NCBI GenBank assembly: GCA_031272025.1
Contig: JAISUP010000015.1
Location: 1 to 36,702 of the forward strand
Origin: Bacteroidales bacterium
Lineage (GTDB): Bacteria > Bacteroidota > Bacteroidia > Bacteroidales > WCHB1-69
Direction: 5' to 3'
Length of the DNA: 36,702 nucleotides
In this document: piece by piece, positions 1 to 36,702 of the stretch
Numbering within the stretch: the first letter of the stretch is position 1
How the letters are laid out: the number at the start of each line of letters is the position of its first letter
Translations under genes and position numbers: made by a program
Notes under the pieces: generated by a model
Seen by the model: the letters and a program-made list of their open reading frames with translations, nothing else
Database searches by the model: none
Told to the model about the DNA's origin: nothing

Positions 1-48
1 ATTCAGAAATGGAGATCAACCCTTATTGTTTGGACAGTATGGGAGTTA

Positions 49-92
49 GACAGTAGGACAGTAGGACAGTAGGACAGTAGGACAGTAGGACG
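49..92. repeat. 8-bp tandem repeat, unit GGACAGTA
   Basis: About five uninterrupted copies of an 8-base unit (GGACAGTA in one phase), with a single degenerate copy at 31-40. The same unit forms a much longer array at 28901-29050. The period is not a multiple of three and no gene crosses it, so a coding role is unlikely. Confidence 0.9.
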
Positions 93-141
93 GTTTCGTG
101 TCTTCTTCGTGAGACTTCGAGAATTTAGAAATGGAGGAATG

Positions 142-197
142 AAATCCGTGAAAATCCGTTTAATCCGTGTTATCCGTGTGCCAAAAAACAATCATGG
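142..197. repeat. Dispersed AATCCGTG-rich repeat
   Basis: The word AATCCGTG or a close variant recurs several times, ending in TTATCCGTGTGCC followed by AAAAAACAATCATGG. A near copy, with a small internal duplication of TGCCATG, occurs at about 29618-29690. The order of sub-blocks is the same in both copies, so this is one repeat family and not chance similarity. Confidence 0.75.
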
Positions 198-260
198 TTC
201 AGACAATTTAGAATTCAGAAAATTTGGAATAAAGATTATGGAAAGCCGTAAAATGGATCG

Positions 261-320
261 CTTCAGGCTTCGCCTTCGCGATGACGGGACGACCTTCAGG
301 CTTCGCCTTCGCGATGACGG
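261..320. repeat. 33-bp tandem repeat, two copies
   Basis: CTTCAGGCTTCGCCTTCGCG begins at 261 and again at 294, a period of exactly 33 bases. Because 33 is divisible by three, open reading frames run through it on both strands (plus: FRLRLRDDG; minus: VIAKAKPEG). Three copies with the same period occur at 29319-29410. It is a non-coding repeat that produces spurious ORFs. Confidence 0.85.
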
Positions 321-334
321 GGCTATTGCAGGGG

Positions 335-354
335 ATTCCCGCCTTCGCGGGAAT
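335..354. repeat. 20-bp REP-like hairpin
   Basis: ATTCCCGCCTTCGCGGGAAT is a perfect 8-base stem with a CTTC loop. It matches the general ATTCCC-N8-GGGAAT form of small palindromic repeats found in many bacteria. A sister hairpin with a GAAA loop lies at 32603-32622, and half-copies occur near 29393 and 29470. Confidence 0.75.
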
Positions 355-466
355 GACGGCATTAATCTTGGCAATCAAGAAAATCTTGTGAAAACCTGTA
401 TTGAGCAAAGCCGAAATATCATGGTTCAGACAATTCAGAAATTTAGAATTAACTCAGACAGGATTT

Positions 467-685
467 TCATTTTTTGTCTAATAATTCGCGCACCACGATA
501 TCTTCTTTTTCTATTTCACTTTTTCCGGATAACACGGGTTTGAAGAAAAAGATGCGCAACACGGCAAACATGATGAAAAGTTTAATTAAGATTAAAATCC
601 ACAATGTTTTGCCCCATGTCATATTTTTAAATCCATCGACATAAAAGGAAAATATGGTTTTGAAAATATTTTTCTTTTTTGGCAT
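467..685 (-). CDS. DUF4492 small membrane protein
   Basis: A 72-residue protein with one strong membrane segment (about residues 28-48, LWILILIKLFIMFAVLRIFF) between a basic N-terminus and an acidic, charged C-terminus. The FYVDGFKNMTWGKTLWILILIKL core matches what I recall of the DUF4492 family, which is confined to Bacteroidetes and has no assigned reaction. It starts 10 bases after nqrE on the same strand and is almost certainly co-transcribed with it. In other Bacteroidales I recall this family beside cytochrome bd genes, so a link to respiratory membrane complexes fits both places. That link is inference. Confidence 0.85.
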   Translation of the reverse strand: MPKKKNIFKTIFSFYVDGFKNMTWGKTLWILILIKLFIMFAVLRIFFFKPVLSGKSEIEKEDIVVRELLDKK

Positions 686-695
686 GATTATTTTT

Positions 696-1301
696 TTACA
701 TACCTAAAAAAGCCATGAACCCCAATCCCATAAGTCCGGTAGTAATAGCGGATATACCAAGACCTTGTAATGGTTTTGGGATTTGAGAGTAGGACAATCT
801 TTCGCGAATAGCGGCGAATGCCACGATAGCGAGTAGCCAGCCCAAGCCGGATCCCAGCGCGTAAATGGCACTGTGTGCTACCGTGGGGAAGTGTTTTTCT
901 TGCATGAAAAGCGATGCCCCCAATATGGCACAGTTCACGGCAATGAGTGGCAAAAAAATGCCCAGCGCGTTGTACAACGAAGGTGAATATCTCTCGATAA
1001 TCATTTCAAGTAATTGTACGATGGCTGCCACGACCGCGATAAAAACAATGAGTGAAAGAAAGGATAGGTCTACCCCCGACAGCCCTTCTATTGATGTCCA
1101 TGACAAGGCTCCTTTTTTTAACAAATAATTATCAATAAGATAATTAACGGGAACGGTAATCAATAGAACGAATGTAACCGCCACACCAAGCCCGAATGAG
1201 GTTTTCACGTTTTTTGATACGGCAAGGTAAGAGCACATACCCAAAAAGTACGCGAAAATCATGTTATCCACGAATATTGATTTGACAAATAAATCCAACA
1301 T
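696..1301 (-). CDS. nqrE: Na+-translocating NADH:quinone reductase subunit E
   Basis: An inner-membrane subunit of Na+-NQR, which couples NADH oxidation and quinone reduction to Na+ export. The 201-residue protein is of family length and has about six membrane segments. The opening [20 protein letters not shown] and [18 protein letters not shown] carry Cys23 and Cys124, the pair that with two cysteines of NqrD is known to hold an iron centre inside the membrane. The homologous RnfA/RsxA family was considered, but the wording of both conserved segments is NqrE-like. It lies 43 bases after nqrD. Normally nqrF follows; here DUF4492 follows and then a repeat island. Confidence 0.93.
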
Positions 1302-1344
1302 GTTTCTTATGTTTTATATATTATGATTTAAGGCTACCTTTATC

Positions 1345-1959
1345 TTATTTGGTATCAGGATTTAATCGGGTGCTACGTTGTATCCATATCAACACGCCCA
1401 ATAGAATCAGTGCCATAGGGGGCAATGCCATGAGTCCGTTGTTCATGTAGCCGTGTGCGTATAGAGCAGTAGGAAGCACTTGTTGATTCCAAATAGTCCC
1501 ATTCGCGAGCAATTCGCGGGTAAATCCAATCACCACAAGTACCATCCCGTATCCCAACCCGTTGGCAATACCGTCTATAAGTGAGGGCAAAGGCTTATTT
1601 GACAGGGCAAAAGCCTCAATACGTCCCATGAGAATACAATTCGTGATAATCAACCCTACATAAACAGAGAGCATTTTGCTAATATCGTAGACATAAGCCT
1701 GCAAAATCATATCCACGAGAATGACCAATGCCGCGACAACAACCAATTGCACGATAATTCTAATACGCGGGGGAATGGTTTTTCTGAAAAGAGATATGAT
1801 AAAATTGCCTATGGCACAGACTACGGTTACGGAAATGGTCATCACGATAGCCGGTTTTAACTGTGCGGTTACAGCCAACGCCGAACAAATTCCCAAGATT
1901 TGTATCAGCACGGGGTTCTCTTTATTGAGCGGACCGAGATATTTACGAATACTAATCAT
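1345..1959 (-). CDS. nqrD: Na+-translocating NADH:quinone reductase subunit D
   Basis: Membrane subunit D of Na+-NQR, 204 residues with about six membrane helices. Diagnostic stretches are QILGICSALAVTAQLKPA, IRIIVQLVVVAALVILVD and YVGLIITNCILMGRIEAFA. Cys25 and Cys108 correspond to the cysteines that share the intramembrane iron centre with NqrE. The start ATG has only an AT-rich leader, usual for this phylum. The upstream neighbour on the same strand is a GH97 gene that ends 22 bases before this start, where nqrC would be expected. No promoter box is visible in those 22 bases, so nqrDE may be read from the GH97 promoter or from a promoter inside that gene. Confidence 0.93.
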   Translation of the reverse strand: MISIRKYLGPLNKENPVLIQILGICSALAVTAQLKPAIVMTISVTVVCAIGNFIISLFRKTIPPRIRIIVQLVVVAALVILVDMILQAYVYDISKMLSVYVGLIITNCILMGRIEAFALSNKPLPSLIDGIANGLGYGMVLVVIGFTRELLANGTIWNQQVLPTALYAHGYMNNGLMALPPMALILLGVLIWIQRSTRLNPDTK

Positions 1960-1981
1960 TTTGTTTTTTATTTAAATAAAA

Positions 1982-3985
1982 TTAGAGCGTGGTTATTTTA
2001 AGTACGGCACCGCCGCCCGGGGCTAATTTAAGCGTGTGGACAGAGGTTGGGGCGGCGGGAATAAAGGCATATTCGTGTTTGTAGTCGTGGGCGGCGGCAC
2101 GGAAAGCGTTAATGCCGTCTTTGAAGATTTCGAGCGATAGTCCTTGTTTGTTTTCGATAAAAGAGAGGTCGAGGGTGAGGTCTCTGGCTTCCCAGTTGCT
2201 TATCGCGGCTACGTACCAGGTATTTCCTTTTCTACGGGCAATGGCAACCCATTCGCCCACGGTACCCCCCACGGCAACGGTCTCGTCCCACGTGGTAGGA
2301 ATAGAGGCAATAAAACGGGCACACGCGTCTTCGGCACGATAGTGCACGGGGTTGTCGCTCATCATGGCTAAGGGCATCTCGTAGAGTACGTATGTGGCTA
2401 ATTGTCTGCAACGGGTTCCCTGACTCATGCCGTCGCTATTGATAGGGGCAAACCCCCCTCGGGTACTGTTGCGCATGATACCGGGGGTATAATCCATGGG
2501 ACCTGCTACCATGCGAATATAAGGAACGGTAACTTCATAAGGAACTTGATCGGGATTGGGATTCCACTTTAACTGCTCCATCCCGTAAACTCCCTCAAAA
2601 TTAAGTACGTTGGGATAAGTGCGCTGCAACCCGGTAGGCTTGTATGTCCCATGAAAATCAACAAGTAACTTGTATTTTAGAGTCATCTCGGCGGCTTTAC
2701 GATGAAAATCAGTGCTTATTTGGTCATCTCTATCCATGAAGTCTATCTTAAAACCTTTGATGCCCATATTCGCGTAATGATTGCATACCCGCTCCATGTC
2801 GCGCGAGAAAGGATAATAGCCGCACCACAAGATAATGCCCACGTTACGTGCCGTGGCATATTCCACGAGTTCTAATAAATTGATTTCAGGAACTACATGA
2901 AAAAGATTTCGTTTGCCACTCACCGACCAACCTTCGTCCATGATAATATAGGGAATATGATAGTCGGCAGCAAAATCAATAAAATATTGGTAGGTTTTGT
3001 TGTTCACTCCCGCCATGAAATCTACCCCGTAAAGATTCCAGTTGCACCACCAATCCCACGCGACCATGCCCGGCTTAATCCACGAGTAGTCGCCCGCGGG
3101 GGCAGGAGTGGCCAGTTTGTATACCATATCATTGTTTAACAATTCTTTATCTTCTTTACTTACAATAAATACTCGCCATGGAAATGTCTCGCCTTTCGAG
3201 TAACGGGCAATGTAGTTTTCGCGGGAAATAACATCAATATTGCGGTCCCCGGGCAGTAATTCTTTGGGATACGGGGCAAAAATACCGCGCAACGAATTTG
3301 GGGCATTTCCTTTATTGAGAAACATGCCCGCGTAGTTGAGCAAGTCGGCTTCCGTGATACAAAGTTTGCGCCCCCCTGCAACTTCTGCCAAGACAGGCAT
3401 GAATATCAACCGTTGGAGTTCGATGTCCGAGATAGAAATATAACGATACGTGTTCTCGAAAGAATTTTTATACTGTTGCTCGTGATTTTCAGGATTTTGA
3501 TAGTTCACGTAGGCTACGTGTACGTGCGCGTCATCGGGAAAAACAATCTCTGCCCGCTCGTTTTTTACCACAAAAGGCTTTTTGCTTAACGAAACAAAAC
3601 GATAGGCGAAACCATCATTATATGCCCTGAAAATCAATTGAAATGGTTCTATAAAATGGATAGTTAACTCGTTGAAATGATCATCTACGATTTTTTTCTT
3701 GTACACGACAGGCTGTAACTGTTGACGTACTTTTCTTGTACTGCTTCCCGTGCAGCGCGACTTTAGCCCGTAAGAACTTCCGTCTGTCATTTGCATGGCT
3801 GCACACGAAGGTTTGAGCAAAAGCTCGCCTTCATGACGTAGTGAGTACGTGATACTGTCCCCCACGATGATTTTCACTTCCACTTTTGCATCCGGCGAAT
3901 ATAACGTGAATACCTTTTTCGCCCACATCGGGTTGCTATATCCAAAAAATAAGACACTCAATAATATATAAAAACAATGTTTCAT
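1982..3985 (-). CDS. GH97 glycoside hydrolase, retaining subtype (alpha-galactosidase-like)
   Basis: An exported alpha-glycosidase. The ORF track begins at 4078, but a TATATTTG promoter box at 4022-4029 lies inside that extension. The start is therefore MKHCFYILLSVLFF at 3985, which begins a signal peptide ending near residue 22 and gives 667 residues. The N-terminal beta-sandwich runs to about 290, then a TIM barrel (WDWWCNWNLYG at 310-320, YIIMDEGW at 346-353) and a C-terminal beta domain. D415 in GFKIDFMD and E470 in GVYGME fall at the positions I recall for the nucleophile and acid/base of the Bacteroides thetaiotaomicron retaining alpha-galactosidase BtGH97b. This makes the retaining branch more likely than SusB-type inverting alpha-glucosidase. 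The exact substrate is inferred. No SusC/D pair is nearby. Confidence 0.9.
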   Translation of the reverse strand: MKHCFYILLSVLFFGYSNPMWAKKVFTLYSPDAKVEVKIIVGDSITYSLRHEGELLLKPSCAAMQMTDGSSYGLKSRCTGSSTRKVRQQLQPVVYKKKIVDDHFNELTIHFIEPFQLIFRAYNDGFAYRFVSLSKKPFVVKNERAEIVFPDDAHVHVAYVNYQNPENHEQQYKNSFENTYRYISISDIELQRLIFMPVLAEVAGGRKLCITEADLLNYAGMFLNKGNAPNSLRGIFAPYPKELLPGDRNIDVISRENYIARYSKGETFPWRVFIVSKEDKELLNNDMVYKLATPAPAGDYSWIKPGMVAWDWWCNWNLYGVDFMAGVNNKTYQYFIDFAADYHIPYIIMDEGWSVSGKRNLFHVVPEINLLELVEYATARNVGIILWCGYYPFSRDMERVCNHYANMGIKGFKIDFMDRDDQISTDFHRKAAEMTLKYKLLVDFHGTYKPTGLQRTYPNVLNFEGVYGMEQLKWNPNPDQVPYEVTVPYIRMVAGPMDYTPGIMRNSTRGGFAPINSDGMSQGTRCRQLATYVLYEMPLAMMSDNPVHYRAEDACARFIASIPTTWDETVAVGGTVGEWVAIARRKGNTWYVAAISNWEARDLTLDLSFIENKQGLSLEIFKDGINAFRAAAHDYKHEYAFIPAAPTSVHTLKLAPGGGAVLKITTL

Positions 3986-4021
3986 ACTTGTTGATTTATT
4001 TAAGTAAAAAAAAAAACGCTG

Positions 4022-4029
4022 CAAATATA
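4022..4029 (-). promoter_or_regulatory. Promoter -7 box of the GH97 gene
   Basis: Reads TATATTTG on the minus strand, matching the Bacteroidetes TAnnTTTG consensus. It lies 36 bases upstream of the ATG at 3985 and rules out the longer ORF start at 4078. Confidence 0.6.
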
Positions 4030-4086
4030 CATTTATTTTTATTAAGAAAATATAGTAACAAGAGGGGTACGCGTGCAAAAAAATGT

Positions 4087-4094
4087 TATTTTCG
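4087..4094 (+). promoter_or_regulatory. Probable promoter -7 box of nadE (TTCG variant)
   Basis: Reads TATTTTCG followed by CGG, a one-base departure from TAnnTTTG. It overlaps the first codons of the ORF-track start at 4083, which favours the in-frame ATG at 4110 as the true nadE start. Confidence 0.45.
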
Positions 4095-4109
4095 CGGTTT
4101 ATTTTAATT

Positions 4110-4961
4110 ATGAAAAAAATGAAGGAATATCTTACGCGTGAAAAGAAATATTATGATTTTATTACTTCTCCGGATGCATTGGAGAAAGTGGTGAAAAACG
4201 TGAGGTTGGCAACGAGCCAATACGTGGAAAAATACCATTTAAAATCCTTGGTATTAGGAATTTCAGGAGGTATAGACAGTGCCTTTTGCGCGGCATTGTG
4301 CAAACCGGTGTGCGACTGTCTTAGTATTCCCTTGGTGGGACGCTCCATGACCATAGAAACCAATACTACTGAAGAAATAGAACGGTCTATCATGGTAGGA
4401 GAAACCTTTTGTCACGATTTTGAATACATGGACTTGACCGATATTTTTTTGTATAATAAGAAAATATTGGGTAAATTAGATGGTTCTGACCTGTCGAAAA
4501 GAAGGCAGGGAAATATGAAAGCACGTACCCGCATGATGGTGCTTTACGACCTTGCCCAACTACATGGAGGTTTGGTTGTTTCTACCGACAATTTGACGGA
4601 ATTTTTGACCGGTTTTTGGACATTGCATGGGGACGTGGGGGATTTTGCTCCTATTATCAATTTGTGGAAAACCGAAGTCTATGATATTGCTAAATATTTA
4701 TTGTCAGAATGTTCGGCAAAGCAAAGACAAGCCTTAGAAGCCTGTATCGCGGCAACCCCGGTCGATGGGTTAGGTATTAGCAAAAGCGATTGCGAGCAAC
4801 TCGGTGTGTCCAATTATGGAATGGCGGATCAATATCTATGGAAATACATTTTTAATGATGAGAAAGATTTAGAAAAAGAAACGGTCATTCAAAAGCATTT
4901 GAACTCTATGTATAAGCGAGAAAATCCTTTTGTCATTTCTCGCGAAACCCTGTTATTTTAA
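4110..4961 (+). CDS. nadE: NAD+ synthase
   Basis: Catalyses the last step of NAD+ synthesis, amidation of the adenylated nicotinate dinucleotide. The ATP-pyrophosphatase P-loop LGISGGIDSAF is clear (SGGIDS at about residues 52-57 from the chosen start). LVVSTDNLTEFLTGFWTLHGD and DFAPIINLWKTEVYDIAKYL follow, as in the family. At about 283 residues there is only the synthetase domain and no N-terminal glutaminase domain, so ammonia is the likely nitrogen donor. The ORF track starts at 4083. I prefer 4110 (MKKMKEYLTR) because a promoter-like box covers the earlier codons; 4119 is also possible. Transcribed divergently from the GH97 gene. Confidence 0.92.
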   Translation: MKKMKEYLTREKKYYDFITSPDALEKVVKNVRLATSQYVEKYHLKSLVLGISGGIDSAFCAALCKPVCDCLSIPLVGRSMTIETNTTEEIERSIMVGETFCHDFEYMDLTDIFLYNKKILGKLDGSDLSKRRQGNMKARTRMMVLYDLAQLHGGLVVSTDNLTEFLTGFWTLHGDVGDFAPIINLWKTEVYDIAKYLLSECSAKQRQALEACIAATPVDGLGISKSDCEQLGVSNYGMADQYLWKYIFNDEKDLEKETVIQKHLNSMYKRENPFVISRETLLF

Positions 4962-4985
4962 TGATGTTTGTTTGAAAAAAATCTG

Positions 4986-4993
4986 TACCTTCG
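4986..4993 (+). promoter_or_regulatory. Promoter -7 box of the debranching enzyme gene (TTCG variant)
   Basis: TACCTTCG, followed by CGGC, 30 bases before the ATG at 5024. TTTG words stand 11-15 bases upstream, closer than the usual -33 spacing, so only the -7 element is claimed. Confidence 0.5.
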
Positions 4994-5023
4994 CGGCATT
5001 AAAAAAGTATTTGAAAAAACTGC

Positions 5024-7000
5024 ATGAACTACATAGAGTTTAATCAGGAAAAATTGGTGAATTTGGCTTTTTCGGGGCATCGGGAAATTTTACGATGCAG
5101 TGGAACGGGAGCCTTTGCCAATAGTACGCTTTCGGGCTTAAATACCCGAAAGTATCATGGCTTGTTTATCGTGCCACAAGAAAACGTGGACGGGGAACGT
5201 CATTTGCTCGTTGCCTCTCTTAACGAGGTCATTGTTATCAATCAAATGGAATTTCATATTGGAATACAACAATATAAAGGAGGTATTATTGCTCCTAAGG
5301 GGCATAAATATTTGCAATCCTTTCGTGCCGATACCGTGCCTACGTATGATTACAAAGTGGGGAAATTCCATTTTTCTAAAAGTTTTCTATTTGAACATGG
5401 CGCCGACCGTCTGTTACTCAAATACACGATTGTAGAAGACCCTGAAAGTGCGGTAATTCGATTTCAACCGTTGTTGGCATTTAGGCAAATTCATCGTCTT
5501 ACTCGCGAAAATCCCGATGCGAATACACAGTATTTGCCGGTCAATCATGGGGTAGGCTATTGCTTGTATCCCGACTACACGCCTGTTTTTTTGCAATGTT
5601 CTATAGATGACCAACTTTACTATGAGCACGAACCGGTATGGTATAAAAATTTCGAATACGCGGAAGAAATTAAACGAGGCTACGATGGAATAGAAGATTT
5701 ATTATGCCCGGGAAAAATGAACGTGCAAGTGAAAAATAAGGAAATATACCTTGCTATTGGCACGAGCGAAATAAACCCTGAAGAGATTGAACATCTTTAT
5801 AACGAACAACTTAAGTATCATACGGCACGTTCTACCTATTTTAATTGTTTGCAAAATGCTGCCGAGCAGTTTATCGTGAAACGCAATCATCGCACAGAGG
5901 TTATCGCGGGCTACCCGTGGTTCGGACGTTGGGGACGCGATACCTTTATCGCGTTGCCCGGTCTTACCCTTGACCTTGCTAAACCCGAATTGTGTAAAGA
6001 AATTATAGACAGCATGTTGCCGGAACTCGAACATGGGCTCTTCCCTAACGTGGGACAAGGCGAGCAGGCTGCCTACAACTCGGTAGATGCCCCCTTGTGG
6101 TTTATCCGTGCTCTACAGCAATATACTGCTTACACGAAAAACGAACGCGCGATTTGGGGAATGTATGGTACCTATATTAAAAAAATACTCGATGCCTATA
6201 CCGAAGGCTCGTTGTATCATATTCGCGTGTTGCCCAATGGGTTGATACATGCAGGAAATAAAGGAGTGGCATTGACATGGATGGATGCGGTAATCAATGG
6301 TGAACCGGTAACCCCGCGTACCGGTTGCCCCGTAGAAATCAATGGATTGTGGTACAATGCCGTGCGTTTCGCGATAGAAATGGCACGGGTAGCCAAAGAC
6401 CACGATTTCGCGGACAAGTGGAAAAACAAGATACAAACTTTTCCTGCCGTTTTTAAAGACACCTTTTGGTCAAAAGAGCATGGTTATCTTGCCGATTTCG
6501 TGAACGGGGATGATAAAAATTTTCAGGTACGTCCAAATATGCTCATTATTACATCGTTACCATATTCTCCGGTGAGCGAGAAAATCAAACAGTTGATCTT
6601 GAAAAAGACTTTGGCGGAGTTGTTGACAGACAAGGGAGTTAGAACGCTATCGCCTTCGGATCCGGACTACAAGGGGCGTTATGAAGGGGGACAAGAAAAC
6701 CGCGACAGGGCGTATCATCAAGGTACCTGCTGGCCTTGGCTACTCGCGCCACTTGCCGATGGACTTCTTACCGTGTACCAAAAAAGCGCGCTTCCCATGT
6801 TAGAAAAGATGCTCTACCGCTTCGAGCCTTGCATGAAAGAATACGGGATTTCTACTATCGCCGAGATTTATGATGGCGACCCGCCCCATCGCCCTAATGG
6901 GGCGATATCGCAGGCTTGGAGCGTTTCGGCATTATTGCATATCAAAGCCTTAATAGAACACGGTCGCGTAAACGAGAAATATTATTCATCAAATGGTTAA
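5024..7000 (+). CDS. Glycogen debranching enzyme (amylo-alpha-1,6-glucosidase, GH133 type)
   Basis: Cytoplasmic enzyme removing alpha-1,6 branch glucose from glycogen-like polymers. The 658-residue protein has the bacterial debranching N-terminal beta domain (RKYHGLF at 42-48, then beta-rich sequence to about 260). An (alpha/alpha)6 barrel follows, opening with GYPWFGRWGRDTF (296-308). It continues with NSVDAPLWFI, LTWMDAV and, near the C-terminus, YHQGTCWPWLLAPL and GAISQAWSVSALL, all hallmarks of the family. No signal peptide. The GT4 gene follows after 21 bases on the same strand, and the GH57 gene at 11981 completes a trio usually adjacent in Bacteroidales. The set points to turnover of an intracellular storage glucan. 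Confidence 0.95.
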   Translation: MNYIEFNQEKLVNLAFSGHREILRCSGTGAFANSTLSGLNTRKYHGLFIVPQENVDGERHLLVASLNEVIVINQMEFHIGIQQYKGGIIAPKGHKYLQSFRADTVPTYDYKVGKFHFSKSFLFEHGADRLLLKYTIVEDPESAVIRFQPLLAFRQIHRLTRENPDANTQYLPVNHGVGYCLYPDYTPVFLQCSIDDQLYYEHEPVWYKNFEYAEEIKRGYDGIEDLLCPGKMNVQVKNKEIYLAIGTSEINPEEIEHLYNEQLKYHTARSTYFNCLQNAAEQFIVKRNHRTEVIAGYPWFGRWGRDTFIALPGLTLDLAKPELCKEIIDSMLPELEHGLFPNVGQGEQAAYNSVDAPLWFIRALQQYTAYTKNERAIWGMYGTYIKKILDAYTEGSLYHIRVLPNGLIHAGNKGVALTWMDAVINGEPVTPRTGCPVEINGLWYNAVRFAIEMARVAKDHDFADKWKNKIQTFPAVFKDTFWSKEHGYLADFVNGDDKNFQVRPNMLIITSLPYSPVSEKIKQLILKKTLAELLTDKGVRTLSPSDPDYKGRYEGGQENRDRAYHQGTCWPWLLAPLADGLLTVYQKSALPMLEKMLYRFEPCMKEYGISTIAEIYDGDPPHRPNGAISQAWSVSALLHIKALIEHGRVNEKYYSSNG

Positions 7001-7021
7001 AACGATAAAAAACACGTATCT

Positions 7022-8299
7022 ATGAAAGTACTCATGTTTGGTTGGGAATTCCCGCCTCATATTGCAGGGGGATTGGGTACTGCCTGTCATGGGATAGCCA
7101 AAGGGCTAACCCTGAATGGGGCAGACGTGATTTTCGTGATGCCAAGAGCTTTTGGAGACGAAGATACTTCGGTAGCAAGGGTCATCAACGCGAGCGAAGT
7201 TGCCATAGATCCCCGACACGCGACTTTCTATAATCAGGCTTCTCATATATCTTTCATAGAAGTAAATTCCAAATTCATTCCTTATGTGGGGTTAGATGAT
7301 TATTACAATCTGGTAAATCAAACGCGAAGCACTACCTGGGCAGAACGAGAACCACACAAAAGGGTCTATCGTTTCGCGGGGGGGTACACGGCAAATTTAA
7401 TGCAGGAGATAGAACATTACGCGGTCGTGGCGGAAGAATTAGCACGAACCGAAACTTTTGACATTATTCATGCCCACGATTGGCATACCTATAAGGCAGG
7501 AATCGCGGCACGAGAAGTGAGTGGAAAACCTTTGGTCGTGCATGTGCACGCGACCGAATTTGACCGCTCAGACGAAAAACATAGAAATACATTAGTCGCT
7601 GATATAGAAAGAGAAGGAATGATGGCTGCCGATGCCGTGCTCGCCGTGAGCGACTTTACCCGACAACGAATTATAGAAGGCTATCATATTCCCGAAAATA
7701 AAGTCTTCACGATACACAATGCCGTAGAACCCGGACAGAAAGAAATTACGCGGTACAAAACCGTGAACGAAAAAATCGTAACTTTTTTAGGGAGAATTAC
7801 TTTTCAAAAAGGACCGGACTATTTCGTGGAAACCGCCCGTTTGTTGTTACAAAAAGACCGTAACCTGCGTTTCGTGCTTGCCGGTGACGGAGACATGATG
7901 GAACAGATCATAGAGCGAGTCGCCGAGTTGGAAATCTCCGACCGGTTTCATTTCACGGGTTTTTTGCGGGGAGGCGAAATCAACTTGCTCTTTGGAATGA
8001 GTGATGTATATGTTATGCCCTCTGTTTCCGAACCTTTTGGCATTTCTCCCTTAGAGGCAATGGAGGCTGGAGTACCCGTAGTGATTTCAAAGCAATCGGG
8101 GGTAGCAGAAGTACTCGACTATGCCATTAAAGTCGACTTTTGGGACATTGAAGCCATGGCAGATGCCATTCATGGGATACTACATTATAGTGCCCTCGCT
8201 AATTTTTTTGCCCAAAATGGGACAAAAAATGTTCAACAACTCACGTGGGAGAAAGTCGGGCAAAAAATCTTGCGTTGCTACGAATTCCTGACAAAATAA
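7022..8299 (+). CDS. GT4 glycosyltransferase, glycogen/starch-synthase-like
   Basis: A GT-B fold glycosyltransferase of 425 residues. The N-terminal domain begins MKVLMFGWEFPPHIAGGLG, the glucan-synthase-like nucleotide-sugar loop, and contains HAHDWHTYKAG (150-160). The C-terminal domain has FLGRITFQKGPDYF and the donor-binding EPFGISPLEAMEAG (337-350). Its place 21 bases behind the debranching enzyme suggests it elongates an alpha-glucan, from ADP-glucose or a related donor. The donor cannot be read from sequence. It ends 11 bases before the end of the convergent dehydrogenase gene, with no obvious terminator between. Confidence 0.9.
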   Translation: MKVLMFGWEFPPHIAGGLGTACHGIAKGLTLNGADVIFVMPRAFGDEDTSVARVINASEVAIDPRHATFYNQASHISFIEVNSKFIPYVGLDDYYNLVNQTRSTTWAEREPHKRVYRFAGGYTANLMQEIEHYAVVAEELARTETFDIIHAHDWHTYKAGIAAREVSGKPLVVHVHATEFDRSDEKHRNTLVADIEREGMMAADAVLAVSDFTRQRIIEGYHIPENKVFTIHNAVEPGQKEITRYKTVNEKIVTFLGRITFQKGPDYFVETARLLLQKDRNLRFVLAGDGDMMEQIIERVAELEISDRFHFTGFLRGGEINLLFGMSDVYVMPSVSEPFGISPLEAMEAGVPVVISKQSGVAEVLDYAIKVDFWDIEAMADAIHGILHYSALANFFAQNGTKNVQQLTWEKVGQKILRCYEFLTK

Positions 8300-8310
8300 A
8301 GGGTACTTTT

Positions 8311-9375
8311 CTATTTTATTTCCTCATCGTTCACGATAGCGACTTTGCCACATTTTCCTTCTGCCATGATAGCGTAAGCGTCCGCGGCGCGGTCGAGTGT
8401 GAAACGGTGGGTAACTAAATCTTCGGGGTGGATATTCCAACGCACGATACGTTCTACCAACTCTTCCATGCGCCATAGATTTGTAACCCACGAGCCGTAG
8501 ATAGTTTTTTGTTCATGAATAATGTCGGGACTTGGGTTAAACTCCACGGTACCGCCTTCGCCGAGGAAGACTACGTGTCCCCATTTTCGTGCCCCGCGAA
8601 TGGCTAACTGCCTGCCGAGCGTGTGCCCCGAACAATCCACGCTTTTTTCTACCCCAAAGCCTCCGGTAAGGGCATGTATTTTGCTCAAACTTTGTCCGTC
8701 TGACACGAAAGCCTCATTTACCAATCCTTTATCTTTTGCCAATTGTATTCTTTCGGGTACGGTGTCGCAGCCTATAATCATTTGCGCGCCCATTGATTTT
8801 GCCAACATACAAGTGGCTAACCCCACAGGTCCCAATCCTACAACCAAGACCGCATCGTTGCCACAGATGCCTATTTTTTCAAGTCCTTCGTACACGGTAC
8901 CAAAACCGCAAGCCACTTGCGCGCCGTCTGTATAAGAAAGGGTAGGGGGGAGTAGCACCAAATCTTTTTCTTCGGCGAGCATATATTCTGCCATGCCCCC
9001 GTCGCGCTGCCAACCGTAAGCCCTACGATATTCGCTCGTGCAACTGATCATGTAACCTCTTCTACAATCGTTACATACCCCACAGCCGGAAATATGATAC
9101 ACGATAACCCTGTCGCCTTCTTTGAACCGGCGTAACCCGCGCCCGGTTTTCACTATTTGTCCGCAAGGCTCGTGCCCGCATATTTTATCTTGATAGCCCT
9201 CCGGTCCCTTTCCCAAGTGTTCCCGATAAATGGCTCTAATGTCGCTACCACAAATCGTGGAAGATTTCACGCGAATAAGCACCTCCCCGTGTCCCGGTTC
9301 GGGAATAGGAACTTCTTTGAGCACTACCGTGCTGTTTCCCGGCAAATATGCCGCTTTCATCATACTGTCTTTCAT
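8311..9375 (-). CDS. Zinc-dependent medium-chain alcohol dehydrogenase
   Basis: NAD(P)-dependent oxidoreductase of the MDR zinc family, related to polyol/threonine dehydrogenases. Using the ATG at 9375, the protein has 354 residues. Catalytic zinc ligands are Cys42 (TICGSD) and His68-Glu69 (CGHEPCG). The structural zinc site is the C-x2-C-x2-C-x7-C set at 98-112 (CGVCNDCRRGYMISC). The Rossmann motif GLGPVG is at 181-186. The ORF track begins at 9444, upstream of a TATTTTTG box at 9413-9420, so that start is rejected; MMKAAYLP at 9363/9360 is an alternative. The substrate is unknown. Although it sits between glycogen genes and lptE, its own promoter argues that it is a separate unit. Confidence 0.88.
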   Translation of the reverse strand: MKDSMMKAAYLPGNSTVVLKEVPIPEPGHGEVLIRVKSSTICGSDIRAIYREHLGKGPEGYQDKICGHEPCGQIVKTGRGLRRFKEGDRVIVYHISGCGVCNDCRRGYMISCTSEYRRAYGWQRDGGMAEYMLAEEKDLVLLPPTLSYTDGAQVACGFGTVYEGLEKIGICGNDAVLVVGLGPVGLATCMLAKSMGAQMIIGCDTVPERIQLAKDKGLVNEAFVSDGQSLSKIHALTGGFGVEKSVDCSGHTLGRQLAIRGARKWGHVVFLGEGGTVEFNPSPDIIHEQKTIYGSWVTNLWRMEELVERIVRWNIHPEDLVTHRFTLDRAADAYAIMAEGKCGKVAIVNDEEIK

Positions 9376-9412
9376 ATTATTATATGTTTTTTTTGGTGAA
9401 AATTTCAAAATG

Positions 9413-9420
9413 CAAAAATA
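9413..9420 (-). promoter_or_regulatory. Promoter -7 box of the alcohol dehydrogenase gene
   Basis: TATTTTTG on the minus strand, followed by CATT, with a leader of roughly 30 bases before the ATG at 9375. It decides the start codon against the longer ORF. Confidence 0.6.
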
Positions 9421-9494
9421 CGTTTTTTTACGGGTTATCTCCATTTTTTCGACTATATATTTCTTTTTTTTTCTGTTATTTGAAAATTTTCATG

Positions 9495-9502
9495 TATTTT
9501 TG
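9495..9502 (+). promoter_or_regulatory. Promoter -7 box of lptE
   Basis: TATTTTTG followed by CAATCC, 21 bases before the ATG at 9524. The ORF track's start at 9230 lies inside the antisense dehydrogenase gene and is ruled out by this box. Confidence 0.6.
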
Positions 9503-9523
9503 CAATCCTATTTATTGAAAATT

Positions 9524-10036
9524 ATGGGTAAAACATTTTTGTCATATAGCGTAACCGTGATATTTTTATTGCTTTACACGAGTTGCAAAATGACTGTTTC
9601 TTTATCGGGCGGAACGGTAGACCCGCGTGCGAAAACAGCTTATGTCGGGCATTTTATCAATAACTCCTCATTGGTAAATCCTGCATTAAGCCAAGAATTT
9701 ACTACTGCACTCAAAAATAAAGTACAAAACCAAACTTCGTTGGCTATTGTCAATAGTAGTGGCGATTATAATATAGAGGGAGAAATTGTCAATTATTCTA
9801 TTTCACCCGTGGCAATTCAAGGAAACGAAACCGCCGCGATGAACCGGCTCACGATTACCGTTAGGGTATCTTTCACAAATAAATTTGACGAAAAATTAAA
9901 TTTTGAACAGTCTTTTTCACGATATGCCGATTATTTAAGTACTCAAAATTTCTCGTCCGTGGAAAGCACGCTCGTTTCTACTATCAACGAAGCCCTTACC
10001 GAAGATATTTTTAATAAAGCATTTGTCAATTGGTAA
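9524..10036 (+). CDS. lptE: LptE family LPS-assembly lipoprotein
   Basis: Outer-membrane lipoprotein that acts as plug and partner of LptD in placing lipopolysaccharide in the outer leaflet. The true start is MGKTFLSYSV at 9524. The signal peptide ends in a lipobox, LLYTSC with Cys21 as lipidation site. The mature part follows the Bacteroidetes LptE pattern closely: SLVNPALSQEFTTALKNK, LAIVNSSGDYNIEGEI, SPVAIQGNETAAMNRLTIT, NFEQSFSRYADY and EDIFNKAFVNW at the C-terminus. It has 170 residues, a normal length. The next gene starts 4 bases after the stop, and secG follows, the order I recall in other Bacteroidales. Confidence 0.93.
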   Translation: MGKTFLSYSVTVIFLLLYTSCKMTVSLSGGTVDPRAKTAYVGHFINNSSLVNPALSQEFTTALKNKVQNQTSLAIVNSSGDYNIEGEIVNYSISPVAIQGNETAAMNRLTITVRVSFTNKFDEKLNFEQSFSRYADYLSTQNFSSVESTLVSTINEALTEDIFNKAFVNW

Positions 10037-10040
10037 TGGA

Positions 10041-10610
10041 ATGAATTATAACGAAAATATACAGTTTTCAGAAAAAACAGGAGACAAACTCAGGGAATAT
10101 TTGCAACAATATCCTGCCTCTTCGGTATTGGTATATTATTATATACAATGGCTACAAGACTACGACCCTGCTACTTTGGAAAAAGAAAAACCCCGGTTAT
10201 TGCTATCGTTGCTTAACCGCAAGGCATATCGAGAAGCCGGTGGAAATCCTGATTTTTCTACCGTGAGCGAAGACGAGTTGACGAGCGCGGAAACAACTAC
10301 TCCAAAAGAAGCAAAAAACGAAGAAATTATTGACCACCTAATTGACACTTTTAGCAAAAATCCTCCCAAAATTCAGTTCGATCCGGAACGTCACGATGCC
10401 CACGCGAATTACGAAAAAGAATCCTCAGAAGAAGATATTGATGTTATAAGTGAAACATTAGCAATTATTTATGCGAAACAAGGCAGCATAAATAAAGCCA
10501 TAAAAATTTATAAAAAGTTGGGCTTGATTTTTCCGGAAAAAAGTTGTTACTTTGCAAATCGAATTTTGGAGTTGAAAAATAACAAAATTGAAAAGGAAAA
10601 AACAAGATAG
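10041..10610 (+). CDS. TPR-like hypothetical protein between lptE and secG
   Basis: A 189-residue soluble protein without signal peptide. The ORF track uses a TTG at 10023 inside lptE; the ATG at 10041 (MNYNENIQFSEK) is preferred, 4 bases after the lptE stop. Residues about 1-60 are helical and about 70-110 acidic and low-complexity. The C-terminal section (VISETLAIIYAKQGSINKAIKIYKKLG) reads as a tetratricopeptide-type helix pair, followed by another helix pair ending in a basic tail. Related genes hold the same place in Bacteroidales, so it may help envelope biogenesis or act as a scaffold. No function is assigned. Confidence 0.8.
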   Translation: MNYNENIQFSEKTGDKLREYLQQYPASSVLVYYYIQWLQDYDPATLEKEKPRLLLSLLNRKAYREAGGNPDFSTVSEDELTSAETTTPKEAKNEEIIDHLIDTFSKNPPKIQFDPERHDAHANYEKESSEEDIDVISETLAIIYAKQGSINKAIKIYKKLGLIFPEKSCYFANRILELKNNKIEKEKTR

Positions 10611-10661
10611 ATATAAAGAAGTTTTAGAGAAAGTATATAATTAATGTAAAGTATTGTAGAT

Positions 10662-10964
10662 ATGGTAATTCTTATTGTTATTTTGATCGTGATTGCTTGT
10701 GTAGTGTTAGGGCTTGTGGTTTTGGTACAAAACTCTAAAGGAGGTGGATTAGCCTCTAATTTCGCGGGGTCAAATCAAATTATGGGCGTGAAAAAAACGA
10801 CAGATTTTATAGAGAAAGCCACGTGGGGCTTGGCAGCATTTATCATGGTGCTTTGTCTCGCCTTTGCTTTCATGACCAAATCTGAATTTAGAAAGGCTTA
10901 TCCCTCCGAAGGGGTGGCTTCCGAACAGTCGGCAATGCCTACCGATACCGAAGATGCAGAATAA
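10662..10964 (+). CDS. secG: Preprotein translocase subunit SecG
   Basis: A small inner-membrane subunit of SecYEG that assists protein export. The 100-residue protein has two membrane helices (about 2-22 and 51-71) around the conserved cytoplasmic loop VLVQNSKGGGLASNFAGSNQIMGVKKTTDF, which is diagnostic. The C-terminal tail is acidic. It lies 51 bases after the TPR-like gene with no clear promoter box between, so it probably shares the lptE transcript. It ends 6 bases before the end of convergent prmC. Confidence 0.95.
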   Translation: MVILIVILIVIACVVLGLVVLVQNSKGGGLASNFAGSNQIMGVKKTTDFIEKATWGLAAFIMVLCLAFAFMTKSEFRKAYPSEGVASEQSAMPTDTEDAE

Positions 10965-10970
10965 CTTTTT

Positions 10971-11849
10971 TTAGTTTGTCTTTTTTATCTTCATCATACG
11001 GGGTTTCTGATTGATGTCCGTTCTTTTTTCCACATGTTGAAACCCGTGGGCATGAAACATGTTTTCTAATTCCGTATGAAAATTTTCGTGTGTTTCCACG
11101 TAAATATTCCCGTTTGCAGCAAGTAAATGTTGGGCTATCGCGGCTATCTTTTCATAGAAAAACAAAGGGTTTTCCGTGGGTACGAAAAGGGCAGTTTCCG
11201 GTTCATGTTCCCGTACGTTTAAAGGCAATTTTTCTTTTTCTGCCCAAGGAATGTAAGGTGGGTTGCTCACGATGATATTTACAGGGGCAATTTTCCAATC
11301 CTCCAATCGTTTTCGCGTGATGTCTATTTTTTGGAAAAGCACGTTTGTGGAGTTATTCGCGCAGGCGTTTTGTTGTGCCACGTATAGCACCTCCCGCGAA
11401 TAATCGATAGCCGTTACGCGGGCGAGCGGTAAATGGTGGGCTAACGCGATGGCAATAGCCCCGCTACCGGTACCTATGTCCAAAATATGAACCGGGACAT
11501 CGCTTTCTGTTTCTTGTAAAATCCATTCTACCAATTCTTCCGTTTCAGGGCGAGGAATAAGAACCGCGGGGGTAACGCGAAAAGATAACCCGTAAAAGTC
11601 GGTAGTGCCACATACTTGCTGCACGGGAGTGCCCTCTGTTAAACTGGCTATATCAGACAGTAATGTCTTCATCTCGGTTGAAGACAAGGTACGATAGGGG
11701 TATAAACAAATGCTTGCCTTTTTTAGTCCCCATCTTTTTTCCATGTAAAAATAGAAAATAGAAAGAATCTCTCTATCTTCGTATAAGGAACATAATTTTT
11801 TTAAAAACAATAATTTAATATCAACAAAAGTGCTAAGATGTATTCCCAT
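10971..11849 (-). CDS. prmC: Peptide chain release factor N5-glutamine methyltransferase
   Basis: Methylates the glutamine of the GGQ motif of release factors RF1 and RF2. The 292-residue protein has a helical N-terminal recognition domain (1-90), the LIPRPETEELVEW hinge (97-109), the SAM-binding motif DIGTGSG (124-130) and the catalytic NPPY (196-199). All are present and length is normal. The start MGIHLSTFVD has a TATTTTTG box about 45 bases upstream on the same strand. Divergent from GH57, convergent with secG. Confidence 0.93.
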   Translation of the reverse strand: MGIHLSTFVDIKLLFLKKLCSLYEDREILSIFYFYMEKRWGLKKASICLYPYRTLSSTEMKTLLSDIASLTEGTPVQQVCGTTDFYGLSFRVTPAVLIPRPETEELVEWILQETESDVPVHILDIGTGSGAIAIALAHHLPLARVTAIDYSREVLYVAQQNACANNSTNVLFQKIDITRKRLEDWKIAPVNIIVSNPPYIPWAEKEKLPLNVREHEPETALFVPTENPLFFYEKIAAIAQHLLAANGNIYVETHENFHTELENMFHAHGFQHVEKRTDINQKPRMMKIKKTN

Positions 11850-11893
11850 TTTATAGTTTGATTATTGATGAAAAATGATTTTTGTCAAACATG

Positions 11894-11901
11894 CAAAAAT
11901 A
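11894..11901 (-). promoter_or_regulatory. Promoter -7 box of prmC
   Basis: TATTTTTG on the minus strand followed by CATG, 44 bases before the ATG at 11849. It forms a back-to-back promoter pair with the GH57 box at 11949. Confidence 0.6.
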
Positions 11902-11948
11902 CATGAAAAAATATTTGTTGAAAGTATGAATGATAAAAAAAAAACATG

Positions 11949-11956
11949 TACATTTG
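11949..11956 (+). promoter_or_regulatory. Promoter -7 box of the GH57 gene
   Basis: TACATTTG followed by CACC, 24 bases before the ATG at 11981. It overrules the ORF-track start at 11930. Confidence 0.6.
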
Positions 11957-11980
11957 CACCGTAAAAAAACACGATTTATC

Positions 11981-13165
11981 ATGCAATATCTTTGTTTCCA
12001 TTTTCAAATTAGTCAGCCATATCGTTTGCGTACCTATCGTTTTTTCGACATCAATAGTAAACACGACTATTTTGATGAGTTTCAAAATCGTTATATTACG
12101 AAACGGCTATCCGAGCGATGTTATCTTCCTGCCCATCAATTGTTATTGGATTGTGCACGGGCGTATGGGGAACGTTTTGCAGTAAGTTTTAGTGTAGCGG
12201 GTAGTTCTTTGATGCTTTTCGAGGCATACGAGCCTGAGGTTTTACATTCTTTTCGCGAGTTATTGCAAACAGGTCGTGTCGAGTTTACCGGAAGCACGTT
12301 TACTCATAGTCTTGCCTCTTTACATGGCAAATCGGCATTCATGGAACAAGTACGGTTGCAGGAAAAAAAACTGAAACAATTGTTTGGAGTGAAACCGGTT
12401 ACCTTTTGTAATACAGAATGTATTTATTCTGATGAGATTGGAGAATGGATACACGAGGCGGGTTATCACACGGTACTTACCGAAGGGGCAAAACATATCT
12501 TGGGATGGAAAAGTCCGGGCTATCTTTATTGTAATCCTTATCAAACTGATTTACACATTCTTACTCGTAATTATCGGCTTTGTGATGATATTACTGTCCG
12601 TTTTGGGGACCACACGTGGAATCAGTCCCCGTTGACCGCGGAGAAGTTTATACATTTTTTAGATGCCACGCCCGAAGAGATACCTCTTATCAATATTTAT
12701 CTTGACTACGAAATTTTGGGAGAATTGTATACCGCGGACACGGGTATTTTTGACTTTTTCGGGGCATTGTGGAGGCAATTGTCTCGATCTTCGCGCTATC
12801 GTTTAATTACCCCGTCAGAGGTGCCTGCATTGTCGCTTCCGGTATCGACAATGCATGTCCCATGGGCAATATCGGGGTCTTCGGGAGAAGAAAAGGATAC
12901 CGGAGAATGGTTGGGAAACGAATTGCAACGGGAAGCCTTTCAGCAGTTGTTTAAACTCGAAAACGCTTACCGGCAATCGGAAAATGAAACTGCCAAATTA
13001 GATTGGTTATTACTACAAGCCGCCGACCATTTTGATTACATGGCAACCAAATGGTTCCCGAAAAAAGCAGTACGCAAAAATTTTGAGGTGTATTCATCGC
13101 CCTATCAAGCATTCATCAATTACATGAACGTGGTCAATGATTTGGAATTAGTTTTACAGTCTTGA
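11981..13165 (+). CDS. GH57 family alpha-amylase
   Basis: Intracellular alpha-glucan hydrolase or glucanotransferase. From the ATG at 11981 it has 394 residues and no signal peptide. The N-terminus CFHFQISQPYRLRTYRFF carries the conserved GH57 H-Q-P motif. FTHSLASL (107-114), FCNTECIYSDEIGEW (nucleophile candidate Glu146) and INIYLDYEILGE (acid/base candidate Asp242) are the expected catalytic blocks. In many Bacteroidales this gene directly follows the debranching enzyme and GT4 genes. Here dehydrogenase, lptE, TPR, secG and prmC genes intervene, and it has its own promoter. It ends 2 bases before the end of the convergent BatA-domain gene. Confidence 0.93.
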   Translation: MQYLCFHFQISQPYRLRTYRFFDINSKHDYFDEFQNRYITKRLSERCYLPAHQLLLDCARAYGERFAVSFSVAGSSLMLFEAYEPEVLHSFRELLQTGRVEFTGSTFTHSLASLHGKSAFMEQVRLQEKKLKQLFGVKPVTFCNTECIYSDEIGEWIHEAGYHTVLTEGAKHILGWKSPGYLYCNPYQTDLHILTRNYRLCDDITVRFGDHTWNQSPLTAEKFIHFLDATPEEIPLINIYLDYEILGELYTADTGIFDFFGALWRQLSRSSRYRLITPSEVPALSLPVSTMHVPWAISGSSGEEKDTGEWLGNELQREAFQQLFKLENAYRQSENETAKLDWLLLQAADHFDYMATKWFPKKAVRKNFEVYSSPYQAFINYMNVVNDLELVLQS

Positions 13166-13167
13166 TA

Positions 13168-15231
13168 CTATGTATTTTTATTCATTTTGGCTTTGCCCCA
13201 AAAACGTAAAAGCAATATTTCGGCAAGGAAACAGCCTAAGGCAGCCACGATAAAGTAACGCCAGAGGGCTTGCCCGTTGAGTGTGGCACTTACTTTTCCG
13301 GTTAGGTTTTTGGTGTTTCCTGAGATGATTTCCACGTGAGCATCGGCATTCGCGTCCGCGAAGCGACTTAATTCAGCATCTGTATAATAATTTAAAGAAG
13401 ACTCTTTTCGTAGTGCATTGAATGCCAATGTAGTAATTTGTTCATCTCCTTTCATCATATTGTAAAACCCGGGCACGCATATTTGCTCGTGCATGTAGAA
13501 AATGGTTTGCCGACCGAAGCCCCGTTGTTCGGGAATAAACTCGCTATGGTCGTGTAGTGCCTTTATTTTAAATAAATCTTCGGAATGATTGCTCACGCGG
13601 TTGATGGCTATCGGGTCATTACTGCCGACAGGAAAATACAGCGGTTGTCTCAGGTTGCTCATGAGCCCGATATTGTGTAATGCCACGAAAAAAAGCGCGT
13701 GTTTGTGGGCATCGCCATGCAGGTCGTTCATGGCAGAGGCAGATAAGAACACTTGCCCTTGTCCTGTTTTGCAGCACACGAGAAAGGGAGTCCCATTTTC
13801 GAGTGTCAGAATGGTTGATATTTCTCCCGTTGATGGTATAATTTCGCGATATTGTGTTACCAAAGGCATATCCACACGGGTATTTTTTCCTTCTAAGGCA
13901 CCATTAAAATAATGATTTTCATTATCAATATTGCCAAACTTTTGAGGAATAGTTTGCCATGAGCCATAGGTAGCACAATGTAAATTGTTCAGGAGCGTGT
14001 TCCATGACGTGTTGTCTTGATTTTCGCATGAAAAGATGAGCACCTGACCGCCTGCCAGCACGTATTTTTCTAACTCATTTGATAAGCCTGATGTTATGAC
14101 AGGGAGTTGATCAAGAATGACTAATTCTGCTTGTGTCAATGTCGCGTAATTAACCCTGTCATCGCTCATTTCTTGTAACCGGAAAAGAGAATCTTTCCCG
14201 TAGAGGGCTTGTAAATAACGGTTGCGTGTATTTTGGTGAGAAATAACTACCACGGGAGAGGCGGCATGAACAGTGAACGTGAAATACAACTGGTCGTCAA
14301 AAGTAATGGGACTATCGTCAATTTGAACTATCCCGCGTTGTATACCTTCCGTGTCTAAAAAGTAAGAAAAACGCACTTCCGAAAAACTGTTGGCAGTCAG
14401 GTCGGCAGTAGCCAATGCCCTTTGTTGGTCATTGACAAACAAACGCACGGGGAGTTTCATAATTTCAGAGTTGCCATAGTTATGCACGCGAGCCGTAAGT
14501 GTAACCGATTGTCCTGTTTTAAAGACCGGAGTAGTAAACCAACAACTGTCCACGGCAATATTTGCTGCTTGTTTGGCGGCTAACGGTAATAAGAAAATGT
14601 GGGCGGCAGTGTCTAAGGAAAGTCTGTCGAAATTAAATTGACTCTTTTGAAAGTCAGAAATCACGTAAGAAAGGGTTTGAGGTGAATGAACACGGGTGAT
14701 GGTGCGCGAAGCAAAATCAAACATTTCATCGAAAGTTTTGCTATTTACCGAAACGCGGATATTGTCTAAGGTCTCCAACATTTCATCACGGTTCATCACC
14801 GTGGCTTCATTGGCAGAAAAATCATTGGTAACGAGCATGAAGTCATCGGAAAAAGAAAAAGCGTTCACCACGTTTTTCGCCGCGTCACAAGCCTCTTGCA
14901 ACAACGAGCCATCAGGAGAATTGGCTTCCATGGAATAAGAGTTATCTAAAAATATCGTAACCAATTTGTTAGATGAATCTATTTGTCGGTTTTGGGGAAT
15001 ATACGGACGAGCGAAAGCCAATACCAACAACGCGATACCCAATACACGAAACAAAAGAACAACCAAATGTTGCAGGCGAGATTCTCTTTTGGTTTGCTGT
15101 AAAATATACTGTAATAGTTTCACGTTGGAAAAATAGGTGGTTTTATAACGCCGAAAATTGAAAAGATGAATCACCACCGGCACTAAAATCGCCCATAAAC
15201 CATAAAGAAATAAAGGATTTGTAAAATTCAT
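13168..15231 (-). CDS. BatA-domain / VWA-like membrane protein
   Basis: A 687-residue inner-membrane protein. The N-terminus (MNFTNPLFLYGLWAILVPVVIHLFNFRR) and a second helix (about 55-76) form the aerotolerance-regulator BatA domain. A von Willebrand-like domain follows with DNSYS (96-100), a partial MIDAS D-x-S-x-S. A long periplasmic part contains a glutamine-amidotransferase-like stretch (about 360-500, VLAGGQVLIFSCENQ), and a last membrane helix lies near 660-678. The protein is widespread in Bacteroidetes. Its role is not established beyond a suspected part in envelope stress or MoxR/Bat systems. No MoxR or other Bat genes are adjacent. Confidence 0.85.
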   Translation of the reverse strand: MNFTNPLFLYGLWAILVPVVIHLFNFRRYKTTYFSNVKLLQYILQQTKRESRLQHLVVLLFRVLGIALLVLAFARPYIPQNRQIDSSNKLVTIFLDNSYSMEANSPDGSLLQEACDAAKNVVNAFSFSDDFMLVTNDFSANEATVMNRDEMLETLDNIRVSVNSKTFDEMFDFASRTITRVHSPQTLSYVISDFQKSQFNFDRLSLDTAAHIFLLPLAAKQAANIAVDSCWFTTPVFKTGQSVTLTARVHNYGNSEIMKLPVRLFVNDQQRALATADLTANSFSEVRFSYFLDTEGIQRGIVQIDDSPITFDDQLYFTFTVHAASPVVVISHQNTRNRYLQALYGKDSLFRLQEMSDDRVNYATLTQAELVILDQLPVITSGLSNELEKYVLAGGQVLIFSCENQDNTSWNTLLNNLHCATYGSWQTIPQKFGNIDNENHYFNGALEGKNTRVDMPLVTQYREIIPSTGEISTILTLENGTPFLVCCKTGQGQVFLSASAMNDLHGDAHKHALFFVALHNIGLMSNLRQPLYFPVGSNDPIAINRVSNHSEDLFKIKALHDHSEFIPEQRGFGRQTIFYMHEQICVPGFYNMMKGDEQITTLAFNALRKESSLNYYTDAELSRFADANADAHVEIISGNTKNLTGKVSATLNGQALWRYFIVAALGCFLAEILLLRFWGKAKMNKNT

Positions 15232-15253
15232 TACTTTTTGTTTTTAACAAATG

Positions 15254-15261
15254 CAAAAATA
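15254..15261 (-). promoter_or_regulatory. Promoter -7 box of the BatA-domain gene
   Basis: TATTTTTG on the minus strand followed by CATTTG, about 22 bases before the ATG at 15231. Paired back-to-back with the box at 15286. Confidence 0.6.
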
Positions 15262-15285
15262 AGGATTTTTTTCAAAAATTTAATG

Positions 15286-15293
15286 TACCTTTG
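15286..15293 (+). promoter_or_regulatory. Promoter -7 box of the Cys-rich/TonB receptor unit
   Basis: TACCTTTG followed by CCAACG, 18 bases before the GTG at 15312. The ORF-track TTG start at 15291 overlaps the box and is rejected. Confidence 0.6.
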
Positions 15294-15311
15294 CCAACGA
15301 AATTTTATCGT

Positions 15312-15755
15312 GTGAAAAAGATAGTAAAATATACGATTATCATGTTCGTATGCACCGTGTACACGATTTTTTCTACCGGTGTTTATGTTTCTTTATGTTT
15401 GTGTTGTGGGCACATGGCAGTAGGAGAGGACGTGCTGTGCCCGGTAGAGGCTTCGTGTGCTTGTGCCGAACACGAACCTGTTTCTTGTTGTTCCATAGAA
15501 AATATCCCTATCGATCACACTTGTGAAAATCTGCATTTCTTTTTTAAAATTCAAGACAGTTACGATAAAACAGGGGATAATATTTTTTCGCGCATACAAC
15601 CTTCACACGCTTGTTTGCTCCCTTTTCGTGTACCGGTGTTGGAAAAAAACATAACTTTGCCTCATGCTTTTTGGGGTTGGCAGGTGGTATTTTTGCCCAT
15701 CACGCGGGGGAGAACTTTCTTATGCTCGGTTCATCAACTTATTTTTTACGCGTAG
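15312..15755 (+). CDS. Cysteine-rich exported protein upstream of a TonB receptor
   Basis: A 147-residue protein starting at a GTG (KKIVKYTIIMFVC), chosen because the promoter box covers the earlier TTG. Residues 8-28 form an uncleaved or cleavable export helix. The cysteines are clustered: C29, C31-C32, C43, C49, C51, C59-C60 and C71, with nearby histidines (CCGH, AEHEP, IDHTC). The C-terminal half is basic with an aromatic end. The layout recalls small cysteine-paired proteins (the HYC_CC_PP group) that precede TonB receptors in Bacteroidetes, but the first motif is LCLCCGH and not HYCGG. A role in metal binding or delivery is inferred from the cysteines and the neighbour 110 bases downstream. 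Confidence 0.65.
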   Translation: MKKIVKYTIIMFVCTVYTIFSTGVYVSLCLCCGHMAVGEDVLCPVEASCACAEHEPVSCCSIENIPIDHTCENLHFFFKIQDSYDKTGDNIFSRIQPSHACLLPFRVPVLEKNITLPHAFWGWQVVFLPITRGRTFLCSVHQLIFYA

Positions 15756-15865
15756 CATTTGCCTGATTTGGGTACCGCGTTTTATTTTATGTTCACACGG
15801 GTTAGTTTCGTGTATTTATTCGCGGTGAATATAGCATTATTTTTTTTATTAAAAGAGTCATTAAG

Positions 15866-18148
15866 ATGGATAAAAAGATATGGCTTGCTGTCGGCATTTG
15901 GCTTTGGGGGTTGGTCAGCCTCCAAGCACAGGATACCCTGAAAGGCAGCGTGACCGAACATGATGCGAGCAAGAAACAACCTTTGCCTTTGGCGGGTGCG
16001 ATATTGCAGTGGCATCAAACCGATGTGGGGACATATTCCGGCGCGGACGGACATTTTGTATTGCCTAAGGTGAAGTCAACCCGTGTACTTATCGTGAAAT
16101 ACCCGCGCTATGCCACGGACACAATTATCATAGAAGATGGGCAACAAATTTTGAATGTCTTATTGTCTTCGGCAAACATGTTGCAATCGGTGGAAGTGGG
16201 CTCTTCGCGCGGCGATTTTATTTCCGTGAAACCCATTCTCACTATGGTTATCGGGACAGAAGGGCTTCGAAAAGCCGCTTGTTGTAACCTGTCGGAAAGT
16301 TTTGACAACAGCGCGGCGGTGGACGTGGAATATAGCGATGCCGTTACCGGGGCTAAACAAATTTCGATGCTGGGACTCGCGGGAGTGTACAGTCAAATCT
16401 TGCTCGAAAATATTCCTTATGTAAGACTGCTTTCCCAACAGTTTGGACTGGCTTTTGTTCCCGGTTCGTGGATGGAATCAATTAGCATATCCAAAGGGAC
16501 ATCTTCCGTGATAAATGGATATGAAGGTATTACGGGACAAATTAACGTAGACTACAAGAAACCGGAAACGAATAGGGAAAAAATGTTTCTCAATCTTTAT
16601 GGCAATTCTCAAGGCAAGGGGGAACTGAATTTAAACAGCAGGGTAGGGGTGAACGAACATGCTTCTACCTTGTTCTTTCTTCATGCCGAAAGTCAAATGG
16701 CAAAATGGGACATGAATCACGACCATTTTCTTGATGTCCCGCTCAATTACAGTGTCAACGCCATGAATCGTTGGGATTATCACCGTGGGGCATGGGAAGG
16801 TCGTACTTTGCTTTCCTACTTGTGGGAAGACCGCGTTGGGGGCGAGAAAGGTTATCGACCTAACGAAACCCCAACAACTTTTGATGGCATTGTCCCAACC
16901 GATTCGAACAAGGTGAAATGGGGATTCTTTAATCGCACGCACCGGTTAAATGCAGTTACCAAAAACGGGTTCTTGCTGAAAGGAGATGACGAGAGCGTGG
17001 GCACGATTCTATCTTTCACTTTTCACGATACCCGTGCCATCTATGGACCGCGAAATTATGATGCTCGACAATATAGCGGTTATGTCAATATTCTTTATTC
17101 TAATAAATATGGTCGAAAAAAACGCTCCAAACTCACTATGGGGGGGAGTTTGCAATTCGACTATCTTAATGAACAATTGACTTTCTTATCGGGGGGCGAG
17201 TGGCTTACTACCCCGGGGATCATGCCACAACGAATAGAAACCGTACCGGGGGTATTTGTTGAATATGCCTACGTGCTTGATGAAAAATTAGTGGTCATGC
17301 CTGCTTTTCGCGTGGATTATAACACGCTTTATAAAGAGATATTTTGGACACCGCGGTTTCATCTCAAATGGATGCCTCTCCCTAACACGTCATTGCGGCT
17401 TTCGGCAGGAAAAGGTTATCGCACCCCCGCGATTCTTTCCGAAAACAGCGCGTTGCTCGTGAGCAATCGACAATTCGCGTTTCCCGCTACTTTGCAACCG
17501 GAAGAAGCCTATAACGGGGGCATAAGTTTAGTGCAGTCGTTCGTGATGAAAGGTGGAAAATCTTCTTTCTCTATTGATTATTATTATACTCGTTTTGTGC
17601 GGCAGTGGGTTATTGACCTTGACCAAGATCCCCGTTGGGTGTATATTTACAACCTGCAAGGGCAGTCGTATTCTCATTCTATTCAGGGCGAGTTCACGCT
17701 TTTCCCGCTACCCCGTTTTGAAATCACGTTAGCATATCGCTACAATCATGTGCAACAAACCACCAATAATCAATTGCAGGCAAAGGCGTTGACCGTGCCT
17801 CATAAAGTATTGCTTAATTTGCACTACGCGACCAAATTTGATAAATGGAAGTTCAATATTACCGCGCAATACAACAGCAGCACCCGTTTGCCCGACACGA
17901 AACAAAATCCACAAGAATATCAATTACCTTCGTATTCAAAAGATTATGTAGTATTGAACGCGCAAATTACTAAGAAATTTCGTAAAATAGAAGTCTATGT
18001 CGGGGGCGAGAATTTGCTCAATTATCGGCAACAAAACCCGCTTATATCTGCTCATCAGCCTTTTGGAGACTATTTTGATGCTTCTATCATTTATGCCCCT
18101 ATTATGGGAATCATGGGCTACGCGGGAATGCGATGGACCATCAACTGA
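15866..18148 (+). CDS. TonB-dependent outer-membrane receptor
   Basis: A 760-residue outer-membrane importer powered by TonB. The signal peptide ends at about residue 22 (LVSLQAQ). A carboxypeptidase-like regulatory domain spans about 25-110, a plug about 120-235 (QISMLGLAGVYSQILLENIPYVR, SISISKGTSSVINGYEGITGQINV), and the rest is a beta barrel ending in GYAGMRWTIN. The AACCNLSESF motif (137-146) marks the subgroup that in my recollection sits beside heavy-metal-handling proteins in Bacteroidetes. Together with the cysteine-rich upstream gene this suggests a metal or metal complex as substrate, which is inference. No SusD partner, so a carbohydrate role is unlikely. Convergent with the methyltransferase gene. 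Confidence 0.88.
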   Translation: MDKKIWLAVGIWLWGLVSLQAQDTLKGSVTEHDASKKQPLPLAGAILQWHQTDVGTYSGADGHFVLPKVKSTRVLIVKYPRYATDTIIIEDGQQILNVLLSSANMLQSVEVGSSRGDFISVKPILTMVIGTEGLRKAACCNLSESFDNSAAVDVEYSDAVTGAKQISMLGLAGVYSQILLENIPYVRLLSQQFGLAFVPGSWMESISISKGTSSVINGYEGITGQINVDYKKPETNREKMFLNLYGNSQGKGELNLNSRVGVNEHASTLFFLHAESQMAKWDMNHDHFLDVPLNYSVNAMNRWDYHRGAWEGRTLLSYLWEDRVGGEKGYRPNETPTTFDGIVPTDSNKVKWGFFNRTHRLNAVTKNGFLLKGDDESVGTILSFTFHDTRAIYGPRNYDARQYSGYVNILYSNKYGRKKRSKLTMGGSLQFDYLNEQLTFLSGGEWLTTPGIMPQRIETVPGVFVEYAYVLDEKLVVMPAFRVDYNTLYKEIFWTPRFHLKWMPLPNTSLRLSAGKGYRTPAILSENSALLVSNRQFAFPATLQPEEAYNGGISLVQSFVMKGGKSSFSIDYYYTRFVRQWVIDLDQDPRWVYIYNLQGQSYSHSIQGEFTLFPLPRFEITLAYRYNHVQQTTNNQLQAKALTVPHKVLLNLHYATKFDKWKFNITAQYNSSTRLPDTKQNPQEYQLPSYSKDYVVLNAQITKKFRKIEVYVGGENLLNYRQQNPLISAHQPFGDYFDASIIYAPIMGIMGYAGMRWTIN

Positions 18149-18188
18149 TCATGCAGGGTAGGCACTTTTATTTTAGATAATGAATATA

Positions 18189-19484
18189 TTACCGAGACAT
18201 ATCAAAATAGAGTGCCCACACTTGTTCCAATCGTTTGGCTATATGAAAAGCCAAAAACGGGGGGACGGCATTTCCTATGACTTTGTATGCCATGGACGGG
18301 CTCACGATAAAACGTTGCCGTTGTCCTTCGGGACGGATAAAAGAATAGTCAGGGGGGAAAGTTTGAATTAGGGCACATTCTCTGGGGGTTAGTCGCCTTT
18401 CAAGATAGCCTCGCGATAACTCTTCGTTCATTTGTCCGCCATGTTCTATCGACAAGCGGCGAAATTCGATATTACCATGATGCTCCGCCCGAATCGTGGG
18501 GGATACGTCTTGTAAGTTTACCTCCCGTTGTCCTTGACAATGTTTGCCCATGTAGCGGGCTTTGGAATAATATTTTTGGTCAGGGTCGCGACTATGTTCC
18601 GGTTCCGACAAAGGGGCAAAGATTTTTTGCAAAGATACAGGAGGCATCAAATGGGGGTGCGCGTTGCTGCTGTACGCGTGGGTAGGTTTCGGGTAAGGAT
18701 CGTAGGTCTCGGGAATCGTGTCTTGTTGTAAATTTTGCAAAGCCTCTGTTCGTAAGGCGGATTTGCGAATACCGATAAAGATGACCCTTTCACGCGATTG
18801 AGGTACGCCATAGTCTGCCGCTTGTAAAACCCGCGGTGGCAATACCAAATACCCTTGCCCGCAACTATTGGAAAAATCTTGCTGAATAATATCTTTTACA
18901 TTCGACAAATTGACTAAGCCCTTAACGTTTTCGGCAATAAAGATTTTGGGTTGCACGAGTTCTATCACCGACTTCATCCAGATGTATAATTTCCCGCGGG
19001 TTTCTTCGCTCGCGACCGGCAAAGTAATGATTTGTCCATGATGGTCTTTATGAGACTGAAAACCACGTCTTTTTCCCGCCAAACTGAAATCTTGACAAGG
19101 AAAGCCGCCGGTAACGACATCTATTTGTTGGGGAAAACTCCATTGTCTTGCCCGTGCCTGTTTTACCAAATCTACGATACTTTCCGTATGAAACATTTCA
19201 GGGAGATGACCTCTGGGCACGAAATACGATTGCCATGTTCGAGCGGCGGCAGGCAAAATGTCATTGGCAAAAACCGTGCGAAATGGAGTCCCCCTTAATT
19301 GTACATAATAATCGTCTATCTCGTTTTCAATAAAATATCTTGCAAACTGTGGGTGAATGCAGGGACGGGGTACCCTAAAATTTCCTTCCATGCCCAAATC
19401 CATGCCTCCACAACCGGAAAAAAGAGAAAGTACGCGAAGACTACCCTGACTAATTTTTGCTTCTTGTTGTTTTTTATTGCTCAT
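18189..19484 (-). CDS. DNA (cytosine-5-)-methyltransferase
   Basis: Transfers a methyl group from SAM to C5 of cytosine in a specific site. All main motifs are present in the 431-residue protein: I FSGCGGMDLG (22-31), IV GGFPCQDFS with nucleophile Cys130, VI IAENVKG (183-189), VIII DYGVPQSRERV (224-234), and IX-X LTPRECALIQTF and VIGNAVPP (402-409). The target-recognition region spans about 242-360, so the protein looks active. The target cannot be read directly; GGCC is a candidate because it is scarce in this window. The gene overlaps the upstream glycosylase gene by 11 bases and is translated after it. No restriction endonuclease lies next to it, so it may be a solitary modification enzyme. 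Confidence 0.93.
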   Translation of the reverse strand: MSNKKQQEAKISQGSLRVLSLFSGCGGMDLGMEGNFRVPRPCIHPQFARYFIENEIDDYYVQLRGTPFRTVFANDILPAAARTWQSYFVPRGHLPEMFHTESIVDLVKQARARQWSFPQQIDVVTGGFPCQDFSLAGKRRGFQSHKDHHGQIITLPVASEETRGKLYIWMKSVIELVQPKIFIAENVKGLVNLSNVKDIIQQDFSNSCGQGYLVLPPRVLQAADYGVPQSRERVIFIGIRKSALRTEALQNLQQDTIPETYDPYPKPTHAYSSNAHPHLMPPVSLQKIFAPLSEPEHSRDPDQKYYSKARYMGKHCQGQREVNLQDVSPTIRAEHHGNIEFRRLSIEHGGQMNEELSRGYLERRLTPRECALIQTFPPDYSFIRPEGQRQRFIVSPSMAYKVIGNAVPPFLAFHIAKRLEQVWALYFDMSR

Positions 19485-20181
19485 ATATTGCTGTTATTAT
19501 CCATTTTTTACGGGGATTATACCCCTTTTTACGCGAAAATTCGGTACAGGCAACATTCAGTTGACAGTTGTTACAAGCCGGTGCTTTCGCGGTACATACC
19601 GTAGCGGCATAATCCAATATTGCCCAATTTAAGGTTTTACAATCTTTGGTTTGTACAATTTGATTTGCCATAGATTGTATTGCCTTGTCGTGCCGCACAT
19701 CTACGTATTCTCCCGGCGAAAAATACCGCTTGAGCAGTCGAGACATGTTCACGTCTAATAAAGGTTTTCGTTTGTTTAAGATAAAGAGTTCGTAGGCATT
19801 TCGTAGATACAACCCGCTAAAACCGGCTTCCTGTAATTCGGCTGGCTTTATTTTAGGAGTATATTCACGAGTTGCCAAACGTTTTTTCATGCCTTGTGCC
19901 AACGTGTAAAGACGAGTAGCCCGCTGACGGTGTAAACCCAACGGTTTCATCATGTCTTCCAATTCTACTAATGTAGCCCCCATTAAGGCATCCCAATGTG
20001 GATATTTCTCGAAAAAAAAAGCATAATATTTTGCAACGGTTTCTGCTTTCGTGCGTTGCAATAATATTTCCGAAATAATAGTCTTGTAATAACCTATCCC
20101 TTCTTCTCGCCAAGGAAAAGAACGACGATTTTTTTCAAACCATTGTAAGAGCACTTCCCGAAAATAATCTTGTTTGCGCAA
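19474..20181 (-). CDS. Mig-like mismatch DNA glycosylase (MutY/EndoIII superfamily), probably T:G-specific
   Basis: Base-excision repair glycosylase of 235 residues. Helix-hairpin-helix fold: SEILLQRTKAETV (37-49), GLHRQRATRL (82-91), GFSGLYLRNAY (120-130), catalytic Asp143 in LLDVNMSRLLKRYF, and an iron-sulfur loop C196-x6-C203-x2-C206-x5-C212. Annotation pipelines would call it MutY, but it lacks the NUDIX-like C-terminal domain. The residue 18 positions before the Asp is Tyr125, where EndoIII has Lys and MutY has Ser. In Mig.Mth, as I recall, Tyr126 and Asp144 hold the same relation, and that enzyme removes T from T:G mismatches made when 5-methylcytosine deaminates. The 11-base overlap with an m5C methyltransferase gene supports the same job here. 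The activity is inferred. Confidence 0.85.
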   Translation of the reverse strand: MRKQDYFREVLLQWFEKNRRSFPWREEGIGYYKTIISEILLQRTKAETVAKYYAFFFEKYPHWDALMGATLVELEDMMKPLGLHRQRATRLYTLAQGMKKRLATREYTPKIKPAELQEAGFSGLYLRNAYELFILNKRKPLLDVNMSRLLKRYFSPGEYVDVRHDKAIQSMANQIVQTKDCKTLNWAILDYAATVCTAKAPACNNCQLNVACTEFSRKKGYNPRKKWIITAIYEQ

Positions 20182-20193
20182 CGACTTGTTTTT

Positions 20194-22650
20194 TTACTTA
20201 TTACAATTTTTACAAACCATTTTTTTCACTTCGGCGTTATCAAAAATCGTAACGGGCAGTTTGTCAAACAAGGCACAAAGACGGGTTGGATTTTTGGCTA
20301 TTGCCATGTTTACCGATTTCGTGAAGAGCGCACCCAAATAGGTTTCGGGGCGATGTGCTGCCAAACTCACGTATGAAAATAGAAAATCTTCGCTAATGCT
20401 TTCATCCGACAAAAATGGGGTCATTAAATCTAAGGCAAACATGTAATCATAGTTTTTGATATAATAAGATGCTAATTTATATGCAGTTTGCCACGAAGAC
20501 AATTTGTCTCCGGTTAAGGTTTTGATTTTGGCATAGATATTTGTAAGCAGTTGCGGCTGTGTAGATGAAGGGTGTGTAGTTAAGTAATTGATAAATTTGA
20601 GTTGCCATTCCAAGTTTAACAAGTCTATTTTTTTCTTAGGTAAAGTATTTATACTGTATAGTTTATCTACGGCTGCCTGTAATTTGGCGATCTCGTTTTC
20701 TGCCATTATGGTGGTTTGATAAAGGCTAATGACATTCATGTTGTATTGTGCCGCGGGATTAGCGGGATTATAGTCGTATATTTTTTTCATGTCTGCCGCT
20801 ATGGATTCTGTCATTTTGGGTTGCACGAGATATTTCAGGTAGCATTCGTTGAGCAGGAAAGTTTGTCTCGAAGCCAAATCGGGCACTTGCATCCCCGCGA
20901 GAATTTGGGTTTCGTATTTTTGTTTTTCCACGTGATCCATGAGATATTTTTGTATGGCAATGGCTAATGGAAACTGTTTTTTGCGCCGCACGGATTCATT
21001 AAATTTATACAATGCCACGTTCAGGGCATTTTCGGGGGTATTCACGTTGAGCGAGAAATGGATGACTGCTCGCATGTAATGATGTTTGGTCAAAAAAGTA
21101 TCTAATTCTCTGGCTACTTGATTTTTATTTTTAGTCAGTTTTTCTATTACCTGTTCTTTGGGTTCCAAAATTAAGTAGTAATATTCGGCACTGTATAGCA
21201 AATCTTTTTTAAAGTCGCTCCACCCGTCGTCGGTACAGGATTCTATTTTCGCGGACGGGAAGCGCTTCGCGAAAGCCGCCGCCGCCGATTTGCCTTGCAT
21301 TTCTAATGCCTTCATGTAAGTAGCATTCTTCGCGTTGTCGAGCGATGTGTGCGCGATAATTTCTACTTTTGTTACCGTGTAAGCAGGCAATTTCATCGCC
21401 TTCATTTGAGGCTCAAAATCGGCATAAGTATAGGTAGTCTTTTTGGGCTTCATGGGCAAATCTATCGAACGGATAACCTCCTCTTCCGATGGAATATAAG
21501 CACCTGCCGGCTTCTCGGTTTGAAAATCAGGCAAAAAATTGATTTTTGTCTCAAATTCGGCATGTTTGCACTCTATATTTTTCTTAATAATGGTCCTACA
21601 AGCATATTTTCCTTCTTTAAGCACGATAACATTGATGTCGTAGTCGGCATTGGGGTCAATGGTTTCCGGAATTTTACAAACCGTAGCAATCAGTTTGGAA
21701 GATTTTTTATCTGCAATTTCGTTAGATTCCAATATTTTGGCAAAAGTAAAAGATTTGGTTACTGTTCCGCGAAAAGGTTTACTGTTATCCACGATAGTCG
21801 CGTGTTCGCAGTCATATTGTTTGTGTTGCACGAAGTCGAGTACTATCTCATCGCCTTCTTTTCCTATCATTTTCCTAATGGCACGATAGTCATCACACGA
21901 GAATATCACGTCATCGCCTTTGACCGTGAAACAAGAGGACAAGATTTCCATAGAAATATCTTTGCTGCAACGGGCACATACCTGAGCGTTGTATGGCGAT
22001 ATGCCCGCTCGCCCTTTCGTGTAGGGCAAATTCTTATCGGAAGGGGTAGTTTGATACGTTTGGAAGATGCGGTCATTTCCCAATATCAAAGAACCGTACA
22101 TGTTGCGAAGGTTGTTGTCGGGTTTTAGTCCAATGCCCACGCAAGTGTACGAAGAATTTAAAAGAATCTCCGCGGTTTTTAAATTCTTGAGCAAAGGCTG
22201 TATCAATGCTAAACAAACATCGTAATAAGAATAGTCGCTATCGCCCGCGTATGCTTTGGCTTTGAGTAGCAGTTCTGTCCCTTGTGTGGCAAGCCCGTAT
22301 TTTTTCAACCGCATGTTCAATGTTTTGTATTGAGCAATGTTTTCCCCTGTTTTCTCGTCTTTTGACGCTTGATAATTTGCCTGAAACTGTGCCGTGGAAT
22401 CTATTTTGCTGTCATGTTTTAAGGCAGGCAAAAACGAGTATTGTGCACGGGCAGCATCCAACATGTCGCTCATACATTGATACAAAACTTTTTCCGAATA
22501 AGTACCCGCGTTAAAATTCTTCTGATACTTATCGTTTTTTTTCACCACCTCCGGCGCGAAATTAAGATAAGGATTTTCATTTTGCGAAAATGATAATTCG
22601 CTCATTACCAATAAGCAAAAACATAAAAAAAAGATATTTATTCTTCTCAT
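20194..22650 (-). CDS. Exported 818-residue protein with CAP-like N-terminal region
   Basis: I do not recognise this protein as a whole. It begins with a signal peptide (MRRINIFFLCFCLLVMSELSFSQ, 1-23). Residues about 50-190 resemble a CAP/SCP1 domain: LKHDSKIDSTAQFQANYQ, TGENIAQY, and YTCVGIGLKPD before MYGSLILG. A central part (about 200-400) is beta-rich, with a C-x2-C pair in VCARCSKDI. Around 420-500 there is a stretch with an OmpA-like rhythm (KVEIIAHTSLDNAKN). The C-terminal 300 residues look helical and TPR-like, ending in CKNCNK. It ends 12 bases before the glycosylase start on the same strand, so the three genes may form one transcript, although an exported protein is an odd partner for DNA repair. 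Confidence 0.75.
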   Translation of the reverse strand: MRRINIFFLCFCLLVMSELSFSQNENPYLNFAPEVVKKNDKYQKNFNAGTYSEKVLYQCMSDMLDAARAQYSFLPALKHDSKIDSTAQFQANYQASKDEKTGENIAQYKTLNMRLKKYGLATQGTELLLKAKAYAGDSDYSYYDVCLALIQPLLKNLKTAEILLNSSYTCVGIGLKPDNNLRNMYGSLILGNDRIFQTYQTTPSDKNLPYTKGRAGISPYNAQVCARCSKDISMEILSSCFTVKGDDVIFSCDDYRAIRKMIGKEGDEIVLDFVQHKQYDCEHATIVDNSKPFRGTVTKSFTFAKILESNEIADKKSSKLIATVCKIPETIDPNADYDINVIVLKEGKYACRTIIKKNIECKHAEFETKINFLPDFQTEKPAGAYIPSEEEVIRSIDLPMKPKKTTYTYADFEPQMKAMKLPAYTVTKVEIIAHTSLDNAKNATYMKALEMQGKSAAAAFAKRFPSAKIESCTDDGWSDFKKDLLYSAEYYYLILEPKEQVIEKLTKNKNQVARELDTFLTKHHYMRAVIHFSLNVNTPENALNVALYKFNESVRRKKQFPLAIAIQKYLMDHVEKQKYETQILAGMQVPDLASRQTFLLNECYLKYLVQPKMTESIAADMKKIYDYNPANPAAQYNMNVISLYQTTIMAENEIAKLQAAVDKLYSINTLPKKKIDLLNLEWQLKFINYLTTHPSSTQPQLLTNIYAKIKTLTGDKLSSWQTAYKLASYYIKNYDYMFALDLMTPFLSDESISEDFLFSYVSLAAHRPETYLGALFTKSVNMAIAKNPTRLCALFDKLPVTIFDNAEVKKMVCKNCNK

Positions 22651-22751
22651 ATTACATTTATTTTTAATTTGAAAAACACGCTACAATAATAACACTTTTT
22701 TTTGAAATATGCAATAGTCTTTTTTTAAAAAAAAACATCGCGTACAATTTT

Positions 22752-23495
22752 TCATTTCTGTGTTAGCGTGCGGAACATATCTTCTAAGGGGGTATGCTGT
22801 GGGTTAAAATTTTGGTGTTCCCGTTCCTCTTCCGCCATTTTAAGCAATTGATTAAGAGATGAATCTATGACAATTTTCCCATGATGGATGATGATAACTC
22901 TGTCGCAAACGGCTTGCACTTCTTGCATGATATGCGTGGAAAGCAACACCGTTTTTTGTTGTCCGCATGTCCTGATCAGTTCGCGAATTTCTACCAATTG
23001 ATTGGGGTCTAAGCCCGTGGTAGGCTCGTCTAAAATAAGCACTTCGGGGTCATGAATCAGTGCTTGTGCCAATCCTACTCGTTGTTTGTAGCCCCGCGAC
23101 AACGCCCCGATTTTTTTGTGCTGCTCTATTTTTAAACCGGTCATTTCCACTACCTTATCTATTGCTTTCTTTTTATCGGGAAGATGATGCAGCCCCGCGA
23201 TAAAATGAAGAAATTCGCGCACGTACATGTCATGATACAAAGGATTGCTCTCTGAGAGGTAGCCTATTTTGGAACGCAACAACAAAGAATCATTCCAAAT
23301 ATCCAAGCCACACACCGACACGTTTCCTTCGGTAGGCGGCAAAAAACAGGTAATGATTTTCATCATGGTGGATTTGCCCGCGCCATTAGGTCCTAAAAAA
23401 CCAACAACTTCTCCTTTTGAAATTTCAAAGGTTACCTTATTTAAGGCATACTGACTTCCATAAAGTTTGGTTACGTTTTGTACGATGATTGACAT
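22752..23495 (-). CDS. gldA: GldA-type ABC transporter ATP-binding protein
   Basis: ATPase subunit of an ABC exporter. The 247-residue protein has Walker A GPNGAGKS (35-42), signature LSRGYKQRVGLAQAL, Walker B EVLILDEPTTGLDP and the switch STHIMQEV. The sequence is close to GldA, which works with GldF/GldG in gliding and secretion in Flavobacteria and is also found in non-gliding Bacteroidales. No gldF/gldG permease gene is adjacent here, so the membrane partner must lie elsewhere. The ATG is preceded by a TATATTCG box. Confidence 0.85.
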   Translation of the reverse strand: MSIIVQNVTKLYGSQYALNKVTFEISKGEVVGFLGPNGAGKSTMMKIITCFLPPTEGNVSVCGLDIWNDSLLLRSKIGYLSESNPLYHDMYVREFLHFIAGLHHLPDKKKAIDKVVEMTGLKIEQHKKIGALSRGYKQRVGLAQALIHDPEVLILDEPTTGLDPNQLVEIRELIRTCGQQKTVLLSTHIMQEVQAVCDRVIIIHHGKIVIDSSLNQLLKMAEEEREHQNFNPQHTPLEDMFRTLTQK

Positions 23496-23518
23496 ATTTA
23501 GACTTGTTATTTAAACCG

Positions 23519-23526
23519 CGAATATA
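23519..23526 (-). promoter_or_regulatory. Probable promoter -7 box of gldA (TTCG variant)
   Basis: TATATTCG followed by CGG on the minus strand, 23 bases before the ATG at 23495. It shares the TTCGCGG tail with the boxes before nadE and the debranching gene. Confidence 0.45.
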
Positions 23527-23600
23527 GTAAAAAAAGGGTTACGGCAACTATTTTTTTTTAAAATTTACTTCAAAGAGTTGTCATTTTTCTTAATTTCGCG

Positions 23601-23608
23601 TACCTTTG
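23601..23608 (+). promoter_or_regulatory. Promoter -7 box of clpC
   Basis: TACCTTTG followed by CATTC, 20 bases before the ATG at 23629. A short AAGGCG lies just before the start codon, one of the few Shine-Dalgarno-like stretches in the window. Confidence 0.6.
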
Positions 23609-23628
23609 CATTCTGAATTTATAAGGCG

Positions 23629-26178
23629 ATGGATTTAAATGATAAGTATTCAAAAGGGATGCAATTTGCTATTAGCGAAGCACTTAATGTTGCAGTACAA
23701 TACCAGTCTCCCTATATAGGGGTGGAACATATCATGCTTGGTATTTTGCGATATATAGATAAAGAGCCGGTTGGTCATTTTCATGATTGGTGGGTTCATG
23801 TAGTAAGCAATCTCGGCTCCCAACGAGTACGCGAAGAATTGGAAGATATATTAGACAACAATCGTTCGAGAGAAGATATACCGGTAGGAGATATTAAACA
23901 AAACATGCAAGCCGAGAACATACTGCGTCTTGCTTTCTTGATATCGGTTGAACGCAAAGCCTCAAAAATTGAAGATAAGCATTTTGTTTTGGCTATCTTA
24001 AAAGACGGACGCTCTAATGTCGTGAAAATGCTATTGGAAAAGAAAGGTATAACTTATGATTCGTTATACACGCATGTTGACCAAGAGGAGGAATGCGATA
24101 TGTTGAGAAACGCAGCCGATGAGGGTTTTCGAGCAGCGCTGGACATGTATTCTAATATTGCTGAAAGTTCTTCTCCCCCTACGAAGAAGGGCAACAACAA
24201 GAGTAACAACAAGGGGAGTTCCACGCCTATTCTCGACAGTTTTGGTAAAGATTTAACGCATTTAGCGGCAACAGGTAAATTAGACCCTACCGTGGGCAGG
24301 GAAAAAGAATTGGAACGTATAACGCAAATATTGAGTCGCCGCAAAAAAAATAATCCTGTCCTGATTGGCGAACCGGGGGTGGGAAAATCGGCAATTGCCG
24401 AAGGATTAGCCCTTCGTATTGTAGAAGGAAAAGTGTCGCGAATGCTTATTGACAAAAGAATTATCACCTTAGATATGGCTTCTTTGCTCGCGGGCACGAA
24501 ATATCGCGGGCAATTAGAAGAACGCGTAAAGGCGATATTGTCAGAGATAGAGTCAAACTCTAACCTGATTCTTTTTATTGACGAACTGCATACCATGATC
24601 GGGGCGGGAAGTACTTCGGGATCGGCGGTAGATATTGCCAATATGTTCAAACCCGCGTTGGCAAGGGGCGAAATGCAATGCATTGGGGCTACTACCTTAG
24701 ACGAATACAGACAATATATTGAAACAGACGGGGCGTTGGAGAGACGTTTTCAAAAAATTATGGTAGAGCCTACGTCTTTGGAAGAAACAACGGTGATTCT
24801 TAACAATATTAAGTGTAAATACGAAGACCATCATTTAGTTACCTATTCCAATGAAGCCATTCAAGCCTGTGTTTCATTAAGCAATCGCTATATTACAGAT
24901 CGTCATTTACCCGATAAAGCCATTGATGTTTTAGACGAAGTAGGGGCACGGGTTCATATTTTCAATCTCCGTGTGCCGCAAGGGCTGTTGGAAATAGAAC
25001 AGGAAATAGAAACTTTGCAAAAACTGAAAAACGACGCGATTAAAGAACAGCAATATGGGGTAGCGGCTACCTATCGAGACCAAATACGACAAGAGGAAGA
25101 CCGCCTTGCCGAAGTGAAAAAAGAATGGGAAACCGAAAATAGCCTTTCGCGCCCCGTGGTTACCGGAGAAAATGTTGCCGAAGTCATTGCCATGATGACC
25201 GGCGTGCCGGTGCAAAGTGTGGCTAAAAATGAAAAAGAAAAACTGTTAAATATGGCTACCGCGCTCGCGGGGAAAGTGATAGGGCAAGATGACGCGATTC
25301 GTAAAATCTCGAAAGCCATCCTTCGCAATCGGGCGGGACTGAAAGACCCGAATAAACCCATCGGTGTCTTTATTTTTCTTGGACAGACAGGGGTAGGTAA
25401 AACTTACCTTGCCAAAATCCTTGCCGAGTACATGTTCGATTCTATAGATACCTTGATACGATTCGACATGAGCGAATTTCAAGAAGCCCATTCCGTGTCA
25501 AGACTCATCGGTTCACCCCCCGGGTACGTGGGATACGAAGAAGGGGGACAACTGACCGAAAAAGTGAGACGTAAACCTTATTCTATCGTACTCCTTGACG
25601 AGATAGAAAAAGCCCATCGTGACGTTTATAACGTGCTACTACAAGTTTTTGACGAAGGAGTGCTTACCGATGGGGCAGGACGTAAAGTAGACTTTAAAAA
25701 TACTATTGTCATCATGACTTCAAATATCGGTTCGCGAGAGTTAAAAGATTTTGGCACCGGGGTAGGATATGCTACAGGGGCCACCGAAGCCGCCAAAGAG
25801 AAAAATACACATGCTATACTGCAAAAAGCACTCAAACAAACCTTTGCCCCCGAATTTCTAAACCGTATAGACGACATCATATATTTTAATTCATTGGATA
25901 AAGAAAATATAATTAAAATTATTGATATTGAATTAAACAAACTCTTTAAACGAGTTCAACAAATGGGTAAGGAGGTGCAAATTACCGAAAGTGCCAAAGA
26001 ATTTCTTGCCGATATAGGGTGGGATAAAAGTTACGGGGCACGCCCGCTCAAACGGGTAATACAAAAACACGTGGAAGACCTGCTCTCGGAAGCCTTACTA
26101 ACCCAACCAACCGAAGATGCCGATAAAATCACGATTGACTACGATACCCAAAAAGAGGAAATAATACTATGTTCATAA
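23629..26178 (+). CDS. clpC: Clp protease ATP-binding subunit ClpC
   Basis: AAA+ unfoldase that feeds proteins into ClpP. The 849-residue protein has a double Clp N-domain (about 10-150) and a flexible Asn/Lys/Ser-rich linker (KKGNNKSNNKGSS, 186-198). D1 has Walker A GEPGVGKS (247-254), with FIDELHTMIGAGS as Walker B. A UVR-like coiled segment with ATYRDQIRQEEDRL lies near 485, which separates ClpC from ClpB. D2 has Walker A GQTGVGKT (585-592), VLLDEIEKAH and GARPLKRVIQKHVEDLLSEAL. The N-domain contains an insertion around HFHDWWVHVVSNLG (50-63) longer than I expect for ClpC. The MBOAT gene follows after 21 bases. Confidence 0.93.
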   Translation: MDLNDKYSKGMQFAISEALNVAVQYQSPYIGVEHIMLGILRYIDKEPVGHFHDWWVHVVSNLGSQRVREELEDILDNNRSREDIPVGDIKQNMQAENILRLAFLISVERKASKIEDKHFVLAILKDGRSNVVKMLLEKKGITYDSLYTHVDQEEECDMLRNAADEGFRAALDMYSNIAESSSPPTKKGNNKSNNKGSSTPILDSFGKDLTHLAATGKLDPTVGREKELERITQILSRRKKNNPVLIGEPGVGKSAIAEGLALRIVEGKVSRMLIDKRIITLDMASLLAGTKYRGQLEERVKAILSEIESNSNLILFIDELHTMIGAGSTSGSAVDIANMFKPALARGEMQCIGATTLDEYRQYIETDGALERRFQKIMVEPTSLEETTVILNNIKCKYEDHHLVTYSNEAIQACVSLSNRYITDRHLPDKAIDVLDEVGARVHIFNLRVPQGLLEIEQEIETLQKLKNDAIKEQQYGVAATYRDQIRQEEDRLAEVKKEWETENSLSRPVVTGENVAEVIAMMTGVPVQSVAKNEKEKLLNMATALAGKVIGQDDAIRKISKAILRNRAGLKDPNKPIGVFIFLGQTGVGKTYLAKILAEYMFDSIDTLIRFDMSEFQEAHSVSRLIGSPPGYVGYEEGGQLTEKVRRKPYSIVLLDEIEKAHRDVYNVLLQVFDEGVLTDGAGRKVDFKNTIVIMTSNIGSRELKDFGTGVGYATGATEAAKEKNTHAILQKALKQTFAPEFLNRIDDIIYFNSLDKENIIKIIDIELNKLFKRVQQMGKEVQITESAKEFLADIGWDKSYGARPLKRVIQKHVEDLLSEALLTQPTEDADKITIDYDTQKEEIILCS

Positions 26179-26199
26179 AAAAATACGAGAATCGCGGAG

Positions 26200-27918
26200 A
26201 TGAATTTAGAACAAGTTAAGTCCTTCCTGAATATTATTTTTTCTTTTGACAATACTTACCCGTTACTTTTTACTCAGTTTTATTTCTGGGCTTTCTTTGC
26301 TATCATTTTTGCAGGATTTAGTTTGTTGGGAAACCGTGTGCTGTCGCGTAATATTTTTCTCTTTGCCGCCAGTTTGTTTTTCTACTACAAAACTTCAGGC
26401 TTATTCGTGATATTGCTCGTGTTCACGGTTATTCTTGGTTTCTTCGCGGGCAAACAAATACATCTACGCGCGAGCAAGTCTGCCCGAAAAGGTCTCCTCT
26501 TTGTAGGGGTATTCATCAACTTAGGCGTGTTGTGCTATTTTAAATATGCCTATTTCTTCACGGATGCCTGTAATGCCTTATTTCATACTAAATATCATGT
26601 TATAAATTATTTAGCACGATGGGCAAATGAATGGGGACAAACGTCTCGTTTCGATGCCTCTAAAATATTGCTCCCCGTGGGAATTTCTTTCTTCACGTTC
26701 CAAAATATCAGTTATCTTGTTGATATTTACCGAAAAAAAGTAGAACCTGTGCGTAATATCTTTAATTTCGGTTTCTATCTTTCTTTTTTCCCGCAATTGG
26801 TTGCCGGTCCTATTGTACGTGCCAATCAATTTATCCCACAATTATATAAGAAGTTTTTTCTTTCGCGAAAACAATTTGGCATTGCCTTGTTTTGGATACT
26901 CAATGGTTTGATTAAGAAACTCATTCTTAGCGATTACCTTGCCGTGAATTTCGTGGACAGGGTATTCAATAACCCGGATCTTTTTACCGGGTTCGAAAAT
27001 CTTTCGGCACTGTTTTTCTATTCTTTACAAGTGTATGCCGATTTTTCGGGCTATACCGACATCGCTATCGGCGTGGCTATGCTCATGGGTTTTTATTTGC
27101 CCACCAACTTCAATTCCCCGTATAAGGCAACCAACTGTGGAGATTTTTGGAAACGTTGGCATATATCGCTCTCCTCGTGGCTCAAAGATTACCTCTATAT
27201 CCCCTTGGGCGGTAGTAGAAAAGGAAAAATACGCGCTAAAATAAATCTCATGCTCACCATGTTGCTGGGCGGCTTATGGCATGGTGCAAGTTGGAATTTC
27301 ATGATTTGGGGCGGACTAAACGGGATTGGAATCCTTATTTACAAAACATGGAAAGACATGAAAAAAAACATACGGGCTCTGCTCGCTTTCGTGTTTTTTC
27401 TTAATTTTCTTCTATTGCAAATATTGTTCCCACATCCGGCGTGGCTTATCGGGACTATATGGAGCGGGGTTATTTGCTTGGGAACCTGTATCGATTACCT
27501 GTACTCGGCATGTATTCGGCAACGTCCTTTGTATGGGCTCAACCGGGGGTGGTCTATTTTACTCACCTTCGTTTTTATCACTTTCACGCGACTGTTTTTT
27601 CGGTCAGGCTCTAATTTAGACCCTGCCGAAGCCAATCAAGTGGCATGGGATACCGCTACCCGCGTGGTAACCCGTATTGGCGGCAAATGGCAATGGGAGG
27701 TAATCCCCCAAATTATCTATCAATATCGTTTTATTTTTTTGCTCTTCACGGCGGGCATGCTCATTCATTGGCTCCCTGACAAATGGAAACGATGGTATAG
27801 ACTGCGCTTTGCTACTTTGCCGGTGTGGGCACTTGCCATCACTATGGTAGCCGCCGTTTTCGCGCTCTATCAATTCGTAGTCGCCGACCTGCAACCGTTT
27901 ATCTATTTCCAGTTTTAA
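26200..27918 (+). CDS. MBOAT family O-acyltransferase (AlgI-like)
   Basis: A 572-residue polytopic inner-membrane protein that moves an acyl group, usually acetyl, across the membrane for transfer to an exported polysaccharide or similar acceptor. Diagnostic sequences are LLPVGISFFTFQNISYLVDIYR, FFPQLVAGPIVRANQF, GDFWKRWHISLSSWLKDYLYIPLGGS, and LLGGLWHGASWNF with the catalytic His361. AlgI-type proteins normally work with an SGNH-type acetyltransferase (AlgJ/AlgX/DltD) encoded next door. None is seen here; the next gene is convergent and ends one base away. Joined to clpC by a 21-base gap, so probably co-transcribed. Confidence 0.9.
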   Translation: MNLEQVKSFLNIIFSFDNTYPLLFTQFYFWAFFAIIFAGFSLLGNRVLSRNIFLFAASLFFYYKTSGLFVILLVFTVILGFFAGKQIHLRASKSARKGLLFVGVFINLGVLCYFKYAYFFTDACNALFHTKYHVINYLARWANEWGQTSRFDASKILLPVGISFFTFQNISYLVDIYRKKVEPVRNIFNFGFYLSFFPQLVAGPIVRANQFIPQLYKKFFLSRKQFGIALFWILNGLIKKLILSDYLAVNFVDRVFNNPDLFTGFENLSALFFYSLQVYADFSGYTDIAIGVAMLMGFYLPTNFNSPYKATNCGDFWKRWHISLSSWLKDYLYIPLGGSRKGKIRAKINLMLTMLLGGLWHGASWNFMIWGGLNGIGILIYKTWKDMKKNIRALLAFVFFLNFLLLQILFPHPAWLIGTIWSGVICLGTCIDYLYSACIRQRPLYGLNRGWSILLTFVFITFTRLFFRSGSNLDPAEANQVAWDTATRVVTRIGGKWQWEVIPQIIYQYRFIFLLFTAGMLIHWLPDKWKRWYRLRFATLPVWALAITMVAAVFALYQFVVADLQPFIYFQF

Positions 27919-27919
27919 T

Positions 27920-28366
27920 TTATTGATAAAAATCCAAGGTGATGTTGTCGCCTTGGCTATCCGTGTAAGTATATTTTAATTGATGATCCGAAAATTTTAT
28001 AATTCGTGCTTCGTATTGATATTCTTTATTTTGTAATCGAAAGTCGATATTTAATTTTTTATAATTATCAAAAAACACGTAAGAGCCTTTGACAGATTGC
28101 GTGGGCGACAGATTTTCGTCGTAAACAGTAACAATAAGAATATTCGCGTACTCGAACCGGTAATAGGCATCGCGACACAACGCGGCACGTGTCTCGGAAT
28201 CCGGCATGTCTTCTCCATTCTTCTTAATGTTTTGCAATTGCCATATCCCTATGATGCGATCCTCAGGGTGGTCTAAACTCCACGAGTATTCAGGATACCT
28301 GCAACCCGAACATAAAAATGACATCAAACAAATGACAAAAATCGCTTTCCCGGCTATATTATTCAT
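27920..28366 (-). CDS. Small lipoprotein, lipocalin-like fold possible
   Basis: Unrecognised 148-residue lipoprotein. The ORF track's TTG start at 28405 lies upstream of a TATTTTCG box, so the ATG at 28366 (MNNIAGKAIFV) is used. The signal peptide ends at FLCSGC with Cys22 as lipidation site. The mature part begins RYPEYSWSLDHPEDRIIGIWQLQNI; the IGIWQL element and the following beta-strand rhythm (YRFEYANILIVTVYDEN, YVFFDNYKKLNIDF, LKYTYTDSQGDNITLDF) resemble lipocalin-like lipoproteins of Bacteroidetes. No ligand can be proposed. Divergent from the DUF2147 gene. Confidence 0.75.
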   Translation of the reverse strand: MNNIAGKAIFVICLMSFLCSGCRYPEYSWSLDHPEDRIIGIWQLQNIKKNGEDMPDSETRAALCRDAYYRFEYANILIVTVYDENLSPTQSVKGSYVFFDNYKKLNIDFRLQNKEYQYEARIIKFSDHQLKYTYTDSQGDNITLDFYQ

Positions 28367-28384
28367 AAACTCTTTTATTTTTCG

Positions 28385-28392
28385 CGAAAATA
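28385..28392 (-). promoter_or_regulatory. Probable promoter -7 box of the small lipoprotein gene (TTCG variant)
   Basis: TATTTTCG followed by CGAA on the minus strand, 18 bases before the ATG at 28366. Confidence 0.45.
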
Positions 28393-28415
28393 CAAAAAAA
28401 ATCAAAAAATTGTAG

Positions 28416-28423
28416 TATTTTTG
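28416..28423 (+). promoter_or_regulatory. Promoter -7 box of the DUF2147 gene
   Basis: TATTTTTG followed by TCGACAC, 31 bases before the ATG at 28455. Back-to-back with the box at 28385. Confidence 0.55.
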
Positions 28424-28454
28424 TCGACACTAATATTCAAAAAACAATAAAGTT

Positions 28455-28895
28455 ATGAAAAAGTATTTTTTATGGGTCTTTGTCATGACCATCGGGTTGC
28501 ATGGAGTTCATGCACAAGTAGAACGTGTGGTAGGATATTGGAAAACCGTAGATGACAATAGCGGGGAAATAAAGTCGATGGTACGCGTCTACAAAATGTC
28601 TGATGGTACCTATCAGGGCAAGATAGAAAAGTTATATTTGCATCCCGGGGCAAAGTGCGATAAATGTGAAGGTGCCGATAAAGGAAAGCCCGTTACAGGG
28701 ATGGTGATTATTCGTGACATGAAAGCCGATGGAGATAAACTGTCAGGTGGATACGTCCTTGACCCTGAAAGTGGAAAAAAATATTACGGGAGTATTAGCA
28801 TAGACGAGAAAACCGGAAAACTGAAATTGCGAGGCTCGATAGACAAATTTGGAGTGCTCGGACGTACGCAATACTGGATCCGTGCCACAAATTAG
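28455..28895 (+). CDS. DUF2147 exported protein
   Basis: A 146-residue protein with a signal peptide ending near HGVHAQ (residue 20-21). The mature part starts VVGYWKTVDDNSGEIKSMVRVYK, the typical DUF2147 opening, and ends FGVLGRTQYWIR, the typical close. Between them are G-K-I-E-K-L and a CDKCEG cysteine pair (about 74-78). The family is predicted to form a small periplasmic beta barrel. No reaction is known. It is followed immediately by the large repeat island. Confidence 0.88.
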   Translation: MKKYFLWVFVMTIGLHGVHAQVERVVGYWKTVDDNSGEIKSMVRVYKMSDGTYQGKIEKLYLHPGAKCDKCEGADKGKPVTGMVIIRDMKADGDKLSGGYVLDPESGKKYYGSISIDEKTGKLKLRGSIDKFGVLGRTQYWIRATN

Positions 28896-28900
28896 AAATA

Positions 28901-29050
28901 CAGTTGGACAGTTGGACAGTTGGACAGTAGGACAGTAGGACAGTAGGACAGTAGGACAGTAGGACAGTAGGACAGTTAGACAGTAGGACAGTAGGACAGT
29001 AGGACAGTTAGACAGTAGGACAGTAGGACAGTAGGACAGTAGGACAGTTG
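28901..29050. repeat. 8-bp tandem array, GGACAGTA/GGACAGTT
   Basis: About 17 copies of an 8-base unit, first as GGACAGTT and then mostly GGACAGTA, with single-base variants (TAGACAGT) breaking it into sub-blocks of three to six copies. No spacers are present, so it is not CRISPR. It starts six bases after the DUF2147 stop codon. Confidence 0.92.
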
Positions 29051-29318
29051 TAGGGTAGGGGATATGTATTTTTATCCCTTATTCTTTTATTGTCTGAATC
29101 GCTTCGTGGTTCTTGGTGTCTTCTTCGTGAGACTTCGTGGTTCAGACGAATGAGAATGTAGAATGTAGAATGTAGAATGGAAAATGGAAATTATGGAAAG
29201 GAATGGGATAAGGAACCGTCATGGGGCACCTGACCCGCGATTCCCTGATAAAGCAGGGGGTTTTCCGCCTTCGCGAGGGGCTGGCAGGAAACAATCAGGG
29301 AAGCCGTAAACTGGATCG

Positions 29319-29410
29319 CTTCAGGCTTCGCCTTCGCGATGACGGCACGACCTTCAGGCTTCGCCTTCGCGATGACGGCACGACCTTCAGGCTTCGCCTT
29401 CGCGGGAATG
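29319..29410. repeat. 33-bp tandem repeat, three copies
   Basis: CTTCAGGCTTCGCC begins at 29319, 29352 and 29385, a period of exactly 33 bases, and the last copy runs into GCGGGAATGACGGG, half of the REP hairpin. Same family as 261-320. Confidence 0.85.
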
Positions 29411-29617
29411 ACGGGATAGGAAACCGTCATCGCGGGCTCGACCCCGCGATCTCCTGATAAAGCAGGGGATTCCCGCTTTCGCGAGAGGCAGGTGTCCGCG
29501 TGCTCCGCGTCTTCTTGGCGATCTCCGCGTGAAAAACAAACCCTTATTGTCTAAACCGCTTCGCGGTTCTTCGTGTCTTCTTCGTGAGACTTCGTGTACT
29601 AAAAATAATTACACGAA

Positions 29618-29725
29618 AAAATCCGTGAAAATCAGTATAATCCGTGTTATCCGTGTGCCATGTGCCATGTGCCAAAAAACAATCATGGTAATCAAGAAAA
29701 TCTTATGAAAATCATGGTTCAGACA
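29618..29725. repeat. Dispersed AATCCGTG-rich repeat, second copy
   Basis: Near copy of 142-197, with TGCCATG tripled before the shared AAAAAACAATCATGG. It is followed by AATCAAGAAAATCTTATGAAAA, which also occurs near 375 as a separate block. Confidence 0.7.
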
Positions 29726-29746
29726 GAAAATTAAAAAAAAATCACG

Positions 29747-29754
29747 TATTTTTG
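29747..29754 (+). promoter_or_regulatory. Promoter -7 box of ettA-lpxB
   Basis: TATTTTTG followed by CATC, 23 bases before the ATG at 29778. Confidence 0.6.
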
Positions 29755-29777
29755 CATCTTCATTAATAAGATATATT

Positions 29778-31457
29778 ATGGCAGCAGACGACAAGAAGAT
29801 TATTTTTTCGATGGTCAACGTGAGTAAAATTTATCCACCTCAAAAACAGGTGCTTAAAAACATTTACCTGTCTTTTTTTTATGGGGCAAAAATAGGTGTT
29901 TTAGGACTAAACGGGGCGGGCAAATCTTCGTTATTGAAGATCATCGCGGGGTTAGATAAATCCTATCAGGGAGAAGTGGTTTTTGCTCCGGGTTATAGCG
30001 TGGGCTATTTGCCACAAGAGCCACAATTAGATAATCACCTGACCGTGAAAGACATCGTGATGGAAGGAATGAAAGAAGTTGCAGACGTTTTGAAAGAGTA
30101 TGAAGCCGTGAATCTGCAATTTATGGAGCCAATGAGCGATGAAGCGATGACCAAACTCATTGAACGACAAGGGGAATTGACCGAATGGATAGAGCAACAC
30201 GATGGGTGGGAGTTGGACAACAAACTCGACAGGGCTATGGAGGCATTGCGCTGTCCCGAAGGCGACACCCCCGTGAAAAACTTGTCAGGGGGCGAACGCA
30301 GGCGAGTTGCCTTATGCCGGTTGCTCTTATCGGAACCCGATATTCTCCTATTGGACGAGCCCACCAACCACTTGGATGCCGAATCCGTGCAATGGCTTGA
30401 AATGCACTTGCAACAGTATAAGGGAACCGTGATTGCCGTTACACATGACCGCTATTTTTTAGATAACGTTGCAGGATGGATTCTCGAACTTGACCGTGGC
30501 GAGGGTATCCCTTGGCAAGGAAATTACAGTTCGTGGCTCGAACAAAAAAGCAAACGTCTCGCGCAAGAAGAAAAGCAAGAAAGCAAACGTCTGAAAACCC
30601 TTGAGAGGGAATTAGAATGGATACACATGTCCCCGAAAGCCCGTCAAGCAAAAGGAAAAGCCCGCCTCAACGCGTATGACAAACTACTCAACGAAGACGT
30701 GAAACAAAAAGAAGAAATTTTGCAAATATATATCCCCAATGGTCCCCGATTGGGCGACAAAGTCATTGAAGCATCCGCGGTTTCGAAAGCCTTTGGAGAT
30801 AAATTACTCTTTGAAAATTTAAATTTTAGCCTTCCCCCTAATGGCATCGTGGGGGTCATAGGTCCTAACGGGGCAGGCAAAACTACACTTTTTCGACTTA
30901 TCATGGGATTAGAAAAACCCGATACCGGCAGTTTTTTCGTGGGCGATACCGTGAAAATAGGATATATAGACCAACAACACACCGACATTGATCCCGATAA
31001 AACCGTGTGGGAGATCATCTCCGGTGGCGATGAACAAATGATGCTGGGCAACCGTCTCACGCATTCGCGGGCATACGTGTCCCGGTTCAATTTCGGGGGC
31101 ACTGATCAGAATAAAAAAGCCGGGGTACTATCCGGCGGTGAGCGCAACCGCTTACACCTCGCCCTTGCCCTTAAATCAGAAGCCAATGTCTTACTACTCG
31201 ACGAACCTACCAACGACATCGACGTGAACACGCTCAGGGCTTTAGAGGAAGGATTAGACCATTTCGCGGGCTGCGCCGTAGTTATATCGCACGACCGTTG
31301 GTTTCTCGACCGCATTTGTACACATATCCTTGCTTTTGAAGGCAACTCCAATGTCTATTTCTTCGAAGGAACTTATAGCGAGTACGAAGAAAACCGAAAA
31401 AAAAGATTGGGAAATGATATCCCCAAGAGAATCAGGTATAAGAAACTCGTGAAATGA
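29778..31457 (+). CDS. ettA: ABC-F ATPase, energy-dependent translational throttle EttA
   Basis: Ribosome-associated ABC-F protein that gates the first elongation steps according to ATP/ADP. The 559-residue protein has two ABC domains and no membrane segment. Domain 1 has Walker A GLNGAGKS (43-50), signature NLSGGERRRVALCRLL and Walker B DILLLDEPTNHLDAESVQWLE. A basic linker with RELEWIHMSPKARQAKGKARL is typical of EttA. Domain 2 has Walker A GPNGAGKT (362-369), LSGGERNRLHLA and VLLLDEPTNDIDVNTL. The EttA-specific linker makes this call better than Uup or a resistance ABC-F. Its last codons overlap the lpxB start (ATGA). Confidence 0.93.
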   Translation: MAADDKKIIFSMVNVSKIYPPQKQVLKNIYLSFFYGAKIGVLGLNGAGKSSLLKIIAGLDKSYQGEVVFAPGYSVGYLPQEPQLDNHLTVKDIVMEGMKEVADVLKEYEAVNLQFMEPMSDEAMTKLIERQGELTEWIEQHDGWELDNKLDRAMEALRCPEGDTPVKNLSGGERRRVALCRLLLSEPDILLLDEPTNHLDAESVQWLEMHLQQYKGTVIAVTHDRYFLDNVAGWILELDRGEGIPWQGNYSSWLEQKSKRLAQEEKQESKRLKTLERELEWIHMSPKARQAKGKARLNAYDKLLNEDVKQKEEILQIYIPNGPRLGDKVIEASAVSKAFGDKLLFENLNFSLPPNGIVGVIGPNGAGKTTLFRLIMGLEKPDTGSFFVGDTVKIGYIDQQHTDIDPDKTVWEIISGGDEQMMLGNRLTHSRAYVSRFNFGGTDQNKKAGVLSGGERNRLHLALALKSEANVLLLDEPTNDIDVNTLRALEEGLDHFAGCAVVISHDRWFLDRICTHILAFEGNSNVYFFEGTYSEYEENRKKRLGNDIPKRIRYKKLVK

Positions 31458-32590
31458 AATATTTTATTATTGCCGGAGAAGCCTCCGGGGACATGCACGC
31501 GGCAAAATTAATACAAGCCATCAAGGTCCAACAACCCGAAGCCATTTTTGAAGGTTGGGGCGGCAACCGCATGGAAAACGCCGGCTGTAAAGTGCTTAAA
31601 CATTACAAGCAATTGGCATTCTTGGGATTTTGGGAGGTTTTTACCCACCTGCGCACGATTATCGGTTTTTTAAAAGAGTGCAAAAAAAACATAAAAGCAT
31701 ATCACCCTGATATACTCATCACCGTAGACTACCCCGGTTTTAATTTGCGTATGGCTAAATTTGCAAAAAAACGAGGCATCAAAACTGTCCATTACGTGTC
31801 GCCACAAGTGTGGGCGTGGAAAAAAGGAAGAATAAAGCACATCAAAAAATACATAGATACCCTGCTCGCGATATTGCCCTTTGAAAAGGCTTTCTACGCC
31901 CGTTACAACTACCCCGTGCATTATGTAGGGCACCCCGTTTTAGACGAGTTAGCACGCTTTAATCCCGAAGACAAGCAAGTAAGCGACTTTCGTACCCGTT
32001 ACGGGTTAAAACAGGATAGACCTGTGGTTGCCATAATCCCGGGTAGCAGGGAACAAGAAATAAAATACATGCTACCCGTGCTCGTGCGAACCGCGAAACA
32101 ATTCCCTGATGTGCAATTTTTAGTCTCTGCCGTTCCTTGGCTTCCTGCTAAACTCTACCAAAAATGGACCGGCGATATACCCTTGGTAACCGAAGGTATG
32201 TACCCTTTGCTCTATCATGCCGATGCCGCGTTGGTAACCTCCGGCACCGCATCCTTGGAAACCGCCCTGATGAACGTCCCGCAAGTCGTGGGTTACAAAG
32301 GCAGTTGGCTCTCCTATCGCATCGCCCGTTGGTTAGTGAAAGACTTAAAATATATATCATTGGCAAATATAATCTTAGACAAACCCGTCTTTCGCGAATG
32401 GATACAAAACAACTGCTCGTCAACCCAACTAACAAATGAATTGAAAAAACTATTATATGACAAACAAATCATAGAAACTATGAAAAACGACTACCTGCAA
32501 TTGCACGAAATACTGGGTAACGGCAGTGCCTCAGAACGGGCAGCACAAATCGTGATAAAACTAAATTTGAAAGCGGCTGTCTCAAAGTAG
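31454..32590 (+). CDS. lpxB: Lipid-A-disaccharide synthase
   Basis: GT19 inner-membrane-associated enzyme joining UDP-diacylglucosamine and lipid X to make the lipid A disaccharide. The 378-residue protein has the standard landmarks: IIAGEASGDMHAAKLI (3-18), FEGWGGNRMENAG, ITVDYPGFNLRMAKF, VHYVSPQVWAWKKGRI, YVGHPVLDE, IIPGSREQEIKYMLP and VTSGTASLETALM. The start overlaps the ettA stop by 4 bases, so translation is probably coupled. It links this region to the LPS pathway also served by lptE at 9524. Confidence 0.95.
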   Translation: MKYFIIAGEASGDMHAAKLIQAIKVQQPEAIFEGWGGNRMENAGCKVLKHYKQLAFLGFWEVFTHLRTIIGFLKECKKNIKAYHPDILITVDYPGFNLRMAKFAKKRGIKTVHYVSPQVWAWKKGRIKHIKKYIDTLLAILPFEKAFYARYNYPVHYVGHPVLDELARFNPEDKQVSDFRTRYGLKQDRPVVAIIPGSREQEIKYMLPVLVRTAKQFPDVQFLVSAVPWLPAKLYQKWTGDIPLVTEGMYPLLYHADAALVTSGTASLETALMNVPQVVGYKGSWLSYRIARWLVKDLKYISLANIILDKPVFREWIQNNCSSTQLTNELKKLLYDKQIIETMKNDYLQLHEILGNGSASERAAQIVIKLNLKAAVSK

Positions 32591-32602
32591 AAAAGCTGCA
32601 TC

Positions 32603-32622
32603 ATTCCCGCGAAAGCGGGAAT
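32603..32622. terminator. REP-like hairpin after lpxB, possible terminator
   Basis: ATTCCCGCGAAAGCGGGAAT forms a perfect 8-base stem with a GAAA tetraloop, 12 bases after the lpxB stop. It is followed by CCCCTTCTAATC and not a U-run, so it may end or stabilise the ettA-lpxB transcript, but could equally be a dispersed palindrome (compare 335-354). Confidence 0.45.
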
Positions 32623-32753
32623 CCCCTTCTAATCGTTAAAGATTAATATACAATCATTTAGTATTTGACGGTTTTCGGGAGATGGCGGAGAGATCCCGTG
32701 TCGCGGCACGGGACGCCATGACGGGCTTTTGAGACAGACTCTTAATAAAGTTC

Positions 32754-32916
32754 TGTCCCGTTAGGGACATTATGTTGGTAGAAATGTGTTTCTTTTACCC
32801 TTCTTGCCGTCCCTATCGGGACGGAATGTGTATTTGTTGTTCACATTTTGTCCCTATCGGGACAAGAGGCAGGGGGATATTCATTTTTCTACCAATATTT
32901 TGTCCCTAACGGGACA
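32754..32916. repeat. Nested inverted repeat, MITE/BIME-like
   Basis: Outer arms: TGTCCCGTTAGGGACA plus TTGGTAGAAA on the left (32754-32784), and the inverse TTTCTACCAA plus TGTCCCTAACGGGACA on the right (32886-32916), 28 of 31 positions matching. Each arm holds its own 16-base palindrome. Two more palindromes of the same GTCCCTATCGGGAC family lie inside (32807-32824 and 32849-32864). Such GTCCCTAACGGGAC palindromes are, in my recollection, scattered through many Bacteroidetes genomes. There is no open reading frame inside. Confidence 0.85.
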
Positions 32917-33002
32917 TTTCACCCCCAAAGCACAAATCCATCGCCCGACTCTTTGACCAAAATTTTTGGGCTAAATCCGCGGGGGTGTCGTGTTGACGAA
33001 GT

Positions 33003-33040
33003 CATAAAATATGAAACATAAAATATGAAATGCAAAGATA
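33003..33040. repeat. 38-bp direct repeat, copy 1 (downstream of ATPase)
   Basis: Two tandem CATAAAATATGAAA 14-mers followed by TGCAAAGATA. It is identical over 38 bases to 34330-34367. On the minus strand it contains TATCTTTG (33033-33040), a promoter-like box that here faces only non-coding sequence. Confidence 0.92.
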
Positions 33041-33181
33041 GTGTTTTTTGGTTAAATTTTATTTCAAATTTAATTTTTTTCTTCGCGAGTCTTCGTGTGT
33101 CCTTCGTGTAATCGAAAATTCTTACACTAAGTTCACGAAGAAGACACGAAGTTACACGAAGATGAGGCAGGTTACAAAAGG

Positions 33182-34312
33182 TTATAATCTTTCCAACCAA
33201 AGCGAGAAAAATCGGTCATAGACAAAATATTTCCCGTCTTCGTCTTTCAAAACTAACGATTTGTTTATCAATGCTTTGAGTGCTAATTTTACACTGCTTG
33301 GCGCTGTGAGATTATAGCGTTGCATAAAGCGCGATTCATACGGCTCTGCAACCTTCCCTTCTGCCGCAATCGCCTTTAACAGACGCAGTTGCCCTTTGGT
33401 TATCAATTCGCAATAAGTTTTATAAATGGCATTTTCTTCTTTCAAAAGTTTTTCGATAGTCGTATCCGCATCAATCTGAGCATACTGCTGTTTATTGTCC
33501 GTAAACAACTTATTCAGAATGACTTGAATATACCAAGTATGACCGAACATTTTATTGTAAATATAATCAAATACCTGACTGTCAAAATTTTTGCCGTATT
33601 TTGAGAACAAATTCAAAGCAAAAATCCGATAGGTTTCAATCGGAATTTCTTGCAGGTTCATTATCTGCGAACTGCGATAGAATGGGCGATTCGCGGCAAA
33701 AAACATCGCGGTCATCAGATGCTGTTTGCTGCCGGAAAAAATAAAATGCACATTCGGCAAAAACTGGATATACGAGCGCAACAACGCTTCCGTGCCTTTT
33801 TCGGGATATTCGGTAATCTGCTGAAATTCATCGAAAGCGATAAAAATTTCTTTACCCGACTGTTTCAAATAATCGAAAATTTCTTTTAATGTATTTCGCG
33901 CCTTATCGGGCTGAATATCAAACGAAACGGTTGGCACACCGGATTGTTGGTCAAAACTGAACAGAGGTCGAATACTTTTGAAAAACGCGGTAATGTTACT
34001 TGCAACCTTCTCGGAAAAACTGTCTAACTGCCCCAAAACGCTTTCGCCGAAAAGTGTAACAAAATCCGACAGGTTTTGAGTGGAAAAAATGTCGATGTAG
34101 AAACAGCGGGCAGTTTTATCGTTCTCTTTCAAACGATAAAACACGTTGTGTATCAAGCCGGTTTTGCCGATACGTCTGGGGCTTATCAGCGCTACGTTGC
34201 GTCCGTTTTTCAATGCCGAAATCACGGTTCCCGTTTCAGTTTCGCGGTCGCAAAAGTAGTCGGGACTTTCGTAACCTGCTACCAAAAAAGGATTATCCAA
34301 CAATTTTTCCAT
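33182..34312 (-). CDS. AAA+ ATPase (archaeal-type/STAND-like ATP-binding protein)
   Basis: A 376-residue ATPase. It starts LLDNPFLVAGYESPDYFCDRETE, the usual opening of this group. Walker A is the variant SPRRIGKT (44-51) and Walker B is IFIAFDEFQQ with Asp161-Glu162. FSGSKQHLM supplies a sensor-like region, and the last 80 residues look like a winged helix (TKGQLRLLKAIAAEGKV, SVKLALKALINKSLV) ending in FFSLWLERL. Such genes occur in many paralogous copies in Bacteroidetes; their function is not established. It is bracketed by identical 38-base repeats, the upstream one supplying its promoter, which suggests a cassette that can move or recombine. Confidence 0.88.
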   Translation of the reverse strand: MEKLLDNPFLVAGYESPDYFCDRETETGTVISALKNGRNVALISPRRIGKTGLIHNVFYRLKENDKTARCFYIDIFSTQNLSDFVTLFGESVLGQLDSFSEKVASNITAFFKSIRPLFSFDQQSGVPTVSFDIQPDKARNTLKEIFDYLKQSGKEIFIAFDEFQQITEYPEKGTEALLRSYIQFLPNVHFIFSGSKQHLMTAMFFAANRPFYRSSQIMNLQEIPIETYRIFALNLFSKYGKNFDSQVFDYIYNKMFGHTWYIQVILNKLFTDNKQQYAQIDADTTIEKLLKEENAIYKTYCELITKGQLRLLKAIAAEGKVAEPYESRFMQRYNLTAPSSVKLALKALINKSLVLKDEDGKYFVYDRFFSLWLERL

Positions 34313-34329
34313 CTCTATTTTATTTAAAA

Positions 34330-34367
34330 CATAAAATATGAAACATAAAATATGAAATGCAAAGATA
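34330..34367. repeat. 38-bp direct repeat, copy 2 (ATPase promoter region)
   Basis: Identical to 33003-33040. Each 14-base unit contains CATA-AAA-TATG, a small imperfect palindrome, so the pair could be a tandem operator. The repeat covers the ATPase leader: the -7 box TATCTTTG is at 34360-34367 on the minus strand, 47 bases before the ATG at 34312. Confidence 0.9.
34360..34367 (-). promoter_or_regulatory. Promoter -7 box of the AAA ATPase gene
   Basis: TATCTTTG on the minus strand followed by CATTTC, inside the 38-base repeat. The same box is present but orphaned at 33033-33040. Confidence 0.55.
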
Positions 34368-34402
34368 CGAAATATTTTTTATTTCGCAAACAATTCTGCA
34401 TT

Positions 34403-34887
34403 TTACTTCCTTTCGGTAATTTCCTTCACCACTTTTGCCGGTCTGCCTGTCGCTATTGTCCACGCCGGAATATCTTTCGTAACCAACGAACCTGCGCCTA
34501 CAATGGCGCCTTCGCCAACAGTTACACCCGGCATAACAATTGTACCCATTCCCAACATACAGCCTTTTTTCAATACAATCGGTTTTCTGTGATACGGTAA
34601 AGATGCTGAATCATCCCCAATATAATAATCCGTTAAGTCGCGTTTATGACATAACAACAAACAGCGATTCGTTATGTGAACGTGGTCTTCCAACTCAATT
34701 AAATCAGTGTTTGTCATATCCACCCAAACTTCGTATCCGATATAACAGTTTTTCCGATTTTCGCCCCCATCCATCGCCAGATAATCGGGCGGATTTTGCG
34801 ATAATTAAGAGGCGACAGAATAACGGAATACATCGAATATTTCAGCAAAAAAGCGTTGCGGATGTGCTTGAATACGGATTTAATCAT
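34403..34887 (-). pseudogene. Hexapeptide-repeat acyltransferase, broken by a one-base frameshift
   Basis: An O-acetyltransferase of the left-handed beta-helix (LbH/maltose acetyltransferase-like) type, the sort found in polysaccharide clusters. The N-terminal part, MIKSVFKHIRNAF then SPLNYRKIRPIIWRWMGAKIGK, is read in the frame of the transposase ORF. The rest, NCYIGYEVWVDMTN then GDDSASLPYHRKPIVL, MLGMGTIVMPGVTVGEGAIVGAGSLV and TIATGRPAKVVKEI, is in another frame. The two join perfectly if one A is added to the run of five at 34750-34754, giving GKNCYIGYEVW. Without the shift it would have about 161 residues. It is either a recent mutation, a slippery-run switch or a sequencing error. Upstream sequence is IS-derived, so the promoter is probably lost. 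Confidence 0.82.
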
Positions 34888-36114
34888 TTTTGCAACAGAT
34901 ACATTACCGTATTCTTTTTCCGAGAAATTTAATCCTAATAATTTCAAAAAGCGGTAAGACACTCTGAAGCCGTAAGCATTCCGTTTCATAACCTTTATCT
35001 TATTGTTTATGCCCTCCACTTTTCCTGTTGATATATGACAGTCGTACCATGCAAGTATCCCCGTTCTGTGAGCCATAATGGTATTTGCCATCTTTATTAA
35101 CAGAGGGACTTTGCTCTCTGTAGCCTGAGCCACCCAGTCAAGAATAACATTCTCGGCCTCCTCCTTGCTGATTTGCATCCATATTTCCTTGAGATGTTCC
35201 TTGAGATAGTATGCTTGCGATAGAGGCCGATTCATTTCCAAGGCATTTTCAAGTCTTGTCTTATACTTCGTGTCATAGATGTCTGTTCCGTTCATAAGTA
35301 AAAGATATCGTGTTCCTTTCAATACCTTACGCTTATTGATGTCCTTTTCCATGTGGTATTGTGCCTTGCGTATAACATCCAGTTTATCGTTCATCAGTTT
35401 TACCACGTGGAAATGGTCAAAAACATGAACGGCATCCGGACAATTCTCATATACGGACGCGATAAAAGCAGCTGACAGATCCGTTGTGATGTATTTGATG
35501 TTGATACCTCTCTTCTTTATCCGCTTCCAGAACTTATTTAAGGCTTCGCAACCTTTTCCATAACCGACGTAGAGAATACGACCGCTCCTTAAATCAACCA
35601 CAATTGTCTTATACACATGCCCTTTCCTAACCGAAAATTCATCTATACCAATGCTTTCAACACCATCTAATGAAGGTGGAGAATAACGATATTCCAGGTA
35701 ATTTGTATGTATCTCTTTAATTGTGTCCCATGAGATTCCCAACAGGTTGGCTGTATCTTTTAGAGTCATGCCCCTGAGAAGTCCGACAACGTATTTCGCA
35801 AAGCGATGGGTATAGCTACGGCTACCTGTGGCAAAGGGGATTGTCTCTTGTTGGTCGTAAGCACACTCTTTGTTCTTGCACTTGTAACGCTGCACTTTCA
35901 TACGAATTATCAACTTTTTGCCACCAATGGGAAGATCGATGAAGTCACGAATGCGATAGCCATTCTTCACCAAATGACGATGACCGCACTGTGGACATAC
36001 TTTCTGGCGCTCTTTTGATTCCACATGCAAGATAATTGTGTTACCTTTGTATTCCTCACGAGTGCATCTGTGGTTATAGAGACCCCATGCATGATATAGA
36101 AAACTGCTGTTCAT
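34714..36114 (-). CDS. ISL3-family transposase, C-terminus replaced by chromosomal sequence
   Basis: DDE transposase of ISL3 type. An N-terminal zinc finger with two Cys pairs (CPQCGHRHLVKNGYRIRDF, 40-59; CKNKECAYDQQ) and a helix-turn-helix (MTLKDTANLLGISWDTI, 116-132) are present. The catalytic triad candidates are Asp158 (GIDEFSVRKGH), Asp212 (TTDLSAAF) and Glu367 (TGKVEGINNKIKVMKRNAYGFR). After AYGFR (residue 384, base 34963) the expected family ending is absent. The frame runs on through about 25 residues of unknown origin into the acyltransferase N-terminus and then out of frame. All catalytic residues remain, but the element has lost one end, so the ORF is a chimera of doubtful activity. 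Confidence 0.88.
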   Translation of the reverse strand: MNSSFLYHAWGLYNHRCTREEYKGNTIILHVESKERQKVCPQCGHRHLVKNGYRIRDFIDLPIGGKKLIIRMKVQRYKCKNKECAYDQQETIPFATGSRSYTHRFAKYVVGLLRGMTLKDTANLLGISWDTIKEIHTNYLEYRYSPPSLDGVESIGIDEFSVRKGHVYKTIVVDLRSGRILYVGYGKGCEALNKFWKRIKKRGINIKYITTDLSAAFIASVYENCPDAVHVFDHFHVVKLMNDKLDVIRKAQYHMEKDINKRKVLKGTRYLLLMNGTDIYDTKYKTRLENALEMNRPLSQAYYLKEHLKEIWMQISKEEAENVILDWVAQATESKVPLLIKMANTIMAHRTGILAWYDCHISTGKVEGINNKIKVMKRNAYGFRVSYRFLKLLGLNFSEKEYGNVSVAKMIKSVFKHIRNAFLLKYSMYSVILSPLNYRKIRPIIWRWMGAKIGKTVISDTKFGWI

Positions 36115-36200
36115 TATTGTACATTTGTTTGTGGTTATTCAAATATACAATTTGTTCAGCGGTTTTCTCCTTTTTACATCGTATCACTCGAAATGTCGGA
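34963..36200 (-). mobile_element. Truncated ISL3-type insertion sequence
   Basis: The extent is approximate. The transposase-side sequence starts abruptly at about 34963. The other edge lies beyond the start codon, probably near the CACTCGAAATGTCGGATGAAC segment (36186-36206). No matching inverted copy of that segment is seen near 34963 and no target duplication was found, which supports loss of one terminus. Confidence 0.5.
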
Positions 36201-36407
36201 TGAACCGTTTTCCGAAATAATTTTAGTACCTTTGTCGTGTAGCATTTTACTTGATTTTTGTTTGACACCACAAAGTTACTGAAAATCAGCGACTTAACCA
36301 AATAAAATGCTACTTTTTTTGTTAAAAATCAGCAAGTTAACGAACTTGCGAAAGTTGAATTAATTTATTTTAGAATAGGGAAAAAGTATGACTGATAAGG
36401 TTATTTT
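36115..36407. other. Intergenic region with orphan promoter and inverted repeat
   Basis: 293 bases between the HipA-like gene end and the transposase start. It holds the outer part of the IS, a plus-strand TACCTTTG box (36227-36234) that leads into no gene, and a perfect 11-base inverted repeat GTAGCATTTTA / TAAAATGCTAC (36239-36249 and 36303-36313). Two similar AAAATCAGC-x3-TTAAC words lie near 36281 and 36326. Confidence 0.6.
36239..36313. repeat. 11-bp perfect inverted repeat, 53-bp spacer
   Basis: GTAGCATTTTA at 36239-36249 is mirrored by TAAAATGCTAC at 36303-36313. A TACCTTTG box ends five bases before the left arm. It may be an operator, a recombination site or an IS/MITE remnant; the sequence does not decide. 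Confidence 0.7.
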
Positions 36408-36702
36408 TCAGTCAAATAAGGCTCTTTGCCTGTTTATCAGTTCAATATATTTTTCTTGCAACTCTTTCGTTAAGAACGAATTTTCGATAAAACCAAGCCA
36501 TTTTGGAATGATTCTTTTGTATTTTGCAGAAATATTTTCTGCTACTTTTTTGTCCAAACCCGACTGTACAAAAGCTGTTTCAAAATCCGAGATGCGTAAT
36601 TTCCGCTTTTTGCCGTTCAAAGTCAGCGCAAGTTCTTCGGTATCTTCGGGCATTGCCAAAGCGGTGGAAAGCAGGTCGTAAGCGGGCGTGAGCAGGTATT
36701 GC
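36408..36702 (-). CDS. HipA-like kinase, C-terminal fragment (runs off window)
   Basis: The reading frame is open to the right edge of the window, beyond the ORF-track start at 36659. The visible 97 residues read QYLLTPAYDLLSTALAMPED, then EELALTLNGKKRKLRISDFE and PKWLGFIENSFL. LTPAYDLLST and ALTLNGKKRKL are hallmarks of the C-terminal end of HipA-type serine/threonine kinases, the toxin half of HipBA modules in which HipB is the antitoxin and DNA-binding repressor. The catalytic residues and any hipB lie outside the window. It sits next to IS and ATPase cassettes, as accessory toxin genes often do. Confidence 0.85.
   Translation of the reverse strand, partial: QYLLTPAYDLLSTALAMPEDTEELALTLNGKKRKLRISDFETAFVQSGLDKKVAENISAKYKRIIPKWLGFIENSFLTKELQEKYIELINRQRALFD

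Follow-up and report, generated by a model that had tools for sequence, protein, structure and literature searches.

The ATPase locus and its repeated 38-mer

The window, a 36,702-bp contig from a Bacteroidales bacterium, carries near one end a gene for a 376-aa ATPase that lies between two exact copies of a 38-mer (CATAAAATATGAAACATAAAATATGAAATGCAAAGATA), at 33003-33040 and 34330-34367. The copies share one orientation and start 1327 bp apart, and the ATPase ORF (33182-34312, minus strand) is the only one between them, all as the earlier note had described when it reported a cassette bracketed by perfect direct repeats. Chance cannot account for an exact repeat of 38 bp. A search of the whole genome (1.88 Mb in 104 contigs, the window being contig C101), which that note had proposed, returned exactly three copies at up to three mismatches: the two in the window and one on another contig (G000:C9:6218-6255, hereafter C9). 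The reversed pattern, used as a control, had no match in the window genome.

Read on the minus strand, the 38-mer resolves into TATCTTTG-CA-(TTTCATATTTTATG)x2, a Bacteroidota -7 promoter box followed by two 14-bp units with dyad symmetry. The box fits TAnnTTTG, the -7 consensus of the phylum (PMC7366714). In front of the ATPase it is preceded, 19 nt upstream, by a TTTG that fits the known -33/-7 layout, and the array of 14-bp units behind it reaches into the leader of the gene, whose ATG is at 34312. The -7 box is present in each repeat, but the copy at 33003 has no TTTG at the 19-nt spacing. The locus comprises the following features:

33182-34312, minus strand: ATPase gene, 376 aa, PF01637 (ATPase_2), with a C-terminal winged helix (profile match, AlphaFold2 model, fold comparison)
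33218-33403, minus strand: winged-helix DNA-binding domain of the ATPase, residues 304-365 (AlphaFold2 secondary structure)
34330-34357, minus strand: predicted ATPase operator array, two 14-bp dyad units (TTTCATATTTTATG)x2 in the initially transcribed leader (sequence; conservation in 12 relatives; near-exclusive to the ATPase in relatives' genomes)
34360-34367, minus strand: -7 promoter box TATCTTTG (sequence; published consensus)
34387-34390, minus strand: TTTG, likely -33 motif (sequence)
33003-33030, minus strand: second copy of the operator array, behind the ATPase stop and between the convergent ATPase and lpxB-like genes (sequence)
33033-33040, minus strand: -7 box copy of this orphan operator (sequence)
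32754-33151, no strand assigned: block near-identical at C9, consisting of the dispersed element, the orphan operator and flanks
32754-33004, plus strand: dispersed intergenic element of about 250 bp with GTCCC..GGGAC palindromes and right end GTTGACGAAGTCA, abutting the orphan operator (repeat copies in the genome)

Next to the ATPase promoter, at 34403-36114, an ISL3-family transposase ORF (34714-36114) runs in frame into the apparent N-terminus of a neighbouring hexapeptide acyltransferase, the remainder of which (34403-34774) is in another frame, a combination of IS insertion and frameshifted gene. Elsewhere in the window, a 29-kb stretch has at each end an array of an 8-bp unit (ACAGTAGG/ACAGTTGG; 42-105 and 28900-29050), next to additional intergenic repeats that the two ends have in common.

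The ATPase scores 42.6 bits against the PF01637 profile, above the curated cut-off of 33.2, and is thus a member of that family. Its Walker A (GKT, residues 49-51) and Walker B (DEF, 161-163) motifs are conserved. An AlphaFold2 model (mean pLDDT 91, from a 45-sequence alignment) places a winged helix at the C-terminus, with helices at 306-318, 327-332 and 338-350 and strands at 354-356 and 362-364. The closest solved folds are 2QEN (PABY2304) and 2FNA (SSO1545); these PF01637 proteins resemble the window ATPase in profile membership, fold and C-terminal winged helix. Orc/Cdc6 and RuvB follow, the former as a likeness of fold only, as neither Pfam nor NCBIfam gave an Orc1/Cdc6 match. PADLOC models gave marginal matches only (best E=0.00075, to mad8), none of which made a convincing case for an anti-phage defence system. 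PF01637 ATPases are common, often present in several copies per genome and of unknown function. A search of the literature on the family, with most subscription journals outside its scope, found no description of operator arrays or of a biological function, and such arrays are not described in those portions of a dark-matter review of archaeal genomes (PMC4158269) that were available.

Arrays upstream of related ATPases

Relatives were collected as 80 loci from a scan of species genomes. Those closest to the window ATPase form a clade of proteins 60-67% identical to it, in genomes labelled Dysgonamonadaceae, Tannerellaceae, Prevotellaceae, Paludibacter and others. In 12 relatives of this clade, 26-28 of the 28 operator bases are kept, compared with 64-68% identity in coding DNA, and the sequence farther upstream is mostly unrelated. 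A near copy of the 38-mer occurs once each in two of four same-genus genomes, directly before a 64%-identical ATPase. Across 16 whole genomes with relatives, the 28-bp array is present in 14 at up to three mismatches; the other two (L049 and L055) carry diverged or partial forms. A comparison of coordinates placed the array essentially always at the ATPase and as a single occurrence, the exceptions being overlapping registers, a variant before a second ATPase (G170) and the two orphan copies of the window genome. A widespread 38-mer unrelated to ATPases, which the earlier note had named as the outcome that would speak against it, is therefore not what other genomes contain.

The relationship extends beyond this clade. 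Most ATPase relatives are preceded by short dyad arrays whose spelling is particular to each clade, such as TTTCGCATTTTGCG, TTACG..CGTAA types, ACACCAAAAGTGTT, ATCATTTTATGATA, TTTTTTTCGGTAAT and others. Counting a direct repeat as significant if it was equalled by at most one of 60 shuffles, we found one upstream of 53% of ATPases, compared with 12% of the remaining genes at these loci. The best period was exactly 14 bp for 79 of 88 repeat-bearing ATPase upstreams in a first set and for 91 of 103 in an enlarged one; about a third of the subfamily (53/156) showed no repeat at the threshold used. Mean run score was 10.7 at period 14 and 3.4-5.0 at other periods, whereas 371 control upstreams were flat over periods and scored 3.9 at period 14. 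Several of the period-14 matches among the controls proved to belong to additional ATPases or to neighbouring genes with which an ATPase shares its array. Dyad symmetry, counted as at least 4 of 5 pairs, was present in 74% of units and in 38% after shuffling. In a sister subfamily, marked by PFxFG or FTDR at the N-terminus and including a paralog in the window genome (L006), the period is 15 in 17 of 20 cases. A PF01637 subtype of about 480 aa (L218, L219, L221, L223 and L227) has, in place of a tandem array of 14/15 bp, inverted arms flanking the -7 box, as judged by eye from few examples.

The suggestion that the paired small palindromes resemble an operator has thus gained strong support from period, dyad symmetry, conservation and exclusivity to the ATPase: the dyad sites recur over the promoter of the very gene to which they are specific. 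That the 38-mer is instead an ordinary housekeeping promoter, or an AT-rich simple repeat with no bearing on the ATPase, strikes us as extremely improbable. TAnnTTTG is indeed the general promoter box of the phylum and the unit can be parsed into degenerate heptamers, but in relatives the array is essentially single-copy and ATPase-linked, control genes have no 14-bp period and the window genome holds just three copies of the 38-mer.

Position relative to the promoter varies. In 77 relatives with a recognisable TAnnTTTG box, the array is just downstream of it in 28, upstream in 45 and across it in four, so control may work differently from gene to gene. This also bears on whether the array works as an RNA leader structure and not as a DNA operator, which we consider highly improbable. 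The array does lie within the transcribed leader in the window and in most of its clade, but in the 45 relatives where it precedes the -7 box it is not transcribed from that promoter, and there was no Rfam match.

Two further arrangements were observed among the relatives. One locus (L060, 3001-5376) has tandem ATPases with different operator arrays (TGACATATTTTATGTTGCATATTTTATG and TTTCGCATTTTGCGTTTCGCATTTTGCGAAA). At three others (L092, L103 and L187), open frames diverging from the ATPase share its operator region, and any real divergent genes among them may be co-regulated.

A predicted self-controlling ATPase

Taken together, the 38-mer reads as a core promoter box plus a private ATPase operator, and with good confidence we propose that the ATPase binds the array and controls its own transcription. 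An archaeal-type P-loop ATPase with a C-terminal winged helix would occupy the pair of 14-bp dyad units that overlie its promoter and the start of its leader; once bound, it would control, and probably repress, its own transcription, and its ATP state may set the filling of neighbouring units. Since most relatives have an array of their own, spelled differently and spaced by the same 14 bp, the family as a whole is suggested to consist of DNA-binding, self-controlling ATPases. Less probably, a separate regulator that travels with each ATPase acts on the arrays.

Operator type follows protein similarity. ATPase pairs share an operator in 75% of cases at N-domain distances below 0.3, in 42% at 0.3-0.4 and in 2-7% above 0.4. 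When pairs of equal distance were binned, the block at residues 295-334 of the winged helix predicted sharing better than any other in three of the four (AUC 0.87, 0.77 and 0.78; 0.65 in the fourth bin). The lead of the winged helix over other protein blocks was uneven (AUC 0.57-0.84 for the domain as a whole), and over all pairs the correlation between operator and C-terminal part was weak (partial -0.09), a mild winged-helix preference appearing in the stratified test only. These comparisons lend mild support, short of proof, to the idea that the winged-helix domain reads the operator. In what is likely the recognition helix, the residues that directly follow the conserved SS[VIT] differ between classes (RL, SR, KK, RS or QS), and they can be matched to the operator arms.

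ATPase paralogs within one genome never shared an operator (0/38 pairs), a count confounded by the fact that such paralogs are distant from one another and sharing is then rare anyway; the three ATPases of the window genome have three unrelated arrays. The earlier note had imagined a promoter-targeted unit through which paralogous ATPases are exchanged. We abandoned this idea, as operators differ among paralogs and the C9 copy is a duplicated block (see below).

The haloarchaeal Orc1/Cdc6 proteins offer a working parallel, in manner of working as well as in fold. There, each origin depends on the cdc6 gene located with it, and the Haloarcula hispanica origin oriC2 is held in check, probably by titration, by an ORB-rich region that lies downstream of cdc6E (PMC3936714). 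Both cases appear to combine an ATPase and a winged helix with a gene paired to its own neighbouring repeats and with extra boxes downstream, which are titrating in Orc1/Cdc6 (PMC3936714, PMC3528665). By contrast, the arrays described here consist of 2-4 units of 14 bp over a promoter, and the protein is not an Orc1/Cdc6 member by Pfam. Plasmid initiators, antitoxins and restriction-modification controllers have self-regulated operator arrays, which the ATPase would resemble in binding repeats at its own promoter; here, the product is a P-loop ATPase without a recognised partner, and the repeat length is fixed for each subfamily at 14 or 15 bp while its sequence varies. Self-regulating operators as such are of a known kind, but a spacing specific to the subfamily together with a sequence that changes by clade appears to be new for a P-loop ATPase family. 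As each ATPase gene comes with its predicted binding site, the role of the family can be tested at once; if the proposal is correct, these genes would provide naturally orthogonal ATPase-operator pairs and a reason for the many paralogs per genome.

The downstream operator copy and the question of mobility

The copy at 33003 is a surplus operator without a gene to drive. It abuts the dispersed element of about 250 bp, whose sharp right end is common to about a dozen copies in the window genome, several of them at contig starts; the element is nearly absent from same-genus genomes. On either side, the third copy of the 38-mer, at C9, has the flanking sequence of the copy at 33003. It therefore belongs to a duplicate of the block at 32754-33151 and is not the product of an ATPase deletion, and an excision scar at C9 was discarded on the same grounds.

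Downstream copies are a recurrent feature. Operator copies lie behind the ATPase at 7 of 115 loci, compared with 0/113 far upstream and 0/117 in gene bodies (mismatched-pair rate 0.0015). These seven loci have seven unrelated operators: besides the window and loci L240 and L123, they are L124, L173, L175 and L213, where the downstream copy begins no more than 6 nt past the stop codon (+6, +0, +4 and +0, respectively). Convergent genes flank the copy in four of the seven (the window, L124, L175 and L123), and in the L175 genome the two bracketing sites are the only ones. Given this recurrence against empty controls, bracketing of an ATPase gene by its own operator is a real, if rare, anatomy, and the second copy would be a site that titrates the protein or else what remains of a lost paralog.

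It is possible, although we hold it tentatively, that the downstream copy is functional, with the ATPase binding in front of and behind its gene and the more distant site titrating the protein or closing a loop. Recurrence with unrelated operators, the convergent setting, the restriction of sites to the two brackets in L175 and the precedent of the titrating region downstream of cdc6E are all in keeping with such a role. Against it, the arrangement is found in only 6% of loci, it is absent from all window-clade relatives examined and the window copy belongs to a block that also occurs far from the ATPase.

For the window, this last point leads us to favour the stump. The promoter and operator would then be what is left of another ATPase copy from this clade, in tandem or not, whose coding sequence was lost, with the dispersed element inserted at the operator edge and the block later duplicated to C9. 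We regard this history as quite plausible without being assured of it. The operator and -7 box are identical to those of the live gene while the flanks differ, the array type is otherwise exclusive to this ATPase clade and the end of the element abuts the operator. On these observations, the earlier note's view of the repeats as the scar of a tandem ATPase duplication is possible, although the coding remnants that such a loss might leave were found beside neither orphan copy (33003 or C9). As a general account, loss of a paralog would also demand a fourfold coincidence of precise deletion just past the stop in L124, L173, L175 and L213.

Judging by their differing flanks, ATPase gene and operator occur together at many different locations. 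Direct repeats of operator or flank could then mark insertion and excision of a single-gene mobile cassette, which we judge unlikely. Upstream flanks are unrelated in nearly all relatives, and duplications of host flank surround the ATPase in L049 (95 bp), L056-L058 (integrase 3' ends) and L121 (18 bp). However, the repeats enclose one ATPase ORF and no recombinase or transposase, C9 is not an excision product and direct-repeat brackets of any kind, which looked enriched against mismatched-pair nulls alone, were found at 12/123 ATPases compared with 7/169 control genes, a difference that is not significant (p=0.09). We consequently make no claim of transposition. The few relatives in which duplicated flanks enclose a single gene do recall the insertion of restriction-modification genes with long target duplications; unlike there, the window repeat is an operator and not host flank, and flank duplications were not significantly enriched over control genes.

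More broadly, one could imagine a large bacterial family of initiator-like ATPases built as self-contained modules of an ATPase plus a private iteron, bracketed by iterons in the complete form, coexisting because their iterons do not cross-react and spreading as single-gene selfish units. We offer this as speculation that is rather unlikely to hold in full.

A phage origin was set aside, as the exact operator was not found in IMG/VR and only two phage records, both weakly related, were found. Plasmid relatives are less than 60% identical. In locus L049 (2810-4243), the 95-bp duplication is a diverged copy of the 5' end of the next gene, which encodes an ITGHRN protein; the arrangement is like that left by insertion with long target duplication. 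Finally, five plasmids of Bacteroides sp. CACC 737 (NZ_CP059406, 07, 10, 11 and 12) contain ATPase relatives in two to three pieces without annotated genes, suggesting frameshifted copies.
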